Part shown: in pieces, positions 1 through 39,528 of the stretch | Numbering within the stretch: position 1 is the stretch's first letter | How the letters are laid out: each line of letters opens with the position of its first letter | Assembly: GCF_000430045.1 (NCBI RefSeq) | Contig: NZ_KE387023.1 | Span: forward strand, 888,838-928,365 | Direction of reading: 5' to 3' | Length of the DNA: 39,528 nt | From: Calidithermus chliarophilus DSM 9957 | GTDB taxonomy: Bacteria; Deinococcota; Deinococci; Deinococcales; Thermaceae | Translations under genes and position numbers: made by a program | The notes under the pieces: model-generated | Seen by the model: the letters and a program-made list of their open reading frames with translations, nothing else | Databases searched by the model: none | What the model was told of the DNA's origin: nothing

Positions 1-425
1 GGGGGGCGGCGGTGGAGGTGGAGGCGGTGGCGCTGGACGAGTACTGCGAGCGGGAGGGGCTGGCGCCGGACGTGGTGAAGGTGGACGCGGAGGGGGCGGA
101 GCTGGCGGTGCTGCGGGGGCTGCGGCGGACGCTGGGGCGGGCGGGGCGGGTGGCGGTGGTGTGCGAGCTGTACGACCCGGACCCGGCGGCGGTGGCGGCC
201 AAGCGGGCCGAGGCCGAGGCGCTGCTGGCGGAGGCCGGGCTGCGGGTGGAGGGGGCCCTGGCCTACCGCGCCTCCACCCTCCTCTACGCGTACAAGCCTG
301 CCCAGGCCGCGGCCCAGCCCGAGAACCGCCTCAAGGGGTACTCGCTGCTGGGCTGGCTGCTCGAGCCCTACGCCCGGGTTCTGTCGGCCTGGGAGGGCGC
401 GGCCCACGTCCAGGTGCCGCTGTGA
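1..425 (+). CDS. FkbM-family SAM-dependent methyltransferase, 5'-truncated
   Basis: The frame is open from the window edge, so the N-terminus lies outside; about 140 C-terminal residues are visible. They carry the FkbM signature: LDEYCEREGLAPDVVKVDAE, then GAELAVLRG, where KVDxEGxE follows the SAM-binding core, then a strand ending in VVCELYDP. The family transfers methyl groups from SAM, usually to hydroxyls of sugars or polyketides, and is common in glycan clusters. A tail of about 40 residues (after YAYKP) follows the usual FkbM end and ends in AAHVQVPL. The substrate cannot be told; the nucleotide-sugar genes at 19.5-24 kb are too distant to prove a link. Family call is firm; function is inferred. 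Confidence 0.8.
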   Translation, partial: GAAVEVEAVALDEYCEREGLAPDVVKVDAEGAELAVLRGLRRTLGRAGRVAVVCELYDPDPAAVAAKRAEAEALLAEAGLRVEGALAYRASTLLYAYKPAQAAAQPENRLKGYSLLGWLLEPYARVLSAWEGAAHVQVPL

Positions 426-657
426 GCGAGGCTGGCCGGCGAAGCTGACGGGTCGGCCCTTCCCAGAAGCTCTCCCTGAAGCGGGGGGAGGGGTTCCGGA
501 CGGTTGCCGCCTGTAGCCCTCGAGCCCGGGTTCAACCGGCTCGTTGTCGGTTCAGGGCCGGGTGCGGGGGCCTTCCGTGGGAACCGCGGGGCGCTCCCGC
601 ACACCCCGGCGGTCGGGGGTTCGGAGTGAGGGCCTGTTCGCAGGACCGAAAGGATGT

Positions 658-683
658 GCCGCCGAGCGCTTCTGCTCGGCGGC
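658..683 (-). terminator. Hairpin downstream of the pilin operon
   Basis: Perfect 10-bp stem (GCCGCCGAGC / GCTCGGCGGC) with a 6-nt loop, 15 nt beyond the stop codon of the ComZ-like gene on the minus strand. Only a weak T-rich tail follows (CATCCTTTC). It is probably a terminator or 3'-end stabiliser. The rest of 426-698 holds short inverted repeats (for example CCTG-TTCG-CAGG at 633-644) but no gene I can support. Confidence 0.6.
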
Positions 684-698
684 GAGCCTAGGCGGCGC

Positions 699-2582
699 TC
701 AGTACTCCCTGAAGCTCATCTTCACCGGGACGATGGTCTGGAGGTCGAAGCTGCGCACGGTGGGGAAGTTGGGCGGCGCTAGCGTGCTGTTGGCGAAGCG
801 CAGGTCGTAGTCGTAGGTCTCGATGTAGCCGCTGCCCAAGCCTCCGGAGCCGTTGAGCGTGCCGCGCAACTGGTCGGACGACTGGATCACCCCGCCGTAG
901 ACGTGCATCTTGCCCTGTTTTCCCCGGCCGCCGTAGTTCTCCACGGCCAGGCCTTTGCCGCTCGCCCCGGCCAGGAAGGAGCCCCACAGGTAGATGTTGT
1001 CGGGGGCTTTCACGGGGCTGTCCTCGATGACGATGTGGTCGCGCTGGGAGAACACACCCAACACCGTAGGCACCAGGCCATCGGTCGTGACGCAGCGGGG
1101 ACGGCTGCTGGTGTAGCCGCCGTCGGCCACTTTGGTGGGGTCGCACTCGTAGATCAGGTCGCTGGTCACGCCGATCTTGTTCACCGCGGTGATGTTGAGC
1201 TGGGTCTCTTTGGAGAGGGCGGGCCGGATCTGGTCGGGCGGCGGGTGGTCGGGGCAGAGGTCGGAGTTGCCGGGGTAATCGACGCCGCAAGCCAGCGAGC
1301 CGCTGCGGCCGGGGCCGCGCAGGTCGTCGATGCGGCCGGTGACGTAGATCTGGCCCGTCGGCCCGCCGCTGCCGAGGGGGGCGTGGCCGTTGGGGACGCC
1401 CGAGAAGACCTGCAGCGGCCCCCCGTTGAGCCTGACGGAGGTGGTGTTGGCGGCGTAGTCGGCGGTGATCACCCAGGTGTTGCTGCCCTGCCTCAGGGTG
1501 TAGACCTGCTTGCCGTCGCCGCTGGCCTCGAGCTTGAGCTGGTCGAGGTTGCCCTGCACGTAGATCCCGCCCTGCACGCTCGACCCGTCGTTGACCAGGT
1601 AGACCCCGTCGGGGATCGAGGGGCTGCTGTTGCAGCGCCGGGTGGGCGGGTTGTGCAGGCCCAGCCGGAAGCAGATCTCGGAGTTGCTCGGGGTCGAGGT
1701 GTCGAGGGGGTCCATGCCCAGGGCGGCACGCTGTTGGGAGAGCGTGGAGTTGGGCAGGTCCACTTCGGGGGCGCTACGGATGAAGCCCTTCTCGAACCTG
1801 GGCACCGTGCAGGGCGGGCGGGAGTCGCCCCTCACCCAGACCCTGCTCGCGCCCCCGCACCTGCCGTTGGCGTTGTAGTAGTAAGCGCCGTCGTCGCTGG
1901 TGCTGATGACGTCCCGGAAGACGGGGGTCCCCCAGAAGCCCCACGCGTGGTTGGCGTGGACCGGCCCGTTGAACACGGTGCCCGTGGGGAAGAACCCCGC
2001 GTCGCCCTCGGCGTCGTCGACGAGGAAGAGCCACTGCGAGAGCGAGGGCCTGCCCAGTTGGATCTGGAAGATCCCCTTGTCCTGCACGCGCCGTATCCCA
2101 CCGCCGGCCCTCCCGGTCGAGGTGATGACGTAGTCGGCGACGTAGGTCTGGGCGGGTGCCTGGCCGGCGGTGGCGTAGGCCAGCCCGCGCAGGTTGCTCA
2201 CGCTGTACTGGACGGTGGCCGAGCCGATGCCGCCGAGCGAAGCCCCGGCGACGCTGCCGAAGTTGGTGTTGAGGGTGTTCTGGATCGTGGTCGCCAGGCT
2301 GCTCCACTGGCTTTGGGGGATCACCCACTCGGAGTAGGGGTCGGCGGTGGCCGACATGAGCGGGAGGATGGCGTTGCGGATGTCGGAGCGGGCGGGGCCG
2401 GCCAGGGCGTAGCGGGCATAAGTCTCCCCGGCCTCGGCCACGGCGCGGGCCTGGGCGAGCTGGACGCTCGAGCGGCTCTGCTGGAGGTCGCCCATCGAGC
2501 CCACGAAGAGAATGGTGATCACCGAGACCAGGACGGTCAGCAAGACCAGGGCGGTGATGAGGGCAAGGCCGTGATTTCGCAT
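699..2582 (-). CDS. comZ: ComZ-like large PilX-type pilus-tip protein
   Basis: This 627-residue protein has a type IV prepilin-like N-terminus: MRNHG followed by a long hydrophobic helix beginning LALITALVLLTVLVSV (residues 6-26). It lacks the usual Glu5 of major pilins, as in PilX/ComZ proteins. The rest is a large extracellular region rich in Gly, Asn and Ser with Cys pairs and repeated short strands, consistent with a beta-solenoid body. In Thermus, ComZ is encoded after three minor pilins and is needed for natural transformation; the same order is seen here, and that synteny is the basis for the symbol. The upstream pilin gene ends in AGG-AGG-TAG, so its last codons form this gene's Shine-Dalgarno; one base separates the stop from this ATG, implying translational coupling. 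The product should pass the inner membrane and sit at or near the pilus tip. Confidence 0.72.
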   Translation of the reverse strand: MRNHGLALITALVLLTVLVSVITILFVGSMGDLQQSRSSVQLAQARAVAEAGETYARYALAGPARSDIRNAILPLMSATADPYSEWVIPQSQWSSLATTIQNTLNTNFGSVAGASLGGIGSATVQYSVSNLRGLAYATAGQAPAQTYVADYVITSTGRAGGGIRRVQDKGIFQIQLGRPSLSQWLFLVDDAEGDAGFFPTGTVFNGPVHANHAWGFWGTPVFRDVISTSDDGAYYYNANGRCGGASRVWVRGDSRPPCTVPRFEKGFIRSAPEVDLPNSTLSQQRAALGMDPLDTSTPSNSEICFRLGLHNPPTRRCNSSPSIPDGVYLVNDGSSVQGGIYVQGNLDQLKLEASGDGKQVYTLRQGSNTWVITADYAANTTSVRLNGGPLQVFSGVPNGHAPLGSGGPTGQIYVTGRIDDLRGPGRSGSLACGVDYPGNSDLCPDHPPPDQIRPALSKETQLNITAVNKIGVTSDLIYECDPTKVADGGYTSSRPRCVTTDGLVPTVLGVFSQRDHIVIEDSPVKAPDNIYLWGSFLAGASGKGLAVENYGGRGKQGKMHVYGGVIQSSDQLRGTLNGSGGLGSGYIETYDYDLRFANSTLAPPNFPTVRSFDLQTIVPVKMSFREY

Positions 2583-2583
2583 G

Positions 2584-3519
2584 CTACCTCCTGAGGTCGA
2601 CGGTCTGCGACAGGGTGAGGGTGTCCCGCGCGCCGTTGGGCAAGAGCTCGGCGCTCTGGCCCGTCAGGGCCACGCGGATCGCGCGGATCTCGTTCCCGAC
2701 GTACCGGCTGCCGGAAACGTTGGGGTAGGCGCTGTAGGCGCTGCCCAGGGCGCTCGCGGCGGCGTCCAGGGTCTCGTAGAACACGAGCTGGGAGGAGGGG
2801 TCGGAGGGGTTGAGCGGGACGCCGTACCAGACCTGGATCCTGGAGATGCCGAACGCCACCACGCCGGTCTGCGCCCCGGGGGTGCCCAGGCCGGTCCTGC
2901 GGAAGAGGACGGTCTGGCTGGGGTCGAGCGGGTCGGTCTGCAGGAGGTACGTGGCAATCTGGGCCTTGAAGATGTAGGCCGCCGGGCTCCACAGTCCGGA
3001 GATCTTGGTGGTGTTGTGCTGCAACTTCTCGGGCGGGCTCGAGTTGCAGCCGGGGGTGCGGTGGTGCACCTGGGTGATCTGCAACAGTTGGTAATCGCTG
3101 CCGTTGAGCAGGATGGCCGTGTCCCCGTCCTGGAAATCGCTCGCGTCGCAGACCCGGGTCTCCGCCGAGTTCGTGAAGCTGTTGCCGGGCGGCTCGGCGA
3201 CGCGGGTGCTGGTCCCGTCGAGGGTGACGATGCTGACCCGGCTGTGGTTGCTGCAGGCGGCGCTGGCGCCGCAACTGCTCTGGTTCCAGACGTGCAGGCC
3301 CGCCGCCGAGCGCAGGTCCTGGGCGATGAGCGTCAGGGCGGCCCGCAGGTTCTGCTGGGTGCTCAAGCGGGTGTCCTCGCGCCGCTTGTGCTGCAAGGAC
3401 GAGGAGATCGCCTGGGTAGCCAGCGCCATGAGGATCCCGACGATGGCCAAGGCCACCAGGATCTCGACCAGGGTGAACCCTGCGCGGCGCTTATTGGTCG
3501 ACGAAAGTGCTGAGCGCAA
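2584..3519 (-). CDS. Minor prepilin, PilW/PilA3-like
   Basis: This 311-residue prepilin has a class III leader MRSALSSTNKRRAG, cleaved before FTLVEILVALAIVGILMA, with Phe1 and Glu5 of the mature protein present for PilD peptidase/methylase and subunit docking. The C-terminal domain is long for a minor pilin and contains several Cys (for example NQSSCGASAACSN), so disulfides are likely. Size and position (third of four genes) match PilA3 of Thermus and PilW of proteobacteria. The start overlaps the end of the preceding pilin gene by 29 bp, and the 3' end carries the Shine-Dalgarno of the ComZ-like gene, so the four genes form one operon. Role: part of the minor-pilin priming complex for pili and DNA uptake. 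Family is clear; the individual name rests on synteny. Confidence 0.85.
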   Translation of the reverse strand: MRSALSSTNKRRAGFTLVEILVALAIVGILMALATQAISSSLQHKRREDTRLSTQQNLRAALTLIAQDLRSAAGLHVWNQSSCGASAACSNHSRVSIVTLDGTSTRVAEPPGNSFTNSAETRVCDASDFQDGDTAILLNGSDYQLLQITQVHHRTPGCNSSPPEKLQHNTTKISGLWSPAAYIFKAQIATYLLQTDPLDPSQTVLFRRTGLGTPGAQTGVVAFGISRIQVWYGVPLNPSDPSSQLVFYETLDAAASALGSAYSAYPNVSGSRYVGNEIRAIRVALTGQSAELLPNGARDTLTLSQTVDLRR

Positions 3520-3925
3520 AGCTGGCCTCCCCTCCCTTTACCCTGGCGTAGCGTATGGTGACGTCCACCCTCCAGACCTGCGGGCTGCTGGCGAACAGGG
3601 TGGTTTGAACCCGGAAGGCGTAGCGCCCCCACTCGGCGTTGAGGGACGCGGGGCTGGGATCGCCTGCCGCGACGAAGGTGGGGTCGTTGGCGTAGTCGTA
3701 GCCGTAGTCGTAGGTTCTGGCGGTGGTAAAGGCGTTGAAATCGAGGGTTTTGGCGCGGAACCGGTCCAGCCAACCCTCGGCGGCGGCGACCGCCTGAGCC
3801 CGCGTGCGGTTGTCGGCGTTGGCCTGCATGCTGCCGACCACCGACGGCGCGAACATCCCCAGGGCCAGGCCGAGGATGACCAGTGCCAGGAGCACCTCCA
3901 TGAGCGTCATGCCCAGCTTCTTCAC
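3491..3925 (-). CDS. Minor prepilin, PilV/PilA2-like
   Basis: This 144-residue prepilin has a very short leader MKKLG before MTLMEVLLALVILGLALGMF. Glu5 is present, but residue 1 of the mature protein is Met rather than Phe, which is tolerated in minor pilins. The helix is followed by a soluble domain beginning QANADNRTRAQAVAAAEGWL, with Tyr-rich YDYGYDYAND in the middle. An AGGAGG Shine-Dalgarno lies just upstream of the ATG (plus-strand cctcct near 3931-3936). It is the second gene of the pilin operon; 109 bp separate it from the first, and it overlaps the third. Probable role: minor pilin in the pseudopilus-like tip complex. Confidence 0.85.
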   Translation of the reverse strand: MKKLGMTLMEVLLALVILGLALGMFAPSVVGSMQANADNRTRAQAVAAAEGWLDRFRAKTLDFNAFTTARTYDYGYDYANDPTFVAAGDPSPASLNAEWGRYAFRVQTTLFASSPQVWRVDVTIRYARVKGGEASFALSTFVDQ

Positions 3926-4034
3926 AACGACCTCCTGTCGAGGTTATAGAGACGTTTAGCCGGGTCGGGAACCAGGCAAAGATCGGTTTCGAACAGTGGA
4001 CCCACCTCCATCCTCACGCGCGCCTCGAGCCGCC

Positions 4035-4481
4035 TCAGAGCTTGACGACCCTGACCGCTCCGGCCATGGACGGCAGGACGCGCAGGGTCCGCGCCCCGTC
4101 CGTCACCCGGACCTCGAGCGTGCCGGGGTCGAGCGTCATGTAGCTTCGGGTGTCGAACGTGACGGTATTGCCCACGGCGACGTTGCTCAGCCGTACCGCC
4201 CCGGTGAGCGCGCGGGTTTGCCGCACGACCCAGCTCCCGCTGACCTGCTCCTCGAGCACGTAGGCGTTCGACCCGCTGACCCGCAAGCGCCAGGGGTTTC
4301 CGGTCGAGAGCCCCCGGGCGCGGCAGTTTTGCAGGTCCTGCGCGAGCATCTCGGCGGCGCTCTCGAGGTTGAGCTGGCCGCGCAGCTTCCCCAGGCCCAT
4401 GAGGCCCAGGGCCATGACGCTGCCCAGCAACGCCAGGACCACCAACATCTCCAGCAAAGTCAATCCTTTTAGAGAGCGCAT
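4035..4481 (-). CDS. Minor prepilin, GspH/FimT-type (PilA1-like)
   Basis: This 148-residue prepilin has a leader MRSLKG and mature start LTLLEMLVVLALLGSVMALG; Glu5 is present. The segment after the helix (LESAAEMLAQDLQNCRARGL) followed by a short all-beta domain is typical of GspH/FimT minor pilins. It is the first gene of the four-gene operon and probably defines the transcription start: a TACACT box lies 6 nt before the ATG with no Shine-Dalgarno, as expected for a leaderless message. Order GspH-, PilV-, PilW-, ComZ-like equals pilA1-pilA2-pilA3-comZ of Thermus, although no PilA4-like gene follows. It is needed for pilus assembly or transformation by analogy. Confidence 0.85.
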   Translation of the reverse strand: MRSLKGLTLLEMLVVLALLGSVMALGLMGLGKLRGQLNLESAAEMLAQDLQNCRARGLSTGNPWRLRVSGSNAYVLEEQVSGSWVVRQTRALTGAVRLSNVAVGNTVTFDTRSYMTLDPGTLEVRVTDGARTLRVLPSMAGAVRVVKL

Positions 4482-4487
4482 AGTCGG

Positions 4488-4493
4488 AGTGTA
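4488..4493 (-). promoter_or_regulatory. -10 box TACACT of the pilin operon (leaderless candidate)
   Basis: On the minus strand the first pilin gene reads TACACT-CCGACT-ATG. The box fits TANNNT and is so close to the ATG that transcription should begin at or near the start codon; there is no Shine-Dalgarno. No good -35 hexamer is visible 16-18 nt upstream, so this is suggestive only. Confidence 0.45.
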
Positions 4494-4529
4494 ATTAGAT
4501 ACTTGGCAGAATTAAGGTTATCTTTAGCT

Positions 4530-4574
4530 AAAAACTGCCACCCCCAAATGGGGGTATTCGGGGATTAAGTCCCC
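4530..4574 (-). terminator. Tandem hairpins plus T-tract between HD-GYP gene and pilin operon
   Basis: Read on the minus strand: GGGGA-ctta-aTCCCC (4574-4560), then CCCCC-attt-GGGGG (4554-4541), then TTTTT (4534-4530). The second stem and T-tract resemble an intrinsic terminator for transcripts from the HD-GYP gene; alternatively this is an attenuator ahead of the pilin genes. The region is clearly AT-richer than its surroundings. Confidence 0.5.
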
Positions 4575-4854
4575 TCATAATTGGCAAAACCCATAATTTT
4601 GTTTTTTTGAAGGGGAATTTGCGCTCTCATGAGATATCGGCTGAGCTGCCTGCTGGGGATTGTTGCACCTGCCCTGCCAGCAATTGATCCGCGTTTATAG
4701 TCCGGACAGGGGGTTACACGACCCCTTATGGTTTTGCGGCGTTTCCTGGGCGGTTTCGGTTGAGCCGGGGCCAAAGAAGGCATCGCGAGCCGGTGTCGCG
4801 CGAGGTGTATCGCGGGAAAGGCTCGGTGAGCGAAAGGAAATATTTCCGGTGCGT
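4575..4854. other. AT-rich intergenic region with palindromes
   Basis: No gene can be supported. It holds GGGGT-tacacg-ACCCC (4710-4725), a perfect 12-bp palindrome GGAAATATTTCC (4836-4847) just after the HD-GYP stop codon on the minus strand, and three TCGCG-type repeats around 4785-4815. Base composition shifts sharply from the flanking genes. Confidence 0.4.
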
Positions 4855-7470
4855 TCAGAGGCCCGGCCTGTTCTGCTGTTGGGCCGGGGGCGGCAGCAGG
4901 CTGAGGAAGGCCTGCACCACCTCGGGGTCGAGCGTCTTGCCGGCCTGGGCCTCGAGCTCGGCCCGCACGGCGTGGGGCTTCCAAGCCGTTTTGTAGGGCC
5001 GGGCATGGGATAGGGCGTCGTAGACGTCAACCACGGCGAAGATGCGAGCCTCGAGGGGGATGGCCTGCTGGCGCAAGCCCTGCGGGTAGCCCGTGCCGTC
5101 CCAGCGCTCGTGGTGGTAGCGCACGACGTTGAGGGCGGTGTCGGGCAGGAAGGAGAGCCCCTGGAGCATCTCGTAGCCGATCTCCGGGTGGGTCTTCATG
5201 ATGCGCCACTCGCCCGTGTTCAGCTCCCCGGCTTTCTGCAACACCTTGTCGGGCACGGCCAGTTTGCCCAGGTCGTGCAGGTAGGCCCCCAAGCGCAGTC
5301 CCTCCAGATCGGCGAAACCCAGCCGCTCGCCCAGGGCCATGCTGAGTGCAACCACCCGGTCGGTGTGGCCCTTGGTTTCGATGTCGCGCAGTTCGAGGCT
5401 CAGGCCCAGCGAGCGCAGGGCGGCCTCGCGGGTGCGGGTGATCTCCTCGAGGTGGGCCACCCGCTCCAGGGCGCGCTCGAGGCGGCGGGCGGTGGTTTCA
5501 AAAAGCCTTATGGCATCGGAATCAAGCTCTGTTACTTGACTAAAGCTGCTGAGACCGAGCAGTCCATAGGGTTTATCTTTTTGATACACAGGAGTGATGA
5601 TGATGGAGCGAAAACCTATTGGCAAGTAGGTTGGAATGGCCTCTGGAAGACTTTTATAGTCACGGATGTAAAGGGTGCGGCCCTCGTTCCAGGATCGGCC
5701 TAAAAAACCCTCTTGGGGGCCGATTGGGTAACGACGATACAATTCCAGTAATTCTGGGGGGTAGTTCCCAAGGCGAACGATTGGCCAGAAGTAGGGAGAG
5801 TGCTCCTTTGCTTCGACCTGAAGGACATAGAACCCAGCTGCTTCCATGCTGCTGAGGGCTAGCATGGTTTTCAGTGCTCGCTCAGCGATCTGCATGGGAT
5901 CGGTGAGGATTTCTAGATCCGCCGACATCTGCACCAGCGCCCGGTAGTTCTCGGCCTGGCGCTGGGCCTGCTTGAGCGCGGAGAGCCGGGAGATGGCGAC
6001 GCCCGCGACCTGGGCGAGGGCCTCGAGGACGTAGCGGTCTTCCGGGGTCAGGCGCCGCGTCTGGGCCGGATCGCCCTGACCGGCGGTGTCCACCGAGAGC
6101 ACCCCGATGAATTGCCCCTCCGGGTCGGAGAGGGGGACCCCTAAGTACGAACCCGCGCTGCGCTTGCCGGAGGCGAACTGCGAGGTCGCGACCCGGGAGA
6201 CGTCGGGGATGAAGAGGGGTGCTTTGCTGCGGTAGACCTCCCAGGCCACCCCCTGGCCGTTGTAGAACCGTAGCCCCACCGCCCGCTCGGCCGCGTACCC
6301 GGCGGCCGCGACCACCTCCAGGCTTTCGTCGGCCGGGTTGAGGCGGCTGAGGAGGGCGGAGACCGCGCGGGTCTGGCGCAACGCCTCCTCGACGGTGCGC
6401 CGGTAGACCTCCTCGGCGGTGTGGGCGGGGCCGAGCGCCTGCGTCGCCTGGGCCAGGGCCTCCAGCCGCAGCAGCTCGCGGGCCTGGGCGGCCTGGGCCT
6501 CGAGCTTGGAGAGCACGTTGCCTACCCCCTGCGCCAGTACCGTCAGCAACGCCGCGTCGTCGGGGGAGAACTCCTGCTCGCCGTGGAAGGCCAGCGCCCC
6601 CAGCGGCTCGTCCTGGGGGTCGAAGAGGGGCACGAAGGCCGCGTGGTAGCGCTCGGGGTCGGGCACCTCGAGCCGGTGGACGCGGGGGTCGCACAAGGAG
6701 GCGAACAGCACCCGGCGCTGCTCGACGGCCAGCCAGGACATCCCCTCCCCCTTCGGCAGCAGGTAGCCGACGGGCGGCTGCGGGCCGAGGCTGCCCACCA
6801 CCCGCAGCACCTCGCCCTCGCGGCGGAGGGTGGCGGCCATTGCCATCGGCATGAGCTCGGCGACGAGCACGGGCAGCGAGGCCCACAGGGCCTCGGCCTC
6901 CTTGAAGCTGGCGAGCGAGGCCAGCACCCTCGAGAGGACCTCCTCCCGCTGCAGCCGCTCGCGGGCGCGCTCCTGCTCGCGCAGGGAGCGCAGCACCACC
7001 TCCAGGCTCTTGCCCAGCTCCTCGGCGAGTTCGAGGGCCTCGGCGCTGAAGGGCTCGGGGCTGCGGCGGTCGAGGTTGAGGATGGCCTCGATCTCGCCCC
7101 CGAAGGGCACGGGGACCACCAGCGTCCAGTGGAAGCCCGCCAGGTTGGACTCGACCGGGTGCAGGTCGGAGGGGTGCTCGGCGACGCGGTGGGCGTGGGG
7201 GAGGGCTTGCAGGGCCTGCTGCCGGGTGCCGCCGTACCAGGCGAAGACCCGCTCGGGCGAGAAGCGGATGGGCTGCAGCACGCTCAGGTCGAAGCCGGCC
7301 GCGGCGGTGTAGCGGTAGCCCTCGGGCCCGCGCACCACGATGCTGCCCGCGTCGGCGTCGGGGATGAGCCCCAGGGCCCCGTGCAAGGCCCGCCGGAAGA
7401 ACTCCTCCACGCTCCCCGACTTGACGAGCTGGCGCAAGAGCTCGAGCAAACTCCGGTGCGCACAACCCAT
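4855..7470 (-). CDS. GAF(x4)-HD-GYP cyclic-di-GMP phosphodiesterase
   Basis: This 871-residue soluble protein has no transmembrane segment. Four GAF-like sensor domains (about residues 15-165, 180-325, 340-500, 515-660) precede a C-terminal HD-GYP domain (about 680-860). Catalytic signatures are intact: the HD pair at 732-733 within YLHDLGKLAVPD, YHHERWDGTGYP with GYP at 794-796, and DVYDALSHARPYK. HD-GYP enzymes hydrolyse c-di-GMP to pGpG or GMP. The DNA for the fourth GAF domain (about 5500-5920) is much less GC-rich than the rest of the gene, suggesting this domain was exchanged or acquired later. The start at 7470 has no Shine-Dalgarno; TAAACT lies 9 nt upstream. It lies divergent from ada and near two further c-di-GMP genes. 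Confidence 0.88.
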   Translation of the reverse strand: MGCAHRSLLELLRQLVKSGSVEEFFRRALHGALGLIPDADAGSIVVRGPEGYRYTAAAGFDLSVLQPIRFSPERVFAWYGGTRQQALQALPHAHRVAEHPSDLHPVESNLAGFHWTLVVPVPFGGEIEAILNLDRRSPEPFSAEALELAEELGKSLEVVLRSLREQERARERLQREEVLSRVLASLASFKEAEALWASLPVLVAELMPMAMAATLRREGEVLRVVGSLGPQPPVGYLLPKGEGMSWLAVEQRRVLFASLCDPRVHRLEVPDPERYHAAFVPLFDPQDEPLGALAFHGEQEFSPDDAALLTVLAQGVGNVLSKLEAQAAQARELLRLEALAQATQALGPAHTAEEVYRRTVEEALRQTRAVSALLSRLNPADESLEVVAAAGYAAERAVGLRFYNGQGVAWEVYRSKAPLFIPDVSRVATSQFASGKRSAGSYLGVPLSDPEGQFIGVLSVDTAGQGDPAQTRRLTPEDRYVLEALAQVAGVAISRLSALKQAQRQAENYRALVQMSADLEILTDPMQIAERALKTMLALSSMEAAGFYVLQVEAKEHSPYFWPIVRLGNYPPELLELYRRYPIGPQEGFLGRSWNEGRTLYIRDYKSLPEAIPTYLPIGFRSIIITPVYQKDKPYGLLGLSSFSQVTELDSDAIRLFETTARRLERALERVAHLEEITRTREAALRSLGLSLELRDIETKGHTDRVVALSMALGERLGFADLEGLRLGAYLHDLGKLAVPDKVLQKAGELNTGEWRIMKTHPEIGYEMLQGLSFLPDTALNVVRYHHERWDGTGYPQGLRQQAIPLEARIFAVVDVYDALSHARPYKTAWKPHAVRAELEAQAGKTLDPEVVQAFLSLLPPPAQQQNRPGL

Positions 7471-7625
7471 ACCAACCGCAGTTTAGACACCCCGAAGCCC
7501 CCCGATGAGGTCAGATGACCAAGCGCCCCGCAGGGGCTTCGGCAGCGCCAGGGCCGCAACCCCGGAGGCCGGGACGCCCCGGGTTTGACCGCAAGCCCCG
7601 GATAGCCGCGGCACGGCCCCGGCCC

Positions 7626-7631
7626 TAGGCT
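7626..7631 (+). promoter_or_regulatory. -10 box TAGGCT of ada (leaderless candidate)
   Basis: TAGGCT is followed by AAGGGC and the ATG of ada at 7638; no Shine-Dalgarno is present. The same hexamer sits 8 nt before the start of the helicase gene (16622-16627, minus strand). A TTGACC at 7585-7590 is too far away (35 nt) to be its -35. The 167-bp region 7471-7637 is divergent between the HD-GYP gene and ada. Confidence 0.4.
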
Positions 7632-7637
7632 AAGGGC

Positions 7638-8696
7638 ATGAGCCTGAGCCCCGAGGACCCCATCCACGCCGCCCGCTGGGCCGCCTTCGCCCGGCGCGAC
7701 CGCAGCGCCGACGGCCGTTTCGTGGTGGCGGTGCGCAGCACCGGCATCTACTGCCGCCCCTCCTGCCCCGCCCGGCGGCCCAAGCCCCACAACGTGAGCT
7801 TCTTCGACACCCCCGAGGCCGCCGAGGCCGCCGGCTACCGGGCCTGCCTGCGCTGCCGGCCGCGGGAGGTCCCGGCGCGCGTGGGCGTGGTGCAGCGGGT
7901 CAAGGCCGAGCTCGAGCACGCCCCCACCCCGCCCACTCTGGCCGAACTGGGCCGCCGGGTGGGCCTGAGCCCCTACCACCTCCAGCGCCTGTTCAAGCAG
8001 GAGACCGGCCTCTCGCCCCGAGAGTACGCGGCCGCGCTGCGGCTGGGGCGGCTCAAGGAGAGCCTGCGCTCGAGCGCCAGCGTGACCGAGGGGATGTACG
8101 AGGCGGGCTACGGCTCGAGCCACGCCCTCTACCGCAACGCCAACTCGCAGTTGGGCATGAGCCCCGCCACCTACCGCCGAGGAGGAAAAGGCATGAAAAT
8201 CTGCTACGCCTTCACCAAGACCCCGCTGGGCCTGGCCCTGCTCGCCGCCACCGAGAAGGGCCTGTGCGCGCTGCAGTTCGGCGAGAGCCGGGAGGAGCTC
8301 GAGGCCCTGCTGCGCGCGGAGTTCGCCCAGGCAGAGCTCGAGCCCGGCCAACTCCCGCAGTACGTGCGCCCCATCCTCGAGCACCTGTCCGGCCAGCCCG
8401 CCTCCCTCGACCTCCCCCTCGACCTGCGCGGCACCGCCTTCCAACTGCGGGTATGGGAAGCCCTGCGGGCGATCCCCCCTGGCCAGACCCGCACCTACGG
8501 CGAGCTGGCCCGCGACCTGGGCGACCCCAAGGCCGTGCGGGCGGTGGCGCGGGCCTGCGGGGCCAACCCGGTCCCGCTGGTCGTGCCCTGCCACCGGGTC
8601 ATCGGCAGCGACGGCAAGCTCACGGGTTACCGCTGGGGTTTGGAGCGCAAGCGGAAGCTGCTCGAGCGGGAGCAACCGGCGGTTATCCGCCGGTAG
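7638..8696 (+). CDS. ada: Ada: methylphosphotriester/O6-methylguanine-DNA methyltransferase and regulator
   Basis: This 352-residue protein is close to the E. coli Ada length (354). Domain 1 is the zinc/methyl-acceptor domain with Cys39 and Cys43 (GIYCRPSCPARRPKPHN) and Cys70/Cys73 (ACLRCRP); Cys39 is the expected phosphotriester acceptor. Domain 2 (about 85-180) is an AraC-type helix-turn-helix (LGRRVGLSPYHLQRLFKQET). Domain 3 (about 186-352) is the suicidal O6-alkylguanine transferase with VVPCHRVIG, Cys318. Oddity: a strong Shine-Dalgarno and an in-frame ATG precede domain 3 exactly (8180-8195), so a separate Ogt-like product may also be made. The stop TAG follows a CCGGCGG-TTAT-CCGCCGG hairpin (8676-8693) and forms part of the adjoining intergenic repeat. 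Confidence 0.95.
   Translation: MSLSPEDPIHAARWAAFARRDRSADGRFVVAVRSTGIYCRPSCPARRPKPHNVSFFDTPEAAEAAGYRACLRCRPREVPARVGVVQRVKAELEHAPTPPTLAELGRRVGLSPYHLQRLFKQETGLSPREYAAALRLGRLKESLRSSASVTEGMYEAGYGSSHALYRNANSQLGMSPATYRRGGKGMKICYAFTKTPLGLALLAATEKGLCALQFGESREELEALLRAEFAQAELEPGQLPQYVRPILEHLSGQPASLDLPLDLRGTAFQLRVWEALRAIPPGQTRTYGELARDLGDPKAVRAVARACGANPVPLVVPCHRVIGSDGKLTGYRWGLERKRKLLEREQPAVIRR
8180..8195 (+). promoter_or_regulatory. Internal ribosome-binding site and in-frame ATG within ada
   Basis: AGGAGG at 8180-8185, seven bases, then ATG at 8193 encoding MKICYAFTKTPLG. The ATG is residue 186 of Ada and in frame, exactly at the boundary between the AraC helix-turn-helix and the O6-methylguanine transferase domain. 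Initiation here would give a 167-residue stand-alone Ogt-like enzyme. Either ada is a recent fusion of two genes that kept the second start, or both forms are made deliberately. Confidence 0.6.
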
Positions 8697-8820
8697 CCAA
8701 TAGCTGATAGCTAAACGCCGGGTGCGGGTCGTACGTCGTACGTCCTCCGCCGTACGCAAAACGCAATACGCAATACGCGGGATGCCTTGGCCCTCGACCC
8801 TCGACCCTCGACCCTAGACA
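8697..8820. repeat. Intergenic mosaic repeat, copy 1 (ada / GGEEF convergent gap)
   Basis: Modules in order: TAGCCAATAGCTGATAGC (begins at the ada stop, 8694), AACGCCGGGTGCGGGTC, GTACGTCGTACGTCC (8731-8745), three 7-bp GCAAWAC-type units (8756-8776), and CCCTCGA repeated in tandem three times near 8790-8815. The TAGCCAATAGCTGAT stretch recurs in copy 6 (around 35094). It lies between convergent genes. Confidence 0.75.
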
Positions 8821-8847
8821 AACCCCGGGCTACGGGCCCTCGTCCAT

Positions 8848-14049
<5,202 letters not shown>

Positions 14050-14210
14050 CGGCAGTCCCCAGGAGAGCGAGTCGTCCTGCCATAATTAGGGTTCTCCCCT
14101 CGAATAGGGCCCGAAACCGGGCTGTTACCAGAATACAAGCAAACTCGGCGGCAATTCGGGGAAAAAGACCAATCAACCCGCTCGTGGAGGGAGCCGGGGG
14201 CCACGGGGCC

Positions 14211-16613
14211 CTACCCCCCGACCACCTCGAGCCGCGCGTAGCGCAGGGCCAGCCGCCGCAGCCCGTCGCCGAAGGCCACCATCGCCACCCCGTCCTCCAG
14301 CCGGATCACCGTGCCCAGCCCGAACTGCGCGTGCCGCACCTTCTGGCCCGGGCGCACGTTCTCGGGCGAGGCCAAAACGGCGGCGCGGGGCAGGAATTCG
14401 GCCAGGTCGCGGAATTCGTGGGGGCCGGGCGGGGCCTCCAGCGGCCCCAGCGCCTCCCACAGCTCGCGCCCGGCGGGGGAGAGGCCCAGCGCCTCGAGCC
14501 AGCCCTCGCGCTCGGCCGCCGCGAACAGCCGCAGGACCTTCTGGGCCACGGCTCGGGCCTGCTCGGGCGGGGCGGGCCACCACCGGTAGAGGTAGCGCTC
14601 CAGGCTCAGGGCGCCGAGGTCGCGGGCGAGGGCGAGGGTCTCGAGGCTGGAGAGCTCCTCGGCCGGCTTGAACAGCGCCGTTCCCAGCCGCTCGACTGCC
14701 TGCAGGGTCTCGGCGGCCTCCGCCTCGCGCAAAAAGCGCGAGGGCGTGCTCGAGCGGGGGGCGTAGAGGTGGGTGTCGCCCTTGCTGCGGGTGAGGGCGA
14801 CGTAGAACAGCCGGCGCTCCTCCTCGGTGTTGGGGTTGCCGCTGTAGGGGAAGGTGCCCTCGGTGCAGTCGGGGATGAGCACCAGCGGCCACTCCAGCCC
14901 CTTGGCCCGGAACACCGTCATCAGGGTGACGGCCTCGTCCGCGCTGTCCTGCTCGAGCTGGAGCTCGCTGAGGTGCCCCAGGTGCTCGCGCAGCTCGCGC
15001 ACGCTGCCCTTGTCGCGCACGTAGTCGAGGAAGGCCTTGACGCTGGCGGCCCGGCCCTCGCCCACCTCGGGGAAGCCGCTGTGGGCCCGCAGGTAGCGGC
15101 TGTACTCCAGCCGCGCGTCGAGCGCGGCCAGCACCCCGGCGGCCCGCTGGCCCTGGGCCTGCCCCAGCCACTCGAGCACCCCCGCCAGCTCCTCCAGCCG
15201 CTCGCGCTGGCGCCCCTCGGCCTCGAGGGCGGCCTGCCGCAGGGCCTGGCTCAGGGGGAGGCGCTGGGCGAGAGCCCGCTTGCGGATGGCCTCGGCCAGG
15301 GTGCGGCTCAGGTAGCGGGTGGGGCGGTTGTAGGCCAGGCCCCAGGCCTGGGCCAGGCGCCCGGGGTCGGGCTCGGTCTCGAGGCGCCCGAGCTCGAGGT
15401 AGGCCAGCAGGGTCTCGATCTCGGGGCGGCGGTAGAAGGGCGGGCTGCCCACCACCCGGTAGGGGATCTGGGCCTCGATGAGGGCCTGCTCGATGTAGGG
15501 CGTCTGGGCGTAGAGCCGCACCAAAACGGCGACGTCGCCCGGGCGCAGCCCCCGCCGCAGGGCCTCGGCCACCTCCCCCACCACCGCGCGGGCCTGCTCA
15601 GGCACGCTCTCGGGGCCGTGGACGAAGACCTGCCCCTCGAAGCCGCGGGTCAGGCTCAGCCGCTTGGGCTCGCGCTGGCGGTTGTGGGCGATGACCCGCC
15701 CGGCCAGCGCCACCTGCGCCGCCGAGCAGCGGAAGCTGTCGCGGATGAGGTACTTCCGGGCCCCGTAGCGCCGCTCGAACTCGAGGATGAAGCGCGGGCT
15801 GGCCCCGCGCCACTCGTAGATGGTCTGGTCGTCGTCGCCCACCACCATGTAGTTGCGCTCGGGGGTGAGGGCGTGCAGGATCTCCGACTGGGCGAGGTTG
15901 ACGTCCTGGAACTCGTCCACGAGCACCGCCTGGAAGCCCTTGGCCATGGCCTGGGCCAGCCCCTCGTGCCGCACCAGCAGCTCCCAGCCGCCCATCAGGA
16001 GGTCGTCGTAGGTCAGCGCGCCCTCCTCCTGCCGCACCCGCTCGTAGAGGCGGTAGAGGTCCAGGTACCACTCGAGCCCCGCCGGGGCCTGGGCCTGCTG
16101 CGCCACCTTCCAGGCCTGGGGGGGCAGGGCGGCGGCCTCGAGGTCGGCGTAGTGGAGGTTGCCCTTGCAGGCCCCCACGTAGCTCAGGAAGTCCTCGAGG
16201 TCGAGGGCCTCGAGCTCGTCGGCGTAGTCCACCCGCAGTTCGCGCGCCCGCCGCAGGGTCTTGGTCAGCAGCGCGCGCTCCTGCCCCTCGCCCAGCGGCT
16301 CGTCCTTCAGCGCGACCAGCCCCTCCTTGGCCGCCCGCCGCACGATCCACAGCCCCAGCGCGTGCAGCGTCGAGGTGCGCACCGCGTCGCAGTGCGGCCA
16401 CGCCGAGAGGGCACGCTTGAGGTCGGCCACGGCCATGCGGCTGAAGGAGGTCAGCAGGATGCGCCGGGCGTCGAAGACCCGCTGCCGCACCAGCCGCTCG
16501 ACCCGGTGCACCAGCGCGGTGGTCTTGCCCGCCCCGGCCACGGCGAACACCAGCGCCGGCCCGTGGTCGTGGGCCACGATGGCCTCTTGCTCGTCGGTCA
16601 GGCGCACCGCCAT
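14211..16613 (-). CDS. UvrD/PcrA/Rep-type superfamily 1 DNA helicase
   Basis: This 800-residue 3'-5' DNA helicase carries all SF1A motifs: Q-motif LTDEQEAIV (5-13), Walker A AVAGAGKTT (Lys30), motif II VDEFQD (Asp233/Glu234), motif III GDDDQTIYEWRGASPRFI, motif IV RDSFRC, motif V TVFRAKGLEWPLVLIPD, and motif VI RRLFYVALTRSK. The C-terminus (QKVRHAQFGLGTVIRLEDG) resembles the Tudor-like tail of PcrA that contacts RNA polymerase. The frame is open back to 16793, but the family alignment and a TAGGCT box 8 nt upstream favour ATG at 16613. Likely roles are repair or conflict resolution; TFYRAKGLEW-like motif V is closer to UvrD/PcrA than to Rep. It is divergent from the DUF4160 module. Confidence 0.92.
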   Translation of the reverse strand: MAVRLTDEQEAIVAHDHGPALVFAVAGAGKTTALVHRVERLVRQRVFDARRILLTSFSRMAVADLKRALSAWPHCDAVRTSTLHALGLWIVRRAAKEGLVALKDEPLGEGQERALLTKTLRRARELRVDYADELEALDLEDFLSYVGACKGNLHYADLEAAALPPQAWKVAQQAQAPAGLEWYLDLYRLYERVRQEEGALTYDDLLMGGWELLVRHEGLAQAMAKGFQAVLVDEFQDVNLAQSEILHALTPERNYMVVGDDDQTIYEWRGASPRFILEFERRYGARKYLIRDSFRCSAAQVALAGRVIAHNRQREPKRLSLTRGFEGQVFVHGPESVPEQARAVVGEVAEALRRGLRPGDVAVLVRLYAQTPYIEQALIEAQIPYRVVGSPPFYRRPEIETLLAYLELGRLETEPDPGRLAQAWGLAYNRPTRYLSRTLAEAIRKRALAQRLPLSQALRQAALEAEGRQRERLEELAGVLEWLGQAQGQRAAGVLAALDARLEYSRYLRAHSGFPEVGEGRAASVKAFLDYVRDKGSVRELREHLGHLSELQLEQDSADEAVTLMTVFRAKGLEWPLVLIPDCTEGTFPYSGNPNTEEERRLFYVALTRSKGDTHLYAPRSSTPSRFLREAEAAETLQAVERLGTALFKPAEELSSLETLALARDLGALSLERYLYRWWPAPPEQARAVAQKVLRLFAAAEREGWLEALGLSPAGRELWEALGPLEAPPGPHEFRDLAEFLPRAAVLASPENVRPGQKVRHAQFGLGTVIRLEDGVAMVAFGDGLRRLALRYARLEVVGG

Positions 16614-16621
16614 GGGCTTAT

Positions 16622-16627
16622 AGCCTA
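16622..16627 (-). promoter_or_regulatory. -10 box TAGGCT of the helicase gene (leaderless candidate)
   Basis: Minus strand reads TAGGCT-ATAAGCCC-ATG, identical in hexamer to that before ada. GTGACC lies 19 nt upstream as a weak -35. It supports the ATG at 16613 over upstream in-frame starts. Confidence 0.4.
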
Positions 16628-16732
16628 CCAAAAGCTTTCCGGAGCCGGTCACCACAAGATCAAAAACCAGTAAAACCCAAGCGAATTTGAAAAACCCAAG
16701 CGACTGTCGTACCTTGTAGGAAGGAGACTGAT

Positions 16733-16765
16733 ATGCTCTTGGGCAAATGCCGAGCTGTAGGATAG
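16733..16765 (+). CDS. Possible 10-codon leader ORF overlapping the DUF4160 start
   Basis: AAGGAG (16721-16726) sits 6 nt before ATG 16733, opening MLLGKCRAVG then TAG. This is the best Shine-Dalgarno/start pair here, but it is out of frame with DUF4160, whose ATG (16747) lies inside it. Translation of the leader would end 16 nt past the DUF4160 start and could reload ribosomes, limiting or coupling expression. It may be fortuitous. Confidence 0.3.
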   Translation: MLLGKCRAVG

Positions 16766-16995
16766 ATGGATTCCGGATAGTTATATATCCCAACGATCAT
16801 CGCCCTCCCCACGTTCATGTCATGACCACCGATGGTGAAGTCCTTATCCTTCTTGGCCTCGACGGAGAGGCTGTAGAGATTCGCGAGATTCGCGGGGGTG
16901 TCAAAAACGGCGATGTAGTGAGAGCTGTAGAGATAGTGAGTCGAGACAACGACTCCCTGTTGGAATGGTGGCGAGAGATCCATGGTGACTGCTGA
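16747..16995 (+). CDS. DUF4160 protein, candidate toxin of a three-gene module
   Basis: This 82-residue protein opens MPSCRIDGFRIVIYPNDHRP followed by PHVHV, the DUF4160 signature (SNDHxPPHxHV); it then has two further strands and ends WWREIHGDC. DUF4160 genes are regularly found next to DUF2442 genes, and the pair is usually regarded as toxin-antitoxin-like; the biochemical activity is not established to my knowledge. The conserved DHRPPHVHV His/Asp cluster is the obvious candidate active or metal site. The gene overlaps the DUF2442 gene by 14 bp, so the two are co-translated. Local DNA is visibly AT-richer than the flanking helicase gene, as expected for a mobile module. The start is the family-conserved MP; no proper Shine-Dalgarno is aligned with it. 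Confidence 0.8.
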   Translation: MPSCRIDGFRIVIYPNDHRPPHVHVMTTDGEVLILLGLDGEAVEIREIRGGVKNGDVVRAVEIVSRDNDSLLEWWREIHGDC

Positions 16996-17731
16996 TCTTC
17001 TTCAACAAATTGAGGCTGCTCGGAAGGCGGGTGAGTTGGCGGAGCGGTCTGAGCCCGTGGCTCGCCACGCCCGCTACAACCCACTGTCCCGGGAACTCGA
17101 GGTCGAACTTAGAGATGGCCGCCGCGTATCGGTCAGCGTTGACCTGATCGAGGGTTTACAGGGGGCTAGTGACGAGGCGTTGAGCCAGGTCGAGGTGACC
17201 CCGGCTGGGACCGGTCTCCACTGGGAAGCGCTGGATGCCGACGTGAGCGTGCCTTTCCTCGTAAGGGGTGTTTATGGGACGCGGGCCTGGATGGCCCAGT
17301 TAGGACAGCGAGGGGGTAGGGTCAGCAGCCCGGCCAAGGCTGCAGCAGCTCGTAAGAATGGGAAGAAAGGGGGGCGACCTCGAAAGTCTCCGGTCTCACA
17401 ACCGGAGGAAGCCCCCATTGCATCCACAGACTGTACGGTTCGGCTGCACTTGCCGCGCATGCTGTATCAGCAACTGCAGAAGGGCGCCCGGGAGGAGGGA
17501 GTGGCTCTCGAGGCCTACCTTCTAACCCTCGTGGCTCAGGGCGCGTCGCACCACCGGCTGCACCTTGAACTGCAGAACGTTTGTCAACGGCTGGACCGCA
17601 TAGAGCACCGGCTGCTCGCGTGGGGCTGGCAAATCGAAACTCAAATCCGCGCGAACGCCTTCGAGCATCTGCGTGGACCCCACGTTCTGGCTTCAGTGCG
17701 GGAGGATTTCCAACGCTTCCTGGGGGCTTAG
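16982..17731 (+). CDS. DUF2442 protein with basic linker and ribbon-helix-helix-like extension, candidate antitoxin
   Basis: This 249-residue protein is far longer than a bare DUF2442 protein (about 80-100). Residues about 25-95 form DUF2442 (ARYNPLSRELEVELRDGRRV, VDLIEGLQGAS, GTGLHWEALDADVSVP). Residues about 118-135 are a basic tract with KNGKKGGRPRK resembling an AT-hook. Residues about 150-185 (TVRLHLPRMLYQQLQKGARE, EGVALEAYLLTLV) look like a ribbon-helix-helix, so autoregulation is plausible. A helical tail of about 60 residues (LDRIEHRLLAWGWQIETQIR, then EDFQRFLGA) could be a chaperone-addiction segment for the SecB-like protein encoded next. Overlaps DUF4160 by 14 bp; the next gene starts 1 bp after its stop. 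The antitoxin role is inferred. Confidence 0.72.
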   Translation: MVTADLLQQIEAARKAGELAERSEPVARHARYNPLSRELEVELRDGRRVSVSVDLIEGLQGASDEALSQVEVTPAGTGLHWEALDADVSVPFLVRGVYGTRAWMAQLGQRGGRVSSPAKAAAARKNGKKGGRPRKSPVSQPEEAPIASTDCTVRLHLPRMLYQQLQKGAREEGVALEAYLLTLVAQGASHHRLHLELQNVCQRLDRIEHRLLAWGWQIETQIRANAFEHLRGPHVLASVREDFQRFLGA

Positions 17732-17732
17732 C

Positions 17733-18224
17733 TTGAGCAAGAGATCTGCCAACACCCCGTCCGCTTTGAGCCCCGCCGAGTACGGGCAGTTCATCGAAGG
17801 GCTGGAGCTTCTCGAAGTTCGGCTGGTTCGCCTCAACGTCGAAGCCAGGAGCTTCCCGATCAAGCCTGCTGGTACCCGGCTCGAGGTCGCAGACGAGGCG
17901 AGCTACACACCCGTAGATGGCGGCTTTGAAGTTTTCCACCGCTACTTGCTGCTCGCGACCAACGCCCAGCCATCTTCCGAACCCGTCGGAAGAATTGAAG
18001 CGGAATTCGGGTTGCGCTTCACGAGCGTTCAACCGATCGGCCAGCCCTACTTCGAGATTTTCCGTGACGTCAACCTCCCGGTGAACACCTGGCCTTACTG
18101 GAGGGAGCTGGTCCAGGCGATGACGGCGCGGATGGGATGGCCGCCCGTCACACTGCCTTTGTTGAAGCGGGGAACCCAGCCTGCCGGTAGGTCTACCGTT
18201 CGCAAAGGGAGGAAGAGGAAGTAA
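17733..18224 (+). CDS. SecB-like chaperone of the DUF4160/DUF2442 module
   Basis: With the TTG start immediately after the previous stop, the product is about 163 residues, near SecB size (about 155-180). The C-terminal half has the SecB pattern: YFEIFRDVNLPVNTWPYWRE then LVQAMTARMGWPPVTLPLL, where SecB has YxREhhxxhTxRxxhPPhxLP. Earlier strands (ARSFPIKPAGTRLEVADEAS) fit the beta-sheet core. A basic tail (TVRKGRKRK) is unusual for SecB. A SecB-like protein beside a toxin-antitoxin pair is the hallmark of toxin-antitoxin-chaperone systems such as HigBA-Rv1957 of M. tuberculosis. An upstream in-frame ATG at 17673 would overlap the DUF2442 gene by 59 bp and adds no SecB-like sequence, so TTG is preferred. 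Confidence 0.72.
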   Translation: MSKRSANTPSALSPAEYGQFIEGLELLEVRLVRLNVEARSFPIKPAGTRLEVADEASYTPVDGGFEVFHRYLLLATNAQPSSEPVGRIEAEFGLRFTSVQPIGQPYFEIFRDVNLPVNTWPYWRELVQAMTARMGWPPVTLPLLKRGTQPAGRSTVRKGRKRK

Positions 18225-18258
18225 CCTCCGCTCGTGTTGACGGTTGAGGAGAGCGTTC

Positions 18259-18711
18259 ATGGATAAACCAGTGCTCCATGACGACCGCCAACTCGCCGCC
18301 TCGCTCTGGGCGAGCGCGATCGGCCTCTACGTCGTCCCCCAGTGGCTCAACGCCCAGGCCAGCGTCGCCGGTCTCGTGCTGGCGGTGTTGGCTCTGCAAC
18401 TGGCGGCTCTGCTCAAGGGGAGTCCGTACTCGAGGCTCCAACTGCTCCAGATCGCCGCCCTCATAGCCGTTACGGCCGTCGGACAGCCCGTCATGGCTTT
18501 TCTGGCCGGCTTGCCCCAGCCCCAAGCCCGCCTCCTGCCCTCGGAGGTGCCGCTCATCCAGCCGTACTCGGTGCTGGTCGGTGCATACATGTTGCTGGTT
18601 ACCGGCCTCTTCGTCTGGGGGTGGCTCCGCGCTCGAGCCGGGTTGGCCGAACCCCTGCCCGGGCTCGGTGGCTGGGCTCAGCGGATCGCCGCCTCGATGC
18701 ACTCGGACTGA
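18259..18711 (+). CDS. Small integral membrane protein, unknown function
   Basis: This 150-residue protein has three or four hydrophobic helices: about 16-32 (LWASAIGLYVVPQWL), 37-55 (ASVAGLVLAVLALQLAALL), 63-85 (LQLLQIAALIAVTAVGQPVM) and 108-128 (SVLVGAYMLLVTGLFVWGWL), with a polar C-terminal tail. I do not recognise a family. GAGGAGA at 18246-18252 is correctly spaced for ATG 18259, so the upstream in-frame codons from 18244 are not used. It lies 34 bp after the SecB-like gene and may be co-transcribed, but composition is more like the genome bulk and there is no sign that it belongs to the module. Confidence 0.6.
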   Translation: MDKPVLHDDRQLAASLWASAIGLYVVPQWLNAQASVAGLVLAVLALQLAALLKGSPYSRLQLLQIAALIAVTAVGQPVMAFLAGLPQPQARLLPSEVPLIQPYSVLVGAYMLLVTGLFVWGWLRARAGLAEPLPGLGGWAQRIAASMHSD

Positions 18712-18768
18712 GCGGGGAAGCCTCGAGCTAATCGATTATCGATGCCTGTAGCTCCAAAAGGCGTCTGA

Positions 18769-18786
18769 GCCGGCTTCGCGGCCGGC
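18769..18786. terminator. Hairpin before the ferredoxin promoter
   Basis: GCCGGC-ttcgcg-GCCGGC, a perfect 6-bp GC stem, 15 bp before the ferredoxin -35 box. It could terminate transcripts coming from the membrane-protein gene; there is no T-tract. A 13-bp near-palindrome ATCGATTATCGAT lies at 18731-18743. Confidence 0.35.
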
Positions 18787-18800
18787 GGGCCGAATTGGTA

Positions 18801-18827
18801 TTGACAACCAGCGATTTTGCTTACAAT
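18801..18827 (+). promoter_or_regulatory. Sigma-70-type promoter of the ferredoxin gene
   Basis: Perfect -35 TTGACA (18801-18806) and -10 TACAAT (18822-18827) separated by 15 bp, shorter than the 17-bp ideal. The predicted start near 18834 gives a leader of about 55 nt ending in a strong Shine-Dalgarno AGGAGGTGA (18876-18884). Confidence 0.65.
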
Positions 18828-18888
18828 AGGGCGCAGACGGTGGCCGCTCGGCCAGAGCCCAAGCCGTTATCCCCCAGGAGGTGAAGCC

Positions 18889-19128
18889 ATGCCCCACGTG
18901 ATTACCGAGCCGTGCATCGGCGTCAAGGACAACTCGTGCACCGAGGTGTGCCCGGTCGAGTGCATCTACGACGGTGGTGACCAGTACTACATCCACCCCG
19001 ACGAGTGCATCGACTGCGGAGCCTGCGTGCCGGCCTGCCCCGTCTCGGCCATCTACCCCGAAGAGGACGTGCCGGAGAACTGGCAGAGCTACATCGCGAA
19101 GAACCGCAAGATGTCGGGGCTGGAGTGA
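18889..19128 (+). CDS. fdxA: 7Fe-type ferredoxin ([3Fe-4S][4Fe-4S])
   Basis: This 79-residue soluble electron carrier, MPHVITEPCIGVKDNSCTEV..., closely matches the Thermus thermophilus ferredoxin in length and sequence as I recall it. Cys (counting Met as 1) occur at 9, 17, 21, 25, 40, 43, 46 and 50. By homology 9/17/50 bind [3Fe-4S], 21/40/43/46 bind [4Fe-4S], and Cys25 is the free cysteine typical of this class. The C-terminal extension EDVPENWQSYIAKNRKMSGL is also family-typical. ATG at 18889 is fixed by the Shine-Dalgarno AGGAGGTGA five bases before it; an in-frame upstream start at 18817 would lie inside the promoter. Likely electron donor or acceptor for 2-oxoacid oxidoreductases and biosynthetic enzymes. 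Monocistronic with its own promoter. Confidence 0.96.
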   Translation: MPHVITEPCIGVKDNSCTEVCPVECIYDGGDQYYIHPDECIDCGACVPACPVSAIYPEEDVPENWQSYIAKNRKMSGLE

Positions 19129-19333
19129 TTGGCGCGGATAGCTGAACGCCAAACGCCGATAGCTGATAGCTGAGCGCGGGTGGTACGTCCTACGTCGTAC
19201 GTCGTACGCAAGACGCCAAACGCAAAACGCCCTGGCCTCCGGCCCTGGACCCTAGACCCTCCCCGCGTGCGGGGAGGGGTTCCTTTCACCACGAGCCTAT
19301 CGCTTACTGCTGACGGCTGACCGCTGATAGCTG
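19129..19333. repeat. Intergenic mosaic repeat, copy 2 (after ferredoxin)
   Basis: Starts within a few bases of the ferredoxin stop. Order: GATAGCTGAACGCC and GATAGCTGATAGCTGAGCGC, GGTACGTCCTACGTCGTACG with a further TCGTACG (19182-19208), 7-bp units (CAAGACGCCAAACGCAAAACGC), CCCTGGACCCTAGACCC, the 22-nt palindrome CCCTCCCCGC-GT-GCGGGGAGGG (19257-19278), CACCACGAGCC, and a closing CTGCTGACGGCTGACCGCTG with ATAGCTGATA. Sits between convergent genes. Confidence 0.8.
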
Positions 19334-19461
19334 ATACCAGATTCGGTTGGTTCGTCACCGTTCGGTGACGAACCAACCCGACCGAAGGGAGTGCTCTGGG
19401 GTTCAAAAAGATAGCCTCCGGGGCCCTTCGGATCGGATGACTATCTTTTTGAATCCGGTAT
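19334..19461. repeat. MITE-like 128-bp element with terminal and internal inverted repeats
   Basis: Ends are inverted: ATACCAGATTC (19334-19344) and GAATCCGGTAT (19451-19461), 10 of 11 matching. Inside are a perfect 16-bp stem with a 2-nt loop (GGTTGGTTCGTCACCG / CGGTGACGAACCAACC, 19345-19378) and a second perfect 13-bp pair TTCAAAAAGATAG / CTATCTTTTTGAA (19402-19414 and 19441-19453) around a 26-nt GC-rich spacer. The second pair has the A-tract/T-tract layout of a bidirectional terminator and lies between convergent genes, so a terminator role is likely too. No second copy is seen in this window and no transposase is present. Confidence 0.55.
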
Positions 19462-19471
19462 GACTTCCCTC

Positions 19472-20692
19472 CTACCTCGCCCCCACCCCAAGCATTTCGG
19501 GGTGGAGGCCCCGCTCGGCGAGCATCTTGCTGATCTCGGGGAGGTAGATGGGGTTCATGACGAGCACCACGTCGGGGCGGTAGGCCTCGAGGAAGTCCGG
19601 TCCCACCACCTTGTGGCCGGTGGCGGGCATGTAGAAGCCCTGCTTGTAGGGGTTGATGTCCACGGCGTACTCGATCTCGTCCTGCAGGCCCAGGGTGGTG
19701 AGGAAGGAGACGCCCTTCGAGCCCGCGCCCCAGATCACCACCTTCTTGCCCTCGGCGTGCCAGCCCCGGATCAGGCCTTGCCAGCGGGCGATCTCCTGCA
19801 CCACGGCCTGTTTGAACTGCGGGACGAGGGTGTTCAGCAGCTCGAGGTCGTCCTCCTCGGGCAGCAGCGCGTTGGGCTCGCCCGGCCGGGCGTAGAGCAG
19901 GATGTACTGGTCGTTGTAGGCCCGCACGTTCTCGAGCACGCGGAACCCGGCCTGCCGGTGCAGGCGGCCCAGCGAGCCCTGGGTGAAGTAGGAGGCGTGC
20001 TCGTAGAAGATGTCCCAGAAGGCGCACTCCTCGAGGATGCGCCGCACGTCGGGCACCTCCATGAAGTACAGCGCGTCGGAGCGCAGGTTGGCCCGCACCG
20101 TGCGCACGAACTGCGCGACCTCGGGGATGTGCTCGAGGGTGTGGCGGTGCATCACCACGTCGGCCTCGAGGGTGCGCCCGGTGTGGTTCTCGTACCAGTC
20201 GATGACGTACTCGATGACGCCCTGGGCCTCGGGCAGGCGGCCGGGCACGGCGGCGGGGTCCATGCCTAAGCCGGTGTTGCCGCCCTGCTTGCAGACCTCG
20301 AGCAAGAACTCCCCCTTCCCGCAGCCGATCTCCAGGAGCTTCCGCCCCTGCACGCCGTAGCCCTCGACCAGCTTGCGCGCGAGCTCCTTGGCGAATTTGC
20401 CGAAGGTGGGGGAGAAGCCCTGGGTCTCCTCGTAGTTCTCGTCGTAGGAGAGCAGCGCGAAGTCGAACTCGGTGTTCTGGATGAAGCCGCAATCGGGGCA
20501 ATAGGCGAGCTCGAGGTCGCCCCGGGGCACCGCCAGCGCCTCTTCCCGCGTGGCGATGAGGCGGATGCAGTGGATGGGGATGTTGGGCGCACGGTAGAAG
20601 GGCTCGAGGTTCGTGCCCCCGCAAGCGCGGCAGTGCTTGGCCCCCGGCTTGGCCTGGGGGTAGGGGTTGGTCTGGGGTTGGGGGATGGACAT
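19472..20692 (-). CDS. Zinc-finger SAM-dependent (sugar C-)methyltransferase
   Basis: This 406-residue protein has three parts. N-terminal zinc-binding domain with Cys21/Cys24 (KHCRACGG) and Cys65/Cys68 (AYCPDCGF). Central SAM domain with a good motif I, KLLEIGCGKGEFLLEV, followed by VVMHRHTLEHIPEVAQFVRT and a YEHASYF stretch. C-terminal Rossmann-like domain KVVIWGAGSKGVSFLTTLGL then VDINPYKQGFYMPATGHKVV, diagnostic of the sugar C-methyltransferase fold (NovU/TylC3/TcaB9 relatives). Those enzymes methylate 4-keto-6-deoxy sugars, fitting the nearby cytidylyltransferase. GGAG lies 10 nt before the ATG. It is the last gene of the minus-strand sugar cluster, separated by a mosaic repeat from the gene before it. 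Exact sugar unknown. Confidence 0.82.
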   Translation of the reverse strand: MSIPQPQTNPYPQAKPGAKHCRACGGTNLEPFYRAPNIPIHCIRLIATREEALAVPRGDLELAYCPDCGFIQNTEFDFALLSYDENYEETQGFSPTFGKFAKELARKLVEGYGVQGRKLLEIGCGKGEFLLEVCKQGGNTGLGMDPAAVPGRLPEAQGVIEYVIDWYENHTGRTLEADVVMHRHTLEHIPEVAQFVRTVRANLRSDALYFMEVPDVRRILEECAFWDIFYEHASYFTQGSLGRLHRQAGFRVLENVRAYNDQYILLYARPGEPNALLPEEDDLELLNTLVPQFKQAVVQEIARWQGLIRGWHAEGKKVVIWGAGSKGVSFLTTLGLQDEIEYAVDINPYKQGFYMPATGHKVVGPDFLEAYRPDVVLVMNPIYLPEISKMLAERGLHPEMLGVGAR

Positions 20693-20699
20693 GGTGTGA

Positions 20700-20862
20700 A
20701 AGCTCCGTTGTTTGATGGATCTCAGCTGTCAGCCTTCAGCGATAAGCTCGTGGCTCACCCTCCCCAACCCTCCCCGCCCGCGGGGAGGAAAGGAGAAGAG
20801 CGTTTAGCGTTCGGCATTCGGCTATCGGCTATGGGCTATCGACCATCGACGTCTTCCAGCAT
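20700..20862. repeat. Intergenic mosaic repeat, copy 3 (reverse orientation, inside sugar cluster)
   Basis: Reads in the minus direction: GGTCGATAGCCCATAGCCGATAGCC, AACGC-type 7-bp units (around 20797-20815), the CCCTCCCCGC-CC-GCGGGGAGG palindrome (20768-20788, one outer pair lost), GAGCCACGAGC, then GCTGAAGGCTGACAGCTGAG. The TACG module is absent. It follows the stop of the upstream minus-strand gene, as the others follow stops. Confidence 0.7.
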
Positions 20863-22029
20863 TCACCGATTAACCCTCACCGCGTCCTCCACCACCGGCC
20901 CCACGATCTCCGGGTGCGGCAGCGGCACGATGAACTTGCCGCCCAGGCGGGCGAACTCGGCCTGCTGCTCGATGACGGCCTGGGCGTAGTCCCAGGCCAG
21001 GATCAGCAGGTAGTCGGGGCGGGTGACCAGGGCGTGCTCGGGCGAGAAGACAGGCAGGTGGACGCCGGGGACGTAGAGCCCCTGCTTGAAGGGGTCGGGA
21101 TCGACCACGTACTCGACGACCTCGCGGCCTAAGCCCACGTAATTGAGCATCAGCACGGCGCGGGCGCTGGCACCGTAGGCGGCGATGCGCTTGCCCTTGG
21201 CCCGCAGCTCCAGCAGCAGCGCCAGCAGCGCCTCGCGGGCGGAGGCCACGCGGGAGGCGAACTCCTGGTAGAAGGCCAGGCTCGACATGCCCAGCCGGCG
21301 CTCGAGCTCGAGGTAGCGGTGCACCGAGGGCTCGGCGGGGCGGGCCTTGCCGGCGTAGAAGCGCAGCAGGCCGGGGCGGGTGGGGTGGCGCTCGAGGCGG
21401 AACAGGCGCAGGCCGTGGCGCAGCAGCAGGGTCTGGATCGAGGTCACCGAGAAGTAGCTCTTGTGCTGCGGGTGCAGCGTGTCAAACTCGCGCCCTTCGA
21501 TGAGGTAGCGGATGTAGGGGCTCTCGAAGAACGCCACGCCGTCCTCGTGGAGCGCCAGCGCGATGGCCGCGATGAAGCCGCCCGGGTCGGCGGTCTCGGC
21601 CAGGGTGTTGTGGGCGAGGATGAGGTGGGCCTTGGGGTGGTGCTGGGCGTAGTCGCGGCCCAAGCTCTCCACCCCCCGCACCTCGACGGCGCTCTGCTGC
21701 AGCTTGGAGCGCAGCTCGGCCAGCGGGTTGCCCAGCTCGAGCACCACGCTCTCCTCGCCCAGCCCCAATTCCTCGACGAACTGCTGGAAGCCCTGCGGGC
21801 TGCCCAGGCCGAAGTAGGCGAAGTCCTCGGGCTCGCTGGCGGCGGGGCGCACGGCGCTCATCTGCTGCACCAGGGCGCAGCGGTGGCAGAAGCCCAGCTC
21901 GATGGGCACCCGGCTCTCGAGCACGCCCAGGTGCTCGGGGCCGATGAGGCCCTGGGGCAGCTTCCCCAGCTCGAGGAAACTGCTGAGCTGAGCCGAACCG
22001 CACGAGCGACAACGGTGTATTTTTCTCAC
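20863..22029 (-). CDS. Zinc-finger methyltransferase-like protein with degenerate SAM motif
   Basis: This 388-residue protein has the same three-part layout as its downstream neighbour. Zinc site: Cys7/Cys10 (HRCRSCGS) and Cys48/Cys51 (GFCHRCAL). C-terminal domain: RIAAYGASARAVLMLNYVGL, VDPDPFKQGLYVPGVHLPVF. Motif I is altered: VVLELGNPLAEL instead of E-h-G-x-x-x-G, losing the second glycine. The catalytic YHEH-like segment of C-methyltransferases reads HPQHKSYFS, losing the Tyr and Glu. It may be a non-canonical methyltransferase, a non-catalytic partner of the neighbour, or an enzyme for a different reaction. GTG start with GAGGG eight nt upstream. It lies 63 bp after the SDR gene. Confidence 0.75.
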   Translation of the reverse strand: MRKIHRCRSCGSAQLSSFLELGKLPQGLIGPEHLGVLESRVPIELGFCHRCALVQQMSAVRPAASEPEDFAYFGLGSPQGFQQFVEELGLGEESVVLELGNPLAELRSKLQQSAVEVRGVESLGRDYAQHHPKAHLILAHNTLAETADPGGFIAAIALALHEDGVAFFESPYIRYLIEGREFDTLHPQHKSYFSVTSIQTLLLRHGLRLFRLERHPTRPGLLRFYAGKARPAEPSVHRYLELERRLGMSSLAFYQEFASRVASAREALLALLLELRAKGKRIAAYGASARAVLMLNYVGLGREVVEYVVDPDPFKQGLYVPGVHLPVFSPEHALVTRPDYLLILAWDYAQAVIEQQAEFARLGGKFIVPLPHPEIVGPVVEDAVRVNR

Positions 22030-22092
22030 GGCGATACCCTCAAATCCCGTCCTTCAATCGTCCCCGTGGCCGGAAGCCCGGCCCGGGCGCCA

Positions 22093-23133
22093 TCACGACT
22101 GCACGGTCTCCTTCCAGTAGAGCTCCTCGTCGAGCCTGCCTTCGGCCTGCAATTCCTTAATACGCTTGATGCGCATGAAGCGCGAGCTCTTGAAGCTCTC
22201 CAGCGTGAGGTCGCGGCTGCGGCGGTACTCGTCGTAGAGCTGCTCGATGCCCTTGCGCACCGTCCAGACCGGCTTGAACTCGGGGAGCACGGCCTTGATC
22301 TTGTCGCAGTTGACCCGGTAGTTGCGGATGTCGGGCTCGGCCCCGTCGGAGAAGGTGGCGGTGCTGCCGGGCACCACCTCCGCCACCATCTGCGCCACCT
22401 CGCGCACGCGGTAGTTCTCGCTGGTCTGGCCCACGTTCAAGGCCTCCAGGTGCACGCGCTCGCGGGGGGCCTCGAGCGCCGCCAGGAAGGCGCGCGAGAT
22501 GTCCTCGATGTGCACGAAGGGCCGCCAGGGCATGCCGTCGGACTTCATGGCGATCTCGCCGGTGAGGTGGGCCAGGCCGGTGAGGTCGTTGACCACCAAG
22601 TCCGAGCGCAGCCGCGGCGAGAAGCCGTAGGCGGTGGCGCAGCGCATGAAGGTGGGGCTGAAGTTCTCGTCGGCCAGGGGGACGAGGTCGAACTCGCAGC
22701 GGATCTTGGACTCCCCGTAGGGCGTGACCGGGTTGAAGCCGGCGGTCTCGTCGAGGAAGTCCTGCGGCCCGGCGCCGTAGAGGCTGCACGAGCTGGCGAA
22801 GAGGAAGCGCTTGACCCCGGCCTTCTTGGCCGCCTGCGCCGTGCGGATGACGCCGTAGTGGTTGATGGCGTAGGTGGTCCGGGCGTTGAGGTTGCCCAGC
22901 GGGTCGTTGGAGAGCGCGGCCAGTGCGATCACCGCGTCGAAGCCCACGAAGTGCTCGGGCTCGACCTGCCGCACGTCGACGCGGATGGAGGGGATGGCGG
23001 GGGGCTCGTCGCTGAAGTGGCAGCCCTCGTAGAGGAAGCTGTCCAGGCCCACCACCTCGTGCCCGGCGTTCTGCAGGAAGGGCACCATCACGCTGCCGAT
23101 GTAGCCGTTGTAGCCCGTGACCAGGATCTTCAT
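22093..23133 (-). CDS. NAD(P)-dependent nucleotide-sugar epimerase/reductase (extended SDR)
   Basis: This 346-residue protein has the extended short-chain dehydrogenase signature: ILVTGYNGYIGSVMVPFLQN (GxxGxxG at 7-13), an acidic residue at the end of strand 2 (VVGLDSF), FLFASSCSLYG (Ser active-site strand) and YGESK (Tyr-x-x-x-Lys). The Asp-Glu pair of 4,6-dehydratases (TDEVYG) is replaced by SSCSLYG, so an epimerase or ketoreductase role is more likely than a dehydratase. A good Shine-Dalgarno (TAGGAG) lies 7 nt upstream. It starts 10 nt after the cytidylyltransferase gene, so it is in the same operon and presumably acts on a CDP-sugar intermediate. Confidence 0.85.
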   Translation of the reverse strand: MKILVTGYNGYIGSVMVPFLQNAGHEVVGLDSFLYEGCHFSDEPPAIPSIRVDVRQVEPEHFVGFDAVIALAALSNDPLGNLNARTTYAINHYGVIRTAQAAKKAGVKRFLFASSCSLYGAGPQDFLDETAGFNPVTPYGESKIRCEFDLVPLADENFSPTFMRCATAYGFSPRLRSDLVVNDLTGLAHLTGEIAMKSDGMPWRPFVHIEDISRAFLAALEAPRERVHLEALNVGQTSENYRVREVAQMVAEVVPGSTATFSDGAEPDIRNYRVNCDKIKAVLPEFKPVWTVRKGIEQLYDEYRRSRDLTLESFKSSRFMRIKRIKELQAEGRLDEELYWKETVQS

Positions 23134-23143
23134 AGCAATGCTC

Positions 23144-23950
23144 CTAAACCTGCCCGAATACTTTGCCGTCGAGGCTACGGGCGTGTTCGTCCCAGATTTT
23201 CCAGGGGGCGCGGCCCCCGTCCCAGAGCTTCTCGAGGTACACCTTGTCGCGCTGGGCGTCCATGGGCTGGAAGAAGCCCTCGTGCTTGAAGGCCATGAGC
23301 TCCCCGGCCATGCTCAAGCGCTCCCAGGTCTCGGCCAGGTCGCTGGCGTCGCCCTCGATGTACTCGTCGCAGATCTCGGGCTCGAGCACCGCGAAGCCGC
23401 CGTTGATCCAGGCGGTGTCGAGGGGCTTCTCGCTGAAGTCGGCCACCCGGTCGCCCTCGAGGACGAGCTGCCCGAAGCGGGGCGGGGGGTGAACGGCGGT
23501 GAGGGTGGCGAGCTTGTCGTGCCCCTTGTGGAAGCGCAGCAACTCGGGGATGTTCACCGTAGAGACCGAGTCCCCGAAGGTCATGAAGAAGGTGCCGTCG
23601 AGGTAGGGCCGCAGCCGCTTGATGCGCCCGGCCGTGTTGGTGTGCAGGCCGGTGTCGACGAGCTTGACCTTCCAGTCGAGGGCGTGGGGGTTCTCCACCT
23701 CGATGGTGCCGCGCCCTAAGTCGAGGTGCATGTTGCCCGAGTAGGCGGCGAAGTCGGCGAACCACTTCTTGACGTACTCCCCCTTGTAGCCCAACGCGAT
23801 GACGAACTCGCTGTACCCGTAGTGCGAGTAATGCATCATGATATGCCACAGGATCGGCATGTTGCCGATCTCCACCATGGGTTTGGGCTTGACCACCGTC
23901 TCCTCGGAGAGCCGGCTGCCCACCCCACCTGCCAGAATCACTACCTTCAC
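23144..23950 (-). CDS. rfbF: Glucose-1-phosphate cytidylyltransferase
   Basis: This 268-residue enzyme makes CDP-glucose from CTP and glucose-1-phosphate. Signature N-terminus VVILAGGVGSRLSEETVVKP then KPMVEIGNMPILWHIM; later VDTGLHTNTAGRIKRL, PPPRFGQL, FSEKP, WINGGFAVL, GELMAFKHEGFFQPMDAQRD, all as in RfbF. The metal site reads FMTFGDSVSTVNI where relatives have GDGVxD; the first Asp and the Asp of QPMD, which hold Mg2+, remain. The GTG start has GGGAGG about 9-14 nt upstream. It is the first gene of the sugar cluster (rfbF - SDR - methyltransferase-like - methyltransferase). No CDP-glucose 4,6-dehydratase is present in the window, so the pathway needs one encoded elsewhere. Confidence 0.93.
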   Translation of the reverse strand: MKVVILAGGVGSRLSEETVVKPKPMVEIGNMPILWHIMMHYSHYGYSEFVIALGYKGEYVKKWFADFAAYSGNMHLDLGRGTIEVENPHALDWKVKLVDTGLHTNTAGRIKRLRPYLDGTFFMTFGDSVSTVNIPELLRFHKGHDKLATLTAVHPPPRFGQLVLEGDRVADFSEKPLDTAWINGGFAVLEPEICDEYIEGDASDLAETWERLSMAGELMAFKHEGFFQPMDAQRDKVYLEKLWDGGRAPWKIWDEHARSLDGKVFGQV

Positions 23951-24124
23951 GCCTCAACACCTCCCGAATGATCGAAAAACCCAGCCTACAGCTTAGAGGG
24001 GGGAGCGTGACAGTCGCGTTATGGGGTGGCTGGCCCGTCTCCAACGGCCCAGATGGGGGGGCGTTAACTGCCTATGAGCGGCCGTAGCGTGGGCAACGGG
24101 AAGATAACGGGGAACTTCACAAAG

Positions 24125-24365
24125 TGTCGGTGGCCGATAGCCGGGCGCCGGGCGCAGAGCGTGGGTCGTGCGTCGTACGTCCTACGTCGTACGCGAGACG
24201 CCAAACGCCAAACGCCAAACGCAATACGCCAAACGCCTTGTTCCCCCCTTGGCAAGGGGGGTTGGGGGGGATAAACCCTCCCCGCCGGCGGGGAGGGAAG
24301 GGGAGGGGTGAACCACAGGCCACCAGCCTTTTGCTGACGGCTGATAGCTGATAACTGACGGCTTA
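24125..24365. repeat. Intergenic mosaic repeat, copy 4 (between rfbF and TolC-like gene)
   Basis: Most complete copy. Order: GATAGCCGGGCGCCGGGCGC, GGGTCGTGCGTCGTACGTCC and TACGTCGTACG (24164-24192), six 7-bp GCCAAAC/GCAATAC-type units (about 24193-24236), hairpin CCCCCCTT-GGC-AAGGGGGG (24243-24261), GGGGGGATAAA, a perfect 22-nt palindrome (24276-24297, CCCTCCCCGCC and its complement), GGGAAGGGGAGGGGTG, ACCACAGGCCACCAGCC, then CTGACGGCTGATAGCTGATA and ACTGACGGC. The remaining part of this gap, 23951-24124, holds nothing I can assign beyond the rfbF Shine-Dalgarno. Confidence 0.82.
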
Positions 24366-24370
24366 CCGCT

Positions 24371-25654
24371 TTACCGCCGCAGCGCCCAGGGGAGCCCGGT
24401 GATCTCGAGGTACTCGCTCACGGCGTCGATGTACTCGCCCCAGGTGAAGCTGAGCTCGATCTCGTCGCGGACGTTGGCGATGCGGTCGAAGTATTCCTCG
24501 TCGGTGAGGTCGCCCCGGTCGTAGAGGGCCTTGCTCTGGGCGAGGTACTGCTGCTCGAGGACGATGGCGCGTTCCCCCAGCGCGAGGCGGCGCTCGAGCA
24601 GGGCCAGGCGTTCGCGGCGGGCGCGCAGGTCGGCGGCGATCTCGGCCTCGAGGGTCTGCAGGATGAGGTTTTGGCTCTGCAGGCGGGCGTTGGTGCCGTA
24701 GGCGGTGTTGAAGAACAGGGCGTCGAGGTCGATCTCGGCCTCGAGGACGAAGCCCCAGCTCGGGGCGTCGAGGGCGTTCTCGTCGGTGGAGGGGGAGCGC
24801 AGGTCGAGGCTGGTGCCTACCGAGAAGACCCCCTCGTTGAAGCTCACCGAGCCGCCGATGCCGAAGGAGTCGCGGGCGGTGGTCATGCCCACCCCCGCGC
24901 GGAAGCCGGGCAGCCAGGAGAAGTTGGCCCCGCGGGCCTCGATCTGGATCTGGGTGAGGGTGGCGAGCTCGTTGAGGTAACGCGTCGTGGTGCGGGGGGA
25001 GACCTCGGGGGTGGCGAAGCGCACGGTGCGGCTCTCGGCGTTGCCGCGCAGGCCGTACCTGGCCGCGTCGCGCTGGGCGGCGGCGAGGGCGCTGCGGGCC
25101 GATTCGACGCCGAGCTGGGCGCTCTCGACCCCCAGCTCGGCGCGCTGCAGGTCGAGGGCGGTGGCCTGGTTCTCCTCGCGGCGCTCGCGAACGGCCGCCA
25201 GGCGGGCGCGGGCCACGCCCAGGCGGGCTTCGGCCTCGCGCAGGAAGAGCTGCTGCTGCCACACGCGGGTGTGGGCCTGCAGGGCCAGGCGGGTGCTCTC
25301 GCGCAGGAGGTTGAGGTAGGACTGGCGGCGGTCCTCGAGGTCGCGCGTCAGTTGGCCTACGCTGCCGGGGTTGAGCGTCCAGCCGAGCTCGAGGCGCAGC
25401 CCGTAACCGCTGGTGGGGTTGCTCTCCAGGAAGACCGCGTCGGGCGACTGCCCCAGGGACAAGGTGGGCAGGGCCTTAGCCCCGAACCCCCCCTGCGCGA
25501 GCTGCAGGGCCTGCTGGGCCGCGTCGAGTTGGGCCTTGGCTAAGTCGGCGCGGGGGTCTTTATACCTCAAGGCGTCCTCCGGGCCGAAGGCGGCCGCCAG
25601 CGACGCCAGAATCCAGACCAGTGATAGTGCGGTACCCCGTAGAATGGATCTCAT
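24371..25654 (-). CDS. TolC-like outer membrane efflux/secretion protein
   Basis: This 427-residue protein has a signal peptide (MRSILRGTALSLVWILASLA, cleaved near AAA-FGP). It contains long heptad-rich helices (about 130-205, beginning ALQAHTRVWQQQLFLREAEA, and about 325-400, beginning NLILQTLEAEIAADLRARRE), separated by beta-rich stretches with YGLRLELGWTLNPG and FGIGGSVSFNEGVFSVGTSL. This twofold helix/strand plan is that of the outer membrane efflux protein family, here rather divergent. An AGGAG-type Shine-Dalgarno precedes the ATG by about 5 nt (plus-strand ctcctccg). No inner-membrane pump or adaptor gene is adjacent. It may serve export or, as in some Deinococcota, envelope structure. 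Confidence 0.7.
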   Translation of the reverse strand: MRSILRGTALSLVWILASLAAAFGPEDALRYKDPRADLAKAQLDAAQQALQLAQGGFGAKALPTLSLGQSPDAVFLESNPTSGYGLRLELGWTLNPGSVGQLTRDLEDRRQSYLNLLRESTRLALQAHTRVWQQQLFLREAEARLGVARARLAAVRERREENQATALDLQRAELGVESAQLGVESARSALAAAQRDAARYGLRGNAESRTVRFATPEVSPRTTTRYLNELATLTQIQIEARGANFSWLPGFRAGVGMTTARDSFGIGGSVSFNEGVFSVGTSLDLRSPSTDENALDAPSWGFVLEAEIDLDALFFNTAYGTNARLQSQNLILQTLEAEIAADLRARRERLALLERRLALGERAIVLEQQYLAQSKALYDRGDLTDEEYFDRIANVRDEIELSFTWGEYIDAVSEYLEITGLPWALRR

Positions 25655-25729
25655 TTCTCCTCCGTGATCTCGCGCGGGTGAGCGGGATTGACTCAGCGCC
25701 TTGCCCCGAGTCTAGCCACTTGGCGTAAA

Positions 25730-25751
25730 CCGGGCGTTAAGGAACGCCCGG
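25730..25751. other. Perfect hairpin between divergent genes
   Basis: CCGGGCGTT-AAGG-AACGCCCGG, a 9-bp stem, lies 76 bp before the TolC-like gene and 124 bp before the small gene on the other strand. It could be an operator or a structured 5' region; no conclusion on role. Confidence 0.35.
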
Positions 25752-25862
25752 CACTGGGCTTTTCCCCGCCAGAGCGCCCCTGGAGGGGGTGGGGGCGGGG
25801 GTGCCGTCACCTGAAACGCGAGGCTTAACGGCCCAGGTAACGAACGCCACATCAGCCGGGGC

Positions 25863-25868
25863 TACACT
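25863..25868 (+). promoter_or_regulatory. -10 box TACACT before the small gene at 25876
   Basis: TACACT followed by GGAGGGC and GTG. The same hexamer and near-identical spacing occur before the first pilin gene. GGAGG is too close to the GTG (2 nt) to be an ordinary Shine-Dalgarno, so leaderless initiation is plausible. Confidence 0.4.
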
Positions 25869-25875
25869 GGAGGGC

Positions 25876-26145
25876 GTGAGGGGATTCCGGCACACCGCCA
25901 GGGGCCTGCTGCGCCTCGCCCTGATCGTGCGGCTGGGCCTGCACGAGCGGTTGCGGATGCTTTGGCTGCCGGGCCTTAATCCTCCGGCCATGTTTCGCCG
26001 CAGCGACCAGACGCGGCTGCCGCTGAGCCTCGAGCACGCCTACTACCCGGTGCACCGCCAGGGGGAGCTGGTGCTGATCCCCAAGGACGCGTACTACCAG
26101 GAGGCGGAGGAATTGCTCGAGCGGGTGAGCGGGGACGGGGCATGA
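25876..26145 (+). CDS. Small conserved-looking hypothetical protein
   Basis: This 89-residue protein from GTG 25876 opens with an amphipathic, Arg/Leu-rich helix (RHTARGLLRLALIVRLGLHE, RLRMLWLPGLNPPAMF), followed by RRSDQTRLPLSLEHAYYPVH, RQGELVLIPKDAYYQEAEEL and LERV. I do not recognise a family. The TACACT box directly upstream and the loss of sensible composition further upstream favour GTG 25876 over an in-frame ATG at 25789. It is divergent from the TolC-like gene and followed within a few bases by a mosaic repeat. Confidence 0.55.
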   Translation: MRGFRHTARGLLRLALIVRLGLHERLRMLWLPGLNPPAMFRRSDQTRLPLSLEHAYYPVHRQGELVLIPKDAYYQEAEELLERVSGDGA

Positions 26146-26345
26146 GGTGTGGGACGCCGAGCGCTGATAGCTGATGGCCGGGCGCGGGGCGTACGTCGTA
26201 CGCCAAACGCCAAACGCAAGACGCGGGGCGCCTTGTCACCCCCCTTAGCAAGGGGGGCTGGGGGGGATACCCCCTCCCCGCGGGCGGGGAGGGAAGGGGT
26301 GGGGTTCACCACGAACTGACGGCTGAGGGCTGACGGCTAATAGCC
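26146..26345. repeat. Intergenic mosaic repeat, copy 5
   Basis: Order: GCTGATAGCTGATGGCCGGGC, GTACGTCGTACG (26191-26202), three 7-bp units (CCAAACGCCAAACGCAAGACGC), hairpin CCCCCCTT-AGC-AAGGGGGG (26240-26258), GGGGGGATA, the 22-nt palindrome CCCTCCCCGC-GG-GCGGGGAGGG (26272-26293), TTCACCACGA, then CTGACGGCTGAGGGCTGACGG and TAATAGCCGATAGCC. Confidence 0.82.
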
Positions 26346-26410
26346 GATAGCCGAGGTGCTGCTGTTAGCGGTCTGCCTTTCCAGTTCCGCCTTGGCTGGC
26401 ACTAAGGAAT

Positions 26411-26424
26411 AGAAAACGCTTTCT
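26411..26424. promoter_or_regulatory. LacI-type operator box, far upstream of the regulator
   Basis: AGAAAACGCTTTCT, a near-palindrome centred on CG with 12 of 14 positions symmetric, typical of LacI/CcpA-family operators. It lies about 170 bp before the regulator promoter, so it could support looping. The region 26346-26657 is AT-richer than its surroundings. Confidence 0.5.
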
Positions 26425-26558
26425 TGGCGTTTCGTTGGGCGGTTGAGGTGTGGACCTCGCGGAGATCGGCTGTCAGATGGCGAATTTTCCGGGCTTGGCC
26501 CGGCTGGGCTTGTCGTGAAAGGGGCGCGAGGGCTCGAGGGTGTGGAATTGGTTGATCT

Positions 26559-26572
26559 GGAAAACGCTTGTT
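26559..26572. promoter_or_regulatory. LacI-type operator half-site upstream of the regulator promoter
   Basis: GGAAAACGCTTGTT shares GAAAACGCTT with the box at 26411 and lies 10 bp before the -35 element. The right half is degenerate. Confidence 0.4.
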
Positions 26573-26581
26573 GAAGACTTC

Positions 26582-26610
26582 TTGACAGCGCTTTCAAAGC
26601 ATGGTTTACT
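26582..26610 (+). promoter_or_regulatory. Promoter of the LacI-family regulator with overlapping operator
   Basis: TTGACA (26582-26587), 17-bp spacer, TTTACT (26605-26610). The spacer begins with GCGCTTTCAAAGC, so an operator-like ACAGCGCTTTCA overlaps the -35 and spacer; bound regulator would block RNA polymerase, implying autorepression. Confidence 0.65.
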
Positions 26611-26657
26611 GTGGGCCAGTCAACAGTGTCGTAGGAGCCATCACCCTGGAGGGAAAT

Positions 26658-27671
26658 GTGCCTGATTCGGTCACCTTGAGCCACGTCGCGCGGGAGGCAG
26701 GAGTCTCCCCGAGCACGGTCTCGAGGGTCATCAACGGCACGGCGCGGGTCGCGCCCGAGAAGGAACGCGCGGTCTACGAGGCGATCCGGCGGCTGGGGTA
26801 TCGGCCTAACCTCATCGCCCAGGGGCTCGCCAAGGGCAAGTCGATGAGCGTGGGGGTCATTACCCAGGACATCGCCAGCCCTTACTACGGCGAGGTGATC
26901 AAGGGCGTCGAGGAGGGTTTGGGCGGCAGCCCCTACTACCCGGTGTTCGCCAGCGGGCACTGGCGCCCCGACGCCGAGCGCGAGGCCTTCAAGGTGCTCA
27001 GCGGGCGCAAGATCGACGGCCTGATCGTCATGGGCGGCCTGCTCCCCGACGCCGAGCTCCTCGCCCTGGCCGAGCACTTGCCTACGGTGGTCATCGGCCG
27101 CACGGTGCCGGGCCTCGAGCCCGACTGCCTCACGGTCGATAACGCCCAGGGCGCTTACGAGGCCACCCGCCACCTCATCAACCTCGGGCACCGGCGCATC
27201 GCCCACATCGCCGGGCCGCTCTACCAGCAGGACGCCCGCGACCGCCTCGAGGGCTACCGCCGGGCCCTCGCCGAAGCCAACCTCAACTTCGACCCCCGCC
27301 TGGTGGTCGAGGGCGACTACCACGAGCCCTCCGGCCTGATGGCGGTGGAGGCCCTGCTCGCGCGGGGCGCCCTGTTCACGGCCATCTTCTCCTCCAACGA
27401 CCAGATGGCCTACGGCGCGCGATTGGCACTGCACCGCCGGGGCATCCAGGTGCCCGGCGAGGTCTCGCTGGTGGGCTTCGACGACCTGCCGAGCTCGAGC
27501 TACACCACCCCGCCCCTCACCACCGTGGCCCAGCCGTCCCTGGAGTTCGGCCGCGAGGCGGCCCGGGCCATCCTGAGCAAGCTCGAGGGGCGGCCCTACG
27601 CTTTCGCGCCGCTGGCGAACCGCCTCGTCGTTCGCGAGTCTACGGCCCTGCTGCGCCAGGGGGTGCGCTAG
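26658..27671 (+). CDS. LacI-family transcriptional regulator of the glycan locus
   Basis: This 337-residue repressor has an N-terminal LacI helix-turn-helix (TLSHVAREAGVSPSTVSRVI, NGTARVAPEKERAVYEAI) with hinge helix RPNLIAQGLAKGKS. It then has a periplasmic-binding-like sensor domain (VGVITQDIASPYYGEVIKGV, VDNAQGAYEATRHLINLGHR, FSSNDQMAYGARLALHRRGI, LVGFDDLP, LTTVAQPSLEFG). GTG 26658 with GGAGGGAA just upstream is chosen; earlier in-frame codons lie in the promoter. Operator-like boxes are present at its own promoter and at 27765-27782 before the transporter, so it probably represses both until a xylo- or gluco-oligosaccharide binds. The inducer is inferred from the downstream glycoside hydrolases. 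Confidence 0.93.
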   Translation: MPDSVTLSHVAREAGVSPSTVSRVINGTARVAPEKERAVYEAIRRLGYRPNLIAQGLAKGKSMSVGVITQDIASPYYGEVIKGVEEGLGGSPYYPVFASGHWRPDAEREAFKVLSGRKIDGLIVMGGLLPDAELLALAEHLPTVVIGRTVPGLEPDCLTVDNAQGAYEATRHLINLGHRRIAHIAGPLYQQDARDRLEGYRRALAEANLNFDPRLVVEGDYHEPSGLMAVEALLARGALFTAIFSSNDQMAYGARLALHRRGIQVPGEVSLVGFDDLPSSSYTTPPLTTVAQPSLEFGREAARAILSKLEGRPYAFAPLANRLVVRESTALLRQGVR

Positions 27672-27764
27672 CGTGCCCCATTCCCCCCGATCCCCCGGAG
27701 GCGCTTCCCCCGAAGCGCACTGCCCTTGCCTCAAATCCCGCGAAGGAGGTGTTCGAGTTCCTGA

Positions 27765-27782
27765 TTTGAAAGCGCTTACAAA
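27765..27782. promoter_or_regulatory. LacI-type operator before the sugar transporter
   Basis: TTTGAAAGCGCTTACAAA, an 18-bp near-palindrome around GCGC; the core AAGCGCTT is perfectly symmetric. It shares GCGCTT with the box at the regulator promoter and lies 48 bp before the binding-protein ATG. TTGAAA within it could be a weak -35; no clear -10 follows. Confidence 0.7.
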
Positions 27783-27829
27783 CCCCGGCAATCGGCCTTG
27801 AGACGAGTTTCGAGCGAGGAGGTCTTCGG

Positions 27830-29068
27830 ATGAAGAAAGCTGCAGCCGTGTTGCTGGCCGCGCTGGCCCTGGGTGGGCTGGCCCTGGCCCAGAAGAAAGT
27901 GATCACCGTCGGAGTGTTCCCCAACCTGGACGACGCCATCAAGGCGCAACTCCCCGGCTTCTACAAGCTCTACCCCAACATCGAGGTCAAGCTGGTGACC
28001 TTGCAGTACGCCGACCACCACAACGCCCTGACCACCGCGCTGGCCACCGGGCAGGGCCTGCGAGACGTCGAGGCCATCGAGATCGGCTTCGTGGGCCGCT
28101 TCGCCGAGGGCCAGGGCTTCGAGGACCTCAACAAGCCCCCCTACAACGCCGACCTGTACAAGAGGCTCTTCACGCCCTACACCGTCGCCCAGGCCACCAG
28201 TGCCGACGGCCGCTTCATCGCCATGCCCGTCGACATCGGCCCCGGCACCTTCTACTACCGCAAGGACATCCTCGACAAGGCCGGGATCAACCCCGCGAGC
28301 ATGATGACCTGGAACGGGTACATCGAGGCGGGCAAGAAGATCAAGGCCATGGACAAGAACGTCTTCCTCATCGCCAACGCCGCCGACGTGGCCTGGATCA
28401 ACATCTTCTCGAGCGTAGGGGCGGGCGAGGGCTACTACTTCGACAAGAGCGGCAAGGTGGTCGTGGACGGCCCGCGCTTCGTGCGCGCCTTCGAACTCGC
28501 CAAGCAGATCCGCGACGCCGGGCTCGACGCCAAGATCGGGGCCTGGACCAACGAGTGGTACGACGGCTTCAAGAAGGGCACCGTCGCCACGCAGTTCTCC
28601 GGCGCCTGGCTGCAGGGGCACCTGCAGAACTGGATGGCCCCCGAGACCAAAGGCCTGTGGCGCGTGCAGCAGCTCCCCGAGGGGCTGTATGGCTCGTGGG
28701 GCGGCAGCTTCTACGGCATCCCTAGCGCCTCGAAGAACAAGGCCGAGGCCTGGACGCTGATCAAGTACCTCACCACCAACCGCGCCGCGCAGGTCGACGC
28801 CTTCAAGGCCATCGGCGCCTTCCCGGCGCTGCTGTCGGCCCAGACCGACCCCATCTTCGAGCAGGGCGTCGACTTCCTGGGCGGCCAGAAGGCCCGCGTG
28901 CTGTGGCGCGAGGCGGCCCGCAAGATCAAGCCGGTGGAGGCCAACAAGTACGACCGTATCGCCAACGAGATCATCAGCACCGCGCTGTCGCAGGTCCTGG
29001 ACGAGGGCAAGGACATCAAGGCCGCGCTGGCCGAGGCCAAGACCCTCATCGAGCGCCGCATGCGCTAG
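27830..29068 (+). CDS. ABC transporter sugar-binding protein (CUT1 family)
   Basis: This 412-residue secreted protein has a signal peptide MKKAAAVLLAALALGGLALA cleaved before QKKVI, with no lipobox Cys. The mature part is a type 1 extracellular solute-binding protein: VITVGVFPNLDDAIKAQLPG, FYKLYPNIEVKLVTLQYADH, ATGQGLRDVEAIEIG, MPVDIGPGTFYYRKDILDKA, FKKGTVATQFSGAWLQGHL, GGSFYGIPSASKNKAEAWTL. The strong Shine-Dalgarno GAGGAGG precedes the ATG. It would capture oligosaccharides, probably xylo- or cello-oligomers judging from the enzymes encoded downstream, and deliver them to the two permeases. It is preceded by an operator and followed by an intercistronic hairpin, suggesting higher expression than the permeases. 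Confidence 0.93.
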   Translation: MKKAAAVLLAALALGGLALAQKKVITVGVFPNLDDAIKAQLPGFYKLYPNIEVKLVTLQYADHHNALTTALATGQGLRDVEAIEIGFVGRFAEGQGFEDLNKPPYNADLYKRLFTPYTVAQATSADGRFIAMPVDIGPGTFYYRKDILDKAGINPASMMTWNGYIEAGKKIKAMDKNVFLIANAADVAWINIFSSVGAGEGYYFDKSGKVVVDGPRFVRAFELAKQIRDAGLDAKIGAWTNEWYDGFKKGTVATQFSGAWLQGHLQNWMAPETKGLWRVQQLPEGLYGSWGGSFYGIPSASKNKAEAWTLIKYLTTNRAAQVDAFKAIGAFPALLSAQTDPIFEQGVDFLGGQKARVLWREAARKIKPVEANKYDRIANEIISTALSQVLDEGKDIKAALAEAKTLIERRMR

Positions 29069-29093
29069 AGCTGCCCGTCGCGGGAGGACTCGA

Positions 29094-29126
29094 GCCCACA
29101 CCGGACTCCTCGGGTGCGGTGTGGGC
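29094..29126 (+). terminator. Intercistronic hairpin after the binding-protein gene
   Basis: Perfect 10-bp stem GCCCACACCG / CGGTGTGGGC with a 13-nt loop, extendable by flanking TCGA/CCGA with one mismatch, 25 nt after the stop. There is no T-run. Such hairpins between binding protein and permease genes commonly act as partial terminators or mRNA stabilisers that raise the binding-protein level. Confidence 0.6.
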
Positions 29127-29173
29127 CCGACCTGAAGCCCCCTGAGCGCTGCTAGAGCGAAAGGAGCGTCGCA

Positions 29174-30151
29174 GTGCAACGCAGCAGCACCGCCCCTCCA
29201 GGGGCCATCAGCCGGCAGATGCGCTGGAGCAACCTGCAGCGCCGCTGGGCCCCGTACGTCTTCATCAGCCCCTTCTTCATCCTGTTCCTGATCTTCGGGC
29301 TCTACCCCACGCTGTTCTCGCTGTACATGTCCTTCCAGTCGTGGTCACAGACCGACGGCTGGGGCAACTGGAAGTTCGTGGGCCTGGAAAACTACGGCTT
29401 CACCTTCACCGACCCAATGTTCTGGCGGGCGATGTACAACACGGTCTGGCTGGGCATCGTCTCGGGGTTGCCGCAGCACCTGCTGGCGATCCCGCTGGCC
29501 TTCGCCATCCACATGGGCCTCAGCCGCTTCAAGACCTTCGCCAGCGCGGTCTACTTCCTGCCCTACATCACCTCGACCGTAGCGGTGGCCCTGATCTTCA
29601 GCACGCTCTTCTCCACCCAGAAGGGCGTGATCAACCAGACCGTCGCCTACCTCAACACCCTGCCCCTCTTCGGGTGGTTCCTGCCCGACGAGCCCGTCAA
29701 CTGGTTCCTCAACTCCACCATCAAGTGGGGGATCGCGCTGGTGGTGATCTGGAAGTACACCGGCTGGAACACCCTGCTCTACCTCTCGGCCATCCAGGCC
29801 ATCCCCCGTGACCTCTACGAGGCCGCTTCGGTGGACGGGGCCACCCGCTGGCAGCAGTTCCGCTTCGTGACGCTGCCGCTGCTGCGCCCCATGATGTTCT
29901 TCGCGGTCTCGCTCACCATCATCGGCAGCATGCAGCTTTTCGAGGAGCCCTTCGTGCTGCTCAACGGCGGGGCCAGCTCGGCCACGCAGGGCGGGCAGAC
30001 GGTGGCGATGTACATGTTCCGCACCGCCTTCGAGTGGCTCGAGATGGGCACGGCGGCCTCCATCGCCTGGCTGCTGTTCGCTTTCATCGCCGCGCTGACC
30101 ATCATCAACAACCTCGTCTTCGGGCGCGCGGCCCAGGGAAGGGGGGATTGA
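29174..30151 (+). CDS. ABC sugar transporter permease (MalF/UgpA-type)
   Basis: This 325-residue inner-membrane protein has six hydrophobic segments, the first at about 27-50 (WAPYVFISPFFILFLIFGLY). The cytoplasmic EAA loop, DLYEAASVDGATRWQQFRFV then TLPLLRPMM, docks the ATPase. The segment WAPYVFISPFF is a standard CUT1 MalF-type start. The GTG start at 29174 has AAGGAG 9 nt upstream. It lies 105 bp after the binding protein, with a hairpin between, and 3 bp before the second permease. No ATP-binding subunit is encoded in the cluster. Confidence 0.93.
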   Translation: MQRSSTAPPGAISRQMRWSNLQRRWAPYVFISPFFILFLIFGLYPTLFSLYMSFQSWSQTDGWGNWKFVGLENYGFTFTDPMFWRAMYNTVWLGIVSGLPQHLLAIPLAFAIHMGLSRFKTFASAVYFLPYITSTVAVALIFSTLFSTQKGVINQTVAYLNTLPLFGWFLPDEPVNWFLNSTIKWGIALVVIWKYTGWNTLLYLSAIQAIPRDLYEAASVDGATRWQQFRFVTLPLLRPMMFFAVSLTIIGSMQLFEEPFVLLNGGASSATQGGQTVAMYMFRTAFEWLEMGTAASIAWLLFAFIAALTIINNLVFGRAAQGRGD

Positions 30152-30154
30152 GGC

Positions 30155-31084
30155 ATGGCCGTACAGTCACCCAAACCCCTCGCCCGCGGCAGCCTCGGCG
30201 GCGGCCTGGCCCGGCTGAGCGGCTACGGCCTGTTGCTGCTGGGCGGGCTGGCGACGTTGGCCCCCTTCTACTTCATGTTCGTCTTCGCCACCCACGAGCG
30301 CTCGGAGATCTTCGGCTCCCCGCCGCCGTTGTGGTTCGGCAACGACCTGGCGACGAACTACCAGATCCTGCTCGAGAAGATCCCCTTCTGGCGGGCCTAC
30401 TGGAACAACGTCTACCTGGCGCTGGTGGTCACGCTGTGCAACCTGTTCTTCTGCAGCCTGGCCGGGTACGCCTTCGCCATGTACGAGTTCCGCGGGCGCA
30501 ACCAGCTCTTCGCCTTCGTGCAGGCCACGCTGCTGATCCCGGCTATCCTCAACCTCATTCCCTTCTACCTGGTCATGACCCAGCTCGACCGGGCCATGGA
30601 CCCCCTCGCCAACGCCTTCGCCGGGACCTTCCTGGGGCAGCTCCACCTCTTCGACTGGATCAACACCCCCAAGGCGCTGTGGCTGCCGGGCATGGCCGGG
30701 GCCATCGGCATCTTCATGATGCGCCAGTACATCGCCTCGGCCATCCCCCGCGACCTCGTGGACGCCGCCCGCATCGACGGGTGCAGCGAGTTCGGCATCT
30801 ACTGGCGCGTCGTGCTGCCGCTGGTGCGGCCGGTGCTGGGCACGCTGGGCCTGATCACCTTCATCGGCTCCTGGAACCGCTTCGCCGACGTGGCGGTGAT
30901 CCTGCGCAGCCAGGAGACCCAGACCCTGCCGGTGGTGTTGCGCACCCTGCAGGGGGCGACCGACGTGGAGTGGGGCGCGATCATGGCCGGCACGGCGCTG
31001 CTGGTGGCCCCGCTGCTGCTGCTGTTCGTCTTCGCCGCCCGTCAGCTCATGGAAGGACTGACCTCCGGTGCGGTCAAGAGCTGA
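30155..31084 (+). CDS. ABC sugar transporter permease (MalG/UgpE-type)
   Basis: This 309-residue inner-membrane partner has six hydrophobic segments, including YGLLLLGGLATLAPFYFMFV and NNVYLALVVTLCNLFFCSLA. EAA loop: DLVDAARIDGCSEFGIYWRV then VLPLVRPVLGTLGL. YGLLLLGGLATLAPFYFM is typical of MalG-type permeases. ATG 30155 is 3 bp after the previous stop. The 3' end overlaps the xylanase gene by 17 bp, tying uptake and hydrolysis into one operon. Confidence 0.93.
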   Translation: MAVQSPKPLARGSLGGGLARLSGYGLLLLGGLATLAPFYFMFVFATHERSEIFGSPPPLWFGNDLATNYQILLEKIPFWRAYWNNVYLALVVTLCNLFFCSLAGYAFAMYEFRGRNQLFAFVQATLLIPAILNLIPFYLVMTQLDRAMDPLANAFAGTFLGQLHLFDWINTPKALWLPGMAGAIGIFMMRQYIASAIPRDLVDAARIDGCSEFGIYWRVVLPLVRPVLGTLGLITFIGSWNRFADVAVILRSQETQTLPVVLRTLQGATDVEWGAIMAGTALLVAPLLLLFVFAARQLMEGLTSGAVKS

Positions 31085-32102
31085 GCCCCTCCTCCGCACG
31101 CTCGCCCTGGGGGCGGCGGTCGGGCTGGCCTCGCTGGCCCAGGGCCAGCCCGCCCCGCTGCGCGCGCTGGCCGAACAGCGCGGGCTGTTGATCGGCGCGG
31201 CGGTGGGCGGGGCGCTGTACGACCCCCTCGAGCCCGAGTACGCCCAGCTCCTCGCCCGCGAGTTCAACCTGGTGGTGGCCGAGAACGCCATGAAGTGGGC
31301 CTCGCTGAGCAACGAGCGGGGGCAGTACGGCTTCGCCGGCGCCGACGCCCTGGTGCGCTTCGCCCGCCAGCACGGCCAGCGGGTGCGCGGCCACACCCTC
31401 ATCTGGCACGAGCAACTGCCCGCGTGGGTGCGCAACGGCACCTTCTCCCGCGAGGCCATGCTGGCCGTGATGCAGGAGCACATCCAGGCGGTGGCCGGGC
31501 ACTTCCGCGGCCAGGTGGCCTACTGGGACGTGGTCAACGAGGCGGTGAGCGACCGGGGCGGCCTGCGCGAGACCCCCTTCCTGCGGGCCGTGGGCCCCGA
31601 CTACCTCGAGCACGCCTTCCGCTTCGCCCGCGCCGCCGACCCCCAGGCCAAGCTCTTCTACAACGACTACGGCGCCGACGGCATGGGCGCCAAGTCGGAC
31701 GAGATCTACGCCCTGCTCAAAGCGCTCAAGGCCAAGGGCGTGCCCATCGACGGCGTGGGCTTCCAGGCCCACCTCGACAGCACCTTCTCGCCCCGGCAGG
31801 CGCGCATGCGGGAGAACCTGCAGCGCTTCGCCGACCTGGGCCTCGAGGTGCACATCACCGAGCTCGACGTGCTGCTCCGGGGGGCGGGCTCCAGGGAGGA
31901 GCGGCTGGAGGCGCAGGCCCGGGTGTACGCCGAGGTGCTCGAGGCCTGCCGCGCCGTCGCCCGTTGCACCGCCGTGACGCTGTGGGGCTTCACCGACGCC
32001 TACTCCTGGCGCGCCGCCGCCGAGCCCCTGATCTTCGACGCGCTCTACCAGCCCAAGCCGGCCTACCACGCCCTGTTGCGGGCCCTGGGGGGCACCCCCT
32101 GA
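31068..32102 (+). CDS. Secreted endo-1,4-beta-xylanase, glycoside hydrolase family 10
   Basis: This 344-residue enzyme has a signal peptide ([17 protein letters not shown], cleaved near QG-QPAP), so it acts outside the cytoplasm. The GH10 barrel is complete: [36 protein letters not shown] with acid/base Glu158, [22 protein letters not shown] with nucleophile Glu265, and [10 protein letters not shown]. It has no carbohydrate-binding module. It hydrolyses internal beta-1,4 linkages of xylan to xylo-oligosaccharides. GTG start at 31068 overlaps the permease gene, with GGAAGGA about 11 nt upstream. A retaining mechanism is expected for the family. Confidence 0.95.
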
Positions 32103-32136
32103 GCGGCCTGACCTGACCTTGATAAGGACCACGACC

Positions 32137-33480
32137 ATGACCATCCGACGCGACGACTTCCCCAGCGACTTCGTGTGGGGCACCGCCACCGCCGCCTACC
32201 AGATCGAGGGGGCCGCCCTCGAGGACGGCCGCGCCCCCAGCATCTGGGACACCTTCAGCCACACCCCCGGCAAGACCCGCGCGGGCGACACCGGCGACGT
32301 CGCCTGCGACCATTACCGCCGCTACCGCGAGGACGTCGCCCTGATGCAGGGGCTGGGCGTCAACGCCTACCGCTTCTCCGTCGCCTGGCCCCGCGTGCTG
32401 CCCCAGGGCCGCGGCGCGGTCAACGGGGCCGGGCTCGAGTTCTACGAACGGCTGGCGGACGCGCTGCTGGAGGCCGGGATCACGCCCTGGGTCACCCTCT
32501 ACCACTGGGACCTGCCCCAGGCCCTCGAGGACGCGGGCGGCTGGCCCGAGCGCGACACCGCCCACGCCCTGGCCGAGTACGCCGCCGTGGTGGGGCAGCG
32601 CCTGGGCGACCGCGTCAAGCACTGGATCACCCTCAACGAGCCGTGGTGCTCGGCCTACCTGGGCTACGGCAACGGTGTGCACGCCCCCGGTCGCCAGGAC
32701 TTCGCCCTCTCGCTGCAGGCCGCCCACCACCTGCTGCTGGGGCACGGCCTGGCAACAGAGGCGCTGCGGGCGGCGGTGCCCGGGGCTCAGGTGGGGATCA
32801 CCCTCAACCTCACCCCTACCCACCCGGCCACGCCCGACCCCCGCGACCTCGAGGCCGCCCGCCGCTACGACGGCTTCTTCAACCGCTGGTACCTCGACCC
32901 GCTGTTCGGCTTCGGCTACCCGCGCGACGTGTGGGAGCTCTACGGGGCCATGGTGCCCCGGGTGGAGCCGGGGGACCTCGAGGCCGTCGCCGCCCCCCTC
33001 GACTTCCTGGGCATCAACTACTACTCGCGCTCGGTGGTGCGGCACGGCGGCCAGGGCCCCCTCTTCGTCGAGCACGTGCGGCCGGAGGGCGAGTACACCT
33101 ACATGAACTGGGAGGTCTACCCCGACGGCATCCGCGAGATCGTGGCGCGGGTGGCCCGCGAGTACCGCCCGCCCGCCGTCTACATCACCGAGAACGGGGC
33201 CTGCTACCCCGACGGGGTGGAGGACGACGGCGAGATCCACGACCCCCGCCGCCTGGCCTACTACCAGTCCCACCTCAGCAAGTGCGCCCAGGCCGTGCGG
33301 GAGGGGGTTCCGCTGAAGGGCTACTTCGCCTGGAGCCTGCTGGACAACTTCGAGTGGGCCGAGGGCTACGACAAGCGCTTCGGGCTGTTCTACGTCAACT
33401 TCGCCACCCAGGAGCGCCGCCTCAAGCAGAGCGGGCGCTGGCTGAAGGGCTTCCTCGAGGGCGGCGCGGGGGCCGGCTGA
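32137..33480 (+). CDS. Cytoplasmic beta-glycosidase, glycoside hydrolase family 1
   Basis: This 447-residue enzyme has no signal peptide. GH1 signatures: [38 protein letters not shown] with acid/base Glu168, [19 protein letters not shown] with nucleophile Glu352, and [23 protein letters not shown]. It releases glucose (possibly also galactose or xylose) from the non-reducing ends of cello- and related oligosaccharides. ATG 32137 with AAGGA nine nt upstream is chosen over a TTG at 32119. Its stop TGA is directly followed by the ATG of the GH43 gene. Confidence 0.95.
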
Positions 33481-35073
33481 ATGATCCGCAACCCCGTCCT
33501 GCCCGGCTTCAACCCCGACCCCTCCGTCGTGCGGGTGGGGGAGGACTACTACGTCGCCACCTCCACCTTCGAGTGGTTCCCCGGCGTGCAGATCCACCAC
33601 TCGCGCGACCTGGTGCACTGGCGGCTGGCGGGGCGGCCCCTGGCCCGCCGCTCGCAGCTCGACCTGCTGGGCAACCCCGACTCCGGGGGCGTCTGGGCCC
33701 CCTGCCTGAGCTACGCGGACGGCCGCTTCTGGCTCATCTACACCGACGTCAAGACCTGGGCGCTCGAGGCCCCCTTCAAGGACACCCACAACTACCTCGT
33801 CACCGCCGAGCGCGTGGAGGGGCCGTGGTCGGAGCCCGTCTACCTCAACTCCTCCGGCTTCGACCCCTCGCTCTTCCACGACGACGACGGGCGCAAGTGG
33901 CTCTTGAACATGGTCTGGGACCACCGCAAGGGCCGCAACGCCTTCGCGGGCATCCTGCTGCAGGAGTACGACCCCGTGCGGCAGGAGCTGGTGGGCCCCG
34001 TGCACAACATCTTCCGCGGCACCTGCCTGGGCGTCACCGAGGGGCCGCACCTCTACAAGCGCGGCGGCTGGTATTACCTGCTCACCGCCGAGGGGGGCAC
34101 CTCCTACGAGCACGCCGTGACCCTGGCCCGCTCGCGCTCGATCTTCGGCCCCTACGAGGTGCACCCCGCCAACCCCCTCCTCACGGCCCGGGACCACCCC
34201 GAGCTGCCCTTGCAGAAGGCGGGCCACGCCTCGCTGGTGGAGACCCCGACGGGGGAGTGGTACATGGTCCACCTCACCGGCCGGCCCCTCGACCCGCCCG
34301 GCGCCCCGCTGCGCCGCTGCAACCTGGGCCGCGAGACCGCCGTTCAGAAGCTCGAGTGGGCCGAGGACGGCTGGCCGCGCCTGGCGGGGGGTGGGAACAC
34401 CCCGCGCCTCGAGGTCGAAGCCCCCGACCTCCCGCCCCACCCCTGGCCCCCGGAGCCCGAGACCGACCCCTTCGACGCCCCCACCCTCAGCCCGCACTTC
34501 CAGACCCTGCGCCTCCCCGCCGACGGCTCCTGGCTCTCCCTCAGCGAGCGCCCCGGCTTCCTGCGCCTCTACGGGCGCGAGTCGCTGATCTCGCGGCACC
34601 GCCAGAGCCTGGTGGCCCGCCGCCTGCAACACTTCCACGCCGAGGCCGAGACCGCGCTGGAGTTCGAGCCCCGGCACTTCCAGCAGATGGCCGGGCTGGT
34701 GTGCTACTACGACACGCGGCACTGGGTCTACCTGCGCCTCAGCCGCGACGAGGAGCTGGGCAAGACCCTCAACCTGCTGGCGTGCGACGCCGGGCGCTAC
34801 GAGGAGCCGCTGGGGCGCGAGGTGAGCGTTGGGGAGGCCGCGCGGGTATACCTCAAGGTGCGCTTCGAGCGCGAAACCTTCCGCTTCTTCTACGCCCTGC
34901 AGGGCCAGGACTGGCAGCCCGTCGGCCCCGTCTTCGACTCCGGCAAGCTCTCCGACGACTACTGCAACGGCCTGTCCTTCACGGGCACCTTCATCGGCCT
35001 GTGCGCGCAGGACCTGAGCGGGGCGCGGCTGCACGCGGACTTCGACTACTTCACGTACCGGGGGCTCGAGTAG
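33481..35073 (+). CDS. Beta-xylosidase, glycoside hydrolase family 43
   Basis: This 530-residue enzyme has no signal peptide, hence is cytoplasmic. The N-terminal five-bladed propeller has NPVLPGFNPDPSVVRVGEDY (base Asp13), SSGFDPSLFHDDDGR (Asp128) and GVTEGPHLYKRGGWYYL (acid Glu187), the positions of the catalytic triad in GH43 xylosidases such as the Selenomonas enzyme. The C-terminal beta-sandwich (about 330-530; FQQMAGLVCYYDTRHWVYLR, GLSFTGTFIGLCAQDLSG) completes the active site in this subfamily. It cleaves xylobiose and xylo-oligomers to xylose by inversion. The ATG abuts the GH1 stop (TGAATG), so translation is coupled. Confidence 0.95.
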   Translation: MIRNPVLPGFNPDPSVVRVGEDYYVATSTFEWFPGVQIHHSRDLVHWRLAGRPLARRSQLDLLGNPDSGGVWAPCLSYADGRFWLIYTDVKTWALEAPFKDTHNYLVTAERVEGPWSEPVYLNSSGFDPSLFHDDDGRKWLLNMVWDHRKGRNAFAGILLQEYDPVRQELVGPVHNIFRGTCLGVTEGPHLYKRGGWYYLLTAEGGTSYEHAVTLARSRSIFGPYEVHPANPLLTARDHPELPLQKAGHASLVETPTGEWYMVHLTGRPLDPPGAPLRRCNLGRETAVQKLEWAEDGWPRLAGGGNTPRLEVEAPDLPPHPWPPEPETDPFDAPTLSPHFQTLRLPADGSWLSLSERPGFLRLYGRESLISRHRQSLVARRLQHFHAEAETALEFEPRHFQQMAGLVCYYDTRHWVYLRLSRDEELGKTLNLLACDAGRYEEPLGREVSVGEAARVYLKVRFERETFRFFYALQGQDWQPVGPVFDSGKLSDDYCNGLSFTGTFIGLCAQDLSGARLHADFDYFTYRGLE

Positions 35074-35176
35074 AGGTCGATGGTCGATAGTCGATAGCCA
35101 ATAGCTGATGGCTGATAGCCCGTGGGGAAAAGCCTTCGGCCACAGGCCACCAGCCTTCGACACGGGGGTCAATCCC
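35074..35176. repeat. Intergenic mosaic repeat, copy 6 (before GH16)
   Basis: Begins at the GH43 stop: GGTCGATGGTCGATAGTC, GATAGCCAATAGCTGATGGC, TGATAGCCCGTGG, GGCCACAGGCCACCAGCC. No 7-bp array, TACG module or palindrome. The ATAGCCAATAGCTGAT stretch equals that at the ada stop in copy 1. Confidence 0.7.
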
Positions 35177-36004
35177 ATGAAGCTGAACTTTCCCAAACTT
35201 CTGTTCCTCCTGGCGCTGGCCCTTCCCGGCGCCCTGGCCCAGGACCTGCCCGGGTGGCGGCTGACCTGGGCCGACGAGTTCAACCTGCCGCTGGGCAGCC
35301 CGGTGGACCGCAGCAAGTGGAACGTGGAGACCGGCGGCTGGGGCAACGGCAACAGCGAGCTGCAGTACTACACCGAATCCACCCTCAACGCCGTGCACGA
35401 CGGGCGCAACCTGGCGATCACCGCGCTCGAGCAGCGCCTGCCGGGCCTGCGCTGCTGGTACGGCCCCTGCCGCTACACCTCCGCGCGGCTCAACACCCGC
35501 GGCAAGTTCGAGCAGCGCTACGGGCGCTTCGAGGCCCGCATCAAGCTCCCGCGCGGGCAGGGGCTGTGGCCCGCGTTCTGGCTGCTGGGCAACAACATCG
35601 GCACGGTGAGCTGGCCCCTGTGCGGCGAGATCGACGTGATGGAGAACATCGGGCGCGAGCCGCGCACCGTGCACGGCACCATCCACGGCCCCGGCTACTC
35701 GGGCGGCGCGGGCATCGGCAAGCCCTACACCCTCCCCGCCGACTTCGCCGACGCCTTCCACGTCTTCGCGCTCGAGTGGGAGCCGGAGGAGCTGCGCTGG
35801 TACGTCGACGGCGTGCACTACCAGACCCGCACCCCCGCCGACCTCCCCGAAGGCGCCCGCTGGGTCTTCGACCGCCCCTTCTTCCTCATCCTCAACCTCG
35901 CCGTAGGCGGCGCCTGGCCCGGCATGCCCGACGCGACCACGCGCTTCCCGCAGCGGATGCTGGTGGACTACGTGCGGGTGTATGAGCGGACCGATGGCCC
36001 ATAG
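35177..36004 (+). CDS. Secreted endo-beta-glucanase/laminarinase, glycoside hydrolase family 16
   Basis: This 275-residue enzyme has a signal peptide (MKLNFPKLLFLLALALPGAL, cleaved after ALA). The jelly-roll domain has LTWADEFN, NSELQYYTESTLN, SARLNTRGKFEQRYGRFEAR, WPAFWLLGNN and the catalytic GEIDVMENIG: nucleophile Glu151, Asp153, acid/base Glu156; then HVFALEWEPEELRWYVDG. EIDVME with the extra Met is the laminarinase/beta-1,3-glucanase form rather than lichenase EIDIEF. The last codons (TDGP-stop) read into a repeat module: the TAG is part of ATAGCCGGACGCC, so the original C-terminus may have been trimmed or extended by the repeat. Weak Shine-Dalgarno; preceded by copy 6. Confidence 0.93.
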   Translation: MKLNFPKLLFLLALALPGALAQDLPGWRLTWADEFNLPLGSPVDRSKWNVETGGWGNGNSELQYYTESTLNAVHDGRNLAITALEQRLPGLRCWYGPCRYTSARLNTRGKFEQRYGRFEARIKLPRGQGLWPAFWLLGNNIGTVSWPLCGEIDVMENIGREPRTVHGTIHGPGYSGGAGIGKPYTLPADFADAFHVFALEWEPEELRWYVDGVHYQTRTPADLPEGARWVFDRPFFLILNLAVGGAWPGMPDATTRFPQRMLVDYVRVYERTDGP

Positions 36005-36262
36005 CCGGACGCCGGGCGCGGGTCGTGCGGCGTACGTCCTACGTCGTACGCAAAACGCAAGACGCAAAACGCAAAACGCTAAACGCCGAACGCAATACGC
36101 AAAACGCGAGACGCAAGACGACCCTTCTTCACCCCCCTTAGCAAGGGGGGCGGGGGGGATAAACCCTCCCCGCGGGCGGGGAGGGAAGGGGAGGGGTGCT
36201 TTTCACCACGGGCCACACGCCACGTGCCTCCCGCTGACGGCTGACCGCCAATAACTCACTCG
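36005..36262. repeat. Intergenic mosaic repeat, copy 7, with ten 7-bp units
   Basis: Order: ATAGCCGGACGCCGGGCGCG overlapping the GH16 stop, GTCGTGCGGCGTACGTCC and TACGTCGTACG (36022-36050), ten consecutive 7-bp units GCNNRAC-like from 36050 to 36119 (GCAAAAC, GCAAGAC, GCTAAAC, GCCGAAC, GCAATAC, GCGAGAC variants), hairpin CCCCCCTT-AGC-AAGGGGGG (36132-36150), GGGGGGGATAAA, the 22-nt palindrome CCCTCCCCGC-GG-GCGGGGAGGG (36164-36185), TTCACCACGGGCCACACGCC, and CGCTGACGGCTGACCGCC. Confidence 0.85.
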
Positions 36263-36274
36263 AGGAGATCGATT

Positions 36275-38485
36275 GTGATCAAACGATGGAGATTCACCCT
36301 CGCCTGTGCCGTGCTGCTGGGCTCTTGCCCTGCGCTGGCCCAGCCCCTCTACAAAGACCCCGCGCAGCCGGTGGAGAAGCGCGTCGCCGACCTGCTCGCG
36401 CGCATGACGCTGGAGGAGAAGCTGGGGCAGATGACGCAGGTGGCGGTGTCCAAGCTGATGTCGGACGGCTGGGGGCTGGGGCCGCTGAAGGGGGAGTTGC
36501 TCGAGCGCTACCTCGTGCAGCGCGGCATCGGCTCGGTGCTCTCGGGCGGGGGGATGGGGCCGGTGCCCAACACGCCCCGCGCCTGGGCCGAGATGACCAA
36601 CGCCATCCAGCGGGCGGCGGTGGAGAAGGGCCGCCTGGGCATCCCCTTGCTTTACGGCGTGGACGCGGTGCACGGGCACAACAACGTCGTGGGGGCCACC
36701 CTCTATCCCCATAGCCTGGGCCTGGCGGCCACCTGGAACCCGGCCCTGGTGGAGCAGGTGGCCCGGCGGGTGGGGCAGGAACTGCGGGCCACGGGCACGC
36801 TGTGGAACTTCGCCCCCGTGGCCGACCTGGGTCGTGACCCGCGCTGGGGCCGCTTCTACGAGACCTTCGGCGAGGACCCGCTGCTGGCGGGTAGCCTGGT
36901 GGCCGCGACGGTGCGGGGCCTGCAGGCTGGCCGCGTCGCCGCGACGCTCAAGCACTTCACCGGCTACGGCCAGCCCCTCGGCGGCACCGACCGCAGCCCG
37001 GCCTTCCTGGCCCCCCGCACCCTTCAGGAGGTGTGGCTGCCGCCCTTCCGGGCGGGCCTCGAGGCCGGCGCCCTCACGGTGATGGCCAACAGCGGCTCAC
37101 TCAACGGCGTGCCGGTGCACGCCTCGCGCTACCTGCTCACCGACGTGCTGCGCGGCCAGATGGGCTTCAAAGGCGTGGTGATCTCCGACTGGAACGACAT
37201 CGACAAGCTCGTGGGCGACCACAAGGCCGCCGCCGGCTTCGCCGACGCCGTGGCCATGAGCATCAACGCCGGCGTGGACGTGTACATGGTGCCCATGGAG
37301 GTCGAGCGCTACCTCCAGACCCTCAAAGAGCTCGTCGAGGCCGGCCGGATCTCCCGCGCCCGCGTCGACGAGGCGGCAGGCCGTGTCCTGTGGCTGAAGT
37401 TCCAGCTCGGCCTCTTCGAGCGCCCCTACGTCGAGGCGGCCGAGGCCGAGAAGGTGGTCGAGGCCCAGCGCCCCCTGGCCAAGCAGGCCGCCCTCGAGTC
37501 CGTCACCCTGCTGGAAAACGCCGCCTTCACCCTGCCGCTCACCAACGTCAAGACCCTGCTCGTCACCGGCCCCGCCGCCACCGACAAGACCATGCAGATG
37601 GGCGGCTGGAGCATCGACTGGCAGGGCAAGGAGGGGGCCAAGGCCCCCGGGGCGACGGTGCTCGAGGGCCTCCAGAAGGGCGCCCCCCAGGGCGTGAAGG
37701 TGGCCTACGCCGACCCCAAGGACGCCAGGGCCCTCGCCGCCGCGGTCAGGGCCTCCGACGCGGTGGTGGTGGCCCTGGGCGAGAAGCCCTACGCCGAGAA
37801 CGAGGGCAACAACCTCACCGGCGAGCTCCCCGCCGAGCAGTACAAGCTGCTGCGTGACCTCAAGGCCCTGGGCAAGCCGGTCGTGCTGGTGCTGCTCGCC
37901 GGCCGCCCCCTGGCCTTCCCCGACGACGCGTGGCTCGTCCCCAAGGCCATCCTCATGGCCTACCTCCCCGGCTCTGAAGCGGGCAGCGCCCTGGCCGACG
38001 TGCTCTTCGGCCGCCACAACCCCAGCGGCCGCCTGCCCTTCACCTGGCCCAAGCTCTTCGGCCAGGTGCCCTTCACCTACGACCGCTACCCCGACATCTA
38101 CCCCAAGGCCGAGCCGCTCTACCCCTTCGGCTACGGCCTGAGCTACACCGACTTCACCTACCGCCTGCAGGCCGCCCGAGCCACCGCCAACGCCGTGGAG
38201 GTGGACGTCGAGGTCCGCAACACCGGCAAACGCGCCGGCAGCGACGTCGTCCAGCTCTACACCCGCTTCCCCCCGCTCGGCCTCCTAGCCCCCCGCGAAC
38301 GCCTGGTGGCCTTCACCAAGGTGAACCTCGAGCCCGGCCAAACCCGCACCCTCAAGCTCACCGCCCCTCTAGACCGCTTCGCCCTGGTGCCAGGCGACGT
38401 GTTCAGCCTCGAGCTGCCCCGCGTGCTGCCTGGGCGCTACGTTTTGCGGGTGGGGGAGCAGACGGTGGGGGTGGAGGTGCGGTGA
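36275..38485 (+). CDS. Exported beta-glucosidase, glycoside hydrolase family 3
   Basis: This 736-residue enzyme has a signal peptide ending ALA-QPLY near residue 22; Cys18 in LLGSC could alternatively be a lipoprotein site. The N-terminal barrel has ARMTLEEKLGQMTQ, LYGVDAVHGHNNV, NFAPVADLGRDPRWGRFYET, TLKHFTGYG and GVVISDWND with nucleophile Asp305. The alpha/beta sandwich has VVVALGEKPYAENEGNN, where one of the Glu is the likely acid/base, as in barley ExoI-type enzymes. The C-terminal fibronectin-III-like domain has EVRNTGKRAGSDVVQLY and ERLVAFTKVNLEPGQT. It removes glucose from beta-gluco-oligosaccharides, matching GH16 products. GTG start with GAGGAG nearby. It is preceded by copy 7 and followed by copy 8. 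Confidence 0.95.
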   Translation: MIKRWRFTLACAVLLGSCPALAQPLYKDPAQPVEKRVADLLARMTLEEKLGQMTQVAVSKLMSDGWGLGPLKGELLERYLVQRGIGSVLSGGGMGPVPNTPRAWAEMTNAIQRAAVEKGRLGIPLLYGVDAVHGHNNVVGATLYPHSLGLAATWNPALVEQVARRVGQELRATGTLWNFAPVADLGRDPRWGRFYETFGEDPLLAGSLVAATVRGLQAGRVAATLKHFTGYGQPLGGTDRSPAFLAPRTLQEVWLPPFRAGLEAGALTVMANSGSLNGVPVHASRYLLTDVLRGQMGFKGVVISDWNDIDKLVGDHKAAAGFADAVAMSINAGVDVYMVPMEVERYLQTLKELVEAGRISRARVDEAAGRVLWLKFQLGLFERPYVEAAEAEKVVEAQRPLAKQAALESVTLLENAAFTLPLTNVKTLLVTGPAATDKTMQMGGWSIDWQGKEGAKAPGATVLEGLQKGAPQGVKVAYADPKDARALAAAVRASDAVVVALGEKPYAENEGNNLTGELPAEQYKLLRDLKALGKPVVLVLLAGRPLAFPDDAWLVPKAILMAYLPGSEAGSALADVLFGRHNPSGRLPFTWPKLFGQVPFTYDRYPDIYPKAEPLYPFGYGLSYTDFTYRLQAARATANAVEVDVEVRNTGKRAGSDVVQLYTRFPPLGLLAPRERLVAFTKVNLEPGQTRTLKLTAPLDRFALVPGDVFSLELPRVLPGRYVLRVGEQTVGVEVR

Positions 38486-38560
38486 GGGTCGATAGTCGAA
38501 CGCCCAACGCCGAACGCTGAACGCCGAACGCCGAACGCCGAACGCTGAACGCCATTCGGG
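38486..38560. repeat. Intergenic mosaic repeat, copy 8: eight perfect-register 7-bp units
   Basis: Directly after the GH3 stop: GGTCGATAGT, then eight 7-bp units CGAACGC/CCAACGC/TGAACGC (38497-38552), ending CATTCGG. There is no TACG module and no palindrome. The unit equals the GCNNAAC unit of copy 7 in a different register. Confidence 0.75.
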
Positions 38561-38673
38561 ATCAATTATCCACTGGGGTTGTGACCGACCCGACAGCTAA
38601 CTACAGCCCCACTCCCCAGGGGACACCCGCTCGACCTGCGAGCCCGTCCCCGGCCGGGGTGTGCGGCTCACGC

Positions 38674-38789
38674 GGGAGGGGGTGGCGGGGTGTCGGGGGA
38701 GCCCAGGGGGAGCAGGTTTCCGGCGTATGCCGGGTCGCGTACCGCGATGCCCTCGCCATGTGGAATGGCCTCCCCCTAGCTCCCCCGAC
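38674..38789. other. Structured element: G-quadruplex motif and cloverleaf-like inverted repeats
   Basis: A G4-type motif GGG-A-GGGGG-TGGC-GGGG-TGTC-GGGGG spans 38674-38699. Overlapping it, 38692-38712 (GTCGGGGGAGC, CC, AGGGGGAG) pairs with 38770-38789 (CTCCCCCT, AGCTCCCCCGAC) as a stem of about 19 bp with one small bulge. Inside are three consecutive perfect 5-bp hairpins: CCGGC-gtat-GCCGG (38720-38733), TCGCG-tac-CGCGA (38735-38747), GCCAT-gtgga-ATGGC (38755-38769). The result is a four-way, cloverleaf-like fold upstream of the XylF-like gene. It is not a tRNA. The rest of the 38486-38901 gap holds mosaic repeat copy 8 and no gene I can support. Confidence 0.5.
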
Positions 38790-38901
38790 GGCGGAACCGT
38801 GGTCGCCAAACCATAGCACCGCAGCACACCCCCCGCCAAAAGAGAAACGAACAGAGCGAACACGAAACCCGCCCCTACCCGTGCTGAGCTGCTCGAGTAA
38901 G

Positions 38902-39528
38902 ATGGCGGCACCGATGATGCTCAAGCCTTCCTGGACCACCTTGCGGCTCGCTGCCTTGTTGACCCTGCTGGCAAACGCCCTGCTCCCGAGCACCGCACAA
39001 CCGTCCAAGGTGACGGTGGGGGTGAGCTGGGGACACCTCGAGGGCGAGTGGAAGATCCACGAGGACGCGCTGCGGGCCCGGCTGGGCTCGCTGGGGGCGC
39101 AGTACACCCGCACCGACGCCAAAGGCTCGTCCGCCCAGCAGCTAAGGGACATGGACGCGCTCGCCGCCAAGGGCGCGGACGTGCTGATCGTGGTCGCCGC
39201 CAACCCCGAAGCCCTCCGCCCCGGCCTCGCCCGCGCCCAGGCCGCCGGCATCCCGGTGGTGGCCTACGACCGCCCGGTGCCCGACCCCGCCGCCTTCTAC
39301 GTGGGCTTCGACGAGCTCGAGGCCGGCCGGATGCAAGCCAGGGCGGTGTACGCCGTCCGGCCGCACGGTCGCTACGCGCTGTTGCTCGGGCCGGGCGCCG
39401 AACGGGTGCGTCAGGGGCTGCTCGAGCGGCTCGAGGCCGCCCTCAAGGCCGGCGACGTCCGGGTGGTGGCCGAGCGCTCGGTCGCGGAGCGCAGGCCCGA
39501 GGCCGCCCGGCAGGCCATGGCCGAGATC
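38902..39528 (+). CDS. XylF-like sugar-binding protein of an ABC transporter, 3'-truncated
   Basis: 209 codons are visible and the frame is open to the window edge. Signal peptide: LKPSWTTLRLAALLTLLANA, cleaved near STA-QPS. The mature part follows the D-xylose/ribose-binding family: KVTVGVSWGHLEGEWKIHED, LGSLGAQYTRTDAKGSSAQQ, ALAAKGADVLIVVAANPEAL, AAGIPVVAYDRPVPDPAAFY, VGFDELEAGRMQARAVY, GRYALLLGPGAERVRQGLLE. The WKxHxD, DVLIVV, AYDRPV and FYVGFDE blocks match XylF closely. ATG 38902, 38914 or 38917 are possible starts; TAAGAT at 38898-38903 would be a leaderless -10 for 38914. A pentose-binding protein completes the xylan theme: GH10 and GH43 release xylose. Confidence 0.85.
   Translation, partial: MAAPMMLKPSWTTLRLAALLTLLANALLPSTAQPSKVTVGVSWGHLEGEWKIHEDALRARLGSLGAQYTRTDAKGSSAQQLRDMDALAAKGADVLIVVAANPEALRPGLARAQAAGIPVVAYDRPVPDPAAFYVGFDELEAGRMQARAVYAVRPHGRYALLLGPGAERVRQGLLERLEAALKAGDVRVVAERSVAERRPEAARQAMAEI

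What the first reader, a model, noticed from the sequence alone, without database searches (positions are those of the whole stretch)
16733..18224. Candidate toxin-antitoxin-chaperone module built on DUF4160/DUF2442 with a SecB-like chaperone
Three tightly packed genes (14-bp overlap, then 1-bp gap): DUF4160, an unusually long DUF2442 protein with AT-hook-like and ribbon-helix-helix-like segments plus a helical tail, and a SecB-fold protein. SecB-like chaperones beside toxin-antitoxin pairs (HigBA with Rv1957) stabilise an antitoxin through a C-terminal addiction tail. Here the DUF2442 tail of about 60 residues is the natural candidate. The pair DUF4160/DUF2442 has no firmly known toxin activity that I am aware of, so this may be a little-described TAC class. 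The module is less GC-rich than its flanks.
Basis: partly seen in the sequence, partly recalled or inferred. Interest (0 to 1): 0.8.

Follow-up and report, generated by a model that had tools for sequence, protein, structure and literature searches.

The report
Toxin–antitoxin pair with grafted chaperone dependence
Three overlapping or touching genes in a heat-loving bacterium look like a poison–antidote pair whose antidote has borrowed, from an unrelated pair, a tail and a helper protein that would keep the antidote stable; this suggests that dependence on a helper can move between such systems in nature.

Summary
The three genes are real: DUF4160 (16747-16995), a 249-residue DUF2442 protein (16982-17731) and a SecB-like protein (TTG 17733-18224). 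The third misses Pfam's SecB cut-off (13.8 of 26 bits), but its family profile and predicted fold match Rv1957, the M. tuberculosis toxin-antitoxin-chaperone (TAC) protein. DUF4160/DUF2442 is already a published type II pair (DhiTA). New is the add-on: ordinary relatives end just after a GGRPRK motif; here, and in one other Thermaceae genus, 114-123 residues follow (a HicB-type ribbon-helix-helix with coil and a fast-evolving tail), then SecB. The SecB groups, with moderate support, with HicAB-TAC chaperones. In the phylum 2 of 2 long DUF2442 loci have SecB and 0 of 28 short ones do (4 of these with under 700 bases downstream to check); the two long ones are one lineage. A tandem 12-mer before the genes occurs nowhere else in the genome and is conserved. 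Best reading: a natural graft of a HicAB-type chaperone-addiction unit onto a DhiTA-like pair. Toxicity, chaperone need and trigger are untested; the toxin's mechanism is unknown.

The parts
16672..16703 (+). Candidate operator: tandem direct repeat AAAACCCAAGCGA (16672-16684 and 16691-16703, 19 bp start to start) upstream of the first gene
   Evidence: repeat here, and 12 nt with the same spacing in L003; AAAACCCAAGCG occurs exactly twice in the 4.69 Mb genome, reversed-pattern control 0; similarity to L003 begins about at the repeat
16747..16995 (+). DUF4160 protein, 82 aa, presumed toxin (DhiT-like)
   Evidence: Pfam 38 bits over cut-off 23; NCBIfam DhiT equivalog 24.8 of 100 bits; model pLDDT 92.3
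16982..17308 (+). DUF2442 domain (residues 1-109) of the presumed antitoxin
   Evidence: Pfam 52.1 bits; PDB 3k8r E 1.4e-21; dN/dS 0.19 against L003
17312..17386 (+). Basic AT-hook-like stretch (residues 111-135) ending GGRPRK, where ordinary DUF2442 antitoxins end
   Evidence: four two-gene relatives end 3-8 residues after GGRPR
17438..17629 (+). Ribbon-helix-helix plus coil of HicB type (residues 153-216)
   Evidence: hhalign 95%, E 3.6e-8; HicB profile 42.4 bits against 10.0 for the best of 4000 shuffles; 29.0 against 7.9 bits with HicBs found only through SecB
17630..17728 (+). C-terminal tail, candidate chaperone-addiction (ChAD) region (residues 217-249)
   Evidence: absent from two-gene relatives; fast-evolving (residues 191-249 dN/dS 1.06); role inferred from ChAD tails of HigA, HicB and MqsA (PMC5105189)
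17733..18224 (+). SecB-like chaperone, 163 aa, TTG start
   Evidence: profile to 5mtw Rv1957 E 4.5e-7; Foldseek E 1.6e-7 and VIA-align Z 12.1, 2.6 A over 128 residues; dN/dS 0.17

Best explanation
[quoted passage not shown] DUF4160 is the toxin. The DUF2442 domain binds and neutralises it. The AT-hook-like stretch and the ribbon-helix-helix tie the complex to the tandem 12-mer operator and repress the operon. The C-terminal tail keeps the antitoxin unstable unless the SecB-like protein, encoded next, holds it. When the chaperone is diverted (in known TACs by phage capsid or tail proteins) the antitoxin is lost and the toxin is freed. In evolution, a HicB C-terminus with its addiction tail and its SecB partner was grafted onto an ordinary two-gene DhiTA-like pair. 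Shown here: gene order, homologies, predicted SecB fold, HicB-type extension, conserved tandem repeat unique in the genome, and SecB only at the long form among the loci examined. Inferred: toxicity, neutralisation, repression, chaperone dependence, trigger, and the direction of the graft.
For: Same three genes, overlaps and tandem repeat in a second Thermaceae genus with different flanks. SecB-like protein: profile and fold match Rv1957, the TAC chaperone crystallised with a ChAD peptide. Three plasmid pairs have the same DUF4160-DUF2442 order with 11-14 nt overlap, end just after GGRPRK and have no SecB annotated beside them. The extension matches HicB C-termini through ribbon-helix-helix and coil. 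SecB groups with HicAB-TAC chaperones, apart from HigBA ones. In this phylum SecB-like genes sit at TA loci: of 25 rows, 23 were examined; 20 have a TA pair or its remnant, 1 a HigA-like gene alone, 1 lies at a contig edge, 1 has none. The canonical SecB profile rings in 0 of 85 good genomes. DUF4160/DUF2442 works as a TA pair elsewhere (PMC8198452, PMC12724237).
Against: No experiment. The tail evolves without detectable constraint between the two genera (dN/dS 1.06; ribbon-helix-helix 0.76), so a specific binding motif is not shown. The tail does not end in the LAA described for CmdA (it ends LGA; L003 ends VYA). Only two members are known and they are one lineage, so the association is a single event. 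Tree support for the HicAB grouping is moderate (89/87 with one Chloroflexota HicAB row, 75/76 for the larger group), branches are long, and the D. radiodurans HicA-linked row falls outside the group. SecB cut-offs are not met by the single protein. The Thermus pair's single-gene plasmids were both stable in E. coli (PMC12724237), so DUF4160 toxicity is not general there.
Confidence: 0.75

Rival explanations
1. The extension is only an extra DNA-binding and dimerising module; the DhiTA-like pair works by itself and the SecB-like protein serves other clients (for example export, since the family lacks a recognisable canonical SecB).
For: The extension is clearly of ribbon-helix-helix type; tail unconstrained; no canonical SecB match in the Thermaceae searched; TAC chaperones can replace E. 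coli SecB (PMC5105189, passages read).
Against: SecB-like genes in this phylum are mostly at TA loci, were not found at 28 of 28 short DUF2442 loci, and the chaperone groups with HicAB-TAC chaperones.
Confidence: 0.15
2. A decaying TAC in which the tail and chaperone are no longer functional.
For: Tail dN/dS 1.06; decayed loci exist in the family (L020 with a hicB tail fused to another gene, L037 with a short SecB).
Against: All three frames are open in both genera; SecB and the DUF2442 domain are under purifying selection (dN/dS 0.17 and 0.19); tandem repeat conserved.
Confidence: 0.07
3. Chance neighbours: a DhiTA-like pair that happens to precede a SecB-like gene.
For: Only two genomes are known to have it.
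Against: Conserved order, 14-nt (window) and 32-nt (L003) overlap of the first two genes, a TTG start at the antitoxin's end and a conserved 5' leader in a second genus with dissimilar flanks.
Confidence: 0.02

Closest known systems
DhiTA of Dickeya dadantii (DUF4160/DUF2442), PMC8198452; Thermus 'PEM' pair, PMC12724237 (passages read of both)
   Same: Same two domain families, toxin gene first; toxic and neutralised in E. coli and Dickeya, or plasmid-stabilising in Thermus (papers)
   Different: Those are two-gene systems; the Thermus antitoxin has 92 residues (paper). Here the antitoxin has 249 residues and a SecB-like gene follows. NCBIfam's DhiT equivalog cut-off is not met (24.8 of 100 bits)
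HicAB-SecB TACs (Mmet-TAC, PMC5105189; Thermaceae and Chloroflexota loci L018, L019, L021, L049, L177 here)
   Same: Ribbon-helix-helix plus coil plus tail at the antitoxin C-terminus, followed at once by a SecB-like gene; the chaperone groups with L018, L019, L021 and L049 in the tree (L177 not in it)
   Different: No HicA and no HicB N-terminal domain; toxin and toxin-binding domain are replaced by DUF4160 and DUF2442; tandem repeat upstream instead of the TGATATTACAGGTAATATCA-like palindrome upstream of hicA
Mycobacterium tuberculosis HigBA-Rv1957 TAC
   Same: SecB-like chaperone with the same fold (Z 12.1); antitoxin with a C-terminal extension (PMC6377645, passages read)
   Different: Toxin and antitoxin families differ (searches match no HigB or HigA)
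CmdTAC (PD-T4-9), PMC11618068 (passages read)
   Same: Three-gene TAC with SecB-like protein (PADLOC PD-T4-9_C matches weakly, E 0.006; that PD-T4-9 is CmdTAC is recalled)
   Different: CmdT is an mRNA ADP-ribosyltransferase; no other PADLOC model matches the first two proteins here

Membership tests
SecB-type TAC system | SecB-like chaperone encoded next to a TA pair | tested here: met
   Pfam cut-off itself not reached; PMC4257090 (passages read) also mentions 33 TAC chaperones absent from PF02556
SecB-type TAC system | Antitoxin with a C-terminal extension lacking in two-gene relatives | tested here: met
SecB-type TAC system | Neutralisation requires the chaperone through the ChAD tail | not testable with these tools
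   needs co-expression assay
SecB-type TAC system | ClpXP-type C-terminal degron (LAA in CmdA, PMC11618068) | tested here: inconclusive
   Window ends LGA, L003 ends VYA; 12 of 22 other TAC antitoxins read here end in AA, 5 more in a single A, 5 otherwise
DhiTA (DUF4160/DUF2442) type II TA | DUF4160 gene first, DUF2442 second, overlapping | tested here: met
DhiTA (DUF4160/DUF2442) type II TA | NCBIfam NF048015 DhiT equivalog score | tested here: not met
   24.8 of 100 bits: same Pfam family, not filed as DhiT itself
DhiTA (DUF4160/DUF2442) type II TA | Toxicity and neutralisation | not testable with these tools
   shown for relatives only (PMC8198452, PMC12724237)
Canonical SecB (PF02556) | Gathering score | tested here: not met
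   13.8 of 26 bits; filed as SecB-like only
HicAB TAC | HicA toxin and HicB N-terminal domain | tested here: not met
   only DUF4160 and DUF2442 match; the HicB C-terminal part alone is shared
CmdTAC | CmdT and CmdA | tested here: not met
   the first two proteins match no PADLOC model up to E 10

The most novel reading that the evidence does not exclude
Chaperone addiction is a portable cassette in nature: a HicB C-terminus with its tail and its SecB partner moved as one unit onto an unrelated TA family. The result is a TAC whose toxin (DUF4160) gave no significant PDB fold match, so it may act in an as yet undescribed way and be released when viral proteins of hot-water phages occupy the chaperone.
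Probability: 0.35. Interest if true: 0.8.

Novelty: new variant of a known kind. Interest (0 to 1): 0.6.

Why it matters
PMC5105189 (passages read) showed in the laboratory that a ChAD tail with its SecB makes other antitoxins chaperone-dependent, and counted three antitoxin families in natural TACs (HigA, HicB, MqsA) in 2016; CmdA came later. This locus would be a further antitoxin family and a natural instance of such a graft, with donor type and acceptor type both recognisable. It also joins a poorly understood toxin family (DUF4160) to a chaperone that could act as sensor, in a bacterial family for which genetic tools exist (Thermus thermophilus).

Tried and rejected
Canonical export SecB: rejected as a label (cut-off missed; TA neighbourhoods). 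CmdTAC: the first two proteins match no PADLOC model.

Wider distribution: sought and not found. A profile of the long DUF2442 protein matched 58 of 400 Chloroflexota genomes (70 rows), but no row spans DUF2442 and ribbon-helix-helix; at most 6 candidates a genome were scored. SecB-like matches occur in 5 of 400 such genomes (at most 9 candidates scored): two with HicAB (L049; L177, whose chaperone match is L181), two with a helix-turn-helix, HigA-like antitoxin gene (L183, L184), one remnant (L182); none with DUF2442. Plasmids: 155 records match the DUF2442 protein, none over 80% of it; 40 were listed. Viral contigs: 44 loci had no SecB-like gene nearby, but 43 of them came from short matches, mostly at the GKKGGRP-like stretch, and need not be DUF2442, so this says little. 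A genome-contig scan with the SecB alignment gave four loci, all HicAB by eye; records near the window's own genome may have been left out of it.

Toxin mechanism: the DUF4160 model is confident, but no PDB match reached E 0.001 and the best VIA-align Z was 5.3 over 77 residues, too weak to use; that list leaves other folds open. Empty site: the downstream gene's relative in the same genus (L175) has other neighbours, so no empty site could be shown. The promoter scan found no sigma-70-like site on the + strand. One ribbon-helix-helix search of the PDB with the extension gave nothing significant (best Arc repressor, E 0.42), and Pfam gave no match for the window extension and only RHH_5 under cut-off (16.6 of 26 bits) for L003. 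A pairwise BLASTP of the extension with the L049 HicB found nothing; with the L048 HicB E was 3e-5.

Rows dropped: loci L027 and L031 were not read for neighbours, 5 of 35 rows had no locus and were not examined, and 4 of the 28 short loci (L065, L069, L070, L084) hold under 700 bases downstream. For the tree four near-duplicates (L047, L048, L027, L031) and the partial L050 were left out. The HicA/HicB/HigB/HigA labels of most loci are by eye from the sequences; Pfam confirmed HicB in L048 and L049 and a helix-turn-helix antitoxin in L023, and the records name the partners in L051, L052 and L055. In one search the antitoxins of L025, L028 and L030 were chosen out of two candidate frames as the one abutting SecB.

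Full report
WHAT IS THERE. The window lies in a 4.69 Mb genome of 9 contigs. Its same-genus relative G025 has SecB-like loci on the same contig numbers and at nearly the same places as G113, the genome of the Calidithermus roseus locus L047; the window's genus is therefore Calidithermus (Thermaceae, Deinococcota) by inference. Three genes on the + strand: DUF4160 (16747-16995, 82 aa), DUF2442 (16982-17731, 249 aa) and a SecB-like gene from a TTG (17733-18224, 163 aa). Pfam matches the first two above cut-off (38 against 23 and 52.1 against 23.9 bits). Module GC is 59.1%, the rest of the window 69.5%. Larger ORFs around it look chromosomal by eye (pilin-like genes, a UvrD-like helicase, sugar-nucleotide and sugar-transport genes), not like a defence island; they were not scanned against family libraries.

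THE THIRD PROTEIN IS SECB-LIKE. Single-sequence searches stay under cut-offs (Pfam 13.8 of 26 bits; NCBIfam 14.5 of 143; PADLOC PD-T4-9_C E 0.006; PDB Rv1957 E 0.18). A profile of 13 relatives finds one significant PDB entry, Rv1957 (E 4.5e-7). The AlphaFold model (pLDDT 72.8, pTM 0.66) has 19 Foldseek matches at E 0.001 or better. All 19 are SecB or SecB-like chains and the first four are Rv1957 with its ChAD peptide (E 1.6e-7). VIA-align gives Z 12.1, 2.6 A over 128 residues for Rv1957 and 11.6 for E. coli SecB; these two are tied.

THE FIRST TWO GENES ARE A KNOWN KIND OF PAIR. DUF4160/DUF2442 is DhiTA of Dickeya: overproduced toxin inhibits growth in Dickeya and E. coli, toxin with antitoxin does not, and antitoxin and complex lower the promoter's activity (PMC8198452, passages read). 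A Thermus plasmid pair of 87 and 92 residues stabilises plasmids; the plasmid lacking the second gene gave no transformants in T. thermophilus, while both single-gene plasmids were stable in E. coli (PMC12724237, passages read). Three plasmid pairs fetched here have the same order with an overlap of 11-14 nt and no SecB annotated beside them; their antitoxins, and that of a viral-contig pair (L165), end 3-8 residues after GGRPR.

THE ADD-ON. After GGRPRK the window protein has 114 more residues and its L003 relative 123. Residues 153-216 match a HicB C-terminal profile through ribbon-helix-helix and coil: 42.4 bits, while the best of 4000 shuffled controls reached 10.0. Because some of those HicBs were found with this protein as query, the profile was rebuilt from six HicBs found only through SecB: 29.0 bits for both long proteins, best shuffle 7.9, one CopG-like control protein 1.5. 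hhalign agrees (95%, E 3.6e-8 for 52 columns). Weaker tools did not see it: Pfam gave no match for the window extension, the PDB none of significance, and BLASTP against one HicB none but against another E 3e-5. In Chloroflexota five rows match only from profile position 128 on; four of these are HicBs by eye, each with a HicA-like gene before it, and one is a GKGGRPRK stretch of another protein.

WHERE THE CHAPERONE COMES FROM. SecB-like matches occur in 22 of 111 genomes of the phylum (25 rows). Of 23 rows whose neighbours were read: 2 DUF4160/DUF2442, 5 HicAB (L020 a remnant fused to another gene, L032 with a HigBA-type SecB), 13 HigBA-type, 1 HigA-like gene with a short SecB, 1 at a contig edge, 1 without a TA. 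L032, a HicAB pair with a HigBA-type SecB, is a second sign that chaperones change partners. The canonical SecB profile rings in 3 of 111 genomes, none in the window's family and 0 of 85 good genomes. In a tree of 28 rows the window and L003 chaperones join the Chloroflexota HicAB chaperone (89/87) and then the Thermaceae HicAB ones (75/76), apart from the HigBA group (84/97); several branches are long, and the D. radiodurans HicA-linked row falls elsewhere, so this is moderate evidence.

ASSOCIATION. Of 35 DUF2442 rows in 25 of 111 genomes, 30 had loci. Tails after the domain are 0-45 residues in 28 and 152 and 161 in two; a SecB-like gene lies within the flanks held (up to 1.5 kb) in the two long ones only. 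In 4 of the 28 short loci under 700 bases are held downstream, so the firm count is 0 of 24. The two long ones are homologous, so this is one evolutionary event, not two.

REGULATION AND SELECTION. Upstream lies AAAACCCAAGCGA twice, 19 bp apart; L003 has AAAACCCAAGCG twice at the same spacing. The 12-mer occurs exactly twice in the whole genome, both here (reversed-pattern control 0). HicAB loci of the family carry instead a palindrome like TGATATTACAGGTAATATCA before hicA (seen by eye in L019, L021 and L012, in altered form in L018 and L032). Between window and L003, dN/dS is 0.47 for DUF4160, 0.19 for the DUF2442 domain, 0.57 for the AT-hook/linker, 0.76 for the ribbon-helix-helix, 1.06 for residues 191-249 and 0.17 for SecB. 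The chaperone and the toxin-binding domain are under selection; the tail is not visibly so. That fits the reported variability of ChAD tails (PMC5105189, passages read), but it also means no specific motif is shown. The L003 copy lies between a tyrosine-recombinase-like and a MazF-like gene (by eye), and the aligned stretch before the module shows no clear similarity, which suggests transfer of the module as a unit.

HOW IT PROBABLY WORKS. Inferred from DhiTA and from TACs: DUF2442 neutralises DUF4160; the complex represses its promoter; the tail makes the antitoxin depend on SecB; a competitor for SecB frees the toxin. In CmdTAC the competitor is the T4 capsid protein (PMC11618068, passages read) and in HigBAC the lambda major tail protein (PMC11980606, passages read). 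Nothing at this locus shows the trigger. The toxin's action is unknown: its confident model (pLDDT 92.3) has no significant PDB match.

NOVELTY. Searches of the open-access library: DUF2442 with SecB, 0 papers; DUF4160 with DUF2442, 3 papers, passages of all three read; DUF2442 with antitoxin, the same 3 papers; DUF4160 with toxin, 5 papers, two of them seen as listing only; TAC with SecB and Thermus, 1 paper, without DUF4160 or DUF2442. PMC5105189 names three antitoxin families in natural TACs. Subscription papers and preprints were not searched. Verdict: a new variant of a known kind, with a recognisable graft. Confidence is high for anatomy, moderate for descent, and the function is untested.

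Noticed in passing
L032 (unnamed Thermaceae genome G066), reverse strand about 569-1905: HicAB pair followed by a SecB-like gene of the HigBA type with an N-terminal helix-turn-helix: a second apparent exchange of chaperone between TAC types.
   Followed up: partly
L020 (G034), 582-1487: A hicB C-terminus with its addiction-type tail is fused in frame to the start of what looks by eye like a phospholipase-D-like gene, no hicA is seen, and SecB is intact: a decayed HicAB-SecB locus.
   Followed up: no
L022, L023, L025, L026, L028-L030, L034-L036, L038, L039: HigBA-linked SecB-like proteins of Thermales carry an extra N-terminal helix-turn-helix-like stretch of about 45 residues, so the chaperone itself may bind DNA (Pfam HTH_23 over cut-off for L023; others by alignment or eye).
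   Followed up: partly
TAC antitoxins read: 12 of 22 TAC antitoxins end in two alanines and 5 more in a single alanine, as expected of ClpXP-type degrons.
   Followed up: partly
window 16719-16765: The best Shine-Dalgarno-like sequence (by eye) precedes ATG 16733, which opens a 10-codon frame ending inside DUF4160; that short frame is not kept in L003.
   Followed up: no
L089, about 2095-3438: A viral contig of 99.9 kb carries a HigBA-SecB-like three-gene set.
   Followed up: no

What the first reader, a model, noticed from the sequence alone, without database searches (positions are those of the whole stretch)
38674..38789. Cloverleaf-like element with an overlapping G-quadruplex motif upstream of a xylose-binding-protein gene
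An outer stem of about 19 bp encloses three separate 5-bp hairpins in 57 nt, and the 5' strand of the stem belongs to a four-run G4 motif, so two folds compete. Position about 110 bp before a sugar-binding protein gene suggests either a structured leader RNA (switch) or a mobile DNA element.
Basis: seen in the sequence. Interest (0 to 1): 0.6.

Follow-up and report, generated by a model that had tools for sequence, protein, structure and literature searches.

The report
Dispersed modular hairpin repeat behind genes
The folded DNA element in front of the sugar-binding gene is one of about forty scattered, mix-and-match copies of a short non-coding repeat that sits just behind the ends of unrelated genes in this hot-spring bacterium, so it is a repeat of a known general type rather than a sugar-sensing switch.

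Summary
It is part of a larger element, about 38486-38832. About 44 copies lie at some 40 unrelated loci of this genome; C. roseus has a few, and a complete genome of another genus has two, at loci shared with this one. It matches no Rfam family. Copies are modular: heptad tract, 5' module, optional central hairpins, a 3' hairpin that may hold a 42-bp insert (two of the three hairpins seen), C-rich tail. The heptad end abuts the stop codon of a co-directional upstream gene in 25 of 31 scored copies; downstream genes are unrelated and randomly oriented. That argues strongly against a sugar-gene leader switch. The outer stem shows compensatory changes, but half of the copies with the 42-bp insert carry mismatched arm alleles, whereas copies without it have matched arms; copies therefore seem to recombine inside the shared insert. 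Best reading: a genus-restricted, non-autonomous mosaic interspersed repeat, comparable to Deinococcus SNRs or pneumococcal BOX elements. How it spreads, and whether the folded RNA does anything, is unproven.

The parts
36275..38485 (+). upstream gene, glycoside hydrolase family 3; its stop codon abuts the element
   Evidence: Pfam PF00933/PF01915/PF14310
38486..38555 (+). heptad tract (GTCGATA, GAACGCC and similar), beginning at the stop codon
   Evidence: period-7 scan; same layout in most copies; tract length differs between orthologous copies in multiples of 7
38565..38690 (+). 5' module (ATTATCCACTGGGG...GGGAGGGGGTGGCGGGG); hairpin stem 38574-38582/38603-38611; most conserved part, used for model R1
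   Evidence: alignment A1, 40 copies, mean column identity 85%; pair counts
38674..38699 (+). G-quadruplex motif GGGAGGGGGTGGCGGGGTGTCGGGGG
   Evidence: pattern scan; a G4 motif occurs in 25 of 38 copies
38692..38712 (+). 5' arm of the outer stem of the 3' module
38713..38754 (+). 42-bp optional insert holding two of the three small hairpins; absent from the simple-hairpin copies
   Evidence: alignment A2: 26 of 37 copies have it, 11 lack it
38755..38769 (+). apical hairpin GCCAT-GTGGA-ATGGC, present in most copies, with or without the insert (alternative form GTGAT..ATCGC, other loop in L023)
   Evidence: alignment A2; C-G/G-C swap at pair 73-83
38770..38789 (+). 3' arm of the outer stem
38790..38832 (+). 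3' tail (GGCGGA...CCAAACCA...CACC...CCCC), C-rich; can pair with the G-rich run near 38680 in single-copy folds
   Evidence: alignment A2; folds; inverted pair I2 38656-38667/38821-38832
38903..39528 (+). downstream gene, periplasmic sugar-binding protein (runs off the window); not consistently associated with the element
   Evidence: Pfam PF13407; flanking genes of other copies are unrelated

Best explanation
The element is one copy of a genus-restricted, non-coding, modular interspersed repeat of nested hairpins. Copies lie in intergenic DNA, in most cases directly behind the stop codon of a co-directional gene, anchored through a tandem heptad tract. Shown: multi-copy dispersal at unrelated loci, modular make-up, the positional and orientation bias, and mosaic combinations of stem arms among copies that share the 42-bp insert. 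Inferred: the family spread as a non-autonomous, MITE- or SNR-like element copied in trans into heptad-bearing gene ends, after which homologous recombination reshuffled its modules. Where the upstream gene is read through, the folded element becomes part of that gene's 3' UTR; any effect on termination or stability would be secondary.
For: 70 matching stretches at about 40 loci of the own genome, fetched and read. Modules present or absent in different combinations; the inner part of the central hairpin is inverted in one copy (L055). Same locus, different modules: L042 versus L073 and L046 versus L070. Upstream gene co-directional in 25 of 31 (p 0.0009), mostly 0-12 nt from stop codon to heptads; downstream 14 of 32. 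Mismatched arm alleles in 13 of 26 copies with the 42-bp insert and 0 of 11 without it once L023 is re-registered (p 0.003; 1 of 11, p 0.03 as aligned). Restricted distribution: among 111 genomes of the phylum only the own genome, C. roseus (4) and G007 (2) match clearly; an exact pattern in 84,980 species gave only C. roseus. No Rfam match.
Against: No autonomous partner found: the six Y1 transposase loci share no element ends and the single RT gene lies in an unrelated locus. No consistent target-site duplication. The three C. roseus sites that lack the core carry heptads or possible scraps of it, so loss there cannot be told from absence. Copy numbers in draft assemblies are uncertain; several own copies contain 100-N gaps.
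Confidence: 0.8

Rival explanations
1. Dispersal without any transposase: the core is carried between intergenic regions by homologous recombination or gene conversion, using the abundant heptad tracts on the left and shared palindromic repeats on the right as homology.
For: Heptad tracts are very abundant (480 pattern hits against 55 for the control), occur alone behind stop codons and flank the core; arm alleles are reassorted; L035 and its C. roseus ortholog continue on the right into a CCCTCCCC..GGGAGGGG-type hairpin like that of the element-free composites.
Against: Right flanks of most copies are unique within a few bases, so right-hand homology is missing at most sites; heptads are short and imperfect.
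Confidence: 0.3
2. A selected 3'-UTR element: the heptads and the hairpins act in transcription termination or protect the mRNA 3' end of the upstream gene.
For: Position directly behind stop codons in sense orientation; stable fold (median z -3.1); compensatory changes in the outer stem (40 cells against 17 in shuffles).
Against: Half of the copies with the 42-bp insert have partly mismatched arms; central modules are optional; copies decay or are truncated in C. roseus; no T-run terminator on the + strand within the element; helices of the 5' module show no covariation.
Confidence: 0.25
3. A cis-acting leader RNA (riboswitch-like) of the sugar-binding-protein gene, with G4 and cloverleaf as alternative states.
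For: Structure about 110 bp before the gene, G4 overlapping the stem.
Against: Copies stand beside unrelated genes, and the downstream gene is in either orientation; no Rfam match; no sigma-70-like promoter in the region.
Confidence: 0.03
4. Remnant of an RNA-guided or retro element (IscB/TnpB omega RNA, HEARO, group II intron).
For: Highly structured, multi-copy, sits at gene 3' ends; IS200/IS605-type Y1 transposases and one RT exist in the genome.
Against: No HEARO, group I or group II intron match in Rfam, also at E up to 1 on eight loci; IS200/IS605 flanks do not resemble the element.
Confidence: 0.04

Closest known systems
Mosaic small noncoding repeats (SNRs) of Deinococcus radiodurans
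   Same: Same phylum; dozens to hundreds of short non-coding repeats of 'unusual, mosaic structure', species-restricted (295 of at least 9 types, absent from D. geothermalis; oligo-G repeats also reported there) (PMC1978522).
   Different: Sequence relationship not tested; no report read here of heptad tracts abutting stop codons or of an orientation rule.
BOX elements of Streptococcus pneumoniae
   Same: Interspersed composite repeat with terminal modules and optional internal modules, strong predicted secondary structure (PMC3049150).
   Different: BOX elements have terminal inverted repeats and cause target-site duplications, with an IS proposed as mobiliser; neither was found here. The hosts are unrelated.
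REP/BIME palindromes with RAYT (Y1) transposases
   Same: Extragenic palindromes in many copies; Y1 transposases exist in this genome.
   Different: REPs are 20-40 bp (PMC3733652 abstract); the element is about 210-425 nt without its heptads and no Y1 transposase locus shares its ends.
Heptanucleotide TAACTGA arrays of Beggiatoaceae and cyanobacteria
   Same: Tandem 7-bp units, intergenic, indels in steps of 7 (PMC4679880).
   Different: In the Beggiatoaceae genome those lie mostly just before start codons; the heptads here follow stop codons.

Membership tests
Riboswitch / structured leader RNA | located in the 5' leader of one gene class | tested here: not met
   flanking genes unrelated, downstream gene co-directional in 14 of 32
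Riboswitch / structured leader RNA | matches a curated RNA family | tested here: not met
   no Rfam hit to the element at gathering scores or at E up to 1 on eight loci
Mosaic small noncoding repeats (Deinococcus SNR) | dispersed non-coding multi-copy repeat with mosaic structure | tested here: met
Mosaic small noncoding repeats (Deinococcus SNR) | sequence homology to a described SNR type | not tested
   SNR sequences were not at hand; the exact core pattern was found only in C. roseus among 84,980 species
MITE (including BOX) | terminal inverted repeats | tested here: inconclusive
   only short complementarity between the G-rich part and the C-rich tail; true ends not fixed
MITE (including BOX) | target-site duplication at empty sites | tested here: inconclusive
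   three C. roseus sites without the core, but with heptads or possible scraps of it
MITE (including BOX) | ends shared with an autonomous IS of the host | tested here: inconclusive
   not found at the six Y1 transposase loci; other transposases of the genome were not surveyed
REP/RAYT | 20-40 bp palindrome tagged GTAG or CGTC, RAYT nearby | tested here: not met
   size and layout differ; Y1 loci unrelated
HEARO / omega RNA / group II intron | match to the Rfam models | tested here: not met

The most novel reading that the evidence does not exclude
The heptad tracts behind stop codons and the hairpin cores are parts of one genome-wide 3'-end system peculiar to this genus: heptads as a landing and loading site (for example one pyrimidine-C step per 7 nt, a Rho-like spacing) and interchangeable structured cores that set termination or mRNA stability, spread by a dedicated machinery not yet known.
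Probability: 0.1. Interest if true: 0.75.

Novelty: new variant of a known kind. Interest (0 to 1): 0.35.

Why it matters
It removes a false riboswitch candidate and describes a repeat family, undescribed as far as I could find, in the Thermaceae. Its anatomy (stop-codon-anchored heptads, an optional 42-bp insert inside a palindrome, arm alleles reassorted across that insert) gives a tractable case for how structured bacterial repeats evolve by module insertion and recombination. It also warns that compensatory changes among repeat copies can come from exchange of palindrome arms, not only from selection on an RNA fold. Several copies contain assembly gaps.

Tried and rejected
Rfam at gathering and permissive thresholds: nothing on the element. 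tRNA-like element: ARAGORN none. Plasmid records: no match. Link to IS200/IS605 Y1 loci: no shared ends. Link to the reverse transcriptase: one gene, unrelated locus. The weak model hit in G055 (E 9e-4) reads as chance; the small matches in G010, G012, G024 and G047 read as chance in coding sequence. G013 (L061) holds a stand-alone relative of the central hairpin module (72% over 87 bp). Some helix positions given to model R1 were set imprecisely; its matches rest mainly on sequence. Covariation of the 5' module: none above shuffles.

Full report
Observation. The stem, the three hairpins and the G4 motif are in the sequence as described. On its own the 116-nt stretch is not remarkable against dinucleotide shuffles (z -1.2), because the region is very G+C rich, and G4 motifs are frequent here (24 in the window). 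The whole 287-nt element does fold better than shuffles (z -4.3; median -3.1 over 28 copies).

Copies. A search of the own genome with window 38480-38920 gave 70 matching stretches, which group into about 44 copies at about 40 places (sequences). The window copy has the 5' and 3' modules side by side; many others have one or two hairpin modules between them. Rfam, tRNA and plasmid searches gave nothing.

Anatomy. In order: a heptad tract; a 5' module (window 38565-38690) with a 9-bp hairpin and a small GGCCG/CGGCT hairpin; optional central hairpins, whose inner part is inverted in L055; a 3' hairpin whose simple form is a near-perfect palindrome and which in 26 of 37 copies carries a 42-bp insert (window 38713-38754); and a C-rich tail.

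Position. With a simple codon-usage gene call, the gene on the heptad side is co-directional in 25 of 31 scored copies (binomial p 0.0009) and the heptads usually begin within 12 nt of its stop codon; the gene on the other side is co-directional in 14 of 32. Genes flanking ten copies include uvrC, cytidylate kinase, DXP reductoisomerase, a prepilin peptidase, a histidine kinase, an iron-sulfur protein and an aldehyde dehydrogenase. The association is with gene ends, not with sugar genes.

Structure and recombination. On alignment A2 the outer stem and apical hairpin form standard pairs in 95.7% of cells (shuffled 91.4%), with 40 double-change cells against 17 in shuffles, and they exceed every slid version. 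But 13 of 26 copies with the 42-bp insert combine arm alleles that do not match at one or two inner positions, while copies without it are matched (0 of 11 after L023 is re-registered, p 0.003; 1 of 11, p 0.03 as aligned). The simplest reading is crossover or conversion within the shared insert. The 5' module helices are nearly invariant apart from a poorly paired inner one, and show no covariation, so they say little for or against an RNA role.

Relatives. Model R1 on 111 genomes of the phylum matched clearly only the own genome (31 listed, the number scored), C. roseus (4, named through) and G007 (2). G007's two copies lie in loci nearly identical in flanks to the window and to L042 (99% and 97% identity), which points to shared or transferred segments; its identity as Meiothermus silvanus is my inference from genome size. 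Orthologous copies in C. roseus differ in heptad number by multiples of seven and in modules, or are truncated or decayed. Three C. roseus sites lack the core but hold heptads or possible scraps of it, so insertion and loss cannot be told apart there.

Mechanism. Shown: dispersal, modularity, position and orientation, mosaic arm combinations. Inferred: copying in trans as a non-autonomous element; no mobiliser was found among six Y1 loci or the one RT. An alternative without a transposase is recombination between heptad-flanked gene ends; heptads are abundant enough for it (480 hits in the own genome, 52 in C. roseus, at most 9 elsewhere), but most right flanks are unique.

Known kinds. The closest are the mosaic SNRs of D. 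radiodurans (PMC1978522) and the modular BOX elements (PMC3049150). I found no description of this family in the papers searched, which covers open-licence papers only. Verdict: a new variant of a known kind, modest interest.

Noticed in passing
window 8748-8822, 19145-19338, 20807-20841 (-), 24159-24237, 26188-26219, 35074-35106, 36046-36120: Tandem heptad tracts without the core. Most appear to follow a stop codon in sense orientation (at 35074 the tract starts on the base after the stop at 35073). The pattern GTCGATRGTCGATRG has 480 hits in this genome, 52 in C. roseus and at most 9 in other genomes of the phylum.
   Followed up: partly
window 24240-24330, 26230-26320, 36120-36250; L045 3800-3900: A second composite behind heptads: CCCCCCTTnnCAAGGGGGG..GGGGGGGATAAA, then CCCTCCCCGCnnGCGGGGAGGG, then further heptads (GCTGACGGCTGATAGC). 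Many cores share the GGGATAAA edge.
   Followed up: partly
L055 1960-2420 (-): The inner part of the central hairpin module is inverted relative to all other copies read, between short inverted repeats.
   Followed up: no
L061 1490-1600 (genome G013): A stand-alone relative of the central hairpin module in another genus, without the rest of the element.
   Followed up: no
L047 and L050, upstream of the core: A GTAGGGACGCGAGGCCTCGCGTCCCTAC palindrome inserted between heptads and core; similar GGGCGAACACGAGGTTCGCCC palindromes follow some copies.
   Followed up: no
window about 38355-39040 versus G007:C1:680580-681280: The stretch around the element, from the end of the GH3 gene into the sugar-binding-protein gene, is about 99% identical in a genome of another genus (G007), which suggests recent transfer of the segment with the element inside.
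   Followed up: partly
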